DNA of 64,000 nt from Lacihabitans soyangensis (GTDB taxonomy: Bacteria; Bacteroidota; Bacteroidia; Cytophagales; Spirosomataceae). The translations under genes and the position numbers were made by a program. Below are positions 1 to 64,000 of this stretch, in pieces (position 1 is the stretch's first letter; every line of letters begins with the position of its first letter). The notes below the pieces were generated by a model. The model made no database searches. It saw only the letters and a program-made list of their open reading frames with translations, and was not told the origin of the DNA. The DNA is taken from positions 1 through 64,000 of the forward strand of contig NZ_RJUF01000174.1 in the NCBI RefSeq assembly GCF_024343775.1, written 5' to 3'.

Positions 1-1306
1 CATCCTTGCAAAACTTCGGACTGCCATCCTCTTCCTTCTTACCACTTCGCTTTTGGGCCAACTCCTCAGGCAGCCATGCCGTACAAATCTCTATATGATG
101 CTCCGCCAACTTCGCAGCTGCCATCTTACCAGGGGCATCTATATCAGGCACATTAATCACCCGCCACGCCATTTCGGCCAACTTCTTATAAGGAAAATAC
201 TCCGGCGTTATATGCTCCCCATTCGCCCAGACAGGGAAATACCCCAACGCCGCCATATTCAACGCATCACTCCCACCCGTCGCCACCAACACCTCAGGCA
301 GCTTATTCGGCTCATGTCCCGCATCGTAGGCCTCCTGCAGCATCTTCGCCACAAACCCATCATGCTCTTCCGGATTAATCCCCAACCTATCCATAATCTC
401 CGCATCATTCGGCAGATCATCATACGCCGCCTTCACCTGCTCCAGCCCAAACAAATAATTCTTCGGCACCACCCCCTCATAAAAAAACCGCTGCTTCCCA
501 TACGGCTCATAAAACTTATAAGCCGTAGGCTTCTCAAAATCCCCTCCTTCCAAAGGAGGGGTGCCCGAAGGGCGGGGTGGTTTGCGTGAGCTATTGCCGC
601 CCCCTATATGCCACACAAACATCGGATACGTCTCCGTAGCCTTAAACACATGCTTCACCTTCTGCCCCGTCTTCTTATCAATACTCACCAAACTATGCCA
701 AGCCAACGGCCTAAACCCATACTTCAAACAAACCTCCTTAGCCCGCTCAAACGCCACAGCATCCTTCCCCGTGCCCTTGTCACCCTGAGCCTGTCGAAGG
801 GCCGCTTCACCCTTCCCATTCCCCCCACCGGGGGTTAGGGGGCTTCTCCCCATCCACTCCCACACATGCTTAGCAAAAATCCCCTTCAGTGCTGCCATCT
901 CAAAATCATCCAGATACCCCCACTCACGCTTCTTCACTTCCACGTCTTCCAGACCTTCCGTTATCTTCTCATACTCATAGCTGCGGCTAGCCTTGCCATT
1001 CTCTACCAGGTTAAAGTGCTGGCATATCCACTTGCAGGCGTTAGAGTAATCCAGATTCTCAAACTCCATCACCACATCAAACGCACTCCAAGTCTTATCC
1101 GAGGAGCCCCAGTCACGAATCACCCACTCCGTGCCCGCCTCATTCTTCTGCAGGCCCAGGCTAGGGTTATTCTCGACCTTCAGGTGGTCGCACTTAAACT
1201 TATAGGCATAATTCCGCACGCCATTACTAGCCTCACTCACCTTCGCCAGTATCACATCCAGACCCATGTCCGTCTGTTCCAAAATCTCCTCTCTGCTAAG
1301 ACCCAT
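1..1306 (-). CDS. TOPRIM-domain DNA primase/helicase-like protein, C-terminus outside window
   Basis: Reading leftward from the ATG at 1306 the frame stays open for 435 codons to the window edge, so the gene is partial. Residues about 39-80 (NNPSL, later FDVV) resemble the primase zinc-binding fold, with only scattered Cys/His. Residues 338-356 (ATGGSDALNMAALG) and D388-x-D390 (VPDIDAPG) are the two acidic motifs of a TOPRIM domain, which in phage primases makes RNA primers. A helicase domain may follow outside the window. Two stretches read as in-frame repeat insertions: residues about 154-178 (SPLTPGGG, then LRQAQGDK) and 241-257 (PPRPSGTPPLEGG). A GATTGATT-like box lies 26 nt upstream of the start. 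Primase is inferred from motifs; related TOPRIM proteins cannot be excluded. Confidence 0.72.
   Translation of the reverse strand, partial: MGLSREEILEQTDMGLDVILAKVSEASNGVRNYAYKFKCDHLKVENNPSLGLQKNEAGTEWVIRDWGSSDKTWSAFDVVMEFENLDYSNACKWICQHFNLVENGKASRSYEYEKITEGLEDVEVKKREWGYLDDFEMAALKGIFAKHVWEWMGRSPLTPGGGNGKGEAALRQAQGDKGTGKDAVAFERAKEVCLKYGFRPLAWHSLVSIDKKTGQKVKHVFKATETYPMFVWHIGGGNSSRKPPRPSGTPPLEGGDFEKPTAYKFYEPYGKQRFFYEGVVPKNYLFGLEQVKAAYDDLPNDAEIMDRLGINPEEHDGFVAKMLQEAYDAGHEPNKLPEVLVATGGSDALNMAALGYFPVWANGEHITPEYFPYKKLAEMAWRVINVPDIDAPGKMAAAKLAEHHIEICTAWLPEELAQKRSGKKEEDGSPKFCKD
541..580. repeat. Family C palindromic repeat, in frame inside the primase-like gene
   Basis: CCCCTCC and GGAGGGG form a stem around TTCCAAA, followed by a GGGCGGGGTGG tail. 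On the coding strand it adds about 16 residues, including PPLEGGD, without breaking the frame. Confidence 0.8.
778..845. repeat. Composite A+B repeat, in frame inside the primase-like gene
   Basis: A family A unit (GTCACCCTGAGCCTGTCGAA, continuing GGGCCGC) is followed by about 15 bp of linker and a family B unit (CCCCCACCGGGGG, then TTAGGGGGCTT). It encodes residues about 154-178 of the primase-like protein and keeps the frame. Confidence 0.8.
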
Positions 1307-1331
1307 ATATTTATTTTCCAGAAAAACTCGT

Positions 1332-1339
1332 AATCAATT
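1332..1339 (-). promoter_or_regulatory. GATTGATT-like box upstream of the primase-like gene
   Basis: The - strand reads AATTGATT, a one-mismatch copy of the box found before four other island genes. It starts 26 nt from the ATG at 1306, within the 24-30 nt range of the set. Confidence 0.4.
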
Positions 1340-1353
1340 TTTTTATAATCCCA

Positions 1354-1377
1354 TGTCAGGCTGAGCCTGTCGAAGCC
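1354..1377. repeat. Family A repeat (short form), intergenic
   Basis: GTCAGGCTGAGCCTGTCGAA followed by GCC. This intergenic copy lies between the small membrane gene (1417-1539) and the box of the primase-like gene. Confidence 0.8.
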
Positions 1378-1416
1378 ACTTCACTACTGTCAATTAGAGC
1401 GTAGTTGAAGCCCCCA

Positions 1417-1539
1417 TCAATCCTCAAAAGCCGACCTAATAATCCCAATCAAAATCGACAAAAACACCACCGCAAAAAACAACCCCACACAAAACGCAAA
1501 AGGCTCTGCAGTCAAAAAGAAATGAATAATCTTCTTCAT
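1417..1539 (-). CDS. Small single-pass membrane protein, 40 aa
   Basis: Starts MKKIIHFFLTAEPFAFC and continues through a hydrophobic segment (about residues 13-34) to a short RSAFED tail. The frame stays open upstream to 1665, but that extension is translated A/C repeat sequence (RQAGSGLGLRPLDKLG-like) and is probably not expressed. The ATG at 1539 is preferred because the GATTGATT box sits 24 nt upstream, as at sister genes. Function unknown; a phage accessory membrane peptide or holin-like role is possible but unsupported. Confidence 0.5.
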   Translation of the reverse strand: MKKIIHFFLTAEPFAFCVGLFFAVVFLSILIGIIRSAFED

Positions 1540-1562
1540 AAAATCTCTATTAAGGTTAAAAA

Positions 1563-1570
1563 AATCAATC
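1563..1570 (-). promoter_or_regulatory. GATTGATT box upstream of the 40-aa membrane gene
   Basis: Exact GATTGATT on the - strand, 24 nt before the ATG at 1539. It is directly followed (on + ) by the A/C repeat cluster. Confidence 0.45.
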
Positions 1571-1575
1571 CTCCT

Positions 1576-1694
1576 GTCAGGCTGAGCTCCGTTTACCCCG
1601 AGCTTGTCGAGGGGTCGAAGCCCCAATCCGCTCCCCGCCTGGTGCCTGAGCGTAGTCGAAGGCAAGGAGGGGCTGGGGGTGGTTCCGGGGTGGT
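1576..1694. repeat. Repeat cluster: long A (49 bp), short A, C tail
   Basis: Long-form A occupies 1576-1624 and is identical over 49 bp to 1959-2007. Then comes CTCCCCGCCTGGTGCCTGAG with CGTAGTCGAAGG (short A variant) and AGGAGGGGCTGGGGGTGG (C-type tail). The cluster ends right after the stop codon of the 75-aa gene. Confidence 0.85.
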
Positions 1695-1921
1695 TAAAAA
1701 GGCAACTCTACCTTTTTGCCCGACTCAAACTCCACCAAAGTTCCCGTATGTCCATATTTTCCCAAAAGCTCCTCCAAATCCTTCGCAAAAGCTTCCGCAA
1801 TCTCCACCTTGCGTGTCATCCTAGTACTTTTCTCAAACTCAATATCAAACACCCCACTTATCTGATAAATAGGCTTAGTACTACAAGTACTCGTTCTAAA
1901 AAAACCATCAATTATTAGCAT
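1694..1921 (-). CDS. Hypothetical protein, 75 aa
   Basis: Begins MLIIDGFFRTSTCSTKPIYQ and ends GKKVELPF; no membrane segment or recognisable domain. The middle (KVEIAEAFAKDLEELLGKYG) looks like an amphipathic helix. The ATG at 1921 has a GATTGATT box 26 nt upstream, which supports this start. A family C repeat begins immediately after the TAA stop. Probably a real island gene; function not recognised. Confidence 0.5.
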   Translation of the reverse strand: MLIIDGFFRTSTCSTKPIYQISGVFDIEFEKSTRMTRKVEIAEAFAKDLEELLGKYGHTGTLVEFESGKKVELPF

Positions 1922-1946
1922 CTCTATTTGTTATTTGTGTTTGAAA

Positions 1947-1954
1947 AATCAATC
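1947..1954 (-). promoter_or_regulatory. GATTGATT box upstream of the 75-aa gene
   Basis: Exact GATTGATT on the - strand, 26 nt before the ATG at 1921, with a long family A repeat starting 5 bp further upstream. Confidence 0.45.
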
Positions 1955-1958
1955 CCAT

Positions 1959-2078
1959 GTCAGGCTGAGCTCCGTTTACCCCGAGCTTGTCGAGGGGTCG
2001 AAGCCCCGCCCTCCAACTAACTCCCCCACCGGGGTCCGGGGGGCTGGATTAAACTCCCCCACCGGGGGCCGGGGGGCA
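1959..2078. repeat. Repeat cluster: long A then two tandem B units
   Basis: Long A at 1959-2007 is followed by two B units at 2021-2045 and 2054-2078 (CTCCCCCACCGGGG, then TCC or GCC, then GGGGGGC), separated by GGATTAAA. The second B unit encodes the last residues (PPAPGGG) of the zinc-ribbon protein. Confidence 0.85.
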
Positions 2079-2273
2079 ATACACCTGCACCTTATCACAC
2101 ACAGTACACTGCCATTTCGGCTTCTTACTCTCCTTCAGTGCAGGTTTCCCAATATTCGTCTTCATATCCTCCGTTACCTGCACCGGGTTCACCGACCCAC
2201 ATCGGTTACAAGCACACCTATCAAACTTCACCTCCAGTTGGCTATCATCAGCCACTACATCATTCCTTTTCAT
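2049..2273 (-). CDS. Small zinc-ribbon-like protein, 74 aa, with repeat-derived C-terminus
   Basis: Two cysteine clusters, C20-A-C22-x2-C25 and C56-x2-C59 plus C66, suggest a zinc-binding ribbon. The last seven or so residues (PPAPGGGV) are encoded by a family B repeat, and the TAA stop lies just beyond it, so insertion probably replaced the original C-terminus. The start ATG overlaps the stop of the upstream 78-aa gene by 4 bp (ATGA), implying translational coupling and one operon with the HD hydrolase. The partner is unknown; metal binding is inferred from cysteine spacing only. Confidence 0.6.
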   Translation of the reverse strand: MKRNDVVADDSQLEVKFDRCACNRCGSVNPVQVTEDMKTNIGKPALKESKKPKWQCTVCDKVQVYCPPAPGGGV

Positions 2274-2506
2274 AAATCCTTAAGTTTTTCGTCAACCTCT
2301 TTAATATTTTCCTTACAAAGCTTTACCACAGATCCCCTGAACTCATCAAACATCGAATGACTGTCAGACAGCGTAAAGTCTTGCCTACCAGCCCCCTGTT
2401 TAGAAAAAGTAATTATATCACTCTGTGCAACCCTCTCCACTATAGATGCAAGCCTTTCCCTCTCCTCCATCAGCACCTTTACCTTGTCAAAATTCTCCGC
2501 TTTCAT
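2270..2506 (-). CDS. Hypothetical protein, 78 aa, predicted coiled coil
   Basis: Charged and mostly helical (KVKVLMEERERLASIVERV at the N-terminal side, VKLCKENIKEVDEKLKDL at the end), consistent with a short coiled coil. It starts 3 bp after the HD hydrolase stop and overlaps the zinc-ribbon gene by 4 bp, so it is the middle gene of a three-gene operon. No domain recognised. Confidence 0.55.
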   Translation of the reverse strand: MKAENFDKVKVLMEERERLASIVERVAQSDIITFSKQGAGRQDFTLSDSHSMFDEFRGSVVKLCKENIKEVDEKLKDL

Positions 2507-2509
2507 ACC

Positions 2510-3022
2510 TCATTTTCTATTTTTAAGTGCGTATTCATAAGTCTCCAAAAACAACCTTTTTTGGTAAGCAAAATCCGATTCAGTACTGAATCCCTTTGAA
2601 AAACCATGCAACTCTTCACGCACCTTCCACTCATCTTCAAGCTCAGCTTTATCAGCAGCCTTGGTCTCTTTCGAAAAAGGAAAACCAAACCCAAACTTCT
2701 CCGCTATCACCTTCATCACCCCATCCTCTATAGCCTTATACTCAGGCATATTTCGCTTAATCGGCCTCGGCAAATCCATCAAATATGCCTCACTAGAATC
2801 ATGCATCAGAGCCTCCAAAATATCCCCCTTTGTTCTCCAAGCCACATTCCTGCTATGCTGGGCCACAGTGTAGAATATTGGAAAATGCCCACCCCATCTC
2901 GGTATCATACTCAGTGCATGAGCTATATCCTCTATCACAAACATCTCAGGCTTAGGCTCAAACACATCCACATAAATCCCGCTAATCGTCTTAATCGTCC
3001 GTTCCGTATACAGCTTATCCAT
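2510..3022 (-). CDS. HD-domain phosphohydrolase (YfbR/phage type)
   Basis: Counting from the ATG at 3022 the protein is 170 aa. H56 (TVAQHSRN), H74-D75 (ALMHDSSEAY) and D124 (KAADKAE) match the metal-binding HD signature; the segment H74 to LMDLPRPIK is typical of phage and YfbR-like HD nucleotidases, which dephosphorylate (deoxy)nucleoside monophosphates. The frame is open to 3046, but the ATG at 3022 is preferred because it shares a nearly identical leader (TTTTTAAAT, optional A, GATAAAAGT) with the exonuclease gene at 3981. First gene of an operon with the 78-aa and zinc-ribbon genes. Substrate not determinable here. Confidence 0.75.
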   Translation of the reverse strand: MDKLYTERTIKTISGIYVDVFEPKPEMFVIEDIAHALSMIPRWGGHFPIFYTVAQHSRNVAWRTKGDILEALMHDSSEAYLMDLPRPIKRNMPEYKAIEDGVMKVIAEKFGFGFPFSKETKAADKAELEDEWKVREELHGFSKGFSTESDFAYQKRLFLETYEYALKNRK

Positions 3023-3047
3023 ACTTTTATCATTTAAAAATTCCAAA

Positions 3048-3055
3048 AATCAATC
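3048..3055 (-). promoter_or_regulatory. GATTGATT box upstream of the HD hydrolase gene
   Basis: Exact GATTGATT on the - strand, 26 nt before the ATG at 3022. An A+B repeat begins 8 bp further upstream. Confidence 0.45.
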
Positions 3056-3062
3056 TCACATG

Positions 3063-3141
3063 GTCAGGCTGAGCCTGTCGAAGCCCCGCCATCCAAGTCA
3101 CTACCCCACGGGGGCGGTCCGACGTTTCGGGCTGGGGGGCT
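3063..3141. repeat. Composite repeat A - 15-bp linker - interrupted B
   Basis: Short A (GTCAGGCTGAGCCTGTCGAA) runs into the linker CCGCCATCCAAGTCA (3086-3100) and then a B unit split by an extra GGCGGTCCGACGTTTCGG. The same 15-bp linker joins A to B at 5741-5755. Confidence 0.8.
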
Positions 3142-3331
3142 AAAAAAACACCCACACCATCACCCAAAACATCACCACTATCAGCGTCACCACCCCCCAG
3201 CTCCTTAGCCTCGTGGTGGCCTTTTCCAGCAGCCAATCCAGTGCATCCACCTTCACCAAAAACCAGAAGATCAACCACGTCAACCCAAAAGCCTTCAAAA
3301 AACTCCATATCCAAATCCCCACCGCCATCAT
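3140..3331 (-). CDS. Small membrane protein, 63 aa, two hydrophobic segments
   Basis: MMAVGIWIWSFLKAFGLTWL opens into a first hydrophobic stretch (about residues 3-26); a charged bridge DWLLEKATTRLRSW follows, then a second stretch to the end (VVTLIVVMFWVMVWVFF). The start overlaps the exonuclease stop by 4 bp (ATGA), so it is translationally coupled. A two-helix hairpin of this size resembles small phage holins, but no cell-wall lytic enzyme is adjacent, so the role is unknown. The stop abuts a repeat. Confidence 0.55.
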   Translation of the reverse strand: MMAVGIWIWSFLKAFGLTWLIFWFLVKVDALDWLLEKATTRLRSWGVVTLIVVMFWVMVWVFF

Positions 3332-3981
3332 TGCTTATTATTCTCTTGATCGATAACCTTGACCGTACTCATCCACGAATCCAAATCTTTTGGATTTAAT
3401 TGTGTTCCCCCACCGGGGGCTAGGGGGCTTCCGGGGGCCACAGGGCTAAACCTCTTCACCGTCTCCACCAAATACCCAATCTGGTTCAAGCAATCATCCA
3501 CAGGATCATGTTTCGTACCCTCAAATTTCCACTCCCTCTTCACCTCAGGCAGCAAACTCACTATCGTCCGCACATCACGCTCAATCCGTGGATTCCAAGG
3601 TGTGTGATAGCCAAATCCATCAAAATACTCCTTCAACAACACCAAATCAAAACTCGACCCATTGCCCCAAACACCAGTTTTTTCACCCATCACATCCGCA
3701 AAAAAATTCATCATCTCTGACAAAATCGTACCAGACATATTAGTAGGTACTGAAGCATTTAAAGCCTTAGCAAACACAATCTTATCTTGCTCATTCCACC
3801 ATTTTACCGTCTCAGGCTCTATCACAAACCCCTTCGCTACACTCTCCGCCAAAGGAATCTTAAACACTCCTTTCTTACCAATCTCGCCCTTCCAGTTCCA
3901 TTCTACCAAAGCCACGCTAAGTATCACCGCACCCGGCTTAGTACCCAGCGTCTCCAAATCCACGATCAATTGATCATACAT
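3328..3981 (-). CDS. DnaQ-like 3'-5' exonuclease (RNase T-like, DEDDh), with in-frame repeat peptide
   Basis: 217 aa. D8-x-E10 (IVDLETLG), D112 (GNGSSFDLVLL) and H158-x4-D163 (KHDPVDDC) give the complete DEDDh set of two-metal 3'-5' exonucleases, close to the phage RNase T-like exoribonucleases. It should trim 3' ends of DNA or RNA; which one cannot be told. After the catalytic core, residues about 179-192 (SPVAPGSPLAPGGG) are a family B repeat read in frame, in a C-terminal tail where an insertion is tolerable. It is coupled to the 63-aa membrane gene and shares its leader with the HD hydrolase gene. Confidence 0.8.
   Translation of the reverse strand: MYDQLIVDLETLGTKPGAVILSVALVEWNWKGEIGKKGVFKIPLAESVAKGFVIEPETVKWWNEQDKIVFAKALNASVPTNMSGTILSEMMNFFADVMGEKTGVWGNGSSFDLVLLKEYFDGFGYHTPWNPRIERDVRTIVSLLPEVKREWKFEGTKHDPVDDCLNQIGYLVETVKRFSPVAPGSPLAPGGGTQLNPKDLDSWMSTVKVIDQENNKQ
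3405..3445. repeat. Family B repeat, in frame inside the exonuclease gene
   Basis: TTCCCCCACCGGGGG, then CTAGGGGGCTT, followed by CCGGGGGCCACAGGG, a partial second copy. It encodes residues about 179-192 without frame loss. Confidence 0.8.
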
Positions 3982-4014
3982 ACTTTTATCTATTTAAAAA
4001 TTTAACTTTTTCAA

Positions 4015-4116
4015 CTCCCCTCCTGGTGCCTGAGCGTAGTGGGCGGCATTCCGTTCGAAGGCTGGGGGTGGGGCTTAACTCCCCTCCTGGTGCCTGAGCG
4101 AAGTCGAAGGCCGGGG
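4015..4116. repeat. Two tandem A/C-type repeats between the exonuclease leader and the 69-aa gene
   Basis: CTCCCCTCCTGGTGCCTGAG followed by CGTAGT occurs at about 4015 and again, with CGAAGT, at about 4080. The first copy is expanded by GGGCGGCATTCCGTT and carries a GGGGGTGGGGCTT tail. Confidence 0.8.
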
Positions 4117-4122
4117 CTGAGC

Positions 4123-4332
4123 CTACCTCCCAATCCTAAACATCCTCCAAGCCTTCGAAATACGCTCTCTCTCCGCCACTGGGCAGTACTTCCAGTAATC
4201 CATATAGCTCACCCCACAGCTCTCTGCAGCCTCCTTCACAAAATACCCCTTCTCCACCTTCTCCCTAATCATCGGCAAGGCATCTATCACCGCCTTCTGC
4301 ACCTCCAGCACCGTTCTATCTCGCTTTTTCAT
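4123..4332 (-). CDS. Small putative helix-turn-helix protein, 69 aa
   Basis: From the ATG at 4332: MKKRDRTVLEVQKAVIDAL, then helical segments including FVKEAAESCGVSYMDYWKYC, which reads like a helix-turn-helix of the kind in small phage DNA-binding or terminase-small-subunit-like proteins. Its ATG overlaps the upstream 53-aa gene stop by one base (TGATG), so it ends a three-gene coupled operon. DNA binding is inference. The TAG stop touches an A-type repeat. Confidence 0.55.
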   Translation of the reverse strand: MKKRDRTVLEVQKAVIDALPMIREKVEKGYFVKEAAESCGVSYMDYWKYCPVAERERISKAWRMFRIGR

Positions 4333-4493
4333 CACCTTCCAAGGCAATGAACCAACACCACCAACACCATCAGCCCAACCACCAGTCCCGGCATCAACTC
4401 CTCAAAAAACACCTCCATCGCCTCCTTCAAGCCACTGTCCACACTCCCGCCAACACGCAGCTTCCAGTTCAATACCCTAGCTATTCGTCTCAT
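4332..4493 (-). CDS. Small single-pass membrane protein, 53 aa
   Basis: Translating leftward from 4493 gives MRRIARVLNWKLRVGGSVDS, an amphipathic stretch ending FFEELMPG, then a strongly hydrophobic helix (LVVGLMVLVVLVHCLGR) to the stop at 4332. The start ATG overlaps the stop of the 118-aa gene (ATGA) and its TGA overlaps the next ATG (TGATG), so three genes are chained with no spacer. This tight double coupling is the main evidence that it is real. Function unknown. Confidence 0.55.
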   Translation of the reverse strand: MRRIARVLNWKLRVGGSVDSGLKEAMEVFFEELMPGLVVGLMVLVVLVHCLGR

Positions 4494-4846
4494 ACATTAT
4501 ATTTTCTTCTGTACGCTCCCCACCGATTCTCAACAAAAATCCTATCCTTAGTACTCCTATTCCTTATCAAGCCATGAGCTATTTGCTCAACCACAATAAG
4601 TCGTTCCTCAACTTCCTTGCATTCAGCCTCAGCCTTCTCTCGGTCAGCCTGAGCTTGTCGAAGGCCAGTCCTAGCAGCAGCCTCATTAAACTCTCCCGCT
4701 ATATTCAGCCCCAACAACACCACAAAAGCCAACCACTCACCCACCTCCAGCTTCCCAAAGCCCAAGCCCCACACGCTCAAACCCACAAAAATCAGCACAT
4801 ACCACAGCACCGAAACCTTCCCATCCCTATCCAGCCTATTCCACAT
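4490..4846 (-). CDS. Membrane protein with coiled-coil tail, 118 aa, with repeat-encoded segment
   Basis: From the ATG at 4846 there are two hydrophobic segments (about residues 12-30 and 36-51), then a charged helix. Residues 61-68 (GLRQAQAD) are a family A repeat in frame, merging into REKAEAECKEVEERL, a likely coiled coil. The frame is open to 4933, but that extension is translated family C repeat (PTPDPSPAGRG), so 4846 is preferred. It heads the coupled operon of three tiny genes. A holin/spanin-like role is possible from topology but unproven. Confidence 0.6.
   Translation of the reverse strand: MWNRLDRDGKVSVLWYVLIFVGLSVWGLGFGKLEVGEWLAFVVLLGLNIAGEFNEAAARTGLRQAQADREKAEAECKEVEERLIVVEQIAHGLIRNRSTKDRIFVENRWGAYRRKYNV
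4643..4666. repeat. Family A repeat, in frame inside the 118-aa membrane gene
   Basis: GTCAGCCTGAGCTTGTCGAA followed by GGCC; encodes GLRQAQAD on the leftward strand. Confidence 0.8.
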
Positions 4847-4876
4847 AATTATTATAATTTTAAATTCAAATTTTAT

Positions 4877-4915
4877 CTCTCCCCTCCCTGCTGGGGAGGG
4901 GTCGGGGGTGGGGCT
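4877..4915. repeat. Family C repeat, intergenic
   Basis: CTCTCCCCTCCCTGCTGGGG, then AGGGGTCGGGGGTGGGGCT. A CCCCTCCC/GGGGAGGGG stem; lies between the 64-aa gene stop and the 118-aa gene leader. Confidence 0.8.
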
Positions 4916-4920
4916 GATGG

Positions 4921-5115
4921 TCACATCTCCCACTGCACCGCATACCCAAACTCCCTCCTTAGCCTGCTCAAACTCTTACTATCCTTAGCCGCCAAACTAT
5001 GCTTCAGATACACCGTCCTATTCTTCGTCACCAGCCTAAACCCCTCCTTCCTAATCACATAATGCAGCCTATACCTAGCCCTATTCTCCTTCTCCGAAAA
5101 CACCCCTTTATACAT
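4921..5115 (-). CDS. Hypothetical basic protein, 64 aa
   Basis: MYKGVFSEKENRARYRLHYV, then beta-like segments and SLSRLRREFGYAVQWEM at the end. Lys/Arg-rich, soluble, no domain recognised. The ATG at 5115 has a GATTGATT box 30 nt upstream. Probably an accessory phage protein; function unknown. Confidence 0.5.
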   Translation of the reverse strand: MYKGVFSEKENRARYRLHYVIRKEGFRLVTKNRTVYLKHSLAAKDSKSLSRLRREFGYAVQWEM

Positions 5116-5144
5116 TTGCTAAAAAATAAATTACATCCCTTATA

Positions 5145-5152
5145 AATCAATC
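5145..5152 (-). promoter_or_regulatory. GATTGATT box upstream of the 64-aa gene
   Basis: Exact GATTGATT on the - strand, 30 nt before the ATG at 5115; tandem B repeats start 9 bp further upstream. Confidence 0.45.
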
Positions 5153-5160
5153 CCGATAAA

Positions 5161-5211
5161 CTCCCCCACCGGGGGTCGGGGGCTAACTCCCCCACCGGGG
5201 GCTGGGGGGCT
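5161..5211. repeat. Two tandem family B repeats
   Basis: CTCCCCCACCGGGGG then TCGGGGGCT (5161-5184), spacer AA, and CTCCCCCACCGGGGG then CTGGGGGGCT (5187-5211). They lie 3 bp beyond the stop of the 136-aa gene. Confidence 0.85.
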
Positions 5212-5214
5212 TGG

Positions 5215-5625
5215 CTAAAACCTATTCAGCACATCCCCACACTTCCTATACTCATCCAAATACCTCGACTTCGCCGACGTCTCGTCCGAAAAATACCGCT
5301 CCACCACCAGCCACATCATAGCCTTCACCACACCCTTCACAAAGCTGCTCTGGTCATCACGCATCCACACCAAATACTCCACACTCAGCCCCTTGCTAAT
5401 CCTAATAGCATGTGCAATCCTCGAAACTACTCCCCCTCCTTTCAAAGGAGGGGGCTGTGGGGTGGTAACCATCTGCCTCTCTATCACCATCCTTACCTCC
5501 TTCACATAAGCCATACTATTATCAGCCAGCGTGTCCAACGCCCACATAATCACCGCCTTATCCTGCAAAGACAGTCTCCTTCCAACCTGCCCGCTATTAG
5601 CAGAGCCTCCATGCATCTTTTCCAT
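5215..5625 (-). CDS. Hypothetical protein, 136 aa, with in-frame repeat peptide
   Basis: Mostly helical and soluble (DKAVIMWALDTLADNSMAYV, later FVKGVVKAMMWLVVERYF). Residues 54-66 (TTPQPPPLKGGGV) are a family C repeat translated in frame between two predicted helices, so it probably forms a surface loop. Start ATG at 5625 follows an AT-rich leader without the GATTGATT box. No family recognised. Confidence 0.55.
   Translation of the reverse strand: MEKMHGGSANSGQVGRRLSLQDKAVIMWALDTLADNSMAYVKEVRMVIERQMVTTPQPPPLKGGGVVSRIAHAIRISKGLSVEYLVWMRDDQSSFVKGVVKAMMWLVVERYFSDETSAKSRYLDEYRKCGDVLNRF
5429..5466. repeat. Family C repeat, in frame inside the 136-aa gene
   Basis: CCCCCTCC/GGAGGGGG stem around TTTCAAA with a CTGTGGGGTGGT tail. 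Encodes TTPQPPPLKGGGV on the leftward strand. Confidence 0.8.
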
Positions 5626-5653
5626 AAAAATTATTGATTAATTATCTACTCTT

Positions 5654-5783
5654 GTCACCCTGAGCTCCGCCCGCACTGAGCTTGTCGAATAATGTCACCC
5701 TGAGCTTGTCGAATAATGTCACCCTAAGCTTGTCGAAGGGCCGCCATCCAAGTCAATTCCCCCACTGGGGGTTAGGGGGCTTT
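5654..5783. repeat. Tandem family A array, linker and family B unit
   Basis: Three A units: 5654-5693 (expanded), 5694-5717 and 5718-5740; the last two have a 24-bp period (GTCACCCTGAGCTTGTCGAA, then TAAT). The linker CCGCCATCCAAGTCA (5741-5755) leads to a B unit ending at 5783. The stop codon and last residues (KAP) of the 177-aa gene come from the B unit. Confidence 0.85.
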
Positions 5784-6305
5784 ATCCCCCATCCTATTCT
5801 TATAATCCCACCACCACATCCAAGTCACCGTACTAATCATAAAAATGATAAGCCCACTCACAATCATCGTAGCTCCCACATTAGCACTTGGGTCTTCCAC
5901 CACCGCCTTCATACAACCATCATCCATTCTTTGGGCAGCTGCCGGGGCCATCGTCAGCCCCAGCAACATTCCCCACACCACTACCAACACCACAGTTTCA
6001 CTCACTAGCTTCTTTCTGGTCAAACGCTTACTCACCTTCGCCTCCGACTCCACCAACTTCTCCAAAGCCCTTGCCACCCTAACAGTCACACCAAGTCCAC
6101 CACGGCTTTCCTTCACATTCTTAGCAGCCCAATATCCTTCAGTAGTTTTAAAAAACTCATCATGCTCACCAAGTTGCTTCGACAACCCCCTGGTACTACT
6201 CATTTGACCCAAAAGCACCTCAACCTTACTCCTCCATTCCTTCACATCAAGATCATTAGGTGAATTCCCTTTAAAATCACGTAATTCTACTCTTGCCTTT
6301 GTCAT
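5772..6305 (-). CDS. Membrane protein, 177 aa, first leftward gene after the repressor
   Basis: A charged N-terminal half (about residues 1-100, possible coiled coil around LEKLVESEAKVSKRLTRKK) is followed by a hydrophobic segment near 101-122, ending PAAAQ, and a second near 143-166 with a Trp cluster (WMWWWDYKN). The last residues GDKAP and the stop are supplied by a family B repeat, so the native C-terminus may be lost. As the first gene leftward from the operator region it is the probable direct target of the repressor. No family recognised. Confidence 0.6.
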   Translation of the reverse strand: MTKARVELRDFKGNSPNDLDVKEWRSKVEVLLGQMSSTRGLSKQLGEHDEFFKTTEGYWAAKNVKESRGGLGVTVRVARALEKLVESEAKVSKRLTRKKLVSETVVLVVVWGMLLGLTMAPAAAQRMDDGCMKAVVEDPSANVGATMIVSGLIIFMISTVTWMWWWDYKNRMGDKAP

Positions 6306-6308
6306 AAT

Positions 6309-6347
6309 TACCCGTTAATTTTACCCGTTATAAATACCTGTTACAAA
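6309..6347. promoter_or_regulatory. Three tandem 13-bp direct repeats before the leftward start codon
   Basis: TACCCGTTAATTT, TACCCGTTATAAA and TACCTGTTACAAA abut with no spacer, beginning 3 bp upstream of the ATG at 6305. The 13-bp period and position suit a regulator site or a translation-control site for the leftward operon. Confidence 0.6.
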
Positions 6348-6353
6348 TATATA

Positions 6354-6400
6354 TTACGATAACGGAATAATCCATACGATTACGGAAAAAAATTACGTAA
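6354..6400. promoter_or_regulatory. Putative repressor operators in the divergent promoter region
   Basis: TACGATAACGGAA (6355-6367) and TACGATTACGGAA (6375-6387) are direct repeats spaced exactly 20 bp, two helical turns; the palindrome TTACGTAA follows at 6393-6400. This is the expected place for Cro/CI-type operators. Confidence 0.6.
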
Positions 6401-6428
6401 AATAGATAATTTAGAACTATTATAAATA

Positions 6429-6785
6429 ATGATACCCAAAAAAATAAGAATAATTGCGTCAGAAGTATTTAAAAATCAGGCAGATATGGCCAAAAAACTT
6501 GAAGTAGGCGGCAGCCGAATAAGTGAAGCCATCAACGGCAAAACAAAATACTTAAATGGTGAAGTAATAGAAAAACTCATCATGATCTACAAGATAGACC
6601 CTGTCTGGTTATTCACCGATGACGATGAGCCATTACGTTATCGTAACGATGAAAATCAAAAACCAGAACCCAAATACTACGAAGCAGTAGAAAAAATAAA
6701 CACTTTGCAGGAAGAACTCATAAAATATCAGAAAAAAGACATCGAAAACCTAAAAAATGCTCCTGTACTTCCTAACAACACCTAA
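6429..6785 (+). CDS. Cro/CI-like phage repressor (XRE helix-turn-helix)
   Basis: 118 aa. Residues about 10-45 (FKNQADMAKKLEVGGSRISE, then AINGKTKYL) form a helix-turn-helix of the XRE/CI type; residues about 85-110 (VEKINTLQEELIKYQKKDIE) look like a coiled coil that could mediate dimerisation. There is no LexA-like peptidase domain, so induction by RecA-stimulated cleavage is not expected. It diverges from the leftward early genes across 123 bp with repeated operator-like sites, and its own coding sequence holds another match (6636-6648). Infer a lysogeny or transfer repressor. Confidence 0.75.
   Translation: MIPKKIRIIASEVFKNQADMAKKLEVGGSRISEAINGKTKYLNGEVIEKLIMIYKIDPVWLFTDDDEPLRYRNDENQKPEPKYYEAVEKINTLQEELIKYQKKDIENLKNAPVLPNNT
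6636..6648. promoter_or_regulatory. Intragenic operator-like inverted repeat in the repressor gene
   Basis: CGTTATCGTAACG is a perfect 5-bp inverted repeat around TCG. Its first 11 bases are the exact reverse complement of TTACGATAACG at 6354-6364 in the divergent promoter. Confidence 0.45.
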
Positions 6786-6995
6786 TTAACACCCAAACCT
6801 ATCACCATTAAATCAAAAAAAAACAGGCATAAATACCCGTTTATAGTGACAAAAAAATGACAAACCAACCCCAAAATGACAACCCAAAACCCAAAAATGA
6901 CAAACCCCAAAACCCCTAACCCCCTAATAATCAAGCATCCAGTTTCAAAATATCAATAAACATACAAATCTCTTCTTCGTCACGTTAACAAATTG

Positions 6996-7033
6996 AATAG
7001 CAGATAGTTGACAAACTTTCTGCTATTTTTTTT
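6996..7033 (+). terminator. Rho-independent terminator downstream of the repressor
   Basis: Perfect 9-bp stem AATAGCAGA (6996-7004) / TCTGCTATT (7019-7027) with a 14-nt loop and a run of eight T ending at 7033. It faces rightward and closes transcription leaving the island. Confidence 0.75.
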
Positions 7034-7067
7034 GAACTGCGAGATTCCCGATTATAAATTCAAGATT

Positions 7068-7167
7068 CAATGCCGTTTAGTTAAGTACAAATACTAAGTC
7101 CCTCTTCTGTGGAGAGGGATTTAGGGTGAGGTTTTAGAGTAAAAAAAAACTTAACTAAATGACATTG
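7068..7167. mobile_element. MITE-like element, 100 bp, with terminal inverted repeats and 10-bp flanking direct repeats
   Basis: Left end CAATGCCGTTTAGTTAAGT (7068-7086) and right end ACTTAACTAAATGACATTG (7149-7167) are 19-bp inverted repeats matching at 17 positions. The element is flanked by identical ATTCAAGATT direct repeats (7058-7067 and 7168-7177), as expected of a target-site duplication. Inside lies a family C-like palindrome (7097-7136: CCCTCT, then TCTGTGG, then AGAGGG, then a TTTAGGGTGAGGTTTT tail). No room for a transposase, so it would be mobilised in trans. Confidence 0.7.
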
Positions 7168-7209
7168 ATTCAAGATTATTAAAGAAATCCCACCGAATTT
7201 TTCAACCAT

Positions 7210-8754
7210 CTAGTACCTTCTTCTAAATCTTTTCTTGTGATACGACTGCGGATTAGCCACATTGAAGCATTTTAATGGACTACCTGGAAGCCTTTGATAT
7301 AGTGGGATAAAAGCCCCGGCATATACAGATAAACCTCTTGGATTGAAGGTATTTATCCAACCTGTAATGTTATCAGAGCCAAAAAATAATCCATAATAAC
7401 GAAATGCAACACCTATATTCAGGTTTTTATAATTGTTTTCTAAGCCAACAGGAATTGAAATTTCCATACTTTTCTTCTCATATCTTGGTGTAATAGAAAC
7501 ACCCGAATAATTAACAATTCCTCTTCTAGTTGCATTTAAGAGGGATTGACGCCAGTTTAGGTTAATATAATAGTTTTCTTTTAAATGATAATCGAATGTA
7601 AAAATACTGGTGGCTGGCATTAAAATCATGAAAGAGTTGGTATTTGCATTTGCAGAGCCAAATATTGAATTGGTGGTGGCTATTACACGCTCAAAACCCC
7701 TGAATTTCTGATACGTTTGCGGTAGTATAACATTATTTGAATTGAAAAGAGCATTTGTTTCTACATTGGAGCTAAACTTCATAAAACCCAGATCAATTAC
7801 AGAGAACCCAATTTTATAAAGGTATTTGTTCTTAGTAGGATCTACGAATCTCCTTCCGTTATTATTTCTTGAAAAAGATTGAATTTCAGGCCTGTACTCA
7901 TAAATTATGCCCAAATCTCCTCCAAACCCCACACCGTTGCCCTTAAATTGGAGCATCTGTCCCGTAAAGTTGGAAGCTTCTAATGAATTAAAACTTGAGG
8001 CATCTGTAAAAGTAGCCTGAGCATTTTTAATGTCAACATCTTGCCTTGTGTTATCTTGCGTATTTTGTAAAATGGTGAAATCAAAATTGTCGGATTGAAT
8101 ATGGTTGTAATTGCTACTGACGTAGTATTTGGCCGAAACTCCAATCTTTATAAATTTGGCATCGTCCTCTATTATTACCTTACCTATGGTGCCGTAGAAT
8201 TCATTTATGAAGCTAGAATTGAGGTTGCCGTGAGTATTGGGGTATGTATTTCCGATTAATTCCGCCGAACGCGTTCCTTTTACTATTACTTTGCCAATTT
8301 CTTCAGAGGTCCTACTCAAAGAATTCATAAATCTGTACCTAACTCCACCTGCGATTCCCAAACCCCATTTTTTTACATCAAAACCAACAGATGGCCCTCG
8401 TAATTCGCCATTGGCATAAATTGATAAGTCCTTACCTCTTTCGGATGTTTTGAGGTAACTTGGTCTCCAAACTACCTTGCTCCCATCCGCATTTCTGTAT
8501 TTATAAGGTGTGGTACGAGTCACAAAGCTTAGTAATGAAAATGGAGCATTCCAACGAACGAAATTGTTCTGAAAATCTATACCTACAGCTGAGAGATTTA
8601 TAAAAACACTGTGACGCGTATCTACGACATTTGCTGGATTGGTTGGAATAGCGTTTGTACCAATGTAATTGCTCCCAGTGATTCCCGAAAAATTTTGAGA
8701 AAAAACACTATGGCTTAATAAAATGAAAACGTAAATTTTGTACTTTAAGGGCAT
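7210..8754 (-). CDS. Outer-membrane protein, DUF5723-like
   Basis: About 514 aa with an N-terminal signal peptide (YKIYVFILLSHSVFS, then QN). The early segment GSNYIGTNAIPTNPANVVDT resembles the start of DUF5723 proteins of Bacteroidota; the rest is rich in alternating aromatic/polar strands (YRYMNS-, FRYYGLFFG-type) and is probably a beta-barrel in the outer membrane. An upstream in-frame TTG exists at 8757, but the ATG at 8754 is preferred. It diverges from the ATP-grasp gene; a TAnnTTTG box on the - strand (8780-8787) fits its promoter. Function unknown. Confidence 0.65.
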   Translation of the reverse strand: MPLKYKIYVFILLSHSVFSQNFSGITGSNYIGTNAIPTNPANVVDTRHSVFINLSAVGIDFQNNFVRWNAPFSLLSFVTRTTPYKYRNADGSKVVWRPSYLKTSERGKDLSIYANGELRGPSVGFDVKKWGLGIAGGVRYRFMNSLSRTSEEIGKVIVKGTRSAELIGNTYPNTHGNLNSSFINEFYGTIGKVIIEDDAKFIKIGVSAKYYVSSNYNHIQSDNFDFTILQNTQDNTRQDVDIKNAQATFTDASSFNSLEASNFTGQMLQFKGNGVGFGGDLGIIYEYRPEIQSFSRNNNGRRFVDPTKNKYLYKIGFSVIDLGFMKFSSNVETNALFNSNNVILPQTYQKFRGFERVIATTNSIFGSANANTNSFMILMPATSIFTFDYHLKENYYINLNWRQSLLNATRRGIVNYSGVSITPRYEKKSMEISIPVGLENNYKNLNIGVAFRYYGLFFGSDNITGWINTFNPRGLSVYAGAFIPLYQRLPGSPLKCFNVANPQSYHKKRFRRRY

Positions 8755-8779
8755 CAATGCTATTTAGGCGATTTTTTTT

Positions 8780-8787
8780 ACAAAAAT
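8780..8787 (-). promoter_or_regulatory. Bacteroidota -7 box (TATTTTTG) for the DUF5723-like gene
   Basis: TATTTTTG on the - strand, 26 nt upstream of the ATG at 8754. No convincing -33 element seen. Confidence 0.4.
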
Positions 8788-8831
8788 ATCACTATTTGTA
8801 TAGTTTCTTACCATATTTTACCAAAGAAAAA

Positions 8832-10265
8832 ATGAACAGTAATTTTAGCGACTACCAAACCAATCAGTTCTACGATGAGTTGATGGGTACTTCAAACCTT
8901 CCGCACAAGGGAATCGAGATGGTATATGATTATTTCAATGACTTGAGCATAGACGAGCTACGATCGAGGCAAAAAAATCTTGAAACTGCCATGATAAATA
9001 TGGGCATAACTTTCAATGTGTACTCTGAGGAAGGTGGAACCGAACGAATTATCCCGATTGATATTATTCCAAGAATTATAAAGGCAAAAGAATGGACAAG
9101 GCTTGAAAAAGGATTAAAACAAAGGATTTTCGCTCTAAATGAATTCCTTAAAGATATTTATTCTGATCAAAAAATCCTGAAAGACAAAATTATTCCGTCT
9201 GATGTGATTTTTAGCAGTAAAGGATTTATTAAAGAATGTATGGACATTAGACCCCTCAAGGACGTTTATATACACATTACCGGTACAGACCTCATCAGAA
9301 ACGATAAAGGGGAGTTTGTGATTCTTGAAGATAACCTTAGATGTCCGTCGGGTGTTTCGTACATGCTTCAAGGTCGCGAATTATCAAAACAAGGACTCTC
9401 TAAACTGATTTCAAAAGCCAAAGTAAGATCAATAAGCGAATATACTGAAAAGCTTTTCGATGTATTAAAGTACGTTTCGGGCAAATCAGACCCCACAATT
9501 GCAGTTTTAACTCCCGGAATTTATAACTCAGCCTATTACGAACATTCGTATTTGGCTCAACAAATGGGCGTAGAATTGGTAGACTACCGAGATTTGGTTG
9601 TAGAAAACGACCTGTTAAAAATGAGAACCACAAAAGGCCTCAAAACCGTAGATGTGCTATACAGAAGGCTAGATGACGTTTTCATCGACCCAAAAACTTT
9701 CAATCCAAACTCATTGATAGGTATTCCAAATTTGTTCAAAGCCTACAAAAAAGGAAATCTTGGTCTAGCAAACGCACTTGGCACAGGTGTGGCTGACGAC
9801 AAGGTAGTTTACGCTTATGTACCGAAAATTATCAAATACTACCTCAACGAAGAACCAATACTTTCCAATGTAGAGACTTTTCTCTGCGAAGAACCGAAAA
9901 GTATGAAATACGTTCTTGAAAATATAGAAAAATTGGTGGTAAAAGAAGCCAACGAAGCTGGTGGGTACGGAATGCTTATTGGACCAAAATCAACCCTAGA
10001 AGAGCAAGATATTTTTAGAAAGAGAATTAAGGCCAATCCGAGGAATTACATTGCCCAACCAACTATTTCTTTATCAACAGCCCCGTGTTTAGTTGGTGAT
10101 AGCATAGAAGGCAGACACGTGGATTTGAGGCCTTACATTTTGTTTGGTGAAGAAATATATGTAACGCCAGGAGGTTTGACACGAGTTGCACTAAAAAAAG
10201 GTTCCCTCGTGGTTAACTCCTCGCAGGGTGGCGGCAGTAAAGACACTTGGGTATTGAAGGAATAG
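8832..10265 (+). CDS. Circularly permuted ATP-grasp type 2 protein
   Basis: From the ATG at 8832 (MNSNFSDYQTNQFYDEL) it is 477 aa, the usual length of the circularly permuted ATP-grasp family (old DUF404/DUF407). Recognisable family segments are GTDLIRNDKGEFVILEDNLR, CPSGVSYMLQGRE, VVKEANEAGGYGMLIGP and the C-terminal RVALKKGSLVVNSSQGGGSK. ATP-grasp enzymes join a carboxylate to an amine or thiol with ATP; family members are thought to make peptide-like products. The frame runs back to 8757, but that extension is not conserved-looking and overlaps the divergent leader. The usual partners (alpha-E domain protein and transglutaminase) are not adjacent. Confidence 0.85.
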   Translation: MNSNFSDYQTNQFYDELMGTSNLPHKGIEMVYDYFNDLSIDELRSRQKNLETAMINMGITFNVYSEEGGTERIIPIDIIPRIIKAKEWTRLEKGLKQRIFALNEFLKDIYSDQKILKDKIIPSDVIFSSKGFIKECMDIRPLKDVYIHITGTDLIRNDKGEFVILEDNLRCPSGVSYMLQGRELSKQGLSKLISKAKVRSISEYTEKLFDVLKYVSGKSDPTIAVLTPGIYNSAYYEHSYLAQQMGVELVDYRDLVVENDLLKMRTTKGLKTVDVLYRRLDDVFIDPKTFNPNSLIGIPNLFKAYKKGNLGLANALGTGVADDKVVYAYVPKIIKYYLNEEPILSNVETFLCEEPKSMKYVLENIEKLVVKEANEAGGYGMLIGPKSTLEEQDIFRKRIKANPRNYIAQPTISLSTAPCLVGDSIEGRHVDLRPYILFGEEIYVTPGGLTRVALKKGSLVVNSSQGGGSKDTWVLKE

Positions 10266-10293
10266 AATGCTTTTTTATTGAAATGCTTTTTTG

Positions 10294-10301
10294 TAATTTT
10301 G
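10294..10301 (+). promoter_or_regulatory. Bacteroidota -7 box (TAATTTTG) for the DUF6580-like gene
   Basis: TAATTTTG followed by an A-rich leader, 18 nt before the ATG at 10319. Confidence 0.55.
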
Positions 10302-10318
10302 TAAAAAAAAAAAAATAA

Positions 10319-10885
10319 ATGTCGAAATCTGAAATAAAAACTGGTCTATTAATAGGCACTTTGATAATACTCGCGGCAGTCTCTAGATTAGTGGATCACC
10401 CGATGAATTTCACACCAATGACCGCCATATTGTTGTTTAGCACGGCATATATTTCAAACAAATGGTTAAAGTTGGTTTTCCCATTTGCCACCATATTGTT
10501 TACTGATATCGTCCTTGAGTCTGTAACTGGCTATGGATTTCACTCGGGCTCGGCCGTGGTTTACTTGGGATATGCATTGATTTTTGCAGTTGGATACATA
10601 CTTCTTGAAAAAGTTAATTTTGGTAGAACTTTAGTTGCTATCGTACTTTCTTCAACGGTATTTTTTCTCTTAACAAACTTTGCATTTTTCTATACCGAAA
10701 GCGTTACGCCTAATCCAGCAGTAGGATCCTATCCGCACAATATGACTGGTATTTTGGCTTCTTATCAGGCTGGTTTACCTTTCTTTAAAAATATGTTAGT
10801 TGGCGATTTAGCATTTACTTCTATCATTTTTGCCATTTATTACGCTGTAAAGCACTTCGGTTTATTCGAAGAAGCAAAAAATTAA
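10319..10885 (+). CDS. Integral membrane protein, DUF6580-like (ECF S-component-like)
   Basis: 188 aa with about five to six hydrophobic segments. The opening (AAVSRLVDHPMNFTPMTAIL) and the later FPFATILFTDIVLE resemble the DUF6580 family of putative transport proteins, which are similar in size and topology to substrate-binding S components of ECF vitamin transporters. No ATPase or T component is nearby. Own -7 box upstream and a strong terminator (10906-10938) downstream make it a single-gene unit. Substrate unknown. Confidence 0.6.
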   Translation: MSKSEIKTGLLIGTLIILAAVSRLVDHPMNFTPMTAILLFSTAYISNKWLKLVFPFATILFTDIVLESVTGYGFHSGSAVVYLGYALIFAVGYILLEKVNFGRTLVAIVLSSTVFFLLTNFAFFYTESVTPNPAVGSYPHNMTGILASYQAGLPFFKNMLVGDLAFTSIIFAIYYAVKHFGLFEEAKN

Positions 10886-10905
10886 TTTAGAAATTATTTT
10901 TACTC

Positions 10906-10938
10906 AAGGGTATTTATTTTCAATAGATACCCTTTTTT
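10906..10938 (+). terminator. Rho-independent terminator after the DUF6580-like gene
   Basis: Stem AAGGGTAT (10906-10913) / ATACCCTT (10927-10934) followed by a T run. Confidence 0.7.
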
Positions 10939-10952
10939 ATTTACAAAAATTC

Positions 10953-11246
10953 ATGTTGTTAGAGAATATTACATTTTCGGTCTCAAAGTCAAACTCAGCT
11001 GCATTTGAGGCCTGGATAAAGGGGGAAATCGAAGACATTAGGATTTGGGTGGAAGACATACATTCTTATAAATTACTCACAGAAATTGACCCTGAGAGTT
11101 CGAACTACTCCATCCAGTTTACTTTCAGCACTAAGGAACAGTTTGATGTTTTCAAACAATTGCATTTTGATGTTTTATTATCGAAGGCCCAAAACAAATT
11201 TTTGGGTGAAATACTACATTTCAATACCCTTCTTCAAAAATTTTAG
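10953..11246 (+). CDS. DUF4286-like small protein
   Basis: 97 aa. Begins MLLENITFSVSKSNSAAFEA and has a compact alternating strand/helix pattern (KLLTEIDPESSNYSIQFTFS) resembling the ferredoxin-like fold of the DUF4286 family in Bacteroidota. Role unknown. It starts shortly after the preceding terminator, and its TAG stop overlaps the stop of the convergent porin gene by 4 bp. Confidence 0.55.
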   Translation: MLLENITFSVSKSNSAAFEAWIKGEIEDIRIWVEDIHSYKLLTEIDPESSNYSIQFTFSTKEQFDVFKQLHFDVLLSKAQNKFLGEILHFNTLLQKF

Positions 11247-13099
11247 TCAAAAATAGGCCAGTCGACCTTCAGCACAAACGAACGCGGCATAGCCAAATAA
11301 TACGGCGAGGTGTAAAAACCTTGATAGCGAAAACCTTGGTTGGCATGAATTAATTTGAAGGCCAATCTGACCTTATTTATCTGAAAAGAAATGTAAGGAT
11401 CCACCGTAGCCACTCCCCATACTTTAAAATCATCCTGCAAGTAAAACTGATTCAGAAGTGGTGAGTACGCATCTGCTGTGTATTTTGATTTAAAAAACAC
11501 ATCAGCTCCAAAATATATTTTCAGCACTTTAGCATAAGTAAAATTGCTTTCTAAATGGGTGTAATTTATCAATGTAGGCAATTTGTAAATTTCTTTTGCA
11601 TTTTGAATATTGAGTATGAACTGATTAGTTGCCCTAAATTTAGCTTTATTGATTCCGACATTCAATATCAAATTGGTGATATTTATGACCGTTTCGGTTT
11701 GTACGGGTTTTAGTTTTTGGTCCAAGTATACATAATTTCCAAGAAGTGTGTTAGCAATCTCTGGCCTAAAACTGATAGATTTGAATCTGAGATTATAACC
11801 TGCATTGATATGGGTTGTCGACAAACCTTTAAAGTTATTGTTCCAACTCAAAACACCATTATCAAAGTTATCATAAAACAAAGCAACAGGGATGACAGAC
11901 TGATAGAAAGTACCTTCCAAACCTTTGAAAGATAGCTTTGCATTCAACAAGAAATTCTTCAAGCTCGCAGAGAATTCAGCATCTGCATTGAGGAAATTAG
12001 AAGAATCTTTGAAGTAGTAACCAAGTGAACCACCCAAAAAAGTTTCGCTTTTTAGCTTCGTTGTAAATCTTTCAGAAAACTTATTGTCTAATCTATAAAA
12101 TCGTTGCCTGGCGTGAAGAAGATAATTAAAACCTCTGTATCGGCCCTTAAAGCCCACTTTATTTGATAAAACTCCAAATGTAAAGTTCTGTATCAATGAG
12201 TCGCTAGCTAAGCTCACGATGTCAATGTTGTAGCTTGCTTGCAAGGAATTTTCAGCAAAGACGGGATCAACGAAGGTGTATTTTTGGTGTTCGTAATCCA
12301 AAGTATGAAATACCTGAAAACCACTACGAAGCATCATTTGCTGATAAACATGTACATTATTGAGACGTTCGTTGTTATAAACACCATCAGTAAACTGCGA
12401 GTCATAAAATCTCCTGTAATTACTTCTCAGGTCTTTGATATCTATCGAAAGACTGTCTTTTACCAAAATCCCACCTTGTTCTATCTGCTTGTGGTTGAAA
12501 TGATAGAAGGTGGCGAGCAAAGTATATTTTTTATTTTTAGAAAGATAATTGGTTGAAAGGTCGTAATTCCAATGATCCACCAATTTTTGCTCCGAATTTG
12601 TGGCATCTATTTGCTTTGAAGAGTTGTATTTAGAAATATTAAGGGTAAAATTTAGTCTTGGATTGACGTTTTGACTATGGGTAAAGTCCAAACGAGTGTG
12701 ACCAAATGAGCCTTGCATATAGAAAAGGTTGGTGTAAGGCGAACGTGTGTTATAATATCTAAAATTGGCCGGATTTGGTGCGTATAAATTGAAGGTATTA
12801 AAGCCCAATTTTGTGGCGGGATCTGTTTGTTCTTCAAAAAGTATTGATTTTGAGGAAGTTCCAATATTCCCCAAATCTTGATAAAGCCAGTTCCTTTCGT
12901 TCAAAATATCAGTTTTATAAAACTTATCCAGAAGCGTATCAGGGCTATATTGGGTATCAAAATTTTTAAGAATATCCTTTTCTAACCTGTATTTCACGGT
13001 CTTTGGGCCATAAACCTGTTTGGTGGAATCGTCCAGGATTTGAGCCAAAATATTGAAACTGATAAGGAAAAAGACAGCACTTAAAGTGAAAAACCGCAT
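11243..13099 (-). CDS. Putative porin (large outer-membrane beta-barrel)
   Basis: 618 aa with a signal peptide (MRFFTLSAVFFLISFNILAQ). The YAPNPANFRYYNTRSPYTNL and GHTRLDFTHSQNVNPRLNF region is typical of the putative-porin family of Bacteroidota, and the remainder is a long series of amphipathic strands with aromatic girdle residues, ending in FVLKVDWPIFD. Expected location is the outer membrane; substrate unknown. It is tail-to-tail with the DUF4286-like gene. Confidence 0.7.
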   Translation of the reverse strand: MRFFTLSAVFFLISFNILAQILDDSTKQVYGPKTVKYRLEKDILKNFDTQYSPDTLLDKFYKTDILNERNWLYQDLGNIGTSSKSILFEEQTDPATKLGFNTFNLYAPNPANFRYYNTRSPYTNLFYMQGSFGHTRLDFTHSQNVNPRLNFTLNISKYNSSKQIDATNSEQKLVDHWNYDLSTNYLSKNKKYTLLATFYHFNHKQIEQGGILVKDSLSIDIKDLRSNYRRFYDSQFTDGVYNNERLNNVHVYQQMMLRSGFQVFHTLDYEHQKYTFVDPVFAENSLQASYNIDIVSLASDSLIQNFTFGVLSNKVGFKGRYRGFNYLLHARQRFYRLDNKFSERFTTKLKSETFLGGSLGYYFKDSSNFLNADAEFSASLKNFLLNAKLSFKGLEGTFYQSVIPVALFYDNFDNGVLSWNNNFKGLSTTHINAGYNLRFKSISFRPEIANTLLGNYVYLDQKLKPVQTETVINITNLILNVGINKAKFRATNQFILNIQNAKEIYKLPTLINYTHLESNFTYAKVLKIYFGADVFFKSKYTADAYSPLLNQFYLQDDFKVWGVATVDPYISFQINKVRLAFKLIHANQGFRYQGFYTSPYYLAMPRSFVLKVDWPIFD

Positions 13100-13157
13100 A
13101 TTGGATGAAATACTGATTCAAAATACAAATAACGTCATTTTATGGCAATTAGGTAAA

Positions 13158-14168
13158 TCAAAGAACAGCCAAAATGAGTTTTTTAAATGATTCTTCTTCA
13201 AATAACTCAACTTTTTGCCTCGAAACAAAGAATTTTGGCAATTCTAAACTAGAAAGCAAAGGTTTAATTTTTACGAAATCTTTTTCAGAACAAACAAAAT
13301 TATAATCGGTAAATTCTGAAATTATTAGCTGCAGTTCGGATTTCTTAAAATTATGATGATCCTTGAATTCAAAGTGTTTCAATATATTAAAATCTTTTTC
13401 AAGACCTTTTCTAAATCCACTATTATTTGCCAATCCAGAAATTAAAACAACCTTCGAGTGTGGATCTAGTAATGTATTTTCTGAATTATTAGGAATTTGA
13501 GATTTGAAACTTGCAAAATATATTGGGATATTCTTCGAGCAGTAGGGTGCAATTTTTCCCCTGATCTCATTTTTTTGAGTCCCCGAAATGGCTTCCGGAC
13601 ATTTTGTAACAATCACTATATCAGCTCTTTTCGCTCCGTATCTTGATTCCCTGAGCATACCTGTAGGCAAAACATAATCATCATAAAATGGCCGATTGTA
13701 GTCACAAAGTAGCAAGTTTAATTTCGGTTTTATGTATCTGTGCTGAAAAACATCATCAAAAAGAACAATTTCCAAGTCTTTAACAGCATTTACGGCTTTG
13801 CTGTAACCTACAACCCTATTTTCACAGACAAAGAAATTCGCCTCAGGATTCATCCTCGAAAGCATAAAAGGCTCATCACCCACCTTTTCAGGGCTGGTGT
13901 TAGTATCTATTGAAATATAACCTTTGGTTTTTCTACCATATCCACGGCTTATGACGCCTATTTTTTGTTTTGACAAAATGGATATCAGATAGTCAATTAT
14001 TGGAGTTTTGCCCGTTCCGCCCACTGTGAGATTTCCAACGCCAATGGTGGGCAAGGGTGGTTCGAAGCTCGGTAAAATCTTTATGTCAAACAAAAGATTC
14101 CTCAAACTTGTAATACCTTTGTACAAAAGCGAAAACGGAAATAACAAATACTTTAAAAACTGCAACAT
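13158..14168 (-). CDS. lpxK: Tetraacyldisaccharide 4'-kinase
   Basis: 336 aa. N-terminal membrane-associated helix (FLKYLLFPFSLLYKGITSL), Walker A GNLTVGGTGKTP at residues 45-56, then VISRGYGRKTKG, VGDEPFML and VLFDDVFQHR, all family signatures. LpxK phosphorylates the 4' position of the lipid A disaccharide at the inner membrane with ATP. Length is normal. It is head-to-head with menC with only 2 bp between the start codons, so its promoter must lie inside menC. Confidence 0.93.
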   Translation of the reverse strand: MLQFLKYLLFPFSLLYKGITSLRNLLFDIKILPSFEPPLPTIGVGNLTVGGTGKTPIIDYLISILSKQKIGVISRGYGRKTKGYISIDTNTSPEKVGDEPFMLSRMNPEANFFVCENRVVGYSKAVNAVKDLEIVLFDDVFQHRYIKPKLNLLLCDYNRPFYDDYVLPTGMLRESRYGAKRADIVIVTKCPEAISGTQKNEIRGKIAPYCSKNIPIYFASFKSQIPNNSENTLLDPHSKVVLISGLANNSGFRKGLEKDFNILKHFEFKDHHNFKKSELQLIISEFTDYNFVCSEKDFVKIKPLLSSLELPKFFVSRQKVELFEEESFKKLILAVL

Positions 14169-14170
14169 AG

Positions 14171-15238
14171 ATGGCTTTGAAGGCTCAATATTACAAACAT
14201 ACGCTAAATTTTAGATTTGATGCGGGTACTTCTCGTGGAGTTTTGAAAAATAAAGATTCTTACTTTATCAAAATATTTGATGAAAACACGCCAGAAATAT
14301 TTGGATTAGGTGAGGCGGGACCTTTGGAAGGTCTTAGCCTGGATTTTGGAAATCTAGCGGAAAACAAAATTCAAGAAATCACAAATCACATTAATTCAGG
14401 CATTTACAAAAATCTTGATGATTTAGAACTCGACTTAACGAATTTCTCTAGTGTCAAATTTGCACTTGAAACAGCCATTTTAGACCTTAAGAATGGTGGC
14501 AAAAGAAAGATTTTCTCAAATGGTTTCTTCGAAAAATCAGAGAGAATCAAAATAAACGGTTTGGTATGGATGGGCAACAAGGATTTTATGAAAAAACAGA
14601 TTGTTGAAAAACTTGATGCGGGTTTTGACACTATCAAACTTAAAATCGGTGCAATAGATTTTAATGAAGAAATGGAATTGTTAAGATATATAAGGAAACA
14701 GTTTTCAGTATCTGAAATTTCCTTAAGAGTTGACGCCAACGGTGCTTTTTCACCCGTAGAAGCATTAGACAAACTAAAAAAACTTTCTGAATTCGAAATT
14801 CACAGTATAGAGCAGCCAATAAAAACCAATCAATGGGAGGAAATGGCGAATTTATGCGAAAAAACTCCTGTTTCTATAGCTTTAGATGAAGAACTAATCG
14901 AAAATTTCTCATCGAAAGAAACCCTTCTCAAAACCATAAAACCACAATATATCATTTTGAAACCGAGTTTAATGGGCGGAATTTCAGGTTCTTCAGAATG
15001 GATTAAAACAGCTGAGAGCTTAGGAATAGATTGGTGGATGACTTCTGCTTTAGAATCAAACGTAGGTCTGAATGCCATTTGTCAGTTCGCAGCTACTTTC
15101 AAAAACGATTTGCCTCAAGGCTTAGGTACTGGAAAACTGTATGAAAATAACTTCGATTCGCCGTTAGAAATTAAATCAGGGGAGATCTATTATAATCAAA
15201 ACACCGAGTGGAATTTGGATTATTTCAAAACCAATTAG
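14171..15238 (+). CDS. menC: o-Succinylbenzoate synthase (enolase superfamily)
   Basis: 355 aa. Active-site landmarks of the muconate-lactonizing-like enolase branch are present: K156/K158 (FDTIKLKIG), D188 (RVDANGAF), E213 (SIEQPI), D239 (ALDEEL) and K264 (IILKPSLMGGI). The AGTSRGVL start and SALESNVGLNAI are typical of the Bacteroidota MenC, which dehydrates SHCHC to o-succinylbenzoate in menaquinone synthesis. A dipeptide epimerase is the main alternative. No other men genes nearby. It overlaps the hemF stop by 14 bp, tail to tail. Confidence 0.85.
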   Translation: MALKAQYYKHTLNFRFDAGTSRGVLKNKDSYFIKIFDENTPEIFGLGEAGPLEGLSLDFGNLAENKIQEITNHINSGIYKNLDDLELDLTNFSSVKFALETAILDLKNGGKRKIFSNGFFEKSERIKINGLVWMGNKDFMKKQIVEKLDAGFDTIKLKIGAIDFNEEMELLRYIRKQFSVSEISLRVDANGAFSPVEALDKLKKLSEFEIHSIEQPIKTNQWEEMANLCEKTPVSIALDEELIENFSSKETLLKTIKPQYIILKPSLMGGISGSSEWIKTAESLGIDWWMTSALESNVGLNAICQFAATFKNDLPQGLGTGKLYENNFDSPLEIKSGEIYYNQNTEWNLDYFKTN

Positions 15239-16136
15239 TCCCTTTTACCAACATTTTCTGAGTCTCTGCCTCTTTGGTAGAAGGTTTTACCTCAAAATTG
15301 TAGTCCCAGTCGGCGTGTGGTGGTAAACTCATCAAAATGGACTCAGTTCGGCCGTTGGTTTCAAGACCAAATTTTGTACCTCTGTCCCAGACCAAATTAA
15401 ACTCAGCATATCTTCCCCGACGGATCAACTGCCACTTTTTCTCTTCCGAAGTATAAGCTTTTGAGTAGTTGGAGTGCATCAATTCAGTGTATATAGGAGC
15501 AAAAGACTCTCCTACCGATTTTGAAAAGGCAAATATTTCGTCTTTGGTATGTGTGGTCTTGGTTTGCGGTATCTCAACGTTAGGTTTCAAGTAATCATAG
15601 AAAATTCCACCGATTCCCCGGGTTTCGTTGCGATGTTGAATATAAAAATAATCATCTGCCCAATTTTTAAAGGCCTCGTAGTATTTTTCGTCATGAGTAT
15701 CGCAAGCCGCTTTGAGCTTTTCATGAAACCATTTAGCTTGTTTCATGTCAATGTAATGTGGCGTAAGGTCAATTCCACCACCAAACCAAGATTGGCCATC
15801 CGAAAGCTCAAAATACCTCACATTCATGTGTATAATGGGCACAAAAGGGTTTTCGGGGTGCATAACAATAGAAACTCCAGTTGCAAAAAAATCAAGATTC
15901 TCCTTTACCTTCAGCATGGTTTTTAAAGACGTAGAAATTTGGCCCTCTACCGCCGAAAAATTCACCCCGCCCTTTTCTATTATTCTTCCTTTGTTCATTA
16001 TTCTGGTACGTCCACCACCACCAGTTGCATGAGTCCAATTGTCTTCTTTGAAGCGACCTTTATCGTCAGTTGTTTCAATACTTTTGCAGATTTTATCCTG
16101 CAAATTTTTAAAGTATTCGGATATTTCTTCTTTCAT
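15225..16136 (-). CDS. hemF: Oxygen-dependent coproporphyrinogen III oxidase
   Basis: 303 aa. Signature stretches WFGGGIDLTPHYI, ETRGIGGIFYDYL and RRGRYAEFNLVWDRGTKFGL are unambiguous. The enzyme oxidatively decarboxylates coproporphyrinogen III to protoporphyrinogen IX with O2, so the organism makes haem aerobically. Full length for the family. Convergent with menC. Confidence 0.95.
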   Translation of the reverse strand: MKEEISEYFKNLQDKICKSIETTDDKGRFKEDNWTHATGGGGRTRIMNKGRIIEKGGVNFSAVEGQISTSLKTMLKVKENLDFFATGVSIVMHPENPFVPIIHMNVRYFELSDGQSWFGGGIDLTPHYIDMKQAKWFHEKLKAACDTHDEKYYEAFKNWADDYFYIQHRNETRGIGGIFYDYLKPNVEIPQTKTTHTKDEIFAFSKSVGESFAPIYTELMHSNYSKAYTSEEKKWQLIRRGRYAEFNLVWDRGTKFGLETNGRTESILMSLPPHADWDYNFEVKPSTKEAETQKMLVKGTNWF

Positions 16137-16196
16137 AAATTTTCTTTTGGAAAAGTAAAAATATAGGATTCAGTCTAAATTCCTATACCTTTTACT

Positions 16197-16204
16197 TAAT
16201 TTTG
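16197..16204 (+). promoter_or_regulatory. Bacteroidota -7 box (TAATTTTG) for hisC
   Basis: TAATTTTGCAAC lies 22 nt before the ATG at 16226, which supports that start over the in-frame codon at 16202 inside the promoter. Confidence 0.55.
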
Positions 16205-16225
16205 CAACTCATTTTTTTTATTTAT

Positions 16226-17272
16226 ATGGATTTCAATCAGTTAATACGTCCTCATATTTTAAAATTACAACCCTATGCTTCAGCCAGAGACGAATATTCG
16301 GGCAAAGAGGGTACTTTCCTAGATGCCAACGAAAACCCTTTTTCGTCTGTATCTGGCGAAAATTTCAACCGTTACCCTGACCCTTATCAGTGGGAAATAA
16401 AAAACAAACTTTCAGTTTTGAAAGGAGTAAGTCCTGAATCTATTTTCTTGGGAAATGGATCGGATGAGCCCATAGATTTGTTGATTAAGGCTGTTTGTGA
16501 GCCTTTGCAAAACAATATCGTCATTATGCCACCGACTTATGGTATGTACAAAGTTTGTGCTGATATTCAACAAGTCTACGTACAGCAAGCTCCTTTGTCT
16601 GAGGCCTTTGATATTGATTTAGATAACGTATTCGATGCCATTAACTCAGCCACCAAAATGATTTGGATTTGTTCCCCAAACAATCCGAGTGGCAATTTGG
16701 TCAATCGAGACGCTATCTATCAAATACTTAAAGCATTTCCAGAGAAATTGGTGATTGTGGATGAGGCGTACATAGATTTTGCAGACTCCCTATCGTTTAT
16801 AACCGAATTGCAGAATTTTGAAAACTTGGTGGTGTTACAAACTTTCTCAAAAGCTTGGGGAATGGCTGGACTAAGATTAGGCGTGGCCTATTGTAATCCA
16901 TTTATTATCAAAATTTTAAATAAAATTAAATATCCTTACAATCTAAATATCCTTACTCAGCAGAAACTGGTTGAGGCTTTAGAAAAAGTCGCAGAGAAGA
17001 ATGAGTTTGTTGAGAAAATCAATCAATTAAGAGTTGAATTGGCTTCTGAATTATTGAAAATATCCTCTGTCGTTAAAATTTACCCTTCAGACTCCAACAT
17101 GCTCTTGGTTAAATTCAAAGAAGCCAAAAAATTGTTTGATTATTTATTAAGTCAAAAAGTTATCGTAAGAGATAGATCAAATGTTGTACTTTGCGAAGAT
17201 TGTCTGAGGTTATCGATTGGAACAAAAGAGGAAAACGAAATTCTCTTAAATGCTATTAAAAGTTCCGTTTGA
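16226..17272 (+). CDS. hisC: Histidinol-phosphate aminotransferase
   Basis: 348 aa from the ATG at 16226. DANENPF near residue 33, NNPSGN near 152, D179 and Y182 (VDEAYIDF), the PLP lysine K209 (TFSKAWGMAGLRLG) and a final RLSIG are the class I aminotransferase motifs in HisC arrangement. It converts imidazole-acetol phosphate to histidinol phosphate. It stands alone here with its own promoter and terminator and no other his gene, so use as a general aromatic aminotransferase is also possible. Confidence 0.85.
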   Translation: MDFNQLIRPHILKLQPYASARDEYSGKEGTFLDANENPFSSVSGENFNRYPDPYQWEIKNKLSVLKGVSPESIFLGNGSDEPIDLLIKAVCEPLQNNIVIMPPTYGMYKVCADIQQVYVQQAPLSEAFDIDLDNVFDAINSATKMIWICSPNNPSGNLVNRDAIYQILKAFPEKLVIVDEAYIDFADSLSFITELQNFENLVVLQTFSKAWGMAGLRLGVAYCNPFIIKILNKIKYPYNLNILTQQKLVEALEKVAEKNEFVEKINQLRVELASELLKISSVVKIYPSDSNMLLVKFKEAKKLFDYLLSQKVIVRDRSNVVLCEDCLRLSIGTKEENEILLNAIKSSV

Positions 17273-17296
17273 TAATAAAAGGCTCTTAAGAAACAA

Positions 17297-17327
17297 AACC
17301 TTGAAGGTCGCTCTTCAAGGTTTTTTT
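17297..17327 (+). terminator. Rho-independent terminator after hisC
   Basis: Perfect 10-bp stem AACCTTGAAG (17297-17306) / CTTCAAGGTT (17313-17322), 6-nt loop, then a T run. Confidence 0.9.
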
Positions 17328-17328
17328 G

Positions 17329-17402
17329 TGGAGAAGATGGGGCTCGAACCCACGACCTCTTGACTGCCAGTCAAGCACTCTAGCCAACTGAGCTACATCC
17401 CC
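17329..17402 (-). tRNA. tRNA-Ala (anticodon GGC)
   Basis: On the - strand a full cloverleaf: acceptor GGGGATG / CTTCTCC with the alanine identity pair G3-U70, D arm GCTC / GAGT, anticodon stem CTTGA / TCAAG with loop CTGGCAG, and T arm GTGGG-TTCGAGC-CCCAT, ending in discriminator A. CCA is not encoded. There is a T6-T67 mismatch in the acceptor stem. It lies between hisC and the peptidase fusion; no sign that it is an insertion site. Confidence 0.9.
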
Positions 17403-17446
17403 GTTTCGGTTGCAAATATATATGCAAGCATTCAAACTTCAAAACT

Positions 17447-20400
17447 TTACCACCCAGGTACCATAAAATTAAATCCTGTAATCACGGGCTGTTTCCTTCC
17501 GTTATACACCGGAACTGCCAAATATGGCTCCACCACCAAGTAGCCTAAAACATTGATTCTTAGGCTTAAGCCAGTAGTGAAAATAGGAGAAGTTTTGAAC
17601 GAAATGGTATTATTACCAAACGATTCGTAGGGATAAGTCTGCCCTATTTTTTTTTGTTTAGACCAAACTAAACCTCCATCTACGAAGAAATTGAGGTCAG
17701 ATGGTAAAAATTGAAACGGAATTAAGGCCAATTTTTCAGGTCCAGTGAAAGGAATTCTAGCTTCGAAGTTGGCCACAGCCATTTGCTCGCCTTGCAAGTT
17801 TTCTTGAGTGATAAAGCCTTGCTGTTTAGAGAGTGCATTACCCCAAAAACCATGCATATACCATGGGAAACCAATATAAAGCGGATTGATTTGATTCAAA
17901 AGCTCAATATTTCTCGGATTTAATCGGCCTTCGTACATAAATCTACCTGCCAATGTAAGCGGCTTTATGAATTTATACTTTCTAAAATCCAAAAGCACAG
18001 AATTATAACTTGCCGTACCGAAATATTTAGCCAATTCAATTCTATATCGATAACCATTCAAAGGAGCTACAGTGCCAAAAGTAGTGTTATCACCTACAAA
18101 AGCTGTGTATAACTGAGCCAAATTGAATTTGTTATAGCCTAACTCTTTTGCATTTAATTTAGTAGGTCGACCACTTTGATAAGCATTAAAATCGTATACG
18201 AAACCATCAGAACCAACTCCTATCTCCCCAAACTGCGGATATTCTTTTACATTAAATGAGTACCAATTACTCGAAAGTCCAAATTCAAGTCTTGTGCTTT
18301 TACTAAACGGACGAAAAACAAATCCAGAAACTTGATCAATAAAAATCCGAGCAATTCTTTGGTTGACATCAGCTGTATAATAGTTCAAACCATTAGCCGT
18401 TCCCAGCGTATCTTTTATTTTAAAGTTAGTGTCTCCAAAAAATCTGTAAGGAATGTGAGAGGCTGATAATCCAAATTGAAGTGGATTCTTTTGGTTCATA
18501 TAAAATAATTGCCCTCCAAAATCTTGAATTTCACCATTGAGTGCCACCGTTCCCATCAATTGGTTATTATTGAGCATATCGCCAAAGAGAGCCGTTATAC
18601 CCCCACCCATTCCAGTTCCAAATCTTGAAGTACTCACTCCCAAACCTGAATTAGCTAAATATTCTAGCTTAAAATTTGGTTTGTATTTCTGTTCTTTTGT
18701 GGCAAGAAATTCTAAGTTTTTTGGGTAAATTCTGTTTCTAAGATTATTATTTACAATGTCTGAACCTGAAAGGATTTTACCTGGTACCAATAAATCTGCC
18801 GCCTCTTGGTTATTTTGCTCAACCTTTTGATTCAAGAAATGAGTTTCATTGGCAATTATGATGTTGTAATCGCCTTTGTTAAAATAGTTGTAAGCTATCT
18901 CTCCTGTTCTTGATGCTACCGATATAGCTGGAGAATACATCGTAATTCCACTTATACCTGTAAAATAATTCGTCATTTTGGTGAGTGAATTATCAGTTAA
19001 ATTGATTTTGTATAAATCTTTAAAACCATCAGGTGAACTTATGAAATATAGGCTATTACCGACTGATGAAACCTGTGGATTCATATTATCTGCGTTTGTG
19101 AATAATGGTAATGTTGAGATTTGCTTTGTAGTCAAGTCGAGACTTGAAATCTTGAAATTCTCCTGCTCCAACCTTGCTTTATATCCACCCCTATCGCTCA
19201 CAAAATATATTTTCTGTCCGTCAGGTGCCCAAGTAGGCTGGATATCAGAATATTCATCGTTGGTGAGATTGGTCGTTTCACCGCTTCTAAAATTAAGACT
19301 GTAGATATCAGAAATGCCCTGTTTTAACCCCGAAAATACGACCTGAGTGCCGTCGGGCGACCAAGAAGGATTTGAAAAAGCTTCCACATTTTCAGGGGAA
19401 TATTCTCTTTTCTCCCCGGTAATGATATCAATCACCATAAGTTTATTTTTCGCCTTAGACTGAATTACAACAGCAAATTTTCGACTATCAGGCGACCACG
19501 TTCCTGATGTTTCTATGAAACTGTAAGAATCCACATGAGCTCCAAAAGAAGTACTTTCAATTTTTCTGAGAGTTTTTCCATTGGTGGCATCTGCAATGAA
19601 AATATCGAGAGATATCACGTTTTTAGATGAAATGTAGGCCAAATACTTACCGTCTGGGCTAATTGCTGGTGAGATATTCATGTCCTCTCCCTTTTTAGAA
19701 GCCCCTAGAATTTTTCCTCTGATTTCGGTTTCTTTTCCTTGCTTTTGCGTCGTATAATATTGAATTAAATCATTTTTGAATTTAATCGAAAACGTTTCAG
19801 AATCCATTTTAAAAGACCTAATAAAGGCCTTTTCAAGACCATATATTGCAGTTTCTTTAAAAAGTGGCCTGATAATATCGTCACCATAATTGGCCGTCAC
19901 ATAGGCCCAAAAAACTTGACCCCAGCGATAAGGAAAATATTTATATTGTTTGACTTCTAAATCCTTGATGCTCGGAATGTCATTATTCAGCACGGCATCA
20001 CGCATCCACATGCTCGTGTGCGGGTCTTTACGTCCAATGGACATGTACTCTGCCAAACCTTCAACCATAAACAAAGGAAGATTACCAATATTGGCTAGTG
20101 TAGTGGAATCACTTCCGTAAGTCATAGTTTGGTACTGAAAGGCATGGACCAGTTCGTGGCCCAAAACATGATCCGTTTGGCGTTTGGTAAACATCATGGG
20201 CATAACAACTCGCGTTCTAAGTCCCTCTGTTACACCGCCTGTACCCTCGCCTATCTCTCCCCCAATAGTCGTAGTTTCTTGAAAGTCGGGATGCGTATTA
20301 TATAGAATAATTGGATTGGGCTTGATAAATGCAAGCTTAAATACTTCTTGATGCATTTTATACCAATATTCACTATTTTTAATGAATTCTTGGGCTGGAG

Positions 20401-20563
20401 TTGGTTCTTTGAAGTAATTATATAGCTGAAAGTGAGTACTTTCTAAAACTTTGAAGTTATTGGTCTTATTTCGTGGTTTATTCTGGCCGAAATACTGTGA
20501 TTGGCCGAAGGAATTGGCTCCTAAAAAACAAAAAATTACACCTAAGGTAATGTTTCTAAGCAT
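17447..20563 (-). CDS. Metallopeptidase / PD40 beta-propeller / outer-membrane barrel fusion
   Basis: 1038 aa with a signal peptide (MLRNITLGVIFCFLGANSFG). Residues 136-140 (HELVH) with E168 (MVEGLAEY) make a gluzincin-type zinc site. Roughly residues 290-550 carry TolB-like PD40 repeats (SPDGKYLAYIS, SWSPDGTQVVFSG, TWAPDGQKIYFVSD). The last 400 residues are strand-rich and end FNFMVPGW with a terminal aromatic, like a BamA/surface-antigen barrel. The protein is thus likely anchored in the outer membrane by its C-terminus, with the peptidase and propeller on one side of it. Single gene; substrate unknown. Confidence 0.75.
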   Translation of the reverse strand: MLRNITLGVIFCFLGANSFGQSQYFGQNKPRNKTNNFKVLESTHFQLYNYFKEPTPAQEFIKNSEYWYKMHQEVFKLAFIKPNPIILYNTHPDFQETTTIGGEIGEGTGGVTEGLRTRVVMPMMFTKRQTDHVLGHELVHAFQYQTMTYGSDSTTLANIGNLPLFMVEGLAEYMSIGRKDPHTSMWMRDAVLNNDIPSIKDLEVKQYKYFPYRWGQVFWAYVTANYGDDIIRPLFKETAIYGLEKAFIRSFKMDSETFSIKFKNDLIQYYTTQKQGKETEIRGKILGASKKGEDMNISPAISPDGKYLAYISSKNVISLDIFIADATNGKTLRKIESTSFGAHVDSYSFIETSGTWSPDSRKFAVVIQSKAKNKLMVIDIITGEKREYSPENVEAFSNPSWSPDGTQVVFSGLKQGISDIYSLNFRSGETTNLTNDEYSDIQPTWAPDGQKIYFVSDRGGYKARLEQENFKISSLDLTTKQISTLPLFTNADNMNPQVSSVGNSLYFISSPDGFKDLYKINLTDNSLTKMTNYFTGISGITMYSPAISVASRTGEIAYNYFNKGDYNIIIANETHFLNQKVEQNNQEAADLLVPGKILSGSDIVNNNLRNRIYPKNLEFLATKEQKYKPNFKLEYLANSGLGVSTSRFGTGMGGGITALFGDMLNNNQLMGTVALNGEIQDFGGQLFYMNQKNPLQFGLSASHIPYRFFGDTNFKIKDTLGTANGLNYYTADVNQRIARIFIDQVSGFVFRPFSKSTRLEFGLSSNWYSFNVKEYPQFGEIGVGSDGFVYDFNAYQSGRPTKLNAKELGYNKFNLAQLYTAFVGDNTTFGTVAPLNGYRYRIELAKYFGTASYNSVLLDFRKYKFIKPLTLAGRFMYEGRLNPRNIELLNQINPLYIGFPWYMHGFWGNALSKQQGFITQENLQGEQMAVANFEARIPFTGPEKLALIPFQFLPSDLNFFVDGGLVWSKQKKIGQTYPYESFGNNTISFKTSPIFTTGLSLRINVLGYLVVEPYLAVPVYNGRKQPVITGFNFMVPGW

Positions 20564-20597
20564 ACTGTTAGAGAGACTTTCAATAATAACGTAAAAA

Positions 20598-21059
20598 TCA
20601 AATCTGTGGTCTAGTAACCTTTACAAATTTAGACTTCCAATATTTAGAAAGCAAATTGTCCTCTCTAACACCAGCCGAGGTTGAGGCATGTAGAAAATAA
20701 ATTTCCTCACGGTTTTCAATTCTTGAGATAATGCCTGTATGGTTTATTCTGCCACTATTGACCTTAAAATAAACCAGATCGCCTATTTTTATTTCGTCTT
20801 CTTTGATTTCTTCAAAAAACTCTGCTTGTTTGTAAGAAACCCGAGGACTTTCTTCTCCTATTTCTTTAAAAGCAGTAAAAATGAGTCCTGAGCAGTCCAT
20901 TCCCTCTTTTGTAGTGCCCCCAAATTTGTATGGCGTTCCGAGGTAATTTTGGCATTTATTAACCAGTATCTTGTTGATGTGATTGCTAGAATGAGTTGTT
21001 GATTTTCTGCATGAGGCAAAAAAAACAGAAAGAACCAATACATAAAGCAGTTTTTTCAT
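20598..21059 (-). CDS. NlpC/P60 family lipoprotein peptidase
   Basis: 153 aa. Lipobox FFASC with C17 as lipidation site; catalytic C56 (GMDCSGLI), H107 (INHTGIIS) and a third polar residue H124 (FLHAS) form the NlpC/P60 triad. Such enzymes cut gamma-D-glutamyl-diaminopimelate bonds in peptidoglycan peptides. Its start overlaps the upstream TlpA-like gene stop by 4 bp, so the two are translated together at the envelope. Confidence 0.88.
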   Translation of the reverse strand: MKKLLYVLVLSVFFASCRKSTTHSSNHINKILVNKCQNYLGTPYKFGGTTKEGMDCSGLIFTAFKEIGEESPRVSYKQAEFFEEIKEDEIKIGDLVYFKVNSGRINHTGIISRIENREEIYFLHASTSAGVREDNLLSKYWKSKFVKVTRPQI

Positions 21060-22450
21060 TTCACAAGGCGTTCTATTTGCTGAATTAAGGCACGACCCTC
21101 ATCACCAGAGGGTTCTTCTACCTTATCAGAAATAATTGTGCCAGTTTTGTCAATCAAGATGTAATTTGGTAATTTATCTGTAAAATAATCTTTTCTAAGT
21201 TCTTGGTTTTCAAAACCATTGAGATGTTTTCCTAAGGGTTTGTTCTTTTCCAAAAAAGTCCTAAAGTCATCCTTGTTTTCCATGTTGATAAATACCAAAA
21301 CCAGATTATTCTGCTCTCTAAAGTAGTTTTCAACTATTTTGAGATTTTGGAAATCTTCCACACATGGGCCACACCAAGATGCATAAAAGCCCAGCATTAC
21401 GTTTTTGCCGCGGAAGTCCTTAAGCGAAATTAAATTTCCTTTCTCATCGGGTAGAATAAATGACTTCGCCTCTTTTCCAATTTTCAAGTTTTCAAATTTG
21501 CCTAACTTTTCTATCAAGAAATTGGTGTAAGTGGCATTTTTAGAAAATTCTTTGTAGGACGCCACCAGGAGTTTGGTTTCTTCACTCGCACCAAAATTAT
21601 CCAAATAGTTCAATATTTTGTTGGCTAAAATCCTCTCCATTAATTGTTTCTCTACTAAATCTTTTTCTACAAAATAGCTTTTAATAGATTCATACTCTAA
21701 CATGATAGACTGATTGTACTTTTGGCCGATTTTGTTATGGTTTTCCAGCAGAGTCTCTACAAAATACCCAAACTCGTAGGATTTGGTCTGCGTTTTGGCT
21801 TGAAAAGTCTTTAATTGGAATCTTTGAAATTCAGCCTCAGTGAAGTTTTTGTGATAATTCAAAAAACCAAGTTCTAGAAAACTGTATTTTCCGTATAAAT
21901 CGGCCCTTTGTAGTGAATAAAAATCCTCTGAAACTTTACCTCTATATGTGGTAAGCAAAGCAATTTGTTCGTCATAGAGATATTTGGTCAGGTCAAAGTA
22001 CCCTTTTCTCGAAATTTTCTTGAGTTTTTCTAATTCATAATCCCAGTCTTTCTCCAGTTCAAACTTTTTCTTTTGTTCCAAGAGATAAAGCCATTTTTCA
22101 GAACCTTTTCCAGTGAGTTTTAAGGTGTTTTCAAAATCTTGATAATCAGAACTTAAAGTAATATCGTCGTTCGGCTCAATTTTCCATAGAAAATAACCTT
22201 CATCACCAATGTTCAGGTCACAATAGGCTATGTCCTCCAATGCGATCTCGGAATAAAAACTACCTTTTTTGTCAACTTTAAGCTCCAACTCAAGTGGATT
22301 TTCTACCCAATTTCTATAAATAGTTAATGATATTTTGGGTTCACTAAAATTCTTAATGTTTCCTGAGAACTTAAAGAAAGTTTGTCCAGAAACGCCTAAA
22401 GAGGCCAATAAAGAGAGAATAGTAAAGAAGATAAAACCTTTTTTCTTCAT
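21056..22450 (-). CDS. TlpA-like thiol-disulfide oxidoreductase with long N-terminal domain
   Basis: 464 aa with a signal peptide (FIFFTILSLLASLGVSGQ). The N-terminal 100 residues look like the beta-sandwich DUF4369-type domain, a helical middle follows, and the C-terminal thioredoxin fold has the redox motif W359-C-G-P-C363 (FYASWCGPC). It is expected to act in the periplasm as a reductant. It sits between a Ppx-type gene (1-bp spacing) and an NlpC gene (4-bp overlap) in one leftward operon. Confidence 0.85.
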   Translation of the reverse strand: MKKKGFIFFTILSLLASLGVSGQTFFKFSGNIKNFSEPKISLTIYRNWVENPLELELKVDKKGSFYSEIALEDIAYCDLNIGDEGYFLWKIEPNDDITLSSDYQDFENTLKLTGKGSEKWLYLLEQKKKFELEKDWDYELEKLKKISRKGYFDLTKYLYDEQIALLTTYRGKVSEDFYSLQRADLYGKYSFLELGFLNYHKNFTEAEFQRFQLKTFQAKTQTKSYEFGYFVETLLENHNKIGQKYNQSIMLEYESIKSYFVEKDLVEKQLMERILANKILNYLDNFGASEETKLLVASYKEFSKNATYTNFLIEKLGKFENLKIGKEAKSFILPDEKGNLISLKDFRGKNVMLGFYASWCGPCVEDFQNLKIVENYFREQNNLVLVFINMENKDDFRTFLEKNKPLGKHLNGFENQELRKDYFTDKLPNYILIDKTGTIISDKVEEPSGDEGRALIQQIERLVK

Positions 22451-22451
22451 T

Positions 22452-23327
22452 TTATGATTTTAGATTCTGGTACACTTCCAGCATAATTCCGTCTTTTAAT
22501 CCCAAATCTGGCACAAACATTTTGGTTGATTTAGCCCATTTCATAGCAGAAAAATAAATTTCACTGGCATATTCTATGACATCTGCCCTGTCAGGATTCA
22601 TTTTGAGTTTGTTTATCTTTTCTTCTATACTAAACTGACTCAAATATTCTCGAGCTTCCTCAAGCCTTTTTATGTCTGCCAGGCCATTTTCGTCTTTCTC
22701 TAAAAACTCAAACAACTTCGAAATATTGCCTCCTGTTCCAATTGCAATCACATCTGTACGATTATGCACGTTTTCTTGAATCCATGCGTGCATTTTTTTC
22801 CAAACATCTTTGTTGACCTTCCCTTCCATAAGTCGTACAGAACCAATTTTGAAAGATTGAGAAGTCTCTTTTACTTTTCCGTTGTAAAGATTAAGCTCGG
22901 TACTACCACCACCAACGTCAATGTGCAAATAAGTTTTATTGTCTTCCAACTCATGGACAATGACATTATTGATCATCTCGGCCTCCTTTTCACCAGAAAT
23001 CAAGTTGATGGTCATACCAAGTTCGAGTTTTACCCTTTCGCAGATATTTAGGCCATTTTCTGCTTCTCTAAGGGCCGAAGTTGCACAAATGAGATAAGCA
23101 TCCACCTCATGCAATTCCATCAGTAATTTATAAACGGTCAAGAGTTTTTTGATTCTTGCCTCGCTCTCGTAGTGTATTTTACCAGATGAAAAAACGTCGT
23201 GGCCAAGTCTGAGTGCAAATCTTACATATTCTATTTTCTTAAATGAAATTTTCCCTTCGTCGTTCAAAACCGAGGAAATTTGCATTCGGGCTGCGTTGGA
23301 ACCAATATCAATGGCGGCTATCTTCAT
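22452..23327 (-). CDS. Ppx/GppA-type phosphatase, short form
   Basis: 291 aa. AAIDIGSNAARMQ, then CATSALREAENG, ISGEKEAEM and the phosphate-loop DVGGGSTEL are the actin-like ATPase motifs of exopolyphosphatase/guanosine pentaphosphatase. Only the two N-terminal subdomains are present; the C-terminal HD-like region of the 500-aa enzymes is missing, as in other short Bacteroidota versions. Hydrolyses polyphosphate or pppGpp; which cannot be told. First gene of the Ppx-TlpA-NlpC operon. Confidence 0.85.
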   Translation of the reverse strand: MKIAAIDIGSNAARMQISSVLNDEGKISFKKIEYVRFALRLGHDVFSSGKIHYESEARIKKLLTVYKLLMELHEVDAYLICATSALREAENGLNICERVKLELGMTINLISGEKEAEMINNVIVHELEDNKTYLHIDVGGGSTELNLYNGKVKETSQSFKIGSVRLMEGKVNKDVWKKMHAWIQENVHNRTDVIAIGTGGNISKLFEFLEKDENGLADIKRLEEAREYLSQFSIEEKINKLKMNPDRADVIEYASEIYFSAMKWAKSTKMFVPDLGLKDGIMLEVYQNLKS

Positions 23328-23362
23328 TTAAAACTTTTTTATTTCAATTGCAAAAATATGTA

Positions 23363-23370
23363 TATTTTTG
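23363..23370 (+). promoter_or_regulatory. Bacteroidota -7 box (TATTTTTG) upstream of the PAP2-like gene
   Basis: TATTTTTG overlaps the most upstream candidate start (TTG at 23368), implying that translation begins further downstream. Confidence 0.4.
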
Positions 23371-23976
23371 GAATACATTACCTCAAAGCAAATATTGAAG
23401 ACACTCGCAAAGATTATTTCTACGGTTGGCAATCCCCTCTCCTTGGCCTTATTTTTTGGTTTTTATCTATTTTATTTGGAAAAGGATAATCCAGCCCAAA
23501 GGAATTTACCATTGGTTTTTATGCTTTCGGTGGTTATTCCGATTGCTGTTTATGTAGGTTATAATGTTAGAAAGAAGAAATTCGCCGATTATGACGTCTC
23601 TGACAGAAACAAGCGAAAAGGAGTTTACAAGGTGCTCATAACTGTATTTTTGATACTAAATGTAATATTTTATGCATTCAATTTTGACATTAAAGGTAAG
23701 CTATTAGTTACCACCTTTCTTCTGCATTCGTTGAGTAGCTATTTTATAAATCAACGAATAAAGATTTCTATGCATACCAGCTATAATTTTTTGTTTTCTT
23801 TTTTATTTTATCCTATCAATCCCCAAATCAGTATAGTTTTATTTTTGTTCGGTTTTTTGAATGCTTGGTCTCGCTTGGCCTTGTCTAGACACAAAACCAT
23901 TGAGGTGGTTCTGGGTTTCATCACTGGTATACTTATCGGCGGTTTGTATTTGTATGTTTTTAAACTTTTTGTATGA
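23368..23976 (+). CDS. PAP2-like polytopic membrane protein, start uncertain
   Basis: Up to 202 aa with about six hydrophobic segments. SDRNKRKGVY, SMHTSYNF and RLALSRHKTIEVVLGF echo the three motifs of PAP2 phosphatases, but the PSGH serine-glycine core is altered and the final Asp is Glu, so activity is doubtful. No ATG exists near the 5' end: TTG at 23368 overlaps a -7 promoter box, so TTG at 23395 (MKTLAKIIST) is more likely. It overlaps ybeY by 4 bp and forms an operon with ybeY and the GMC oxidoreductase. Confidence 0.6.
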   Translation: MEYITSKQILKTLAKIISTVGNPLSLALFFGFYLFYLEKDNPAQRNLPLVFMLSVVIPIAVYVGYNVRKKKFADYDVSDRNKRKGVYKVLITVFLILNVIFYAFNFDIKGKLLVTTFLLHSLSSYFINQRIKISMHTSYNFLFSFLFYPINPQISIVLFLFGFLNAWSRLALSRHKTIEVVLGFITGILIGGLYLYVFKLFV

Positions 23977-24395
23977 TAAATTTTAATGTTGAAACTGAGG
24001 GTTTCAAAGTGCTCGATATACGTAAGAAAAAATCTTGGTTGAAAGACCTAGTAAAAGAACAGGGCTTCAAATTGGGTGAGTTAAATTACATATTTTTAAA
24101 CGACGAAGGCCTTCATAAAATCAACTTGGAGTATCTTAACCATGATACTTACACCGATATTATTACTTTTGATAATTCAGAAGATGAAAGCATGATTGAA
24201 GGCGATATCTTCGTGAGTGTTGAAAGAATTGCCGAAAATGCGAAGAAATTCAAAGTAGATTTTGAGTCTGAACTCACAAGAGTAATGGCTCATGGCGTAC
24301 TTCACCTTTGTGGATTTCTCGACAAAAAGCCAGCAGATGTAAAGCTCATGCGTGAAATGGAGGATAAATATGTAACTAAGTATGGCGAATTTTAA
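23973..24395 (+). CDS. ybeY: Endoribonuclease YbeY
   Basis: 140 aa. Zinc motif H107-G-V-L-H111-L-C-G-F-L-D117; the usual third ligand after the Asp is Lys here (DKK), which I believe is common in Bacteroidota YbeY. Upstream NHDTYTDIITFD is the other family block. YbeY matures 16S rRNA 3' ends and takes part in ribosome quality control. Overlaps the PAP2-like gene by 4 bp at its start and the GMC gene by 14 bp at its end. Confidence 0.92.
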   Translation: MINFNVETEGFKVLDIRKKKSWLKDLVKEQGFKLGELNYIFLNDEGLHKINLEYLNHDTYTDIITFDNSEDESMIEGDIFVSVERIAENAKKFKVDFESELTRVMAHGVLHLCGFLDKKPADVKLMREMEDKYVTKYGEF

Positions 24396-26088
24396 CATTG
24401 ATTTAGATAAATCTATTACCTACGATGCCATAGTGATTGGCTCAGGTATATCCGGCGGTTGGGCTGCAAAAGAGCTTTGCGAAAAAGGCTTGAAAACACT
24501 TGTTCTTGAGAGGGGAAGAGATGTAAAGCACGTTTCAGATTATCCAACAGCCATGGCCAATCCATGGGATTTGCCACATAGAGGTCGAGAAACGTTTTTA
24601 GAGAAGGATAAAAACCCAATCGTGAATAAATGCTACGCATACGATGAGGCCACTCAGCATTTTTTTGTAAAAGACGATGAACATCCATACGTCCAAGAAA
24701 AACCATTTGACTGGATTCGTGGCTACCAAGTGGGGGGAAAATCCTTAATATGGGCGAGACAAACCCAAAGAATGTCCGATGCAGAATTTGAAGGCCCTGC
24801 GAGAGATGGTTTTGCTATAGATTGGCCTATCCGATACAAAGATTTGGCTCCTTGGTACAGCCACGTGGAGCGTTTTGCGGGTATTAGTGGCAACAAAGAC
24901 GGAATTCCAACTTTGCCGGATGGTGAATTCCTGAAACCTTGGGAACTAAATTGTGTAGAAAAGCACATTAAAGAGAGAATTGAACAAAAATATAAGGATC
25001 GACAGGTTATTATTGGTAGGTGTGCTCACTTAACAGAGCCAAATCAAATCCACCTCGACCAAGGTCGCGGTAAATGCCAAGCAAGACATTTGTGTTACAG
25101 AGGTTGTCCTTATGGTGGTTATTTTTCTTCCAATTCATCTACACTTCCATGGGCTGCCAAAACAGGAAATTTAACACTAAGGCCTGATTCTGTGGTTGAT
25201 TCGATTATTTATGATGAAAAAACACAAAAGGCTTCAGGTGTAAAAGTTATTGATTCCCAAACCAAAGAGGAGCATATTTTTAAAGCAAAAATCATTTTCT
25301 TAAATGCCGCTTGTTTAAATTCTAATTTGGTTCTTTTAAACTCAGTATCAAATCGATTTCCGAATGGTTTGGGCAATGATTCAGGAGTTTTGGGAAAATA
25401 TATTGCTTTCCACCAATACCGTGGTCAAGGTTCCGCCACCTACGAAGGTTTTGAAAATCAATATTATTTTGGCAGAAGGCCGACTACCGCATTCATGCCC
25501 AACTTCCGTAATCTTCATAAACAAGAAATGGATTTTCAAAGAGGTTACATGGTGGCTTTTTCGGCTAGTAGAGGTCAAGGAATGCTCACTGAGGAGGATT
25601 TTGGAGCCAAATTCAAAGAGAATAAAACCAAACCAGGGCCTTGGGGCATTTATATTCAGATGCAAGGCGAATCAATTCCTAGAGAAAGTAATTATGTAAA
25701 ACTTTCTGATAAAAAAGATGCTTGTGGCATTCCACAACTAGCTATAGATATTGATTATCATGAAAATGACCTTAAAATGACCAAGGATTTTATGACTACT
25801 GCTGAAGAAATGCTGAATTTGGCTGGTTGCAAAAACGTCAACATGTTCGATAGTAAGCAAAATCCAGGATTGGATATTCATGAAATGGGCGGTGCAAGAA
25901 TGGGAAAAGACCCAAAACAGTCGATTTTGAACGAATGGAATCAAGTTCATGCCTGTAAAAATGTATTCGTGACAGACGGTGCGGCTATGACTTCGATAGG
26001 CAACCAAAATCCGTCACTTACTTTTATGGCTTTGACAGCTCGGGCGGCAAATTATGCGATGGATGCTTTAAAAAGGCAGGATTTATGA
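24382..26088 (+). CDS. GMC family FAD-dependent oxidoreductase
   Basis: 568 aa. N-terminal FAD-binding GSGISGGWAAKEL (residues about 20-32) followed by LVLERG; GGKSLIWARQTQR and the C-terminal DGAAMTSIGNQNPSLTFMAL match the GMC oxidoreductase fold, close to bacterial choline/gluconate-dehydrogenase-like proteins. HEMGGARMG holds the probable active-site His. A cysteine cluster (CQARHLCYRGCPYGG) is present mid-protein. No Tat signal or partner subunit is seen. Substrate, probably a sugar or alcohol, unknown. Confidence 0.88.
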   Translation: MANFNIDLDKSITYDAIVIGSGISGGWAAKELCEKGLKTLVLERGRDVKHVSDYPTAMANPWDLPHRGRETFLEKDKNPIVNKCYAYDEATQHFFVKDDEHPYVQEKPFDWIRGYQVGGKSLIWARQTQRMSDAEFEGPARDGFAIDWPIRYKDLAPWYSHVERFAGISGNKDGIPTLPDGEFLKPWELNCVEKHIKERIEQKYKDRQVIIGRCAHLTEPNQIHLDQGRGKCQARHLCYRGCPYGGYFSSNSSTLPWAAKTGNLTLRPDSVVDSIIYDEKTQKASGVKVIDSQTKEEHIFKAKIIFLNAACLNSNLVLLNSVSNRFPNGLGNDSGVLGKYIAFHQYRGQGSATYEGFENQYYFGRRPTTAFMPNFRNLHKQEMDFQRGYMVAFSASRGQGMLTEEDFGAKFKENKTKPGPWGIYIQMQGESIPRESNYVKLSDKKDACGIPQLAIDIDYHENDLKMTKDFMTTAEEMLNLAGCKNVNMFDSKQNPGLDIHEMGGARMGKDPKQSILNEWNQVHACKNVFVTDGAAMTSIGNQNPSLTFMALTARAANYAMDALKRQDL

Positions 26089-26200
26089 TTCTTTCACACA
26101 CCCAAAACCTCATGTGACTCTATCCTTTACAATAATTAGTAGTCTTTAAACAAACTTATTCCGCATAAAACCGTTTTTTAATAAATTGATTGGGATAAAA

Positions 26201-27037
26201 ATGGGTAAAAATCTTATCGGGTTCGTAGTATTATCAATATTTCTAAGTTCATGTTTCAAAAAATATATTGTTACTGAAAAAGAAATCAGGCAACATTACG
26301 ACACTCTGTCCTTTAAGCCGAATTACAAAATACAGAAAGGACTTGATTATAAGTTATATACAGCCACTTTCGGAGTAGATACGCTACAACCCATCTTGTT
26401 TATTCATGGTGCTCCGGGTCGTTGGGAAGGTTTTAGAAAGCAGCTGGATGATATAAGCTTTCACTCAAAATACCACCTTTTGGCACCCGATAGACCTGGA
26501 TATGGATTTTCTTATTTCAAGAAAAAACACAAAAAAGTAAGCATTGAAAAGCAAGCTGAGCTTCTCGAAAAAACTTTAGAACTCAATAAGTCGGGTCAGA
26601 AACCAATCATTGTCAGCAGAAGTTATGGAGCACCCATAGGGGCATATATGGTGGCACAAAATCCTGAAAAATACGAAAAACTCATCATGATGGCTCCCGC
26701 AATTGATCCGGAAGCGGAGAAGTTTTTTAAGTTTTCGAAATACGGAAAATGGCCTGTTCTGCGATGGTTCATACCTAACAGATTCGTGACCGCTACTGAT
26801 GAAAAATATGACCATATCAAAGAACTAAGGCGAATAGAGCCTATTTGGGAGAAAATTAAAATCCCGACTGTAGTGATGTATGGTGGAAAAGATTGGGTTG
26901 TAACTCCTGAAAATTTCGAGTATGCAAAGCGAAAAATTGGAATGGATTCGACCAAAAAGTATATTTTTATACCAGAAGCAGGCCATAGAATCAGCAGGTC
27001 TCATGCTGAATTGCTCAAACAAGAAATTGTGAATTAG
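26201..27037 (+). CDS. Lipoprotein alpha/beta hydrolase
   Basis: 278 aa from the ATG at 26201; the earlier in-frame TTG at 26186 is unlikely. Lipobox SIFLSSC with C18. Oxyanion region FIHGAPGRWEGF, DRPGYGFS, nucleophile S141 in S-R-S-Y-G (the GxSxG elbow with its first Gly replaced by Ser), acid in YGGKDWVV, and catalytic His in EAGHRI complete an alpha/beta hydrolase. Expected to be anchored in the envelope as an esterase or related hydrolase. Followed after 5 bp by a 2H phosphoesterase gene, probably an operon. Confidence 0.8.
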   Translation: MGKNLIGFVVLSIFLSSCFKKYIVTEKEIRQHYDTLSFKPNYKIQKGLDYKLYTATFGVDTLQPILFIHGAPGRWEGFRKQLDDISFHSKYHLLAPDRPGYGFSYFKKKHKKVSIEKQAELLEKTLELNKSGQKPIIVSRSYGAPIGAYMVAQNPEKYEKLIMMAPAIDPEAEKFFKFSKYGKWPVLRWFIPNRFVTATDEKYDHIKELRRIEPIWEKIKIPTVVMYGGKDWVVTPENFEYAKRKIGMDSTKKYIFIPEAGHRISRSHAELLKQEIVN

Positions 27038-27042
27038 ATATT

Positions 27043-27546
27043 ATGCAACGCTTTCAACTGACCTTGTTCACAGACAAAAATCAATCTACTGATATTGAGG
27101 AAATACGAAAAAAATACAATCCTCTACAACATAAGCTGATTGACAGTCATATCACATTATGCAGAGAAGACGAACTTTTAGACTTGAATCAACTAAAAAT
27201 TAACCTTCAAAACTTAAAATTTAAGCCGCTCAAACTTCAGTTTGGTAGTCCGTTAAGGTTTTCTGATGGAAAAGGAGTTTATTTGCCAGTTTCGGATGAA
27301 GTTGAATCGTTTCATACATTGAGAAAAAGTATTCTGAAGGGAATAATTGATTACCCAAGAGAACATGAGCCTCACTTGACTTTAATGCATCCGAGGAATT
27401 CCACATGTACAGACAAGATATTTCAAGAAATCAAGGATTTTTCTCTGCCCACATATCTGATTTTTCAAAAAATAAGCCTGATTCAACAATTAAACGGTGA
27501 AAGATGGTCGATCATAGAAGAGTTTGTCCTGAATTCAAACAGATAA
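27043..27546 (+). CDS. 2H phosphoesterase (2'-5' RNA ligase-like)
   Basis: 167 aa with two HxT motifs: DSHITLCRE near residue 36 and EPHLTLMHP near 109, the catalytic pair of 2H phosphoesterases, which act on 2',3'-cyclic or 2'-5' linked nucleotides. Begins 5 bp after the hydrolase gene. Cytosolic; physiological substrate unknown. Confidence 0.8.
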   Translation: MQRFQLTLFTDKNQSTDIEEIRKKYNPLQHKLIDSHITLCREDELLDLNQLKINLQNLKFKPLKLQFGSPLRFSDGKGVYLPVSDEVESFHTLRKSILKGIIDYPREHEPHLTLMHPRNSTCTDKIFQEIKDFSLPTYLIFQKISLIQQLNGERWSIIEEFVLNSNR

Positions 27547-27615
27547 TAACTTGATATAATTCATTGTAAATCAAACAAATCAGAGATATTTAGGTTAAAA
27601 ATAAATCCATTATAT

Positions 27616-27623
27616 TATATTTG
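27616..27623 (+). promoter_or_regulatory. Bacteroidota -7 box (TATATTTG) for the OmpA-like gene
   Basis: TATATTTG, 17 nt before the ATG at 27640. Confidence 0.5.
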
Positions 27624-27639
27624 ATAAAACGATTTACAA

Positions 27640-28044
27640 ATGAAAACTATCCTCGCCATTCTGTTTTTCAGTTGCAGTACCTCTTTCGGGCAAGAAATGA
27701 AAGAGATCGTTAAAAGTATATATTTTGGTGGCGGAAGATATCATATCGATCAAAATCAAGCCCAGCAATTGGCTGATTTGGTAAAAAGTATTAAAAATTT
27801 AGAGTATTACGAGATAAATATCATGAGCCACACCGATCCCATTGGTGGAAGAGAATTCAATGAATATTTGAGTAGAATGCGGAGCCAATCCGCAATAGAA
27901 TTACTAAAAACGCTCGATATTCCACAAGAAAAAATCAGATTTAAAGACTTTGCGTTTGATGCTCCCGCATACGACAATAACACATGGGAAGGCCGAGCTC
28001 GAAACCGACGAGTCGATATTCAGTTTAAACCGATTGTGTTTTGA
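27640..28044 (+). CDS. Small OmpA-family peptidoglycan-binding protein
   Basis: 134 aa. Signal peptide (MKTILAILFFSCSTSFG) followed directly by an OmpA C-terminal domain: NIMSHTDPIGGREFNEYLSR and RARNRRVDIQF are the conserved peptidoglycan-binding segments. No barrel is attached. Periplasmic; binds cell-wall peptide non-covalently. Confidence 0.82.
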   Translation: MKTILAILFFSCSTSFGQEMKEIVKSIYFGGGRYHIDQNQAQQLADLVKSIKNLEYYEINIMSHTDPIGGREFNEYLSRMRSQSAIELLKTLDIPQEKIRFKDFAFDAPAYDNNTWEGRARNRRVDIQFKPIVF

Positions 28045-28092
28045 ATAAAAAAATCAGCAGTTTTATTGGTTTGAAACTACAACAAAACACAA

Positions 28093-28124
28093 AAAACCGA
28101 GACAGTTCACTATCTCGATTTCTT
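28093..28124. terminator. Weak bidirectional terminator between convergent genes
   Basis: CGAGA (28098-28102) / TCTCG (28113-28117) with A-rich left and T-rich right flanks, between the convergent OmpA-like and 126-aa genes. Confidence 0.45.
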
Positions 28125-28141
28125 TCTATTAGCCTTGGCAT

Positions 28142-28522
28142 TTATTTAACTTCAGGAATTTCAACTATCTCATTGTCCATATTTTCGCCATGAATTAATT
28201 CCTTGGTATCCCACAGATACTTAAAAATAGTAACAGCTTGATTGATTCTCTTGATTTTTTCCTCGGCATGAAAATCTGAATATTCTGACAGCTTTTCTTT
28301 CATTTCATCAGCAGCAGCTAAAAACACCTGCTGTTCTGCTTCTGATTTGTACATAAACTCCACATTTGAATTTTTGTAAGTATGTATCACTCCTTTAAAA
28401 ACTTCCCAAGGATTTTCTGATACCGAAATTTTAGATTTTTCAAAATTATTTGCTGCAAAAGATTGGAATCCCGCAAAACTTAAACCTAAAATAATAACGA
28501 ATGATGTTGCTAATTTTTTCAT
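28142..28522 (-). CDS. Secreted hypothetical protein, 126 aa
   Basis: Signal peptide MKKLATSFVIILGLSFAGFQ, probably cleaved after SFAA, then a mostly helical acidic domain (EQQVFLAAADEMKEKLSEYS). No family recognised. Periplasmic or exported; function unknown. Confidence 0.65.
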   Translation of the reverse strand: MKKLATSFVIILGLSFAGFQSFAANNFEKSKISVSENPWEVFKGVIHTYKNSNVEFMYKSEAEQQVFLAAADEMKEKLSEYSDFHAEEKIKRINQAVTIFKYLWDTKELIHGENMDNEIVEIPEVK

Positions 28523-29055
28523 GATGTAATTGTTTTTAATTGATTATTTGCTTCTTTGACCTTAGAAACAGCTTGAGGTTTAATGCCTGATAATCAACTT
28601 TCTACCAAATACATCTTTTAATCTACCAATCGGCAATTATTCTCTATGCTTATTATTTTGACTTGGGTTTAATTTCTTTCTTACCAAATTCAGACCTAAG
28701 TACTTTAATAGTATTTACTACCTTTTTCGGAAAAAAGAAGTAAAGATTTGTCTTGATGTGAACTCAAGTGCTATACAATTCACAATATTAAGACTTACGA
28801 ATGTTCAATTTTGGAGAGAGAGTATAATATCTATTTGTATAAAATAATGAAAGTTGAAAAAATGCAAGCAGAATATTCGGTTGAGGCTACCCTTAGACCG
28901 AATCCGATGGCGGAGTTCAATTTGAAATCAATTTTAATTTAAATTGAAAATATTTTTTTTACAAATATTCAACCATTAAACAGAATTTCTGGAATGCAAA
29001 TTGGACACACTTGTCATTTTTGAAAAATAAACAAAAAACAGCCATGAAAATTTAC
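28523..29055. other. AT-rich intergenic region, no confident gene
   Basis: Over 500 bp between divergent genes without a credible long reading frame. One 31-codon ORF lies at 28847-28942 on + . Nothing else recognised. Confidence 0.5.
28847..28942 (+). CDS. Candidate 31-aa ORF
   Basis: ATG at 28847 to TAA at 28942 encodes MKVEKMQAEYSVEATLRPNP, then MAEFNLKSILI. The middle is GC-richer than the flanks. No known family, no clear promoter. Reported only as a possibility. Confidence 0.15.
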   Translation: MKVEKMQAEYSVEATLRPNPMAEFNLKSILI

Positions 29056-29063
29056 TAATTTTG
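29056..29063 (+). promoter_or_regulatory. Bacteroidota -7 box (TAATTTTG) for pdxA
   Basis: TAATTTTG, 26 nt before the ATG at 29089. Confidence 0.55.
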
Positions 29064-29088
29064 CGTTAAATCTGATGAAACTTTAGAA

Positions 29089-30168
29089 ATGGATAACGAT
29101 TTTTTGCCCAAAATAGGAATCACAATCGGCGATATAAATGGCATAGGCCCAGAAGTACTTTTAAAAGCCCTTGCTACACAAAGAGTAAACAAAATATGTA
29201 ACCCAATCATATATGGCTCAGGTAAACATCTTGCCAAATACAAGCAATTTGTGGATTTACATCAATGGCAATATGTGACCATTAACGAACCAAAGCAGGC
29301 TAATCAAAGAAACTCGAACTTAATTAATTGTGGTAAAGGTGAGTTTTTCGACATTCAATTAGGGAAACTAGACCCAAAAGCAGGTCAGCTAGCTTTTGAA
29401 TGCCTAAAGAGAGCCACTGAGGATCTAAAAAAAGGAGAAATTGATGGTCTGGTAACAGCACCAATATCTAAAGAAAACATTCAAAGTGAAACCTTTAAGT
29501 TTCCAGGTCATACCGAATATTTGGCAAAAGAATTTGAAAAAAAGCAAGTTTTGATGTTCATGATCTCTGAAGACATCAGAATAGGTGTTGTGACAGGTCA
29601 TATTCCGATTGATTTGGTCAAAAAGACTCTTTCAAAAGAGCTAATTACAACCAAACTCAAAATAATGATAGAGTCATTGAAGATTGACTTTGGCATTTCA
29701 AAGCCTAAAATTGCTGTTCTGGGGCTTAATCCGCATGCAGGTGAAAACGGTCTTCTGGGTGATGAAGAAATAAATATCATAAACCCTGTCATTGAGGAAT
29801 TTAAGAAACAAGGAAATTTGGTGATGGGACCATTCCCGACGGACGGATTCTTTGCTACCGGAAACTTCAAAAAATTCGATGGAATTTTGGCCATGTACCA
29901 CGACCAAGGCCTTACGCCTTTCAAAATGTTAGCCTTTGATACCGGTGTCAATTTTACGGCAGGTATAATGGGCATCCGAACATCTCCAGATCATGGAACC
30001 GGCTTTGATATTGCTGGCAAAAACATAGCAGATGCTAACTCTATGCTTCACGCTATTTATGCGGCGGTAGATATCTCCAAAAAAAGAAAGGAATACATAG
30101 AGCTAGAATCTAATGCACTAAAACACCAAAAAATAGATATCGATAGCCTCAGAAAAGAGAAAAACTAA
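29089..30168 (+). CDS. pdxA: 4-Hydroxythreonine-4-phosphate dehydrogenase
   Basis: 359 aa. GITIGDINGIGPEV at the start, TAPISKENI, FPGHTEYLA, GLNPHAGENGLLGDEE and MYHDQGLTPFK are PdxA signatures, including metal-binding His residues. It oxidises 4-phosphohydroxy-threonine with NAD(P) in pyridoxal phosphate synthesis (DXP-dependent route). Own promoter; overlaps the convergent recombinase stop by 4 bp. No pdxJ within the window. Confidence 0.93.
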   Translation: MDNDFLPKIGITIGDINGIGPEVLLKALATQRVNKICNPIIYGSGKHLAKYKQFVDLHQWQYVTINEPKQANQRNSNLINCGKGEFFDIQLGKLDPKAGQLAFECLKRATEDLKKGEIDGLVTAPISKENIQSETFKFPGHTEYLAKEFEKKQVLMFMISEDIRIGVVTGHIPIDLVKKTLSKELITTKLKIMIESLKIDFGISKPKIAVLGLNPHAGENGLLGDEEINIINPVIEEFKKQGNLVMGPFPTDGFFATGNFKKFDGILAMYHDQGLTPFKMLAFDTGVNFTAGIMGIRTSPDHGTGFDIAGKNIADANSMLHAIYAAVDISKKRKEYIELESNALKHQKIDIDSLRKEKN

Positions 30169-31004
30169 CCTACAATATCTATATTTTCCAATGGACTTCT
30201 GAGAGTTTCCATTTTCACTTTTACAAATTGATTGTAAACCGTGGTAGTTTGAATATTACTGTGACCCAGTATTTTCTGTAGGATATGCACGTCCATTCCC
30301 ATTTCCAAAGAATGCACCGCAAAACTATGCCTTAGAGTGTTCAATGTTGCATGCTTGTCCAGACCAGCATCAGTTAAGGCTTTTTGGAAAAACAATTGAA
30401 TGTTACGAGCCGAATAGTACCCTTCACCTCCAGAACCTGGGAAGAATATTTTTTTAGGATTGTGTTTCAGCTTATATTTTTCAATGTGCCAGTTGAGATT
30501 CGGCGAAAGCCTCAATACTCTGGTACGTTTGGCATTTTCGTTCTTAATCGTAATAGTGTTATTTTCGGTATCAACATCCTCTACCTCAAGATTGATTATT
30601 TCATTGACTTTCAAGCCATTATTATATACAAACATCAATAAAAGTTTATGTTTGATATTTTTCACTGCATTAAATAATTGAAACAATTCATCATGTGATA
30701 GCACATCAATCACCTGATCTTCCTTTATTTTTCCAGTAGACTTAAGATTAAGTTTTTTACTGAAAATAACCTCATAAAAAAGCTTGATGGCCTTACCAGA
30801 CTGTATAGCATCGTGCTTAGAATTCTTATTATTTGATAATCCCAGAAGATAATTAGAGATAAGTTCGTCCGTAATTTTGCTTTGAGGATAGTCTCTGAAA
30901 TGGTTATAAAAAACAAAAATGGCGTTTCGATAAGCAGCGATTGTGGCCGAATTATATTTTCCTTTTTTTAGATGCTCAGTAAATCGTTCAATTAAATGCG
31001 TCAC
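30165..31004 (-). CDS. Tyrosine recombinase family protein with altered catalytic residues
   Basis: 279 aa, XerC/D size: core-binding domain (about residues 1-85) and catalytic domain. The catalytic Arg I position is Lys (K132 in YNNGLKVNEI) and the His of HxLR is Asn (N222 in LNTLRHSF). Arg II (R225), His/Trp (H248 in LGHSN) and nucleophile Tyr (Y257) remain. Strand exchange may be weak or absent; it might have become a DNA-binding protein. Start is GTG at 31004; a TAAATTTG box lies at 31043-31050. Not flanked by mobile-element genes, so it looks chromosomal. Confidence 0.8.
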   Translation of the reverse strand: MTHLIERFTEHLKKGKYNSATIAAYRNAIFVFYNHFRDYPQSKITDELISNYLLGLSNNKNSKHDAIQSGKAIKLFYEVIFSKKLNLKSTGKIKEDQVIDVLSHDELFQLFNAVKNIKHKLLLMFVYNNGLKVNEIINLEVEDVDTENNTITIKNENAKRTRVLRLSPNLNWHIEKYKLKHNPKKIFFPGSGGEGYYSARNIQLFFQKALTDAGLDKHATLNTLRHSFAVHSLEMGMDVHILQKILGHSNIQTTTVYNQFVKVKMETLRSPLENIDIVG

Positions 31005-31030
31005 TTGTAAAGAGAATATTTATAATGTTT

Positions 31031-31038
31031 TACTTTTG
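31031..31038 (+). promoter_or_regulatory. Bacteroidota -7 box (TACTTTTG) for the symporter gene
   Basis: TACTTTTG on + , 48 nt before the ATG at 31086. Confidence 0.4.
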
Positions 31039-31042
31039 ATGT

Positions 31043-31050
31043 CAAATTTA
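31043..31050 (-). promoter_or_regulatory. Bacteroidota -7 box (TAAATTTG) for the recombinase-like gene
   Basis: TAAATTTG on - , 39 nt before the GTG at 31004, 5 bp from the opposing box. Confidence 0.4.
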
Positions 31051-31085
31051 CATTTTTTTTCTTAAAAACTTCGCTATTTCGTTTC

Positions 31086-32459
31086 ATGTTATTAATTTTT
31101 ATCGGAATATATCTGTTTATCACCATTTTAATTGGTTGGTATTCCTCCAAATTTGTTAAGAATTCTCAGGATTATGTCCTTGCCGGTAGAAAAATGCCCA
31201 CCTTCGTGGTTGCCTCAGGATTGTTTGCTACATGGTTTGGTTCAGAGACGGTCATGGGTGCGAGTTCGGAGTTTCTTAGCCATGGTTTAATTGGCGTCAT
31301 TGAAGATCCTTTTGGAGCGTCTTTATGTCTATTGCTCATAGGTTTATTCTTTGCAAGACCTCTTTATAAACTTAAACTGTATACATTCAGTGATTACTTC
31401 GGTTTGAGATTTGGCAAAAAAGTAGAAGTCATTTCTGCTTTTTTCATGATTCCCTCCTATTTCAGTTGGATTGCTGCACAGTTAATTGCCCTAGCCATTA
31501 TATTACAAGCCATTTCTGGGCTGCCCTTTGTTTTGGGAGTACTTCTGTGTGCTTCAATAGTGTTATTTTACACATTTATTGGAGGTATGTGGTCAATTTC
31601 TATTACAGATACTATTCAAACGATGATAATAATAGGCGGTTTAATTTATCTAAGCTATTTTTTTTATACACAATCTGGCGGATTGGATGTCTTAAAATCA
31701 AACATTCCAAAAGATTTTTTCAGGATAATTCCTAAAGAAAACAATACCAACTCATGGCTTTTATATTTTTCGGCGTGGATAACAATAGGTTGGGGTTCCA
31801 TTCCACAACAAGATGTGTTTCAAAGAGTATTATCTGCCAAGTCAGAGAATTCAGCTGTCAAAGGCTCGGTAATTTCGGCCTTCATGTACCTAACTGTCGC
31901 ATTCTTACCTTTGTCGGTTGTGCTTTTCGGTTCTATTTCTCATCCAGAACTATTAAAAGCTGACAATCAAATGTTTATTCCGCAATTAGTATTAGCTCAT
32001 TCTAATCTTTTTGTACAAATTCTCTTCTTTGGGGCTTTAATTTCAGCCATTTTAAGTACTTGCAGTGCTGCTATTTTAGCACCAGCAACAGTTGTGGCCG
32101 AAAACATTATAAAACCCTATTTTGGCCATTCATTAAAAGATCAAGATTTGTTAAAAATCATGCGGTATTCTACCATCGTTATCACCATCATCGCCGTTTC
32201 GATGACATTTGTAAAAACCAACATTTATGAATTAGTGGGCGAGGCATCTGCTTTGAGTTTGGTGGCACTTTTTGTGCCATTGGCTGCAGGTCTTTATTGG
32301 AAAAATGCCAATAAATTAGGTGCAATTTTATCTATGATTTTCGGTACAATTTCTTGGCTAATAGCACTAAATATCGATTTGGGAGTTCCTCCAGCGGTTT
32401 TTGGATTTATGACTAGCTTACTGGCCATGGTTTTGGGGAGTCTGTTGTCAAAAGCTTAG
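31086..32459 (+). CDS. Sodium:solute symporter family transporter
   Basis: 457 aa with about 12-13 transmembrane helices. SSKFVKNSQDYVLAGRKMP after helix 1 and GLFATWFGSETVMGASSEFL are the SSS-family signature; GGMWSISITDTIQTMIII is the conserved middle block. It uses a sodium gradient to import a small solute (proline, choline, nucleoside or sugar type; not resolvable). Overlaps the convergent flavoprotein gene by 12 bp. Confidence 0.87.
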   Translation: MLLIFIGIYLFITILIGWYSSKFVKNSQDYVLAGRKMPTFVVASGLFATWFGSETVMGASSEFLSHGLIGVIEDPFGASLCLLLIGLFFARPLYKLKLYTFSDYFGLRFGKKVEVISAFFMIPSYFSWIAAQLIALAIILQAISGLPFVLGVLLCASIVLFYTFIGGMWSISITDTIQTMIIIGGLIYLSYFFYTQSGGLDVLKSNIPKDFFRIIPKENNTNSWLLYFSAWITIGWGSIPQQDVFQRVLSAKSENSAVKGSVISAFMYLTVAFLPLSVVLFGSISHPELLKADNQMFIPQLVLAHSNLFVQILFFGALISAILSTCSAAILAPATVVAENIIKPYFGHSLKDQDLLKIMRYSTIVITIIAVSMTFVKTNIYELVGEASALSLVALFVPLAAGLYWKNANKLGAILSMIFGTISWLIALNIDLGVPPAVFGFMTSLLAMVLGSLLSKA

Positions 32460-33659
32460 ACCTTTGGCAACATGCCAGCCACCCGTCCAAGCAGCTTGAA
32501 AGTTAAATCCACCTGTAACTGCATCTATGTTTAAAATTTCCCCAGCAAAGAACAAGTTTTCATATTTTTTTGAGGCAAAAGTTTCAGGGTCTATTTCTGA
32601 AAGGTCTATTCCTCCTGCAGTGACGAATTCTTCTTTAAAAGTGCTTTTCCCATTGACTTCGTATTTTGCTGAAAGGAGATTTTCAGCTAAAGCCTGAAAA
32701 TGCTTTTTGCCCGTCTCGGCCCATTTTTGATGCTCAGATATTCCGGCTTTTTCACAAATGTATTTCCAAAATCTAGCCGTAAGACCAAACATCGGATTAG
32801 CCAAAACATTTCTCTTTGGGTTTATTTCAAGATTTAGCCTGAATTCATTCAAAACCTTGTCTTTCTGTAATTCAGGAAGCCAATTTACGTCAATCCTAAA
32901 AGCATAATCTTTGGCTTTCAGTTCTAAAGCGGCCCAAGCCGAGAGCTTTAAAATGGCTGGACCGGATAATCCCCAATGTGTAATGAGTAAAGGACCAGAC
33001 TGCTCAAACGTAGAATTAAGAATTTTGACCGAGCAAGCTGGGAAACTTACTCCTTGTAAATCGTTAAGTTTTTCGTCTTTAATATTGAAGGTAAAAAGCG
33101 ACGGAGCTTGTGGTGCTATTCTAAAATTCAAATGGGTTAGAATCTCCCAAATTCTTTTGTCGCTTCCTGTGGCTATGAGCAGATTCTTTGCAACAAAAGT
33201 CTTCTCCGAATTGGTGGAAACCTCCCAAAAACTTCCATTTTTAACAATATTCTCCACTCTTTCTGAAGTAAAGAGCTTGATTGACTTAGATTCATACAAA
33301 AAGCAATCAATAATGGTTTGAGAAGAATTACTTTCTGGAAATACCCTGCCATCTTTCTCTGTTTTGAGTCGAATTCCCCGTTTTTCAAACCAAGTAAAAA
33401 CATCTTTAGATCCAAACCTCTGGAATGGTTCTAGCAAAAACTCATGACCTCGGGGATAATTTCTTATTAACTCTATAGGCTCGGTGATGGCATTTGTTAC
33501 ATTACATCTCCCTCCTCCCGATACTTTTACTTTTTGCAAAACCTCACGGTTTTTTTCTAAAATAGCAACTTTTATATTGGGAAAATTCTGAGCTGCATTG
33601 ATAGCCGCAAAATAGCCTGCTGCACCACCACCTATTACAAGAAAATCAAATTCAAGCAT
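32448..33659 (-). CDS. HI0933/YhiN-family flavoprotein
   Basis: 403 aa. FLVIGGGAAGYFAAI binds FAD at the N-terminus; KVKVSGGGRCNVTN, GRVFPESNSSQTI, LLITHWGLSGPAIL and the C-terminal FAGEILNIDAVTGGFNFQAA are diagnostic for this NAD(P)/FAD-dependent oxidoreductase family. Physiological substrate unknown. The upstream DUF6438-like gene ends 6 bp before its start, so the two probably share an operon. Confidence 0.9.
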   Translation of the reverse strand: MLEFDFLVIGGGAAGYFAAINAAQNFPNIKVAILEKNREVLQKVKVSGGGRCNVTNAITEPIELIRNYPRGHEFLLEPFQRFGSKDVFTWFEKRGIRLKTEKDGRVFPESNSSQTIIDCFLYESKSIKLFTSERVENIVKNGSFWEVSTNSEKTFVAKNLLIATGSDKRIWEILTHLNFRIAPQAPSLFTFNIKDEKLNDLQGVSFPACSVKILNSTFEQSGPLLITHWGLSGPAILKLSAWAALELKAKDYAFRIDVNWLPELQKDKVLNEFRLNLEINPKRNVLANPMFGLTARFWKYICEKAGISEHQKWAETGKKHFQALAENLLSAKYEVNGKSTFKEEFVTAGGIDLSEIDPETFASKKYENLFFAGEILNIDAVTGGFNFQAAWTGGWHVAKGLSF

Positions 33660-33665
33660 TAATAT

Positions 33666-34160
33666 TTACTTCACGTACTTAGTATGAAGAGTTTCTCTTT
33701 CTTCGCGAAGCAATTTAATCAAATTTTCAATTTCAGGAACGGTTTTTCCATATTCAAATGTCACTTTCTTGGTTTTGTCATCGGCGGTTGTTATTTCTAT
33801 CCATTCAGAACCTCCATCAGCACAGTCTGGGCAACCATAAACCTCATCAAGCTTAAAAAACTTCTCGACTTCAATCAAATTACCGATTTTGTCTAATTTT
33901 TCTTTGGTAAGAATTTCATTATAAGCGTATTCCTTGTTTTCCAATACGCCTGTTTCAAAATTACGCTCTTTGACTAAAAACTCCACATTTTGGCCTTTAA
34001 TGGTCATTTCAGCATGACATTTACCTATACAAAAACCAAAACTCTGCCCAGACTTAATTGTTACGGTGGACAAATCTGTGCTTGATTTTGGATTAAGGTC
34101 AATAAAACCACAAGAAGAAACCAAAAATGTTGATAATAATTGAATCAATGTATTTTTCAT
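33666..34160 (-). CDS. DUF6438-like lipoprotein
   Basis: 164 aa. Lipobox FLVSSC (about residues 12-17) then GQSFGFCIGKCHAEMTI, a CxxxC pattern like DUF6438 domains, and a second cysteine pair CPDC in YGCPDCADGG. Outer- or inner-membrane lipoprotein of unknown role; paired cysteines may form disulfides or bind metal. First gene of a two-gene unit with the HI0933-family flavoprotein. Confidence 0.6.
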   Translation of the reverse strand: MKNTLIQLLSTFLVSSCGFIDLNPKSSTDLSTVTIKSGQSFGFCIGKCHAEMTIKGQNVEFLVKERNFETGVLENKEYAYNEILTKEKLDKIGNLIEVEKFFKLDEVYGCPDCADGGSEWIEITTADDKTKKVTFEYGKTVPEIENLIKLLREERETLHTKYVK

Positions 34161-34297
34161 GAGATGTTCATTTTATAATTTAATATCTGTCAGGCGATTG
34201 CAATTTTCTTCAAAAATAAAGCCTTCTGAGAAACTTGTTTTCGAGAAAATCTTCTGATTTTTGTAATGAAGACCAAAAATAAAAACAAATAGTTGGA

Positions 34298-36424
34298 ATG
34301 ACCGCCAAACAAATTCAATATACGAGTGAAACACTCAAACTTAGATCATCTCAAATCACAAAAACGGTAGAATTATTGCTAGACGGTGCCACAGTGCCTT
34401 TTATAGCCAGATATAGAAAAGAAGTAACGGAAAGCCTCGACGAGGTAGAAATATTAGATATAAAGAAGCTTCATGAAAAATTCATAGAAGCCGATAAAAG
34501 ACGCGAGGCCATTCTGAAATCGATCCAAGAACAAGGAAAACTAACGCCTGAGCTCGAAAAATCCTTAAAGAACGCTCTATTTGTAAACGAATTAGAAGAT
34601 ATTTATCTGCCATACAAGCAAAAAAAGAAAACCAGAGCCACCATAGCCATTGAGAACGGTTTAGAACCGCTTGCAAAGATTATTTTTGGCCAGAAAGACC
34701 GAGATATAGAAAATATTGCAAAAAAGTACGTTTCTGACAAAGTTAAAAATACGTCTGAAGCACTGGCTGGAGCGAGAGACATCATAGCAGAATGGATAAA
34801 TGAAGACATAAATGCCCGAAATAAGATAAGAACTGTCTTTGAAAAAAGCGGAATATTGACCTCAAAACTAAAAAAAGGAAAAGAAACTGAAGCAGCAAAA
34901 TACAAAGACTATTTCGACTATTCAGAAGCAGGCAAAAGCATCCCTTCACACAGATATTTGGCCATAAAAAGAGGCGAAGAAGAGGGATTTTTGAAAGTGA
35001 GTATTGATATCGAGCTTGATTATGCGATTGATTTGCTAGAAAGAATTTATTTACAAGGCTTTACAGAACCTAAACAGCAAGTCGGCTTGGCCATAGAAGT
35101 TTCACTGAAAAGACTTCTATTACCCAGCTTAGAGAAAGAGTTTGACAATAAGCTGAAAGAAAAAGCCGACTTGGCGGCGATTCAGATATTTACAGGAAAT
35201 TTACGACAATTGCTACTTTCAGCACCGTTGGGCCAAAAAAGGGTTTTGTCGATTGACCCGGGAATTCGGACAGGTTGCAAAACAGTGGTGTTGAATGAAT
35301 TAGGTGATTTAATAGAAGATTTGGTCATTTTTCCACAAACAAAACAGCAAGAATCGGCTGCAATAGTAAGATCATTAATTGAAAAACATAAAATTGAGGC
35401 CATTGCCATCGGAAATGGTACTGCAAGCAGAGAGACTGAAAGTTTTGTAAAAAATGCACTGTCGAGCTTTGAAAAAGGAAAATCGGTGATGACAGTGGTG
35501 GTTTCTGAGCAAGGGGCATCGATTTACTCAGCTTCTGATATAGCTAGGGAAGAGTTTCCAAATAAAGATTTGACGGTAAGAGGAGCAGTTTCTATCGGAA
35601 GAAGATTGATGGATCCTTTGGCAGAATTGGTAAAAATCGATCCTAAATCTATAGGAGTAGGACAATATCAGCACGATGTGGACCAAAAAAACCTAAAAGA
35701 GTCCTTAGACGTGACCGTAGAATCTTGCGTTAACTTGGTAGGTGTAGAATTGAATACAGCGAGTAAACATTTGTTGAGTTATGTGTCGGGGATTGGACCT
35801 TCAATCGCCCAGAACATCATTGATTACAGAACTAAAAATGGTAAATTCAATAGTAGAAAAGAGCTAAAACTTGTACCTAGGCTCGGTGAAAAGGCATTTG
35901 AACAGGCAGCAGGATTTCTTCGGATTCATGGAGCAGAAAATCCGCTAGATAACTCTGCAGTTCACCCAGAAAGCTATCATTTGGTTGAAAAAATGGCCAA
36001 AAACCTGAACACCACTTTGAAACAATTGATTGAAAATCAGAATCTTCAAAAAAGTATTGACCCAAAACAATATGTTACCAAAGAAGTTGGATTGCCAACG
36101 CTCAATGACATTCTGAATGAACTCAAGAAGCCTGGTCGTGACCCAAGAGAACAACTGGAAAGCTTTGAGTTTGGAAATGTTAATGACATTAAGGATTTGA
36201 CTACCAACATGGTTTTGCCAGGAATAGTGACCAACATAACCGCTTTCGGATGTTTTGTAGATATTGGCGTTCACCAAGATGGCCTAGTTCATTTATCTAA
36301 TATGGCGAATAGATTCATAAAAGACCCCAACGAGGTGGTAAAAGTGCATCAAAAAGTCAAGGTGAAAGTTATAGAGGTGGATGTTCAAAGAAAAAGAATT
36401 GCTTTAAGCATGAAAGATGTTTAA
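34298..36424 (+). CDS. tex: Tex family RNA-binding transcription accessory protein
   Basis: 708 aa. Tex-like N-terminus (ATVPFIARYRKEVTESLDEV), YqgF/RNase H-like domain (SIDPGIRTGCKTVVLNE), helix-hairpin-helix (SYVSGIGPSIAQNIIDYR) and C-terminal S1 domain (GIVTNITAFGCFVDIGVHQD). Full length for Tex, a nucleic-acid-binding protein involved in transcription and RNA metabolism. Its stop shares 4 bp with the convergent Sua5-like gene. Confidence 0.93.
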   Translation: MTAKQIQYTSETLKLRSSQITKTVELLLDGATVPFIARYRKEVTESLDEVEILDIKKLHEKFIEADKRREAILKSIQEQGKLTPELEKSLKNALFVNELEDIYLPYKQKKKTRATIAIENGLEPLAKIIFGQKDRDIENIAKKYVSDKVKNTSEALAGARDIIAEWINEDINARNKIRTVFEKSGILTSKLKKGKETEAAKYKDYFDYSEAGKSIPSHRYLAIKRGEEEGFLKVSIDIELDYAIDLLERIYLQGFTEPKQQVGLAIEVSLKRLLLPSLEKEFDNKLKEKADLAAIQIFTGNLRQLLLSAPLGQKRVLSIDPGIRTGCKTVVLNELGDLIEDLVIFPQTKQQESAAIVRSLIEKHKIEAIAIGNGTASRETESFVKNALSSFEKGKSVMTVVVSEQGASIYSASDIAREEFPNKDLTVRGAVSIGRRLMDPLAELVKIDPKSIGVGQYQHDVDQKNLKESLDVTVESCVNLVGVELNTASKHLLSYVSGIGPSIAQNIIDYRTKNGKFNSRKELKLVPRLGEKAFEQAAGFLRIHGAENPLDNSAVHPESYHLVEKMAKNLNTTLKQLIENQNLQKSIDPKQYVTKEVGLPTLNDILNELKKPGRDPREQLESFEFGNVNDIKDLTTNMVLPGIVTNITAFGCFVDIGVHQDGLVHLSNMANRFIKDPNEVVKVHQKVKVKVIEVDVQRKRIALSMKDV

Positions 36425-37050
36425 ATATCGCCTAAATCGCCCAAACCTTCTCTAAGTACATGAATGTTTGAACTTTCGGTAGCATCAACTACTGTGGACG
36501 GAATTACTCCACACCAACCAGCGTCTACTATCATGTCTACTTTGTGCTGATTTTGGTCAAAAAGTAATTCTATTTCATTCGGATACTCTACAATGTCGTC
36601 AATGTCGTCTTTCACCGAAGTTGTGATGATTGGATGACCCAATTTTTGAATAATCAGATTGGGAACCTTGTGGTCAGGTACTCTAATTCCGATAGTTTTT
36701 CTATTGGTTTGCAGAATCTTAGGCAAATCGCCTGTAGAAGGCATAATGAATGTAAAAGGCCCTGGAAGAAGCCTTTTCATAAGCCTAAAGGCCTCATTGG
36801 AGACTTTGGCGTAAGTTGAAATATCTCTTAAATCACTACAAACAATCGAGAATTTATTCTGACTTGGCTTTATGTTTTTGAGTTTACATAGTTTTTCTAC
36901 TGCCTTCACATTGCTCGAATCACAACCCATGGAATAAACCGTATCGGTGGGATAAATAATTACCCCACCGTTTTTTAAACAGTTTACAATTTTGTCAATA
37001 ACCCTATCATCGGGATTATCTGGAAACACCTCTACTAATTCAGCGGCCAT
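36421..37050 (-). CDS. L-threonylcarbamoyladenylate synthase family (Sua5/YciO/YrdC)
   Basis: 209 aa, the short YrdC-only form. GGVIIYPTDTVYSMGCDSSN, KPSQNKFSIVC, LLPGPFTFIM, IGIRVPDH and TSVKDDIDD match the YrdC fold; the C-terminal SxxN stretch is changed (PSTVVDATE), as in YciO-like members. TsaC-type enzymes make threonylcarbamoyl-AMP for tRNA t6A; a YciO role is possible. It starts 1 bp from the upstream amidohydrolase stop and ends the GDPD-M20 operon. Confidence 0.82.
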   Translation of the reverse strand: MAAELVEVFPDNPDDRVIDKIVNCLKNGGVIIYPTDTVYSMGCDSSNVKAVEKLCKLKNIKPSQNKFSIVCSDLRDISTYAKVSNEAFRLMKRLLPGPFTFIMPSTGDLPKILQTNRKTIGIRVPDHKVPNLIIQKLGHPIITTSVKDDIDDIVEYPNEIELLFDQNQHKVDMIVDAGWCGVIPSTVVDATESSNIHVLREGLGDLGDI

Positions 37051-38397
37051 TTATTTTGTTTTTTTCTTACCAGCTGAAGTTGTTGCAGGAGCTGGATTTT
37101 TAAGAGCTGGATAATTGAAAATTAAATTACAGAATGTTTTAACTCCTACGATAAAACCAGATTCATCTAAATAGAAGTCTGGTGTATGGTGTGGTGCTGC
37201 TTCACTAGATGATTTCTTTGGATCCATACCTCCTAAAAAGAAGAAAAATCCAGGTACTTTTTCTTGAAAATAGCTAAAATCTTCGGCTCCCATGGCTGTC
37301 GGAACTTCTTTCACCATACTTTTTCCGGCAGATTCGTACAAGGTCGGAATCATCATGTTGGTTAATTCTACATCATTAATAGTTACAGGATAACCGTTGA
37401 CTATATCCACATCTACCTCACAACCAGCACCTTCACCAATACTTTTGGCTATGGCTGCTATTCTTTTATGTACCAATATCCTTTGCTCCCTTCCCAAAGT
37501 TCTGATAGTACCTATCATCTTTACCTCTTCCGGAATAATATTGTGTCTGATACCTCCATGAATAGCTCCTACAGTCACTACAGCAGGTGCCTCAGTAAGC
37601 TTTACACTTCTCGAAACAATAGTCTGGAGACCCATAACTATTTGCGAAGCAGTAACAATGGGGTCAATTCCTTCCCATGGATACGCCCCGTGTGTTTGTT
37701 TTCCTTTTATTTTAATGTTGAGTTCGTCTACTGCCGCCATAACCGGACCTGGTTTGTAAGCAATCATTCCAACAGGCGTTTGAGAATTGATATGTAATCC
37801 AAAAGCCACATCTACCTTAGGATTTTCCAAAACACCAGCCTTTATCATTCCATCCGCTCCAAAAGCTATGTTTTTATCTGTAACACCTTCTTCAGCTGGC
37901 TGAAAAACAAATTTTACAGTTCCAGCTATTTGGTCTTTCATTCCGGCCAAGACTGAAGCTGTACCCATCAAAATGGCCACGTGGCTATCGTGTCCACAAG
38001 CGTGCATAACACCTGTAGATTGCTCATTATAAGTCACTTTAACGTTAGACTTAAACGGAACATCCACTCTTTCGGTAACTGGCAAGCCATCCATATCTGC
38101 CCTCAATAGCATAACTGGACCGGGTTTTCCACCTTTAAGAACACCTACAACACCCGTAAAAGCTACGTTTTCTGTAACTTCGATGCCTAATGACCTTAGA
38201 TGATCAGCAACAATTTTTGCCGTTCTAAATTCCTGATTTCCAAGCTCTGGATGTTCGTGAAAATCTCTTCGCCAAGCGATAACTTTTGGCTCAATTTCTT
38301 TGGCCTTCAACTCAATTATTTGTTTGATGTTGGTTTGAGCAACAGTTTGAACCTGAGTCAAGCCCAGTAATAAAGATAGGGTTAGGAGTTTTTTCAT
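37051..38397 (-). CDS. M20-family amidohydrolase, secreted
   Basis: 448 aa. Signal peptide (MKKLLTLSLLLGLTQVQTVA). Metal site residues in GVMHACGHDSHVAILMG, FQPAEEGVTDKNIAFGA, PTAMGAEDFSYF and APHHTPDFYLDE place it with the N-acyl-amino-acid/hippurate-type (IAA-amino acid hydrolase-like) M20D amidohydrolases. Periplasmic or exported hydrolase that frees amino acids from amide conjugates. A charged C-terminal tail (ATTSAGKKKTK) is unusual. Middle gene of the GDPD-M20-Sua5 unit. Confidence 0.88.
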   Translation of the reverse strand: MKKLLTLSLLLGLTQVQTVAQTNIKQIIELKAKEIEPKVIAWRRDFHEHPELGNQEFRTAKIVADHLRSLGIEVTENVAFTGVVGVLKGGKPGPVMLLRADMDGLPVTERVDVPFKSNVKVTYNEQSTGVMHACGHDSHVAILMGTASVLAGMKDQIAGTVKFVFQPAEEGVTDKNIAFGADGMIKAGVLENPKVDVAFGLHINSQTPVGMIAYKPGPVMAAVDELNIKIKGKQTHGAYPWEGIDPIVTASQIVMGLQTIVSRSVKLTEAPAVVTVGAIHGGIRHNIIPEEVKMIGTIRTLGREQRILVHKRIAAIAKSIGEGAGCEVDVDIVNGYPVTINDVELTNMMIPTLYESAGKSMVKEVPTAMGAEDFSYFQEKVPGFFFFLGGMDPKKSSSEAAPHHTPDFYLDESGFIVGVKTFCNLIFNYPALKNPAPATTSAGKKKTK

Positions 38398-38400
38398 TAT

Positions 38401-39273
38401 TTATAGTTTGTTTATTATTTCGTTTACTGCTTCCGGGCGATCTGTTGCCAAAATATCCACGCCTTGATCGATAAATGTTTTGTAATAGTCATTCCCTCTC
38501 GCAGCTGCTTTTTTGTCTAAATTGCCTAATACACCCAAGATACACATAATACCTTTCTTATGCAAAAATTCAACAAGTTCTGTTTTGGGTTCTCGGGTAC
38601 CGATAAACGCCACCATGTTTTTGTCTGGAATGCCAGCTTCATGAAGACGCTCGTAATCAGATACTTGCATTATACTTACCGAAATAAGCAGATTCGGATT
38701 TAACCTATACACCTCAATAGCTTCATTGGCATTGTAGGTGATGATCAAGGCATAATTTTCTGCATCCAATTTATCTACCATTTCAACTACACTTTTGTAA
38801 GGAGTGGTTTTCTTGACATCGAGGGTAAAAATCACTTTATTCTTACCCCATTTGAGGGTATTTTCCAAAGTCGGGATTTTGAAATTGGTTACGTTACCAA
38901 AATTATCCTTTAATTTCAACTTTTGAACGGTTTCAAAGGTGTTATTTACAACCAAGTCTTTACCGGTTGAGGTCCTGTCAAGGGTTTTATCGTGCATCAA
39001 AACCATCACCGAATCTTTGGTCATTTCTATATCACACTCAATCAAACAGGGCATTTTTTTCGAAATGTAATCAAAAGATTCGAGGCAATTTTCTGGAAAA
39101 CCTTTTAGTTCTCCCCCACCACGGTGAACCGAAACCATAGTTCTTTTAGATTTGTCATATTGAAAAAACTCAAAAATAGAATTTGGTGCAGCTGTATAAT
39201 TTTTGTTTTTTTGAGAAACTTTGCAGGAAAACCCCGCTAACAACAACAAAATGAAACTTAACTTTTTTGTCAT
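38401..39273 (-). CDS. Glycerophosphodiester phosphodiesterase lipoprotein
   Basis: 290 aa from the ATG at 39273; the upstream in-frame ATG at 39306 adds residues ahead of the signal peptide and is rejected. Lipobox LLAGFSC. VSVHRGGGELKGFPENCLES, ECDIEMTKDSVMVLMHDKTL and DRTS are the GDPD TIM-barrel motifs. Releases glycerol-3-phosphate from glycerophosphodiesters outside the inner membrane. A TAAATTTG box lies 31 nt upstream. First gene of the operon with the amidohydrolase (3-bp spacing). Confidence 0.88.
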   Translation of the reverse strand: MTKKLSFILLLLAGFSCKVSQKNKNYTAAPNSIFEFFQYDKSKRTMVSVHRGGGELKGFPENCLESFDYISKKMPCLIECDIEMTKDSVMVLMHDKTLDRTSTGKDLVVNNTFETVQKLKLKDNFGNVTNFKIPTLENTLKWGKNKVIFTLDVKKTTPYKSVVEMVDKLDAENYALIITYNANEAIEVYRLNPNLLISVSIMQVSDYERLHEAGIPDKNMVAFIGTREPKTELVEFLHKKGIMCILGVLGNLDKKAAARGNDYYKTFIDQGVDILATDRPEAVNEIINKL

Positions 39274-39303
39274 AACAATTGAAATGTAATTAAATATAGG
39301 CAA

Positions 39304-39311
39304 CAAATTTA
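39304..39311 (-). promoter_or_regulatory. Bacteroidota -7 box (TAAATTTG) for the GDPD operon
   Basis: TAAATTTG on the - strand, 31 nt before the ATG at 39273. Confidence 0.45.
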
Positions 39312-39413
39312 GCCAAATCAGGTTAAATTCCTCTCAAAAGCATATCAAATAACCAGGAATCCATTAAAATTTAAATCTTTAATGAATATTTTCTAGATAT
39401 TTTTTTACATTCC

Positions 39414-39440
39414 GAAATAAATTCTTAATTTTGCACTCCA
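39414..39440 (+). promoter_or_regulatory. rpsT promoter, 27-bp block shared with rplU
   Basis: Contains the -7 box TAATTTTG (39426-39433), then GCACTCCA. The 27 bp match the rplU promoter (57188-57214, opposite strand) with one mismatch. Upstream of it is an AT-rich stretch. Confidence 0.7.
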
Positions 39441-39476
39441 GAAAAATAGAGAATAAGAATTAATTAAATATTTCAG

Positions 39477-39734
39477 ATGGCAAATCATAAGTCAGCATTA
39501 AAGAGAATTAGATCAAACGAAGCTAAGCGTTTAAGAAATCGTTACCAACATAAAACTACTAGAACAGCTATCAGAAAATTGAGAGCTTCTAAAGATGCAG
39601 TTGAGGCATCTGCATTGTTGAAAGCAGTTTCTTCAATGGTTGATAAATTGGCTCGTAAGAATGTAATTCACAAGAATAAGGCAGCTAACCTTAAGTCCTC
39701 ATTGACTAAGCATGTAAATGCTTTGGCGGCTTAA
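39477..39734 (+). CDS. rpsT: 30S ribosomal protein S20
   Basis: 85 aa, basic: [20 protein letters not shown] and [20 protein letters not shown] are S20 signatures. Binds 16S rRNA in the 30S body. Own strong promoter and terminator make it monocistronic. Confidence 0.96.
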
Positions 39735-39756
39735 TTTTTAGAAAAATATTATTTTG

Positions 39757-39788
39757 AAGGCTGGCTTTTTTTGAGTCAGCCTTTTTTT
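39757..39788 (+). terminator. Rho-independent terminator after rpsT
   Basis: Stem AAGGCTG (39757-39763) / CAGCCTT (39777-39783) with further GC pairing in the loop, then a T run. Confidence 0.8.
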
Positions 39789-39820
39789 GTTTAGTTTTAT
39801 TCTAAAAAATAGAAGTATAA

Positions 39821-40516
39821 ATGTCATACAACATAAAATCTGGCATAAAAGCTTGGGCCGAAGACGACCGCCCAAGAGAAAAACTACTAAATAAAGGCAA
39901 GCAAAGCCTTTCTGACGCCGAATTGATTGCAATATTAATAGGCATGGGGACGCGAGAAATGTCTGCCGTAGAATTGGCTAAATTAATTCTACAATCTACA
40001 GGAAATAATCTTAATGAACTCGCCAAATTGGGTGTAAAAGAATTGATGAAATTCAAAGGCATAGGTGAGGCAAAAGCTATCAGCATAGTGGCCGCCATGG
40101 AACTGGCACGACGCAGAAAAGACACAGACCCGCTAAAAAAAGATAGAATAAGGTACTCAAAAGAGGCCTATAACATTCTGAAACCCTATATGATGGATCT
40201 CGACCACGAGCAATTTTGGATGGTTTGCCTTAACAGGAATCAAGAAGTGGTCAAAATCATTCAAATAAGCACTGGAGGAGTAACTGGCACGATAGCTGAC
40301 CCGAAAATTATATTCAAACATGCAGTAGAGCAGTTGTCAAGTTGTATAATTCTCAGCCACAATCATCCTAGTGGTAATCTCAACCCTAGTGAAGCAGATA
40401 TAAAACTCACAAAACAACTTTGCGAGGGAGCACGATTGTTGGACATGACACTTTCAGACCATATTATTTTTTCAAATGACGGATATTTCAGCTTTGCCGA
40501 CCAAAACATGCTTTAA
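39821..40516 (+). CDS. radC: RadC family DNA repair protein (JAMM/MPN)
   Basis: 231 aa. N-terminal UPF0758 helices (EDDRPREKLLNKGKQSLSDA), helix-hairpin-helix (LMKFKGIGEAKAISIVAAME) and C-terminal JAMM zinc motif in ILSHNHPSGNLNPSEAD. Often linked to recombination; exact role in RadC remains unclear. The following rhodanese gene begins at the next base, so the two are one operon. Confidence 0.92.
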   Translation: MSYNIKSGIKAWAEDDRPREKLLNKGKQSLSDAELIAILIGMGTREMSAVELAKLILQSTGNNLNELAKLGVKELMKFKGIGEAKAISIVAAMELARRRKDTDPLKKDRIRYSKEAYNILKPYMMDLDHEQFWMVCLNRNQEVVKIIQISTGGVTGTIADPKIIFKHAVEQLSSCIILSHNHPSGNLNPSEADIKLTKQLCEGARLLDMTLSDHIIFSNDGYFSFADQNML

Positions 40517-40795
40517 ATGAAAGAAATCATAGAGATTGGTTTATCTGAAATTCAGAAAATCCCGAATAGCATCATTATAGATATTAGAGAAAAGGAAGAA
40601 TATCTGGAGCAAAACATTGGTGGAATAAACATACCAGCACACGAAATAACGACACGACTTATAGAAATTTCGAATAAAGAGAATCTTATAATTGTTTGTT
40701 CAAACGGCCTGAGAAGTAGTATTATGGCCAGAGTAATCCATAAAAAAATCCCAACCGCAAATGTATACCACCTGAGTGAAGGGATTTTTCAGTAA
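40517..40795 (+). CDS. Rhodanese-like domain protein
   Basis: 92 aa, a single rhodanese domain: IIIDIREKEEYLEQNIGGIN and the active-site loop IIVCSNGLRSS with its catalytic Cys near residue 57. Expected to carry sulfur or transfer sulfane sulfur in the cytosol. Starts with no gap after radC. Confidence 0.83.
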   Translation: MKEIIEIGLSEIQKIPNSIIIDIREKEEYLEQNIGGINIPAHEITTRLIEISNKENLIIVCSNGLRSSIMARVIHKKIPTANVYHLSEGIFQ

Positions 40796-40807
40796 AAGTA
40801 TATAAAA

Positions 40808-40936
40808 TTACTTTCTTCCTATGCCTTTATAATCTCTATCGTTTTTCACCAACCATTTGCCTACTACAAATGCACCAGCAAGCAACACAACAAAAAACAA
40901 AATAGGTAACCAAGTGGGAAATTGATATCCAAACAT
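40808..40936 (-). CDS. Small single-pass membrane protein, 42 aa
   Basis: Leftward ATG at 40936 to TAA at 40808: MFGYQFPTWLPILFFVVLLA, then GAFVVGKWLVKNDRDYKGIGRK. One transmembrane helix followed by a basic cytosolic tail. It lies alone between convergent and same-strand neighbours. The clean protein-like pattern (hydrophobic helix, basic tail) supports a real small gene. Function unknown. Confidence 0.55.
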   Translation of the reverse strand: MFGYQFPTWLPILFFVVLLAGAFVVGKWLVKNDRDYKGIGRK

Positions 40937-41008
40937 ATTATTCTTCTTTTTTTCTACAAATTTAGGACAAAAATATTTCTAAAGGAATACTTTGGAATAA
41001 AATTAAAT

Positions 41009-42172
41009 TCAAAATAAGCTGTAAACAGCAAAGCCTGCCAAAACCACCACAATAACCCAAGCTACCAATTGGAGCAAAACAGGATAATTAAACCCACTAA
41101 AAATCTTTTTATTTCGGATACTTAGTAAAACGATGGCCAATCCAACTGGCAAAATAAATCCATTGATGTAACCAGCAAACAGCAATAAGTTCACGGGTTT
41201 TCCAAAAATCAATATGGCCAAAACAGATATAAGCACAAAAATCAAAGCAAAAATTTTATTTTTTTGCTCAAAAATCGGATGAAAATCTTTCAGAAAAGCC
41301 ACGGAAGTATATGTAGCACCAATAACTGATGTAATTGAAGCTGCCCAAATCATAAGGCCAAAAAGTATCTTGCCAATACTGCCAAACGTTGCCATAAATA
41401 CGGATGAAGTTGGATTATTGGCATCAATGCTAACGCCCGCAAGCACAATTGAAAGCGTACCTATGAACAAAAAATACCTCAAAACGCCTGTGAAAATAAT
41501 GCCGATAGATGCACTTTTAGCGACCTCCCCAGAGTACTTCTCTCCTACCATTCCGGCATCCATAAGTCTCTGTGCACCAGCAAAAGTGATATAACCACCC
41601 ACTGTGCCCCCAACCAGCGTAATAGTTGATTTTATGTCAAAAACTTCTGGTATTACACTAAATTCAACGAGTTTTGCGAAATCAACCTTCGCTTTTAGAA
41701 GCATTATTAGTATCAAAACCAACATCAGAATACCCAATATTCTAATGACATAATCTAGCTTTTCAAGGTTGTTTTTTGAGTAAAAAAGATAAAAAACTAT
41801 CACAGCGGTTATGATAATGCCCCATTCGTTGGGAATGTCCAACATAGCATTTATGCCCATACCAGCTCCCGCAAAGTTTCCTATATTAAAAACTAATCCG
41901 CCAAATGCCACACAAACCGCCAAAAGGTTGCCTAAGTCGGGAAGTAAAATATTCCCCAACTGTTGAGCCTTTAGGTTAGAAAAGGTCAACGTTCGCCAAA
42001 TTGTAACTTGTGCCACAACGTCAATTAGAATTGAGACAACTATGATGAATCCGAAATTATAAAGAAGTTTTTCCGTAAAAACAGTGGTCTGTGTTAAAAA
42101 TCCAGGACCAATGGCGGAGGTGGCCATCAAAAAAGCTGCCGCAAATATCTCTTTTCCTGACTTTTTAAACAT
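41009..42172 (-). CDS. NRAMP-related transporter lacking canonical metal-binding motifs
   Basis: 387 aa with about 11 hydrophobic helices. ATSAIGPGFLTQT matches helix 1 of the NRAMP superfamily, but the DPGN motif that binds metal is absent (TEKLLYN instead), and the helix 6 MPH motif is replaced by GGTVGGYITFAGAQ. Membership is judged from the N-terminal motif and topology. Transport of Mn/Fe by the usual mechanism is therefore not expected; magnesium or other substrates are conceivable. Single gene. Confidence 0.7.
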   Translation of the reverse strand: MFKKSGKEIFAAAFLMATSAIGPGFLTQTTVFTEKLLYNFGFIIVVSILIDVVAQVTIWRTLTFSNLKAQQLGNILLPDLGNLLAVCVAFGGLVFNIGNFAGAGMGINAMLDIPNEWGIIITAVIVFYLFYSKNNLEKLDYVIRILGILMLVLILIMLLKAKVDFAKLVEFSVIPEVFDIKSTITLVGGTVGGYITFAGAQRLMDAGMVGEKYSGEVAKSASIGIIFTGVLRYFLFIGTLSIVLAGVSIDANNPTSSVFMATFGSIGKILFGLMIWAASITSVIGATYTSVAFLKDFHPIFEQKNKIFALIFVLISVLAILIFGKPVNLLLFAGYINGFILPVGLAIVLLSIRNKKIFSGFNYPVLLQLVAWVIVVVLAGFAVYSLF

Positions 42173-42260
42173 AAATGGCCGATTTTAAGCTTACAAAAAT
42201 CAAATAAAACCAAAAAATGACAAATAAAAAATACGCCTTGTGATTAGTTTCTTAATAACT

Positions 42261-42268
42261 TATTTTTG
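42261..42268 (+). promoter_or_regulatory. Bacteroidota -7 box (TATTTTTG) for the RND operon
   Basis: TATTTTTG, about 90 nt before the ATG at 42358; leader contains no obvious regulator site. Confidence 0.35.
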
Positions 42269-42357
42269 TCTATAAAAATACATACCTTATCCATTAGAGA
42301 TTTATGTATGAACATTTTTCATTCTATTTGTAACAAAAACCATTTAAGACAACATTT

Positions 42358-43443
42358 ATGCGTCCTCTTTTAATAGCAGCTGGCTTAATTTTAGCCTTGA
42401 TTTTAGGTAAAATTTTCTTCTTCAATGATAGCTCAGAACCAAAATCCGATAAACCAGGTGATAAAAAATCAGGCAATGCAGGTATGGGCGGTAAAGGCGG
42501 AGACGCGAAACCGATGAGGGTAACTACCACTGTTGTGGGCCTAGGTGATTCTCAAAAGACTGTATTTTCATCTGGTACTACCATTGCCAACGAAGAAGTG
42601 GAGGTTAAAAGTGAAATTTCAGGGAAAATTGTAAAACTAAGTATTCCAGAGGGCTCGGTAGTTCCTAAAGGTTACCTTATCGCAAAAATCAAAGACGACG
42701 ATATTTTGGCTCAATTAAGAAAAGTAGAATTGGAGGAAAAATTAGCCGATCAAATAGAGGCCCGTCAGAAAAAACTGTTGGACATCAACGCTATAAGTAG
42801 AGAAGAATACGAGATTTCTCAAAACAGAGTTTTCACCTTGAAAGCAGATAAAGACTTATTAAAGGTTCAATTGGAAAGAACTGAGATCAGGGCTCCTTTT
42901 TCAGGAAAAGTTGGTTTAAAAAACATTTCATTGGGTGCTTATGTTACACCTGCAACTGTCATATCTACAATTGTACAGTTAAATCCTATAAAGTTAGATT
43001 TTACAGTTCCAGAAAAATATGTTTCTGAGGTTAAGCTTGGAAAAATAATTAAGTTTCAAACCGACGGTTCAAATAATGAGTATACGGCTAAGATTGTAGC
43101 TATTGATCCTAAAGTAGATGAAGCATTGAGAACCTTAAAAGTTCGTGCCATTTCACAAAATGGAGGTAATAATTTGATGCCAGGTATGTTTATAAAAGTT
43201 TTACTGAATTTGAGTACCTCACAGTCAATAATGATTCCTACCGAAATGGTAATACCGGTGGCTGATGGTAAAAAAGTGTTTGTTAAAAGAAATGGCAAAG
43301 CAGAAGAAGTTAGTATAATCACAGGATTAAGAGATGCCAATAACTTACAAGTTTTAAGTGGCCTGAATATTGGGGACTCACTGATAACTAGTGGATTAAT
43401 GACAATAAAGGCAGGAAGTCCAGTATTTACAAAAAATAATTAA
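42358..43443 (+). CDS. RND efflux periplasmic adaptor (membrane fusion protein)
   Basis: 361 aa. One N-terminal transmembrane helix (LLIAAGLILALILG), a Gly/Lys-rich linker, barrel-sandwich segments (VKSEISGKIVKLSIPEGSVV, TEIRAPFSGKVGLKNISLGA), a short coiled coil between, and a beta-barrel domain (MIPTEMVIPVADGKKVFVKR). It links the RND pump to TolC across the periplasm. First gene of a three-gene operon; 2 bp precede the pump gene. Confidence 0.92.
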   Translation: MRPLLIAAGLILALILGKIFFFNDSSEPKSDKPGDKKSGNAGMGGKGGDAKPMRVTTTVVGLGDSQKTVFSSGTTIANEEVEVKSEISGKIVKLSIPEGSVVPKGYLIAKIKDDDILAQLRKVELEEKLADQIEARQKKLLDINAISREEYEISQNRVFTLKADKDLLKVQLERTEIRAPFSGKVGLKNISLGAYVTPATVISTIVQLNPIKLDFTVPEKYVSEVKLGKIIKFQTDGSNNEYTAKIVAIDPKVDEALRTLKVRAISQNGGNNLMPGMFIKVLLNLSTSQSIMIPTEMVIPVADGKKVFVKRNGKAEEVSIITGLRDANNLQVLSGLNIGDSLITSGLMTIKAGSPVFTKNN

Positions 43444-43445
43444 TT

Positions 43446-46400
43446 ATGTCAATATCAACCTTATCGATCAAAAGGCCAGTTTTGGCGATTGTAATGAACC
43501 TACTCATTCTATTGTTTGGGTTCATTGGTTATCAATATCTAGGTGTTAGGGAATATCCTTCTATTGACCCCCCAATTGTAAACGTTGGCACGAGCTACCC
43601 GGGTGCAAATGCGGATATCATAGAATCGCAGATCACCGAACCACTCGAAAAAGCACTAAACAGTGTTGAAGGAATTAGATCTGTGAGTTCGAGTTCAAAC
43701 CAAGGAAATTCGAATATTACGATAGAATTCAACCTTGATGTGGACATGGAAAAAGCCACCAATGATGTTAGGGATAAAGTTTCGCAAGCTGCATTTATAC
43801 TTCCAAGGGACTTAGATGGCTTGCCAACGGTAAGAAAAGCTGATGCCAATGCTGAAACTATACTCTCATTATCACTAAACAGCGACACAAGAAATATACT
43901 GGATGTTTCTGATTATGCTGAAAATGTGGTTTCCCCGCGATTAGAAACAATTGAAGGTGTCAGTGAGATACGTATTTGGGGTTTCAAAAGATACGCAATG
44001 CGTCTTTGGATGGACCCAAATAGATTGGCCTCGATGGGTGTAACCACACAAGATGTTAAGGCGGCTCTTGACCGAGAAAACGTTGAATTACCTTCTGGAA
44101 AGTTACAAGGTACAAATACTGAACTCGTCGTTAAAACAGTTGGACGATTTACAAATGCAGACGATTTTAACAACATGATTGTTAAAAACGTTGGAGATAG
44201 AATCATCAAGTTTAGAGACATTGGGTATGCAGAAATAGGTGCCGAAAACCTAGAAACTATCCTTCGATGGAATGGTGTACCTATGTGTGGTATTGCAGTT
44301 CAGCCCCAGCCAGGTGCTAATTACCTAGACATTGCTAAAGAAGTCTACAAAAGAAAGGCAGATATAGAAAAGACCTTACCGCCTGATATTAAGCTCGGTA
44401 CAATTTTAGACTATACTACTTTCGTAAAACAATCTGTCGAAGAAGTAATAGAAACTTTGGCCATCGCTATCATTTTGGTGGTAATCATTATCTTCTTATT
44501 CTTTAGAGACTGGATTGTAGCCGTACGTCCTTTGATTGACATACCAGTTTCATTGGTGGGTACATTCTTTATTATGTACATTTTTGGTTTCTCCATAAAC
44601 GTGCTAACACTATTGGCCATCGTATTGGCCACGGGTTTGGTTGTTGATGATGGTATTGTGGTTACAGAGAATATCTTCAAGAAAATTGAAGAGGGCATGA
44701 ACCCTATAGAAGCCTCAGTAAAAGGTGCAAATGAGATTTTCTTTGCTGTTATTTCTACATCTATTACGCTAGCTGCGGTGTTCCTACCTGTAATTTTTAT
44801 GGAAGGTTTTGTTGGAAAGCTTTTCAGAGAATTTGGTGTGGTACTCTCCAGTGCTGTATTGATTTCGGCATTTGTGTCACTCACATTGACGCCTATGCTA
44901 AACGCCTATTTGAACAGGAAGACCATTAAAAAGTCCAAGTTTTATAACATGACAGAGCCTTTCTTTGAAGGCATGGAGTCGAATTATAAAAGTAGCCTTT
45001 TGAACTTCTTAACCAAAAAATGGCTCGTAATGCCTATCATGGTGGTCATTTTTGGAATGGTTTACTTCTTCTGGGGTGAGTTAAAATCCGAACTGGCACC
45101 ATTAGATGACAGAAGTGCTTTGCAAGTACAGTTCACCGGCCCAGAGGGCTCCTCTTACGACTACATGGATAAGTACATTCAGAAAGCCGGTAAAATGATG
45201 AAAGATTCTGTTCCTGAGCTGGCTGGAGTAATGACCATGACAGCACCATCATTTGGAGGTTCTGGGGCTGCTAACACTGGATTTAGTAGAATAGCTCTTT
45301 ATCCAAAAAATGAGAGAACCAAATCACAGGCAGAGGTAGCCGAGACAGTTTCTAACCTACTTAAAAAATTACCTGATGCCAGAGCTTTTGTAAATCAACA
45401 ACAAACAATTGCTGTAAACAAAAGAGGCGGATTACCAGTAGGTTATGTAATACAGGCACCAGACTTTGCTAAGCTAAGAGAATACCTTCCTAGATTCATG
45501 GAGGAAGTTCAGAAAAGCCCTGTTTTCACTACATCTGATGTTAACTTGAAATTCAGTAAGCCAGAGCTTTCAATCAAAATAGATAGAGAAAAATCGAAGA
45601 GTCTTGGAGTTGCTGTGGCCGATGTTGCCCAAACTATGCAGTTGGCTTTTGCTGGTCAAAGGTTTAGCTATTTTACGATGAACGGCAGGCAGTACCAAGT
45701 AATTGGACAGTTTGAGAGAAGCGACAGAAACGAACCTCTTGACTTGAAGAGCATGTATGTAAAAAACAGTCAGGGAGAGTTGGTGCAGCTTGATAATATC
45801 GTAAAAGTAGAAGAAAACAGCAGCCCACCTCAGTTGTATCATTATGACCGTTATATGAGTGCGACTGTTTCGGCAGGTTTGACTCCAGGCAAAACTATTG
45901 CAGACGGCATAAAAGCTATGGACGAAATTAGAGATAAATTGGGTGATGAGAAAATACGAACAGCTCTTACCGGTTCCTCAAGAGACTTTGCCGAAAGTTC
46001 ATCTAATACACTATTCTCATTTGGACTTGCCCTCATATTGGTATTCTTGATTCTTGCTGCTCAGTTTGAAAGCTTCGTGGATCCATTAATTATCATGTTT
46101 ACAGTACCTTTGGCCATCGCTGGTGCTGTTTTATCCCTATGGTTATTTGACCAGACTGTTAATATATTCAGCCAAATTGGAATGATTATGTTGATTGGCT
46201 TAGTGACCAAAAACGGTATCTTGATTGTGGAATTTGCAAATCAGTTACAAGAAAAAGGATATCCAAAAGCTAAGGCAGCAGTCGAAGCGGCCACCTTGCG
46301 TTTGAGACCAATTCTAATGACCACATTGGCAACCACCTTTGGTGCATTACCAATAGCATTGGCCTTGGGATCTGCTGGTTCAAGTAGACGTTCAATGGGT

Positions 46401-46532
46401 ATAGTAGTTATTGGCGGTTTAGTTATGTCATTGATATTGACACTTTATGTTATTCCTGCCATGTACATTTATTTAAGCAAAAAGAAAAACTTTGAAAGAA
46501 TGAAAGCCATCGAAGAAATGGCTGAAGTTTGA
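43446..46532 (+). CDS. RND multidrug efflux permease (AcrB/HAE1-like)
   Basis: 1028 aa, full length. RPVLAIVMNLLILLFGFIGY is helix 1; ATGLVVDDGIVVTENIF in helix 4 carries the two proton-relay Asp; GLVTKNGILIVEFANQL in helix 10 carries the Lys. Two large periplasmic loops are present. A proton-driven pump for amphiphilic drugs, detergents or lipids. The HAE1 rather than heavy-metal type is suggested by the porter domain sequence. No local regulator gene. Confidence 0.93.
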   Translation: MSISTLSIKRPVLAIVMNLLILLFGFIGYQYLGVREYPSIDPPIVNVGTSYPGANADIIESQITEPLEKALNSVEGIRSVSSSSNQGNSNITIEFNLDVDMEKATNDVRDKVSQAAFILPRDLDGLPTVRKADANAETILSLSLNSDTRNILDVSDYAENVVSPRLETIEGVSEIRIWGFKRYAMRLWMDPNRLASMGVTTQDVKAALDRENVELPSGKLQGTNTELVVKTVGRFTNADDFNNMIVKNVGDRIIKFRDIGYAEIGAENLETILRWNGVPMCGIAVQPQPGANYLDIAKEVYKRKADIEKTLPPDIKLGTILDYTTFVKQSVEEVIETLAIAIILVVIIIFLFFRDWIVAVRPLIDIPVSLVGTFFIMYIFGFSINVLTLLAIVLATGLVVDDGIVVTENIFKKIEEGMNPIEASVKGANEIFFAVISTSITLAAVFLPVIFMEGFVGKLFREFGVVLSSAVLISAFVSLTLTPMLNAYLNRKTIKKSKFYNMTEPFFEGMESNYKSSLLNFLTKKWLVMPIMVVIFGMVYFFWGELKSELAPLDDRSALQVQFTGPEGSSYDYMDKYIQKAGKMMKDSVPELAGVMTMTAPSFGGSGAANTGFSRIALYPKNERTKSQAEVAETVSNLLKKLPDARAFVNQQQTIAVNKRGGLPVGYVIQAPDFAKLREYLPRFMEEVQKSPVFTTSDVNLKFSKPELSIKIDREKSKSLGVAVADVAQTMQLAFAGQRFSYFTMNGRQYQVIGQFERSDRNEPLDLKSMYVKNSQGELVQLDNIVKVEENSSPPQLYHYDRYMSATVSAGLTPGKTIADGIKAMDEIRDKLGDEKIRTALTGSSRDFAESSSNTLFSFGLALILVFLILAAQFESFVDPLIIMFTVPLAIAGAVLSLWLFDQTVNIFSQIGMIMLIGLVTKNGILIVEFANQLQEKGYPKAKAAVEAATLRLRPILMTTLATTFGALPIALALGSAGSSRRSMGIVVIGGLVMSLILTLYVIPAMYIYLSKKKNFERMKAIEEMAEV

Positions 46533-46540
46533 TATAATTT

Positions 46541-47842
46541 ATGAAAAAATCAATCGTAAAAGTACTATTTTTAGTTCTCGTTGGATACACCGCTTCGTCG
46601 CAAGGTTTATTAAAATTGACAGATGCTCAGAAATATGCCTTAGAAAACAATTTTAGTCTGAAAGTATCTGAAAAACAGGTAGAACTTGCTCAAAACCAGA
46701 TATTCAAAGCCAACGCTGGAATGACGCCTACCATAGACTGGAATACAAGTTTTAACTCGACTTTCAACCAAGTTAATCAAAACTTCGTGGACGGTAGGGT
46801 TATCAATCGTTTCGGTAGATCTTTGTCTCCCGTTAGCAATTTAGCTCTAGCGTATACACTCTATGATGGTCGAAGAATGCAAACCGCTTACGAAAGACTA
46901 AAAACCCAGGGTCAGCAGTCAAAAATACAGCAGCAATTGGCTATTCAAAATACCTTGAGTAACGTTATGCAGATTTATTTCGATATTCAAAGGCTGCAAA
47001 ACACTGAGGAATATCTAAATGAGATAATAAAATACTACGAAGAAAGGCTCAAAATCACTGAAGAAAGATGGCAAATTGGTAGAGGCTCAAAATTGGACTA
47101 CTTGCAGTCCAAAGCTGACTTAAGTACGCAATTGACAAATCTAACCAACAACAGTAATCAACTAAAAAACGCCAAAATTAGCCTAAACGGTGTACTAGGA
47201 AGGGACCCAAAAATAGATTTTGAGGTTGAAAAAGATCAGATTGCAAGTCCAATGTACGATTTGTCATTTCTAATAGATCAGGCCAAGTTGCAGAATCCAG
47301 AATTTTTAAATTTGAAAAAAACGGAAGAGATAAACCTTCTAAACCAAAAAGAAGCGAGCTCATTCAAGAAGCCAAGAATTAACTTGAATAGCTCGTTCGG
47401 ATACAATTTTAACTCAAACAATGCAGGTTTGATAACTTTCAACCAATCTGTTGGATTAAATGCAGGTGTTTCGGCCACTTGGAGAATTTTTGATGGTCAG
47501 CTGATCAATAGGAACATTCAGTCATCCAAAATCAATGGAGAAATAATCCAAGCCCAAAAGGCCGATTTACTCAATAGGATTGAAAATCAACTTACTACCT
47601 CCTATTTTCAATACGAAACCGACAAAAAACTTCTTGAGTTAGAGAAAGAAAACAAAGAAATAGCGGCAGAAAACCTTTCTATTTCATTAGAAAAATTCAA
47701 GCTAGGTTCATCAACTATTTTAGAAATAAATGATGCCCAAACCCGCTACAATACAGTTTTGAATCGATTGGTAAGTGCTCAGTTCAATGTTAAAATATCT
47801 CAACTTGAACTGTTGACCATTAGCGGTCAGTTAATGAAATAA
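46541..47842 (+). CDS. TolC-family outer-membrane efflux protein
   Basis: 433 aa. Signal peptide (VKVLFLVLVGYTASSQG), then repeated long helices of the TolC fold (QKYALENNFSLKVSEKQVEL; EERLKITEERWQIGRGSKLD; ISLEKFKLGSSTILEINDAQ). Forms the outer-membrane exit duct for the pump. Third gene of the operon; its stop abuts the pxpA stop on the other strand. Confidence 0.92.
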   Translation: MKKSIVKVLFLVLVGYTASSQGLLKLTDAQKYALENNFSLKVSEKQVELAQNQIFKANAGMTPTIDWNTSFNSTFNQVNQNFVDGRVINRFGRSLSPVSNLALAYTLYDGRRMQTAYERLKTQGQQSKIQQQLAIQNTLSNVMQIYFDIQRLQNTEEYLNEIIKYYEERLKITEERWQIGRGSKLDYLQSKADLSTQLTNLTNNSNQLKNAKISLNGVLGRDPKIDFEVEKDQIASPMYDLSFLIDQAKLQNPEFLNLKKTEEINLLNQKEASSFKKPRINLNSSFGYNFNSNNAGLITFNQSVGLNAGVSATWRIFDGQLINRNIQSSKINGEIIQAQKADLLNRIENQLTTSYFQYETDKKLLELEKENKEIAAENLSISLEKFKLGSSTILEINDAQTRYNTVLNRLVSAQFNVKISQLELLTISGQLMK

Positions 47843-48577
47843 TCAAGAATTTACGACATCGTAAATGGCTTTAGCGAATTCTATTGCATTAGGCGTATCA
47901 CTATGAATACAAATAGTATCACACTGAAGTTCGATTAACCTACCATCTAAAGTATTAATAGCAGACCCATTCACGAGTGAGTGGGTCTGTTTTTTTATGT
48001 CTTCTATATCTGATTTTAAAGCATTTGGCAAACTCCTATTTGCTAATGAACCATCGGACTGGTATGACCTATCTGCAAAACACTCTGCATAAGTTTTTAA
48101 TCCCTTTTTTTGGGCTTCAGAGATGCTTACACTACCAGACAAACCAAATAGAATTAGGTCATTATCAAACTCATAAACGGCTTCGGCAATTGCTCGGGCA
48201 TATTCCGTGTTTTTTGCAGACATATTATACAAAGCACCATGAGGCTTCACATGATTCATCTTTATTCCTTTCGCTTTCAATACTTTATCAATAATAAGTA
48301 ACTGAGCACTTACTAGTTCCTTAACCTCAGCGAAAGATAATTCCATTTCGTTTCTTCCGAAATTTGGTTTATCATCAAAACCAGGATGAGCTCCAATATT
48401 TAAATCATATTTGTGGGCATTTTCTATGGTCCTCTCCATAATCTCTTGACTTCCAGCATGAAACCCACAGGCAATATTGACTGAATTAATGAAAGCCATT
48501 AGTGCCTCATCATGCCCTGAAAAGAGAAAATCGAGTGATTCCCCCATATCGCAGTTTATATCAATTTTCCTTTTCAC
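47843..48577 (-). CDS. pxpA: 5-Oxoprolinase subunit A (LamB/YcsF)
   Basis: 244 aa. INCDMGESLDF, VNIACGFHAGSQEIME and IGAHPGFDDKPNFGRNEMEL are PxpA hallmarks. With PxpB/PxpC it opens 5-oxoproline to glutamate using ATP. The start is GTG at 48577, since all downstream Met would remove the conserved INCDMGES; it overlaps the pxpC end by 17 bp. Last gene of the operon. Confidence 0.93.
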   Translation of the reverse strand: MKRKIDINCDMGESLDFLFSGHDEALMAFINSVNIACGFHAGSQEIMERTIENAHKYDLNIGAHPGFDDKPNFGRNEMELSFAEVKELVSAQLLIIDKVLKAKGIKMNHVKPHGALYNMSAKNTEYARAIAEAVYEFDNDLILFGLSGSVSISEAQKKGLKTYAECFADRSYQSDGSLANRSLPNALKSDIEDIKKQTHSLVNGSAINTLDGRLIELQCDTICIHSDTPNAIEFAKAIYDVVNS

Positions 48578-49490
48578 GAAGCTTTAGAGATTTTTGGATT
48601 AAGTCAATAGTTTTTTTGGTTTGAAGCATGATTTCAACGGCATTTTCATAGCTAATCCTCTCAAATTCAATTTTAGTCTGTGAACCTAGCTGTGATAATT
48701 TAGAAATATCATTTTCTATAACAAAGCCTAATTTAGGATATCCGCCACTCACTTGTGCATCAGCCATCAATATGATCAATTGTCCATCAGGAAGCAGCTG
48801 AATGGTACCTTTGGTGACTGAGGCTGATACCAATTCCTTATTTTGATTCAGATGCAATGGCTCGCCACTTAGTCTATAACCCATTCTGTTTGAATCTTTT
48901 GAAATAAGAAACTCGGAGTTTAGCAAATGATGGACCGAATCCTCAGTCAACTGATCAAACTCAAAACTTGGCACGAACTTGATTCGTTTTTCTGTGTAAT
49001 CAGGAGCAAAATCTACTCCATAATTAGTTTGAGTGATAGTCGACTGGACTTTACTTTTCAGCTTTATTTTTCCCGAAAAAGTAGGATAATTCAGCTGAGA
49101 ATTAGTTGATTTTGAATTCAGCCAATCTAAACTTTCAAAACCACCTTTTACTCCGAAATATAATCTTTCACCCTTAATTTTATTCCTAAAAACTATTATG
49201 TCCCCGGGCTGAACCCCGTACATTTTATTATTTCGAATCAAACTCGAATTCAAGCTAGCGTTGAATTCTGCACCCGTTATGGCAAAATAACAGGATTCCT
49301 CAAATTCAATTTGTGGCCCGGGAAAATGAATTTCTATTGCGGCCTCGTTTTCATTATTACCTAATATAAAGTTTAACAATCTAAAACTTAAACTGTCCAT
49401 TACCCCACCAATATTCACTCCCATGGATTGATAACCTATCCTTCCTTGGTCTTGAAATGAACTTAAAATACCCTTCTTTAGAATTTTCAT
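48561..49490 (-). CDS. pxpC: 5-Oxoprolinase subunit C (KipA-type carboxyltransferase-like)
   Basis: 309 aa. Opens with KKGILSSFQDQGRIGYQSMGV and carries GGVMDSLSFRLLNFILGN, SNRMGYRLSGEPL and SVTKGTIQLLPDGQLIILMAD, signatures of the biotin-dependent-carboxyltransferase-like KipA/PxpC fold. Acts with PxpB in 5-oxoproline phosphorylation/cleavage. Middle gene, 7 bp after pxpB. Confidence 0.93.
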   Translation of the reverse strand: MKILKKGILSSFQDQGRIGYQSMGVNIGGVMDSLSFRLLNFILGNNENEAAIEIHFPGPQIEFEESCYFAITGAEFNASLNSSLIRNNKMYGVQPGDIIVFRNKIKGERLYFGVKGGFESLDWLNSKSTNSQLNYPTFSGKIKLKSKVQSTITQTNYGVDFAPDYTEKRIKFVPSFEFDQLTEDSVHHLLNSEFLISKDSNRMGYRLSGEPLHLNQNKELVSASVTKGTIQLLPDGQLIILMADAQVSGGYPKLGFVIENDISKLSQLGSQTKIEFERISYENAVEIMLQTKKTIDLIQKSLKLREKEN

Positions 49491-49497
49491 TTTTTCT

Positions 49498-50151
49498 TCA
49501 AATAGGTTTAAGTTTTACTTTATCACCAATAGTTAGATAGCTTAAATGTTCTAAATCGAACAATTCCAAGTCCGTTGTTCCGATTATTTGCCAGCCGCCC
49601 GGGCTCTCTGATGGATAAATACCTGTTTGAAAACCACCGATACCCACGCTTCCTTTGGCCACTTTTAATCGAGGAGAACTCCTTCTTGGCACAAATAGCC
49701 GCTCGTCCATTCCCAACAAATAAGGAAAACCTGGTAAAAAACCAACCATAGCAACCGTATAAATCGAGCTAGAATGCACATTAATTACCTCATCAATAGA
49801 CAATTGACAATAATTGGAAACAAACGACAAATCTACACCTGCATATTTCACGGGAATCTCTTTGGCCAATTCATTTCCAATGTTTGTAGGATTTTCAGTG
49901 AAGGAATATTTCGATAACCAATCATCAAAAAAAGTCACTAAAGAATTCTGCGAAAAGTAAAAACTGACGTCAACAAAGATGCTAAGGGAATTATAAGAAG
50001 GTACGATTTCGAGTAACCATGGCCAATTTTGAGTTTCTAATGCATTTTTCAAACACAGAACTTCATGATGCGACTCCAAACCTATTTCTTTATTCAAAAA
50101 AACGCTAATAGCTTTTTCTGATAAAATAGATAGTGTGAAGATATTTTGCAT
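49498..50151 (-). CDS. pxpB: 5-Oxoprolinase subunit B (KipI-type)
   Basis: 217 aa from the ATG at 50151 (MQNIFTLSILSEKAISVFLN); the frame extends to 50205 but overlaps the upstream gene and lacks conserved residues. VAMVGFLPGFPYLLGMDERL, RLKVAKGSVGIGGFQTGIYP and SESPGGWQIIGTT are PxpB/KipI signatures. First of the three oxoprolinase genes, 2 bp after the YyaL-type gene. Confidence 0.92.
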   Translation of the reverse strand: MQNIFTLSILSEKAISVFLNKEIGLESHHEVLCLKNALETQNWPWLLEIVPSYNSLSIFVDVSFYFSQNSLVTFFDDWLSKYSFTENPTNIGNELAKEIPVKYAGVDLSFVSNYCQLSIDEVINVHSSSIYTVAMVGFLPGFPYLLGMDERLFVPRRSSPRLKVAKGSVGIGGFQTGIYPSESPGGWQIIGTTDLELFDLEHLSYLTIGDKVKLKPI

Positions 50152-50153
50152 CG

Positions 50154-52175
50154 TTATTTCAGTAATTTTAGAGCCTCTTGGGCTGTTTTCACTGGCAAAT
50201 GACAAGATTTGTCAACACAGACATAAATATTAATCTCTTTCGGATTGCCCATCCTTCCTTCAAATTCTGGAAGAATTGACGGTTTGTCCGCTCCAAAATA
50301 AATAACGTTAGGATTAAAATAGCTCATTTGAATTTCTGATACTATTTCTCGATGGCCTTGACCAAAAACCGTAATTTCGACTGGACTTGTCGACATTAAC
50401 AAACCGACATCCGTCCAGTTACTTAACCATTGCGGATCTTTAAGAGACAAAGGCTTTATTTTTGAAAAAATACTTTTTGCTAGCTCAGAATATGCTGAAT
50501 TATTTAGAAACCGGCCTAAAAAATAGAGATTTTTAATCATCATAGAGTTGGAGGCTGGAATCACATTATCAAAGATTTCCTTTTTTCGAGCAATTAATTT
50601 TTCTCCTTCAATATCCGTGAAATAAAACAATAATTCCTCTGGATCGAAAAAATTTGCCAAGGTATACTTCAAAAGGCTGTCGGCCTTAAAAAGCCACTTT
50701 TCTTCAAAACTGACTTGATAATATTGAATAAAAGCTTCAATTATGGCTGCATAATCATCTAGAAACGCTGGTATTTTCTTTACATCGTATTGATGCCAAA
50801 GCCCAAAAGCCTGAGCTCCGTCCACATTCCTGAATTCTGAAATCAGATACCTTTCAATAAATCGGATATTGTTCTCTATTAAATCCAGACCTACTCCAAA
50901 TGTTTTATAGGCTTCAATAAGACCAGTAAGCATCAATCCATTCCAACCACAAATTATTTTATTGTCCAAGCCAGGTCTAATTCTTGCCTTTCTATAATTC
51001 TCTAATTTTTTATGACAAGCTAATAAAAACTCCCAGTTCTTAGGTAAGGCTTCCAAATGCAAAACGTTGTTGCCATGTTCCCAATTACCTTCTTGTGAGA
51101 ATTCATAGCTCTGCTGAAATTCCTCAGAGTCTCTGCTCAATACCTCCGTAATTTCTTCACTTGTCCAAACATAATATTTGCCTTCTTCGCCCTCAGAATC
51201 AGCATCAAGGGCTGCATAAAAACCTCCCAACTCTGAAGTCATTTCGGTTTTTAGCCAGTTAATACTCAATTCTACCGCCCATTTATAGAGTTCAAAACTT
51301 TCGGTAAAAGCTTTTTTCGAACTAAAAAAAAGAAAAGTTTTGGTATATAAACTTAATAATTGGCCATTGTCATAAAGCATTTTTTCGAAGTGTGGAATTT
51401 TCCACCTTTCGTCCGTGGAGTATCTGGTCCAACCTCCGGCCAAATGGTCATAAATCCCTCCCAAAGCAATCCTATCCAATGTGTTTTGTAGTTGAACTAT
51501 TGTTTCAGCATTATTCAATTGATAAGACAAATTCAAGACTAAATTCCAAACACTGGGCATCGGAAACTTCGGGGCTCGGTTCATTCCACCTAACTCTCTA
51601 TCAAAGTCTTTCGATAGTTTTTGTTCTATATGATTCAGTTCTTCAGAATCGTAACGAAAAGCGGTTTGGTCATTTCCAAACAAATATTTTTCTGAGTCTT
51701 TGTTATTCAAACTTTGAGCAAAACCTTCTGCTGATTCTTCTAAGGCCTCTCGTTTTTCTTTGAAAGACTCTTGAATACCGTATAGGAGATTTATCCAGTT
51801 TTTTTTCGGAAAATAGGTACCTCCATAGAAAGGCTTTGTATTTGGCATTAAAAATACATTCAGCGGCCAACCACCTCTAAGCCCCATATTCTGAAGGGCT
51901 TCCATATAAATACCGTCGATATCAGGTCTTTCCTCTCTATCGACTTTTATATTTACAAAAAAGGTATTCATAACTTTAGCTACTTCATCATTTTCAAATG
52001 ATTCATGCTCCATAACATGGCACCAATGACAAGCCGAGTAACCGATGCTAAGAATTATTACTTTATCTTCATCCAAAGCCTTTTGTAAGGCTTCTTGGCC
52101 CCAAGGATGCCAATCAACCGGATTGTTTTTATGCTGGAGAAGGTATGGACTCGTTTCCTTTGCTAAATGGTTCAT
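50154..52175 (-). CDS. Thioredoxin-domain protein of the YyaL/SSP411 family
   Basis: 673 aa. [20 protein letters not shown] and [20 protein letters not shown] are diagnostic; the CHWCH motif (about residues 48-52) is the thioredoxin-like site, followed by [13 protein letters not shown]. The remainder is an alpha/alpha toroid (six-hairpin) domain. Function of the family is not established. The start overlaps the T9SS gene stop by 4 bp, and pxpB follows, so it is part of a longer leftward operon. Confidence 0.9.
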
Positions 52176-53836
52176 TGAGCTATAATTATTTTCTTCGAAA
52201 TTACGGAGTTGTCATCTTGAATACTCACGATGATTTCAGAGGTATTAAAATCTGAAACATTTATTAATTTATCAAAAACCTGTTCTTTGGACTCAACTTC
52301 TTCATTGTAAAGTGATTTACCAAGGATATCCGTAATTTTCAATCTAAACTTTGTAGCCGATTTTAACCCCAATTGTATTCTTATTTGATCAGATGTTGGG
52401 TTCGGAAAGCAACTTAAGTCTGTAAAGTTTATATTTGGCTCTGTACCGGTCGGAAGCGAAAGATCAAATTGACAAAGAAAAACTTCAAAACCTTTAAGCG
52501 TAATTTCTTTGTTAAAATTCCCATAATTAACCAATACTTTCACCTCTTCAGTTTCAGATTTGGCGTTCGGATTATGGGCCACCACCAACAATTTATTATC
52601 TTTAAAAACCCCTCTCCAAATCGGTTTCTTGGTTTCGTTGTATTCTCTTGCAGATATTGTCTCTATGAGTTTATAATCACCTTCAAACATGTTTTTAAAC
52701 TTCGACAGTCTATACAAACCCTTCGTAAAGTACTCATAATTTGACATATCATTTTCAGTTATGGTTGGATCCTCCCACAACCATAAGCCTTTGGCACCGG
52801 CAAAAAACGGAAAAATAGCCATGGATTCTGCCATCCATGGTTTTATATTTTTTAGCACAAATTCTTTGTTGAAACTGTATTTTCCCCATACAAAAACCAT
52901 TTGATCTTTGGAGGTCCAGGCCCTATTGGCTTCAATTTGAAACAATAAATACGACAAATACTCACCCGCAAAAGGATGTGGATAGTCGTAATAAAAATAT
53001 GCTGAGGGAGTCATGAAAGTCTGGGTGTTGTAAGCTAAACCACCCACCTGGTTCTTATCAAAATCGTAACATACATAGTTTACCGCAGATTTATCTGTTT
53101 TCCAAGCATCCCAAGACCTTCCCTGAATATTTATGAATGTATTGAGAATGGGGGCATCAGAATAGGAACTAATATTTTGAGCGGTAATTTTCCCCTTATC
53201 CAGCATATACTGCATGGCTTTCCCGTACAAATCCTGAATTCCACGTTTGTATTGTTCAATAAACTGTTGATTGGATAAATTCCTAATTTGTTGGGGAACC
53301 ACGCTTGAATTCTTCAAAACCAAAATTGAGTCGTCCGACTTTAGCTGTGTTTCCACATCAAAAACATAAATATCTGCCGCGATTCTATCTTTACCATTCG
53401 TTTCTCCGATTATTCTTGTGATTTCTGTGTCCCAATATCTCTGATATACGCTAAAATCGTTGTTAAAAGGTGATTTGTGTGTCATCCAAGGTTGACCAGG
53501 ATTGGAATATGCAACGCTATATTGTATAAACGCCCTATTTTTCTCGGGAATGAGGTGAATCAAATTTGGATTGGAAAGATGGGTAAAGCCTCGCTTAAAC
53601 ATGAGCTCAGTACTTACAAATCTCGAGGGACCGCCATAGACTATTTTAAACGGCAAATCAAACTCTGGAAACTGCAACCAATTGATTCCATTGCCCGGTT
53701 GAGAGGGTTTAAAGTCGAAATCCAGTGTTTGTGGGCAGGCCTGAGAAAAGGCGGAAATTGAAAAAAGACTAAAAATAAATATATAAAATTGCCTATTAAT
53801 ATATCCTAAATATTTCTTTCCTAAATTTGTAGGCAT
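52172..53836 (-). CDS. T9SS-exported protein of unknown function
   Basis: 554 aa. Signal peptide ending in SISAFSQA. The large central region carries [20 protein letters not shown] and [20 protein letters not shown], which hints at a glycoside-hydrolase-like barrel but is not identified. The C-terminal 75 residues ([20 protein letters not shown], then [12 protein letters not shown] and ISKKIIIAQ) are a type A T9SS sorting domain, so the protein should be cell-surface or secreted. It is the first gene of the operon with the YyaL-type and pxp genes. Confidence 0.8.
53822..53829 (+). promoter_or_regulatory. Bacteroidota -7 box (TAAATTTG) for the lipocalin-like lipoprotein gene
   Basis: TAAATTTG on + , 43 nt before the ATG at 53873, located inside the first codons of the divergent T9SS gene. 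Confidence 0.4.
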
Positions 53837-53853
53837 TCTAATTCGTTTTATTA

Positions 53854-53861
53854 CAAAATTA
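53854..53861 (-). promoter_or_regulatory. Bacteroidota -7 box (TAATTTTG) for the T9SS/YyaL/pxp unit
   Basis: TAATTTTG on - , 18 nt before the ATG at 53836. Confidence 0.5.
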
Positions 53862-53872
53862 ATTCAAAAAAA

Positions 53873-54319
53873 ATGAAAAAAGTTTTAATAATCGCAATTG
53901 TTGTTTTCATTTCTTTAGCTTGTAAGGAAGACAAAGTAGAACCCACCAACCTAAGTCAATCGGAATTACTATCTTTAAATAGCTGGCAATTAAGTAGATA
54001 CATTAACACAAGTGGCAAAACATTAAGCAATTCTGAACTGAACATTTCTGCCGTGGCATTGTATGGTCTACAGTTTGAATTCAGAGCCGATAAAGAGACC
54101 AGAGCCGTTGATAAAATCACAAAAACCATACTCAATAGAGGCACCTGGGATTTAATATCAGGAGAAACAGTATTAGACATAAACATCACCAGTTTCAAAG
54201 GCCAATTTAAGATAGTTACGCTCTCTAAAGGTAAATTAACTTTACAAGCGAGTACCGGAAACTTCCTTTCTGGGGTGGGCTCTGAAATAAACATGGAATT
54301 TACAGAGTCAAAAAACTGA
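53873..54319 (+). CDS. Lipocalin-like lipoprotein, hypothetical
   Basis: 148 aa. Lipobox FISLAC (about residues 12-17). After it NSWQLSRYINTSGKTLSNSE and GLQFEFRADKETRAVDKITK, then RGTWDLISGETVLDIN read like a lipocalin-type beta-barrel seen in many Bacteroidota lipoproteins. Function unknown. Confidence 0.55.
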   Translation: MKKVLIIAIVVFISLACKEDKVEPTNLSQSELLSLNSWQLSRYINTSGKTLSNSELNISAVALYGLQFEFRADKETRAVDKITKTILNRGTWDLISGETVLDINITSFKGQFKIVTLSKGKLTLQASTGNFLSGVGSEINMEFTESKN

Positions 54320-54357
54320 GTTCTTATCCGATAAAAAACGTTAGCCCGAAAATCATA

Positions 54358-55836
54358 ATGAGCCTCAATACTGATCATATTAAACTGATATTTGGCCTAA
54401 AACTTAAACAATTACGCCAAGAAAAGGGATTTTCTTTGCAGGACCTGTCGAACATGTCGGGTCTGTCGATGTCGTATATCAACGAAATAGAAAAAGGCAA
54501 AAAATACCCCAAAACAGACAAAATATCGGCATTAGCAGAGGCACTGGGAATAGAATATGATAGTTTGGTTTCGCTAAAGTTGAACAAAAAGCTACAGCCA
54601 ATCTCCAACTTACTAAAGTCAAATTTCCTAACCGAAATACCGTTTGATTTTTTTGGAATTGACCCTGCCAACCTATTAGAAATGCTCTCTGACGCACCTA
54701 CTAAGCTGAGTGCTTTTATAAATACCATCATAAAAATTGGTAAAAGCTATAGTATGAGTGTAGAGCAGTTCTATTTCGCAGTACTCCGCTCCTACCAAGA
54801 AATGCATAACAATTACTTTCCAGAACTTGAGCAAATAGCTGAGGATTTCTTGAAAAATAATAAAATTGCAGAGGATACTGTTGTTGACGAATTCTACTTA
54901 TCCAACTTACTATCAGACAAATACGGAATAATCATTGAATTCTTTGACGAGAAAGATTACCCGATTTTGGGTTCAATAAGATCTGTTTTTGTTCCAAAAT
55001 CAAAAAAACTCCTTATAAATAAAAGAATATCTTCTGATCAAAGGGCATTTACCCTTGCTAGAGAGTTGGGCTTTATTCACATGAATCTAAAGATGAGACC
55101 AATGACCTCATCTTGGATTCAAGTAAATTCTTTTGAGGAGGTCTTCAATAATTTTCAAGCTTCTTATTTCGCTGGGGCCATTTTGATTAAGAAAGATCCA
55201 CTGGTTCAAAGTTTAAAACAACTTTTTTCTCAAGAAAAATTCTCAGAGAAAAAACTAATCGAGATAATCCAGAAATTTCAAACGACGCCAGAGACTCTAC
55301 TACACAGAATTTTCAGCATTCTGCCTGATTGTTTTGATATTGACAAGTTATTTTTCCTCAGATTCGAGGCTCCAGTAGGCTCAAAAGACTACTTTTTAAC
55401 AAAAGAGCTTCATCTTTCGAAACTACATGACCCTCAGGAGAGCAAAAACGAAAATTACTGTCGACGCTGGGTATCTTTAAAAATACTGGATGATTTATCG
55501 TCTTTGCAAAAAAACAAAAAGGAGGATTTAATTGTACAGGCTCAAGTATCTGACTACGAAGATGCTGGTAATCAATACTTTGTAATTTCAATCGCAAGAC
55601 CCCTAAATATTCTAGAAAGCACCAACGTAAGTGTAAGCATTGGTTTTGAAATTTCTCCAGAAGTAAGTCAAAAAATTGCATTCCTCAACGACAGCAAAGT
55701 AAAACACCAAAAGGTTAATCAAACGTGCGAGAAATGCTCAATTTTCGACTGTAAAGAACGTGTTGCCGCACCAACCATTCTTCAGAAGAAAAGACAAATC
55801 AAGCTGATGAAAGAAGCAATTGCCAACCTCAACTAA
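54358..55836 (+). CDS. XRE regulator with degenerate IrrE-like peptidase domain
   Basis: 492 aa. N-terminal XRE helix-turn-helix (residues about 12-65: LRQEKGFSLQDLSNMSGLSM, SYINEIEKGKKYP). A linker leads to an ImmA/IrrE-like region where FTLARELGFIHMN has R235 and F239 in place of the two His of HExxH, so the peptidase site is lost. The end carries CEKCSIFDCKERVAAP, like DUF2083 regulators of short-chain fatty-acyl-CoA genes. A ligand-sensing regulator is inferred. Three bp separate its stop from that of the Nfu gene. Confidence 0.78.
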   Translation: MSLNTDHIKLIFGLKLKQLRQEKGFSLQDLSNMSGLSMSYINEIEKGKKYPKTDKISALAEALGIEYDSLVSLKLNKKLQPISNLLKSNFLTEIPFDFFGIDPANLLEMLSDAPTKLSAFINTIIKIGKSYSMSVEQFYFAVLRSYQEMHNNYFPELEQIAEDFLKNNKIAEDTVVDEFYLSNLLSDKYGIIIEFFDEKDYPILGSIRSVFVPKSKKLLINKRISSDQRAFTLARELGFIHMNLKMRPMTSSWIQVNSFEEVFNNFQASYFAGAILIKKDPLVQSLKQLFSQEKFSEKKLIEIIQKFQTTPETLLHRIFSILPDCFDIDKLFFLRFEAPVGSKDYFLTKELHLSKLHDPQESKNENYCRRWVSLKILDDLSSLQKNKKEDLIVQAQVSDYEDAGNQYFVISIARPLNILESTNVSVSIGFEISPEVSQKIAFLNDSKVKHQKVNQTCEKCSIFDCKERVAAPTILQKKRQIKLMKEAIANLN

Positions 55837-55839
55837 ATC

Positions 55840-56436
55840 TTAGATTTCTTCAGCTTCGACAAGTTTGACCTCAGGAACCATAGAAGTTAGCAAACGCTCA
55901 ATGCCTGATTTTAAGGTAATAGTGGCAGAAGGACAACCACTGCATGACCCTTGCAAATAAACCTTGACAAGGCCAGATTCCTCGTCAAACGATGAAAAAT
56001 TGATTGCCCCACCGTCAGATTCAACTGCCGGGCGAACGTACTGATCAAGTGTAGCTTTTATTTTGGCAACGATTGTAGAATCATTGGCATCAACGATCAA
56101 AGTGTTTGAATCAATTGTTTTTTGGGCAAAAACAGAGTTGTTTTCATCAAAAAATATCTTTAAGAATTTTTTGAGGTCGAAAAGACACTCTTCCCATTCA
56201 ATATCTGAGTCTTTGGTGATGGTTATAAAGTTGGAAGATAAAAATACTCTTTGCACAAAATGAAATTGGAAAATATCAGAGGCCAAAGGAGATGCCTTTG
56301 CTTCATCCAAGGTAGAGGCCATGTCTGGATAGTCAAAAGACAAACCTTCGGGTACAATTTCAAAATTTAGCACAAACTTCATTGAGTTAGGATTGGGACT
56401 CAATTCAGTGTAAATCATCGTATTTCTCTTCAACAT
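55840..56436 (-). CDS. Nfu/NifU-family iron-sulfur scaffold protein
   Basis: 198 aa. N-terminal Nfu domain (YTELSPNPNSMKFVLNFEIV) and C-terminal NifU-like domain with the cluster-binding GSCSGCPSATITLK (CxxC near residue 170). Carries 4Fe-4S clusters to target enzymes. Start may be 56436 or the ATG at 56418 (MIYTELSPN), the latter closer to the conserved start. Tail to tail with the XRE regulator. Confidence 0.9.
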   Translation of the reverse strand: MLKRNTMIYTELSPNPNSMKFVLNFEIVPEGLSFDYPDMASTLDEAKASPLASDIFQFHFVQRVFLSSNFITITKDSDIEWEECLFDLKKFLKIFFDENNSVFAQKTIDSNTLIVDANDSTIVAKIKATLDQYVRPAVESDGGAINFSSFDEESGLVKVYLQGSCSGCPSATITLKSGIERLLTSMVPEVKLVEAEEI

Positions 56437-56502
56437 GTTTATTCTTTTTTACTAACCTTTAAAACACCAGTTTGATAGATTAAGTTTGATTTTTAGGCAT
56501 AA

Positions 56503-56525
56503 AAAAAGAGGCTGAGCCTCTTTTT
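56503..56525 (-). terminator. Rho-independent terminator after rpmA
   Basis: Perfect 10-bp stem AAAAAGAGGC (56503-56512) / GCCTCTTTTT (56516-56525) with a 3-nt loop; T run on the leftward strand. Sits between rpmA and the Nfu gene. Confidence 0.85.
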
Positions 56526-56545
56526 AATGAATTTCTTTTCGGAAA

Positions 56546-56812
56546 TTAAGCTTCCACTGGTGCTGGAAGCACGTGAACGAAAGATTTGCCGTCGCGACCT
56601 TTCTTGAAAGTCACTAAGCCATCTGTCAAAGCAAACAAAGTATGATCACGACCTAAGCCAACATTTTGACCTGGGTTGTGCTTTGTTCCACGCTGACGAA
56701 CGATGATGTTACCAGCAATAGCTGACTGACCACCATACAATTTCACGCCTAAACGCTTGCTTTCTGATTCACGACCGTTTCTAGAACTACCGACTCCTTT
56801 CTTATGTGCCAT
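56546..56812 (-). CDS. rpmA: 50S ribosomal protein L27
   Basis: 88 aa. [20 protein letters not shown] and [19 protein letters not shown] are L27 signatures; begins directly at MAHKKG without a propeptide. L27 sits at the peptidyl-transferase centre. 29 bp after rplU, same operon. Confidence 0.97.
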
Positions 56813-56841
56813 CGTCTTTTAATGTTTTAAATATTAATTAA

Positions 56842-57156
56842 TTAAGCTGCAATTATTTCGTCAATCTGAATCTTTGTCAACGACTGACGGTGTCCATTTT
56901 GCTTCTGATAACCTTTACGTCTTTTTTTCTTGAAAACGATGACTTTCTCACCTTTCAAGTGTTCAATGATTGTGCATTTTACGGTTGCACCTGCCACGGT
57001 TGGAGCTCCTACTGAAACTGCACCGCCATTATCAACAAGGAGCACCTTGTCAAAAACAAGCTCAGCGTTCGTTTCTCCCGCCAAACGGTGGGTATAAATG
57101 AAACGACCCTTTTCAACTTTAAACTGCTGGCCTGCTATCTCTACGATTGCGTACAT
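56842..57156 (-). CDS. rplU: 50S ribosomal protein L21
   Basis: 104 aa. [20 protein letters not shown] and [20 protein letters not shown] are L21 signatures. Binds 23S rRNA. First gene of the rplU-rpmA operon, preceded by a promoter nearly identical to that of rpsT. Confidence 0.97.
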
Positions 57157-57187
57157 CTTAGCTAAATTTAAATGATAATAAAAAAAT

Positions 57188-57214
57188 TGGAGTGCAAAAT
57201 TAAGATTTTATTTC
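57188..57214 (-). promoter_or_regulatory. rplU-rpmA promoter, 27-bp block shared with rpsT
   Basis: Contains TAATTTTG on the - strand (57195-57202), then GCACTCCA; one mismatch from 39414-39440. ATG lies 32 nt downstream of the block. Confidence 0.7.
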
Positions 57215-57264
57215 TAATAAACAAACTGAAACGCAAATAAAACCCTCATTTCACTGCAAAAAAC

Positions 57265-58335
57265 TTACTTTTCCCAATTTTCAAAAATGATTTCGCTTAT
57301 CTTCTCGCATCCAGCATCCGAAAAATGCATATCGTCAAAAAAGTATTTACTGTCCTTAGGCAAAAGTTTTGCCAAATCAATCATCTGTATTTGTGACTCG
57401 GTGCATACCTGACGAAGCGTTTGGTTATAAGGCTCGAGCTTTTGACTATACTGCAGCCCACTAAAAATATAAACCTGATATTTCGCCAAATCTAACCCGG
57501 TGGTTGGGTCGATACCTTCACCAAAAAGTAGAGGTTGCGTCAAAAAAACTGGCTTTACATTATTGGATTTGCAAATATTTATGATTTCCAGAATCCTTTT
57601 TTTGTAGCCCTCCTGGGCATTTTTATGCTTCTTGAGAATCTCATCCATCTCATTTTGAGGCAGAGATTTCAACTCCTTTTGAGACTCTAAATGCCACTCA
57701 GCATTGTCCTTAACCCCTAATTTAAAGGCCTGATAACTTCTGTAAAATGAATGCAGTAAATTAACAAGTCTAGAATATTCTTCAATTTGAAGTACGAAGT
57801 ACTCCATGTTTTTTTCAACTAACTTACTGTCAAAACTATTTCCGCCGTTGTCAGTAGTGGCCAAATCGTTAATTCCAATCAAAAAAAAGGCATAATCGGG
57901 TTTCAACTGAGCTAGGTAGCCATTTAACAATGAAATATGACCAACAGTAGAATGTCCGTTTAGTCCGGCATTATTGACCAAAAAATTGGGTCCCAGTTTC
58001 TGTGAAAGCAAATAGGGCCAATGTTTTTTATCATCTATGTAGAAACATTCAGTTGTACTGCCACCAACAAAAAGCATTTTGGTCCTTTTAGAACTTAAAT
58101 CCCACTCCTCGCCTCTAAAACCTATAGAATTTTTAGTATGAACCGCATTTTTTGAAATCTTGGTGAATTTTTCGTTTGGCAGATTATATTGTTGATTTTT
58201 GGGTAAAACGATGTTGTTGCCTTTAAGTCTTACAGGCACTGGCGAGAAAAAACGAAGGAATATCTCTAAACCAATACCTACAATTATCAAAACATAAAGT
58301 AAGTAGGTTAATTTAGAGAAAATATTTTTAAGCAT
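57265..58335 (-). CDS. Membrane-anchored SGNH/GDSL hydrolase
   Basis: 356 aa. One N-terminal transmembrane helix (LTYLLYVLIIVGIGLEIFL), then SGNH blocks: MLFVGGSTTECFY (nucleophile Ser in GGST), FFLIGINDLATTDN (Asn-Asp of block III) and DDMHFSDAG (Asp-x-x-His). Acts on the periplasmic face, possibly as an esterase or acyltransferase on surface glycans. Located at the left edge of the glycan locus. Confidence 0.8.
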   Translation of the reverse strand: MLKNIFSKLTYLLYVLIIVGIGLEIFLRFFSPVPVRLKGNNIVLPKNQQYNLPNEKFTKISKNAVHTKNSIGFRGEEWDLSSKRTKMLFVGGSTTECFYIDDKKHWPYLLSQKLGPNFLVNNAGLNGHSTVGHISLLNGYLAQLKPDYAFFLIGINDLATTDNGGNSFDSKLVEKNMEYFVLQIEEYSRLVNLLHSFYRSYQAFKLGVKDNAEWHLESQKELKSLPQNEMDEILKKHKNAQEGYKKRILEIINICKSNNVKPVFLTQPLLFGEGIDPTTGLDLAKYQVYIFSGLQYSQKLEPYNQTLRQVCTESQIQMIDLAKLLPKDSKYFFDDMHFSDAGCEKISEIIFENWEK

Positions 58336-58507
58336 TGAGATTCTGTTTGAAAACCAGTAGAATATTAACTAAGCAAAGTAAAGTTTCCGAAAATTTAAAA
58401 CCTTAGAAAACCTTCACAAAGATAGCAAATGGAGTCCGTTATTTCTAAAAACCGATAATTTGAACGGACGACATTCAAAAAAACTAAGTCAAAACAGAAA
58501 TATGTAG

Positions 58508-58515
58508 TAATTTTG
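58508..58515 (+). promoter_or_regulatory. Bacteroidota -7 box (TAATTTTG) for the GT-C-like gene
   Basis: TAATTTTG, 47 nt before the ATG at 58563. Confidence 0.5.
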
Positions 58516-58562
58516 AGGGGATTTTTATTTTTTGAGAAAGCAACGGGCTTCAAATATTCTTT

Positions 58563-59834
58563 ATGATTTCGAAAACCAAACTTGTGGTATTTACCCTACT
58601 CTATATTTGCTTGGGGACAATTTTTATACATTGCGTTTACTTAAAGGACTGGAATCACTCCATTTTTGAGATTAGTTTTAACTTTGGCGACGTTGTAGAA
58701 AACATTATCAAACACAACAAATTTGAAGGCCGATATGCCGACAATATTTCGATTGAATTCAGGGCTCATCGCCTTCCTGCTATTCCTTATTTTATAGCAT
58801 ATTTGAGCAAGATATTTGGTACGGAGAAAATATTGTTTGTCACACTTCTTAAAAACCTGGTTCTCTCCCTTTTCTGGATTCCTGTTTTACATGAAGGTAT
58901 TAACAAACGAAACATCAGGCCACTGCACAAAATAATTTTGGCGGTTTTTCTTTTGAGTTTCCCTCAGATTTTTCTTCATGGATTACAAATCGATTTAGAA
59001 GAATCTTATATCATTCCGATACTGGCCTACTATTGGTTTTTGGTGATTAATGATAAACCATTTACAAAATGGCAGAAGGTTTATTTCGTAGTCTTACCAT
59101 CTCTTCTGTTTTTCTCGAAAAATACATTTCTTTATATTATACCTATTTTATCCACCATTATACTTCTTACCGATATAAAAAAGGCCAAGCTAATTTTTGT
59201 AAGTATTTTATTATTAGGCATTTCGACATATTCACTTGCAAGCTTTAATTTAAAGAACTCCGGAAGATTCACTTTGAAATATTCTTTGGAGTGGTTTAAT
59301 ATTTATAAAGGAAACAACGAACTTACAGCTAATTTTTACCCCAAATACTCTTTGGATATTTTAGACTATTTTGACTACTACAAAATACCAGAAAGCGTGA
59401 AGACGGAATGGGAATTTAATGAGTTTTTTAAGGAAAAAACGGTTAAATATTATGAGGGAAATCTGGACAAAATCATAGCATTTCTACCTACAAAAATTTT
59501 GACAATTTGGTTTGATATAAGGCCGAACGGGATATTTCCACAAAATGAAGACAGCCATTATTCACCAATAAAAATTCTCGGCATGGCTTACATGCTGATT
59601 TTCAGAACATTGCAGTGGTTTTGTTTGATTAATTTATTTCTAAAACTTTTTGGCAAAAAAAGAAAGAAATACGCTTCCTTAAGCCTAAAGTATATCAGTC
59701 TGATTGGTCTTTACTTTATTCCATACACCATTGCATTCGGATTTGAACGCCATTTGTTGCCTGTCATCATACCAACTATTTTAACTTTGATTGCGATTTT
59801 AGAGAAAAAAACAAACCTAAGTGGTTCAAAATAA
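58563..59834 (+). CDS. Polytopic membrane protein, GT-C glycosyltransferase-like
   Basis: 423 aa with about 9-10 hydrophobic helices and a first periplasmic loop containing FEGRYADNISIEFRAHRLPA. Overall layout (helix 1, acidic loop, many helices, YLSKIFGTEKILF) resembles lipid-linked-sugar-dependent GT-C transferases or PMT-like proteins; the family assignment is inference. It sits between an SGNH hydrolase and GT4 genes and overlaps the convergent GT4 stop by 9 bp. Confidence 0.55.
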   Translation: MISKTKLVVFTLLYICLGTIFIHCVYLKDWNHSIFEISFNFGDVVENIIKHNKFEGRYADNISIEFRAHRLPAIPYFIAYLSKIFGTEKILFVTLLKNLVLSLFWIPVLHEGINKRNIRPLHKIILAVFLLSFPQIFLHGLQIDLEESYIIPILAYYWFLVINDKPFTKWQKVYFVVLPSLLFFSKNTFLYIIPILSTIILLTDIKKAKLIFVSILLLGISTYSLASFNLKNSGRFTLKYSLEWFNIYKGNNELTANFYPKYSLDILDYFDYYKIPESVKTEWEFNEFFKEKTVKYYEGNLDKIIAFLPTKILTIWFDIRPNGIFPQNEDSHYSPIKILGMAYMLIFRTLQWFCLINLFLKLFGKKRKKYASLSLKYISLIGLYFIPYTIAFGFERHLLPVIIPTILTLIAILEKKTNLSGSK

Positions 59835-60932
59835 TTTCTTAACCTCTTGGTCGAATAAACTACAAACTTTGTTGGTTTCAAAGCGTTCTAATACAAGTTT
59901 TCTGCCATTTTGAGCGATTTCTTTCGCCTTCTCGGCATTTTTCAATAGGTCGATGATGGCATATGAAATAGAATCATCGTTAAATTCAATTACAATTCCG
60001 GCCTCAGATTCTTTTATTTCATTAGAAAGTCCTGTCTCGGTAGAAACCACTACTGGAATTTGATAAACCAATGCCTCCAAAACAGCAATAGAAAAACCTT
60101 CTGAGTACGAAGGCAATGCGAATACCTTCGATGAAAGTAAAAGATCGGTTTTGGCTTGTCCGTTAACAGTACCGATATATTTTATTGAATTCTCAAGCTT
60201 ATTTTTCAGTATAAAATCCTGAACAAAATCTAACATACCAAAGTCAGGGCCAGCAATAATCAGTTCAGCATCAGGAACTTGAAGCAAAACTTTTTTAAAT
60301 GCAGGTAAAAGTAAATCTAAACCTTTTTTTTGATGCAACCGACTTAAGAACAACACTCTTTTACCTTCATCGGGTCTATTGTTTGGAATTTCGGGAATAT
60401 CGATTCCGTTCGGAATAATCCGAATGTTAAGGGATTTAGCTCCCATGTAGTCTTCCACTTCGTTTAATTCACCATGATGAAGAACATGAATCATTTTAAC
60501 TTTTTTGAGGAAGTTCTTTTGAAAACTGAAGGTAAAAAGGGCTCTTTTGAGTCGATTCCCCATAAATGTATAAGGATGAGCACAACCGTGAACAGTAACT
60601 ATGCTTTTTTGATGTAGTCCGAGTAAGTGAGCCGCCAAAAGGGTAAAATTCCAAAGGCCATGAAGGTGAATTACATCAAAACCCTGTTTATTCTCTTTGA
60701 GAATTTTCCAGAGCTCAACTGAAAAAAGTGGAAAAAATCTCGTCAACAAATGGGGTTGAACACTTATAAATTGCACTCCCTCAATATCCTTATAGCGTTT
60801 ATGACCAGGCATATCCATGGTTATAACGGTGGCTTTGTCCCCATTCTCAACTTGAAATTTTGCCAAATCATAAACCACTTTTGAGGCACCTCCGTTTTCC
60901 CAAGTGTATGACAATATGTGTACAAAATGCAT
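59826..60932 (-). CDS. GT4-family glycosyltransferase
   Basis: 368 aa. N-terminal Rossmann part (LSYTWENGGASKVVYDLAKF), DVIHLHGLWNF, IPNGIDIPEIP and the C-terminal FALPSYSEGFSIAVLEALVY, with the E-x7-E retaining-GT4 motif. Transfers a sugar from a nucleotide donor to a surface glycan. Ends 3 bp after the neighbouring GT4 gene stop on the same strand, so they are co-transcribed. Confidence 0.88.
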   Translation of the reverse strand: MHFVHILSYTWENGGASKVVYDLAKFQVENGDKATVITMDMPGHKRYKDIEGVQFISVQPHLLTRFFPLFSVELWKILKENKQGFDVIHLHGLWNFTLLAAHLLGLHQKSIVTVHGCAHPYTFMGNRLKRALFTFSFQKNFLKKVKMIHVLHHGELNEVEDYMGAKSLNIRIIPNGIDIPEIPNNRPDEGKRVLFLSRLHQKKGLDLLLPAFKKVLLQVPDAELIIAGPDFGMLDFVQDFILKNKLENSIKYIGTVNGQAKTDLLLSSKVFALPSYSEGFSIAVLEALVYQIPVVVSTETGLSNEIKESEAGIVIEFNDDSISYAIIDLLKNAEKAKEIAQNGRKLVLERFETNKVCSLFDQEVKKLF

Positions 60933-60934
60933 AA

Positions 60935-62077
60935 TTACGCTTGTTGATATATTTTTTGAAAGCCACTAATAATTCGTTTTGCCACCAACTCGACCTTGAA
61001 CTGCTCAATAATTTCTAGGGAGTTTTTCTTCATAGATTCCCTCCTATCTACATTTATAACGAAATTTATCATGCATTCTTTCAGTTCATTTTGGTTGTTA
61101 GCCTCAAATACAAAGCCATTGCCTGCGACCAAATCATCTTTACATCCACAGGCATTTGAAACAATTACCCCTAGGCCACAAATCATGGCTTCGTTGACCA
61201 CTAAACCCCATGGTTCAGACTTACTAGGAAGCACCAAACAATCAGATTTGCTGAAATACTTCGGAACTGTTTGCCAATGCACCGCATCGAATTTGTAAAT
61301 ATCTTGATCTCCTTTTGATATCTCCAGTTTTATTTGTTCATCCAAAGTACCATTACCCAATATAATCAAACCCCAATCTTTAGCCTCGGCTATAGATTGT
61401 TTTATTTCTTGAAAAGCTCTTATGAGTATTGGAATATTCTTTACCCCGATAATTCTACCGACAAAAATAAAATTATGAGATGTTTTAACCTCTCCTGCCA
61501 GAAACTTTTCTATTCGGGCCGTTTCATAAATTTCTCGAATTTTTTTGTCATCTACTACAGCACCTTTCTCCTCAATAAACTGACTTTCATTCGCTCCGAG
61601 ATTCAACAAATACTCCTTTGAGGTCTTCCCAAAAACGATGAAACCATCGGCCATTTTTACAAGCGTCTTTTTCACTAACTCCTTGATAAAAGACCTTTGA
61701 TGATCGAATGAGGTAGATTCATTGGAGATTATGATTTTTTTTCCTAAAAAAAATGAAAAAATTATTGACAAAGTTAGAGACAAATCACCTGCCCAACCCG
61801 TTACGTTTACCACATCAGGATTATAGTTCTTAATAAACCTCAAAACGGCCAAAACTTTCTTCACAGAAGGAATATTCTCGATGAAATCATCAAAAAGTAA
61901 GTGATAATTGTAAGCATAATTCACCTCTGAACTGGCCATGTTTTTCCGAGAAATATCATTCTTTGCTATTTGCAAAACGCATATTTCCATATCTCTAGCC
62001 TTGTTTTGCTCAATAGCTTCAAACAAAACCGATTTATAATGTGTCCAGAGAATATTATGAATTATTAATATCTTCAT
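60935..62077 (-). CDS. GT4-family glycosyltransferase
   Basis: 380 aa. Begins MKILIIHNILWTHYKSVLFE; DVVNVTGWAGDLSLT, FIVFGKTSKEYLLNLGA, FVGRIIGVKNIPILIRAF, LVLPSKSEPWGLVVNEAMIC fit GT4. Donor and acceptor unknown. Its start overlaps the acyltransferase stop by 23 bp; third of a leftward operon AT3-GT4-GT4. Confidence 0.87.
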   Translation of the reverse strand: MKILIIHNILWTHYKSVLFEAIEQNKARDMEICVLQIAKNDISRKNMASSEVNYAYNYHLLFDDFIENIPSVKKVLAVLRFIKNYNPDVVNVTGWAGDLSLTLSIIFSFFLGKKIIISNESTSFDHQRSFIKELVKKTLVKMADGFIVFGKTSKEYLLNLGANESQFIEEKGAVVDDKKIREIYETARIEKFLAGEVKTSHNFIFVGRIIGVKNIPILIRAFQEIKQSIAEAKDWGLIILGNGTLDEQIKLEISKGDQDIYKFDAVHWQTVPKYFSKSDCLVLPSKSEPWGLVVNEAMICGLGVIVSNACGCKDDLVAGNGFVFEANNQNELKECMINFVINVDRRESMKKNSLEIIEQFKVELVAKRIISGFQKIYQQA

Positions 62078-63239
62078 ACTTTACAAAAGTAGTTTCTTCT
62101 GATAATGTTTGCTTTTGTTTGTTGGAATTTTGAGACTTCAAAAACGGCACTTCTACCAAAAAATGACTAAAATAGGCAAATACAATGGTGATTAATGCTC
62201 CTACCAAAATATAAAATGAATGCTGTGGAAGTTGATTTTGATTATACTTTGAAATCATTCCAGAAACGAAAACCAAAATAGGAAAATGAGTAATATACAA
62301 GGTATAGGAGAAATCACCAAAAAACTTGAAACGCTCTATATACCTTAAATTGAATTGCTTCTGATTTAAAAACAGTAAAATAGCTATTACACTAGTAAAG
62401 AGAAGGGCAATTTTGAAATCATAGAAATTCTGATCTATTGAAATAAAATTTAGTAGGATAAACCCAAAGATCACCACGCCAATAAAAATCATCAAACTAA
62501 CTTTTATTCGCTCTGCATATACCTCTGCCAACAAAACACCTAACCACCAGCACATTAGGCCTCCAAAAACTTCGATGGAGAGTTGTTCTGACCACCAAGT
62601 GCTGTAATTAGAAAAATAGAATAGAACAATCAACAAAACTGTAGAGAGAACGATATTCTTCCTTGAAAACAGTAAAAAGAATGGATAGAGTAAATAAAAC
62701 CAGGATTCCAACTTTAGCGACCAAGTGGGTCCGTTAGTTCCAAAAACGGGTACATACTGATGAAAAAGGAAAAATACATTGCCAATATAAGTAGATAAAC
62801 TGTGTGAACTGTTGCCTATTGTCGTATTGATACCTGCATTGATCGTTTGGGCTGAGTAAATGGTATAACCTAAAGAACGTCCAACAAAATCGAGAACCGC
62901 AGTTAAAACCAAAGCAAACAAAAATGGTGGATATATTCTTCGCACTCTTTTCAAATAAAAATGCCCAAAATTAATCTTTTGGTCGCCGTTCTTCTGGAAT
63001 TTCCTCACAAAACCGTTGTGAATGACGAAGCCCGACAAAACAAAAAATAACAAGACAGCTTCATGACCGTATTTAAATAAAGTAAAAAAATACATTTCAA
63101 TTTTTTCGAATATCGAGTAAGCCTGCGTATGTTTTAAAAAACCTTCCGAGTAGCCCTCCCAAAGTAACCATCGAGCGTGGCCAATCATTACGTATATGGC
63201 CGCCATACCCCGAAGACCGTCTAAAAACTTAATATTCAT
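62055..63239 (-). CDS. Acyltransferase-3 family membrane protein
   Basis: 394 aa from the ATG at 63239 (MNIKFLDGLRGMAAIYVMIG); an in-frame TTG lies at 63242. FLDGLRGMAAIYVMIGHARW with its catalytic His, GHFYLKRVRRIYPPFLFALV and about 10 hydrophobic helices define the OafA/NodX-like AT3 family, which acetylates sugars on surface polysaccharide. First gene of the AT3-GT4-GT4 operon; a -7 box (TATCTTTG, 63338-63345, - strand) lies about 100 nt upstream. Confidence 0.87.
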   Translation of the reverse strand: MNIKFLDGLRGMAAIYVMIGHARWLLWEGYSEGFLKHTQAYSIFEKIEMYFFTLFKYGHEAVLLFFVLSGFVIHNGFVRKFQKNGDQKINFGHFYLKRVRRIYPPFLFALVLTAVLDFVGRSLGYTIYSAQTINAGINTTIGNSSHSLSTYIGNVFFLFHQYVPVFGTNGPTWSLKLESWFYLLYPFFLLFSRKNIVLSTVLLIVLFYFSNYSTWWSEQLSIEVFGGLMCWWLGVLLAEVYAERIKVSLMIFIGVVIFGFILLNFISIDQNFYDFKIALLFTSVIAILLFLNQKQFNLRYIERFKFFGDFSYTLYITHFPILVFVSGMISKYNQNQLPQHSFYILVGALITIVFAYFSHFLVEVPFLKSQNSNKQKQTLSEETTFVKYEDINNS

Positions 63240-63312
63240 CAAAGGTTATTATAGTGGTTTGATTTTTTCGACAAAATTTGCCTTTAAATCAAAAACTGGA
63301 ATTAAGATAAAC

Positions 63313-63376
63313 TCTCGTTTTGCGAGAATTTGTTTCGCAAAGATAGAAAAACTTATTGATTTTGCCTTTTGGCAAA
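63313..63376. promoter_or_regulatory. Hairpin cluster in the divergent intergenic region
   Basis: TCTCG (63313-63317) / CGAGA (63323-63327), TTTGCGA (63319-63325) / TCGCAAA (63335-63341), and TTTGCC (63361-63366) / GGCAAA (63371-63376). The first two share bases and cannot form at once. Confidence 0.4.
63338..63345 (-). promoter_or_regulatory. Bacteroidota -7 box (TATCTTTG) for the acyltransferase operon
   Basis: TATCTTTG on - , 98 nt before the ATG at 63239; transcript would carry the TCTCG/CGAGA hairpin near its 5' end. Confidence 0.35.
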
Positions 63377-63455
63377 TTTGACAAATAAAATCATTTATCC
63401 CTCTACAAAAGGCCTCATTTAGATGTAGATAAGTGTATTTCTGAAAAAATGGTTG

Positions 63456-63463
63456 TATTTTTG
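63456..63463 (+). promoter_or_regulatory. Bacteroidota -7 box (TATTTTTG) for the GT2 gene
   Basis: TATTTTTG, 49 nt before the ATG at 63513. Confidence 0.4.
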
Positions 63464-63512
63464 ATTTTTAAGTAAATTTATAAACCATAGAAAGTCCTCT
63501 AAAACCTTTCCA

Positions 63513-64000
63513 ATGAGCATTACGGCAGTCATTCTCACGTATAATGAAGAAATACACATAGAAAGGTGCATAAAATCTCTGCAACCTATATGCGACCGGA
63601 TATGCATTGTTGATTCCTTTTCCAACGACCGAACACTTGAAATCTGCCGAAACCTTGGAGTAGATGTTTACCAAAATAAATGGGAAAACAATCATTCAAA
63701 ACAAATGAACTGGGCCATAGACAACTGCGACATTACATCAATGTGGACCATGAGAATGGATGCGGATGAATATATTTTACCAGAGCTTCAGGCCGAAATC
63801 ATAGAAAAAATACCCACTCTAAAACCAGAGATTTCCGGAATAGAACTTAAAAGACGAGTCTATTTTAAAGGAAAATGGATCAAAAATGGAGGTTTTTACC
63901 CTATAAAGTTGATAAGACTCTGGAAAACTGGCAAAGGCTACAGCGAGGAGAGATTCATGGATGAGCACATCGTAGTCAACTCTGGTGAAATTGTGTGTTT
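63513..64000 (+). CDS. GT2-family glycosyltransferase, C-terminus outside window
   Basis: 162 codons from the ATG at 63513 run off the window. SITAVILTYNEEIHIERCIK and the donor-site Asp in IVDSFSNDRTLEI, followed by the metal-binding MRMDADEYI (DAD), are inverting GT2 motifs; the sequence resembles WaaE/KdtX-type LPS core transferases. Belongs to the surface glycan locus. Product length unknown. Confidence 0.83.
   Translation, partial: MSITAVILTYNEEIHIERCIKSLQPICDRICIVDSFSNDRTLEICRNLGVDVYQNKWENNHSKQMNWAIDNCDITSMWTMRMDADEYILPELQAEIIEKIPTLKPEISGIELKRRVYFKGKWIKNGGFYPIKLIRLWKTGKGYSEERFMDEHIVVNSGEIVC

Follow-up and report, generated by a model that had tools for sequence, protein, structure and literature searches.

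Short repeats in one prevailing orientation, in and between the genes of a prophage of Lacihabitans soyangensis

The first 6983 bases of the window, the 64,000-nucleotide stretch of Lacihabitans soyangensis DNA analysed here, belong to a tailed-phage prophage and make up its right end. Across this prophage we found 137 copies of three short repeat families (75 of A, 39 of B and 23 of C), nearly all pointing one way relative to the phage genes and some lying in frame within them. Taken as a whole, the explanation we judge probable is that this island belongs to a temperate tailed phage, whose early genome end it forms, and that this phage genome has been heavily invaded by non-autonomous, hairpin-forming, REP-like mini-elements.

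Results

The prophage and its window end

The prophage is split across contigs C46, C178, C41 and C174, whose pieces are joined by exact overlaps of 971 and 1624 bp and total 63.1 kb of non-redundant sequence. attL lies inside a tRNA gene on C46, where the integrase is also found. The features of a temperate tailed phage are present (integrase, att sites, terminase, portal and capsid), with all gene names except that of the exonuclease based on homology among phage regions and on gene order. Relatives of the terminase and protease were found; a locus search with the terminase against genomes and viral contigs returned no relatives, and the exonuclease found one distant locus in the viral contigs. 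One repeat-dense stretch had no match among phage and plasmid records, and Rfam at its gathering threshold found two tRNAs and no repeat family in 120,856 bases. Within positions 1-6983 of the window the A pattern matches 10 times, that of B eight times and that of C three times, with no antisense match to A or to the B loop pattern. Features of this end are as follows.

1..6983, no strand: right end of the prophage, continuing on C41, C178 and C46 (contig overlaps and att core)
2..1306, minus: primase/polymerase-like protein, N-terminal part, with three in-frame repeats; name inferred
542..581, minus: family C element (long form) in the primase gene, peptide KPPRPSGTPPLEGG
783..801, minus: family A hairpin CCCT-TCGACAGGCTC-AGGG in the primase gene, peptide LRQAQG
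823..843, minus: family B element in the primase gene, peptide SPLTPGGG
1359..1377, minus: intergenic family A hairpin, GGCT/AGCC stem; a second at 3067-3085
1596..1614, minus: intergenic family A variant, CCCC/GGGG stem; a second at 1979-1997
2057..2077, minus: family B element forming the C-terminal tail CPPAPGGGV of a 74-aa ORF (2049-2273)
3328..3981, minus: exonuclease, PF16473 at residues 4-171, its C-terminal tail derived from B
3408..3431, minus: family B element in the exonuclease tail, peptide SPLAPGGG
4092..4111, minus: intergenic A element with 12-nt loop, GCCT-TCGACTTCGCTC-AGGC; a second at 1644-1663
4490..4846, minus: 118-aa ORF carrying an A copy; no match in eight related phage regions
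4647..4665, minus: family A hairpin GCCT-TCGACAAGCTC-AGGC in that 118-aa ORF, peptide LRQAQAD
5164..5210, minus: two neighbouring intergenic B elements
5215..5625, minus: 136-aa ORF carrying a C copy; a search of 390 genomes found no homologue
5434..5466, minus: family C element in the 136-aa ORF, peptide PQPPPLKGGG
6429..6785, plus: 118-aa ORF divergent from the early genes
6967..6983, no strand: attR core; its 17 bp recur exactly at C46:798-814, where the tRNA gene has its 3' end

The preliminary description of this DNA had placed in-frame copies in at least four proteins of the island; all were found there, in open frames and with the stereotyped peptides LRQAQG, SPLTPGGG, TPPLEGG, SPLAPGGG, LRQAQAD and PPLKGGG, and the phenomenon proved larger than had been noted; the prophage context, the covarying stem and the single orientation lay beyond what that description could show. 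It had also held that the catalytic residues of the exonuclease are spared; the insert sits in the C-terminal tail, beyond the Pfam domain. The primase/polymerase-like protein is complete on C41 (19037-22429, 1130 aa), and its window part had no Pfam match. The 136-aa gene, like the 118-aa gene at 4490-4846, had no match in the eight phage regions, and it matched itself alone among the 390 genomes. The 74-aa ORF has a weak match in C180 (E 0.003) over residues 3-67, which ends before the B-derived tail. To judge by its position and sequence, the divergent ORF at 6429-6785 is possibly the phage repressor.

Three repeat families

Family A forms a hairpin whose loop of 11 or 12 nt (A11 and A12) is conserved and whose 4-bp stem covaries freely. 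Pairs 3 and 4 are Watson-Crick in 69 and 72 of the 75 copies, against 27.7 and 28.7 after shuffling, and pairs 5-9 are near chance; pairs 3 and 4 also covary in 157 A copies from IMG/VR. The tail that completes a 24-bp unit is degenerate in the prophage, with TGACA after the arm in 19 of 44 A11 copies (TGTCA on the complementary strand) and ACC in 28 of 31 A12 copies. Conservation of B spans about 24-26 columns, and the hairpin insets of C measure 9 and 11 nt, a difference that is not a multiple of three; the idea that every element has a length divisible by three was dropped, such a length being shown for A at two empty sites. An A element is nested in a C loop five times.

Before copies were counted in the prophage, overlapping contig ends were removed, as were bases 1-700 of C46. 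When its pieces were shuffled with dinucleotide composition kept (n = 30), they gave 0.13 A cores per strand against the 75 observed, which excludes chance for this family. Tandem copies inflate the repeat counts: the 75 A copies form 56 clusters and all families together 98. Every A core is in sense orientation (75 to 0), and the asymmetric patterns of B and C give sense to antisense ratios of 39:1 and 22:1. The exact A pattern CTGAGCYTGTCGA has 51 matches in the genome, of which 32 are in the non-redundant prophage, two are overlap duplicates, three are in the prophage region of C180 and 14 are in the remaining ~5.5 Mb, where family A is about 200 times rarer than in the prophage. A literature search for A sequences returned no match.

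The second prophage, on C180, carries nine A cores (eight with a stem) and six B, again all sense. We rejected the idea that orientation tracks host replication, as the strand-corrected GC3 skew of the host has opposite signs at the two prophages: +0.035 and +0.062 around C180, and -0.072 around the main prophage, where it is weak (-0.015) over the first 39 kb. An A core sits at residue 274 of the C180 primase, where the main primase has none, and we count this as evidence that the insertions in the two primases were probably independent. A second A core lies near the C-terminus of the C180 primase and two lie near that of the main primase, so that site may be shared. Repeats in genomes G168 and G227, considered as support for an orientation rule, were rejected because the matches lacked a stem.

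Copies within genes

Within genes lie 76 of the 137 copies (55%), against a coding fraction of 84.1%, a depletion with a binomial probability of 2.5e-15 if copies are independent, and repeat density between genes is about fourfold that within them. The in-gene A11 copies are distributed over the three phases 20:6:1 in favour of the LRQAQ frame, and a flipped A would leave two frames mostly open too. The terminase, portal, capsid and integrase genes contain no copies.

In alignments with homologues, the gap fraction was 0.547 at the 173 repeat residues and 0.110 elsewhere (0 of 20,000 rotations), counting each homologue solely within its tblastn match. This supersedes a looser test in which truncated or unaligned homologue ends were scored as gaps (31 copies in 10 genes, 0.479 against 0.189, 0 of 20,000 rotations). 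The aligned genes hold 31 in-gene copies, 20 of them testable, in eight genes, and 11 outside every homologue match; genes lacking a homologue among the eight fetched regions, those missed by a simple ORF picker (for example the 118-aa ORF, searched separately) and the primase N-terminus as it stands in the window, which duplicates C41, were left out. The gap fraction reached at least 0.5 at 11 of the 20 testable copies, five had no gap and six depend on one homologue; since the homologues are 21-58% identical, gap edges are soft. For the primase copies, a single homologue covers each: the C copy at 542-581 is gapped, the B copy at 823-843 has a gap fraction of 0.62 and the A copy at 783-801 (LRQAQ) has no gap. 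The alignment comparison bears out insertion for the repeats as a set; the outcome that the preliminary description had named as refuting, homologues without a gap, is seen for a part, at the five exceptions, this LRQAQ copy among them.

Empty sites at the DNA level

A screen of 981 A copies, omitting those within 150 bases of a sequence end and keeping overlapping loci, found a clean 24-bp (8-codon) A insert opposite empty relatives at two independent sites in IMG/VR contigs. Gaps of 24 bp account for six of 13 gapped comparisons (two empty relatives at site L555, four at L245), the other seven having gaps of 16, 18, 20, 22 or 25 bp. The insert at L245 adds PSTGSGQG after PDA and before LRVDAV in an open frame of 997 aa and is missing in four relatives, so that the addition of eight residues to a large protein is shown at one of the two sites. 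Neither has a target-site duplication beyond one or two ambiguous bases. At another locus, L190, a palindrome occurs in A-filled and A-empty form; together with the nesting of A in C loops, this speaks for A moving as a unit. The 24-bp unit was observed in these other contigs, not in the prophage under study.

With these sites, the gaps that coincide with repeats and the in-gene depletion, the earlier proposal that in-frame insertions are filtered for tolerated sites gains support.

Distribution in other genomes and viral contigs

Family A occurs in 32 of 150 family genomes, some with more than 80 copies. Genome G045 has symmetric inverted A pairs about 67-69 bp apart, with at least 103 forward and at least 101 reverse copies among the places listed. 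Seven related phage regions contain at most one stem-supported A each, and among the phage regions compared only the two prophages of the present host are repeat-rich. Eight of 27 IMG/VR loci with four or more A copies are one-way. Leaving out repeated sequence contexts, lone A copies between co-directional genes of other viral loci are 16 sense and 34 antisense, and unpaired copies within genes 184 sense and 111 antisense. The 8 of 27 and the 16:34 indicate that a single orientation is not general. A B pattern gave no match in the viral contigs.

The host genome has 12 Y1 transposase matches, some adjoining CCCCNNNGGGG arrays reminiscent of B; these RAYT-linked repeats are unlike B in their flanks. 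No stem-supported A of either loop kind was found in the ~1.5-kb flanks of 10 RAYT-type loci of the host (of 12 matches) and 30 in 12 A-rich genomes (of 40). At L070, one of the RAYT-type loci of the host, an A12-like core sits right at the edge. Among the RAYT-type loci examined, no transposase or other mobilising enzyme could be tied to A.

Discussion

The invasion that we favour might proceed as follows. As a single-stranded DNA hairpin, family A would enter phage DNA that is itself single-stranded while the phage replicates, and this would fix one orientation on the phage map regardless of which way the prophage faces in the chromosome. With its length of 24 bp A would spare the reading frame, selection would remove insertions that disturb folded cores, and the mobilising enzyme may act in trans from a host. 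More generally, and as a tentative idea, A may represent a class of tiny selfish elements suited to gene-dense phages: a frame-neutral 24-bp hairpin with its identity in the loop and a drifting 4-bp stem, copied one way as single-stranded DNA into replicating phages by an unnamed enzyme, with the phages amplifying it, carrying it and adding eight-residue peptides to their proteins.

Other readings have to be set beside invasion. The hairpins could be kept for a role in phage RNA (processing, stability, termination or polarity control), with the sense strand selected and in-gene peptides tolerated; the covarying stem, the fourfold density between genes, the excess of sense copies within genes of other viral loci and the fact that copies in both prophages face one way with respect to transcription, even though a flipped A leaves two frames mostly open, all suit such a role. 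The antisense majority of lone copies between co-directional genes elsewhere, the near absence of A from the seven related phage regions and the lack of an Rfam family at gathering threshold do not, and we regard it as unlikely, if a serious contender. We give about the same weight to the idea that the repeats were acquired in an earlier, repeat-rich host and are now merely carried. This fits the 14 exact A matches in the rest of the present genome and the A-rich members of the family, but only the two prophages of the present host are rich among the phage regions compared, and G045, the most fully listed rich host, has doublets rather than one-way singletons.

Those same doublets, with the Y1 transposases and the arrays beside them, would be expected if A were an ordinary REP/REPIN element moved by a host REP-associated tyrosine transposase (RAYT). 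However, the flanks of the 40 RAYT-type loci examined lack stem-supported A, the neighbouring CCCCNNNGGGG repeats differ from B in their flanks and the prophage copies are one-way singletons, which makes this somewhat less likely still. Same-direction repeats at gene borders might instead act as recombination linkers through which phages swap modules, inverted copies being purged because they cause inversions; many copies do lie between genes and nearly all share a direction, but more than half are within genes and the varying stems lower homology between copies, and we consider this improbable. That GC-rich, low-complexity coding sequence arose by chance, with no insertion, might be argued from the five ungapped copies; shuffles, rotations and DNA-level empty sites all speak against it, and for the repeat set as a whole we take it as refuted, with almost no probability left to it.

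Small dispersed repeats of cyanobacteria are reportedly, going by a title, very short and mobile. Closer comparisons are possible with three better described groups, as the passages cited present them. Rickettsia palindromic elements (RPEs) lie in frame, and are tolerated, in genes of unrelated function (PMC2229807, PMC10969869, PMC3733652); those of the main type measure 105-146 bp (PMC2229807), and the shorter RPE-4 and RPE-6 are classed as CGTC repeats (PMC3733652). The prophage repeats resemble them in lying in frame in genes and, as a set, in being missing from homologues (five of 20 testable copies without a gap). RPEs, however, have a long stem-loop and belong to the chromosome of a bacterium that lives inside cells, and A, at about 24 bp and with a free 4-bp stem, sits one-way in a phage. 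The likeness first proposed holds as an analogy of in-frame hairpin repeats and not as demonstrated membership. CGTC-tagged REPs are short tagged hairpins of several phyla including Bacteroidetes, some in genes, and are described as having no dedicated transposase and as having 8-9-bp stems and loops of 4-5 nt (Di Nocera 2013, PMC3733652). TGTC, a listed tag variant, is on the complementary strand of 19 of 44 A11 copies, A12 having ACC instead (28 of 31). In its 4-bp stem and 11/12-nt loop A differs from this group. For the REPs linked to REPINs and RAYTs a single-stranded mechanism has been proposed (Bertels and Rainey 2011, PMC3116915; PMC6006769), and A forms REPIN-like inverted doublets in some host relatives such as G045; the phage copies, in contrast, are one-way singletons (75 sense, 0 antisense), and no stem-supported A stands beside the RAYT-type loci examined. 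Nor is A like a MITE, as the two 24-bp sites examined show no target-site duplication beside inverted repeats. A fails at least one examined defining feature each of REPs, REPINs and Rickettsia palindromic elements; what is new is that such repeats reach this scale in a phage, that they are biased to one strand and that the unit is frame-neutral.

The interpretation from which this work started is, as a whole, partly supported. In-gene repeats were already known from some bacterial chromosomes. In the present case the hot spot is the genome of a virus, and at two sites DNA comparison resolves the family A insertion unit to a block of 24 bp. A fixed loop on a free stem suggests that whatever moves A recognises structure plus loop, not the whole sequence. 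The finding makes it testable how REP-like repeats that have no transposase of their own move, and how often selfish DNA supplies new peptides to proteins.

Prophage layout

The window begins in the interior of a prophage. Contig-end comparison found 971 identical bases between two further contigs of the genome, C178 and C41, and 1624 between C41 and the window. The same comparison gave no end-to-end overlap between C178 and C46; we infer that these two contigs meet within a repetitive collagen-like gene. Seventeen bases of a tRNA 3' end on C46 were found again at window 6967-6983, so that C46 holds attL and the window holds attR. The phage gene names below were deduced from gene order and from homology between phage regions.

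C46:730-813, tRNA, followed by an integrase-like gene
C46, tail-type genes
C178, terminase and portal
C41, capsid, protease and primase (primase N-terminus in the window)

The exonuclease was the sole Pfam match above cut-off among 10 window ORFs scanned. A second, related prophage, carrying A and B copies of its own, lies in the same genome (G000:C180:126001-168000).

Repeat families

Three short hairpin families, A (with an 11- or 12-nt loop, A11 and A12), B and C, recur through the prophage, almost entirely in gene sense.

Table. Repeats in the 63,108 prophage bases (family; form in gene sense; sense to antisense; clusters after merging copies within 60 bp; copies within genes)
A11; N4-TCGACARGCTC-N4' type, N4/N4' pairing, n=44; A together 75 to 0; A together 56; 27/44
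A12; N4-TCGRCTNCGCTC-N4', N4/N4' pairing, n=31; as A11; as A11; 21/31
B; G-CCCCC-YAR-CCCCC-RRW-GGGGG-A, which may carry a ~15-nt inset; 39 to 1 (loop sequence); 31; 19/39
C; ACCACCCC-(hairpin)-CCCCTCCTT-N-AAGGAGGGG; 22 to 1 by leading arm, 23 by core; 23; 9/23

Counted jointly, with a narrower C pattern, the families form 98 clusters. Tandem arrays of A (L077 8078-8222 and 11993-12067; 33 bp x 5, 21 bp x 4) and of B (L079 15584-15681; 29 bp x 4) also occur in the prophage. Just beyond attR, a host-side hairpin at window 7100-7135 (tccctcttctgtggagaggga ttt agggtgagg) has the two-C-arm plan of families B and C.

The conserved part of A is the loop rather than the stem, a covarying helix of 4 bp. 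Watson-Crick pairing holds at pairs 3 and 4 in 69/75 and 72/75 copies (27.7 and 28.7 when shuffled), pairs 5 to 9 are close to chance level, and the 68 of 75 copies with four full pairs use 13 stem types. Among 157 IMG/VR viral copies, in which the search pattern mostly fixes the first two pairs, pairs 3 and 4 form in 126 and 104, against 58 and 52 shuffled.

Insertion into DNA and proteins

Of 981 A copies surveyed with their flanks for empty sites, 13 comparisons had the element spanned by a gap of 14 bp or more, and in six of these, from two sites, the gap was 24 bp. At the L245 site it was seen against L584, L254, L252 and L650 (VVTTGPDA-PSTGSGQG-LRVDAV in L245, VVTTAPDA-LRVDAV in L584), within open frames of 788-997 aa in L245 and its relatives; a fifth relative, L646, aligned with 22 bp. 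The L555 site showed it against L468 and L636. Both sites are consistent with a unit made of a 4-nt arm, an 11- or 12-nt loop, a second 4-nt arm and a 5- or 4-nt tail, which places the entire stem within the insert, and neither has a clear target duplication. Locus L660 has gained a net 18 bp over two relatives in a ~390-aa open frame. Nesting was also observed: in L190 a larger palindrome has an A copy inside its loop, while the empty palindrome is present in the same record, and A lies within the loop of C in five cases in the prophage.

Protein homologues were compared for 10 non-redundant genes (31 copies) matched among 8 related phage regions. Scoring each homologue solely within its tblastn match left 20 testable copies, in 8 genes, and the gap fraction was 0.547 at repeat residues vs 0.110 elsewhere, a value reached by none of 20,000 rotations (0.479 vs 0.189 in a first test without that limit). 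Gaps covered 25 residues at primase KPPRPSGTPPLEGG (one homologue), 0.88 of SPLTPNGG (both homologues), 11 residues at FGSAGFGSAQP of a C46 protein (5/6 rows) and TTPGPSLGRRG in 7/7 homologues. No gap was seen at the primase LRQAQ copy (one homologue), the LRQAQ copy of C178:8095-9111 (6 homologues), YLRLRSD and APPAPGGG of the C46 protein (7 homologues each) or one APPAPDGG copy; here the repeat may have replaced residues, or insertion may have been followed by loss. The exonuclease insert lies in the tail; of the three aligned homologues, two stop before this point and one continues with a different tail of its own. The preliminary description had proposed in-frame insertion at window 541..6305, with gaps expected in aligned homologues. 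The set-wide gap excess bears out the insertion, and the gap fraction is at least 0.5 at 11/20 testable copies, but 5/20 copies, the primase LRQAQ among them, are gap-free: insertion and filtering are shown for the repeat set, not for each single copy.

A simple ORF caller assigns 84.1% of the sense strand to coding sequence, but 76/137 copies lie within genes, a density about four times lower than in intergenic DNA. In-gene A11 copies favor phase 2, the LRQAQ frame, with 20 copies, over phase 1 with six (20/26, P = 0.005 one-sided); one copy uses phase 0, in which a TGACA tail brings a TGA into frame.

Orientation and its possible causes

Selection at the RNA level and carry-over of the repeats from an earlier host are the main rivals to a mover acting in the phage. 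Since two frames would stay mostly open with A flipped, the single orientation is not accounted for by coding constraint. The C180 prophage, with a terminase 43% identical to that of the main prophage, carries 9 A cores (8 with the stem) and 6 B, all sense. Strand-corrected GC3 skew of host DNA flanking each prophage (+ strand) was -0.072 over 117 kb at C174, the window's contig (-0.015 for the 39 kb nearest the prophage), whereas the C180 flanks gave +0.035 and +0.062; both prophages have their phage genes on the - strand. Relative to host replication the two thus seem to lie in opposite directions, yet they keep the same repeat direction, which ties that direction to the phage map or its transcription. 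Among 27 IMG/VR loci with at least four A copies, 8 are one-way (e.g., L492, L502, L509 and L537); L509 has genes on both strands, so that one-way there does not equal sense. The strict one-way rule is a trait of some phages. IMG/VR contigs L686, L689, L692 and L703 each hold five or six A copies with the TGACA tag, pointing both ways, with spacings that repeat between contigs, and in a family genome (G251:C12:132344-134230) ten A copies share a strand, several of them spaced by 54 bp.

As to other hosts, exact CTTCGACARGCTCAG is present in 32/150 family genomes, with 5 and 43 copies on the two strands of the own genome and 103 and 101 in G045, another family member, where those listed are mostly pairs ~67-69 bp apart. 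Stem-supported A, a core with a pairing 4-bp stem, was a single copy in one of 7 related phage regions of other genomes, and A patterns matched at least 120 viral stretches in each of three scans. Matches of Y1 or REP-associated tyrosine transposase (RAYT) type numbered 12 in the own genome and 40 in 12 A-rich genomes; stem-supported A was absent from the 40 of these loci examined (10 in the own genome, 30 in the others), and an A12-like core lies at the edge of one own-genome locus, L070. RAYT-type genes in L070, L071 and L073 of the own genome adjoin CCCCNNNGGGG hairpins (arrays in L070 and L071), and those of relatives (L166, L167, L173 and L176) have similar hairpins on their flanks. The hairpins resemble cognate REPs of Bacteroidota RAYTs.

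REPs inside genes and RPEs have already been published, in passages of PMC3733652, PMC2229807 and PMC10969869; a search of open-licence papers turned up none that deals with repeats of this kind in phages or with the A, B and C sequences. A 26-base C sequence is found in at least 116 genome stretches; among the 80 matches listed it is identical across genomes of many phyla (L305-L384), its carriers including Bacteroidota, Cyanobacteria, PVC and proteobacterial records, which suggests that the repeat itself has spread horizontally. One-way orientation and hairpin form, taken with the single-stranded model for IS608/REPIN described in parts of PMC3116915 and PMC6006769, suggest a mover that would act on single-stranded DNA while the phage replicates.
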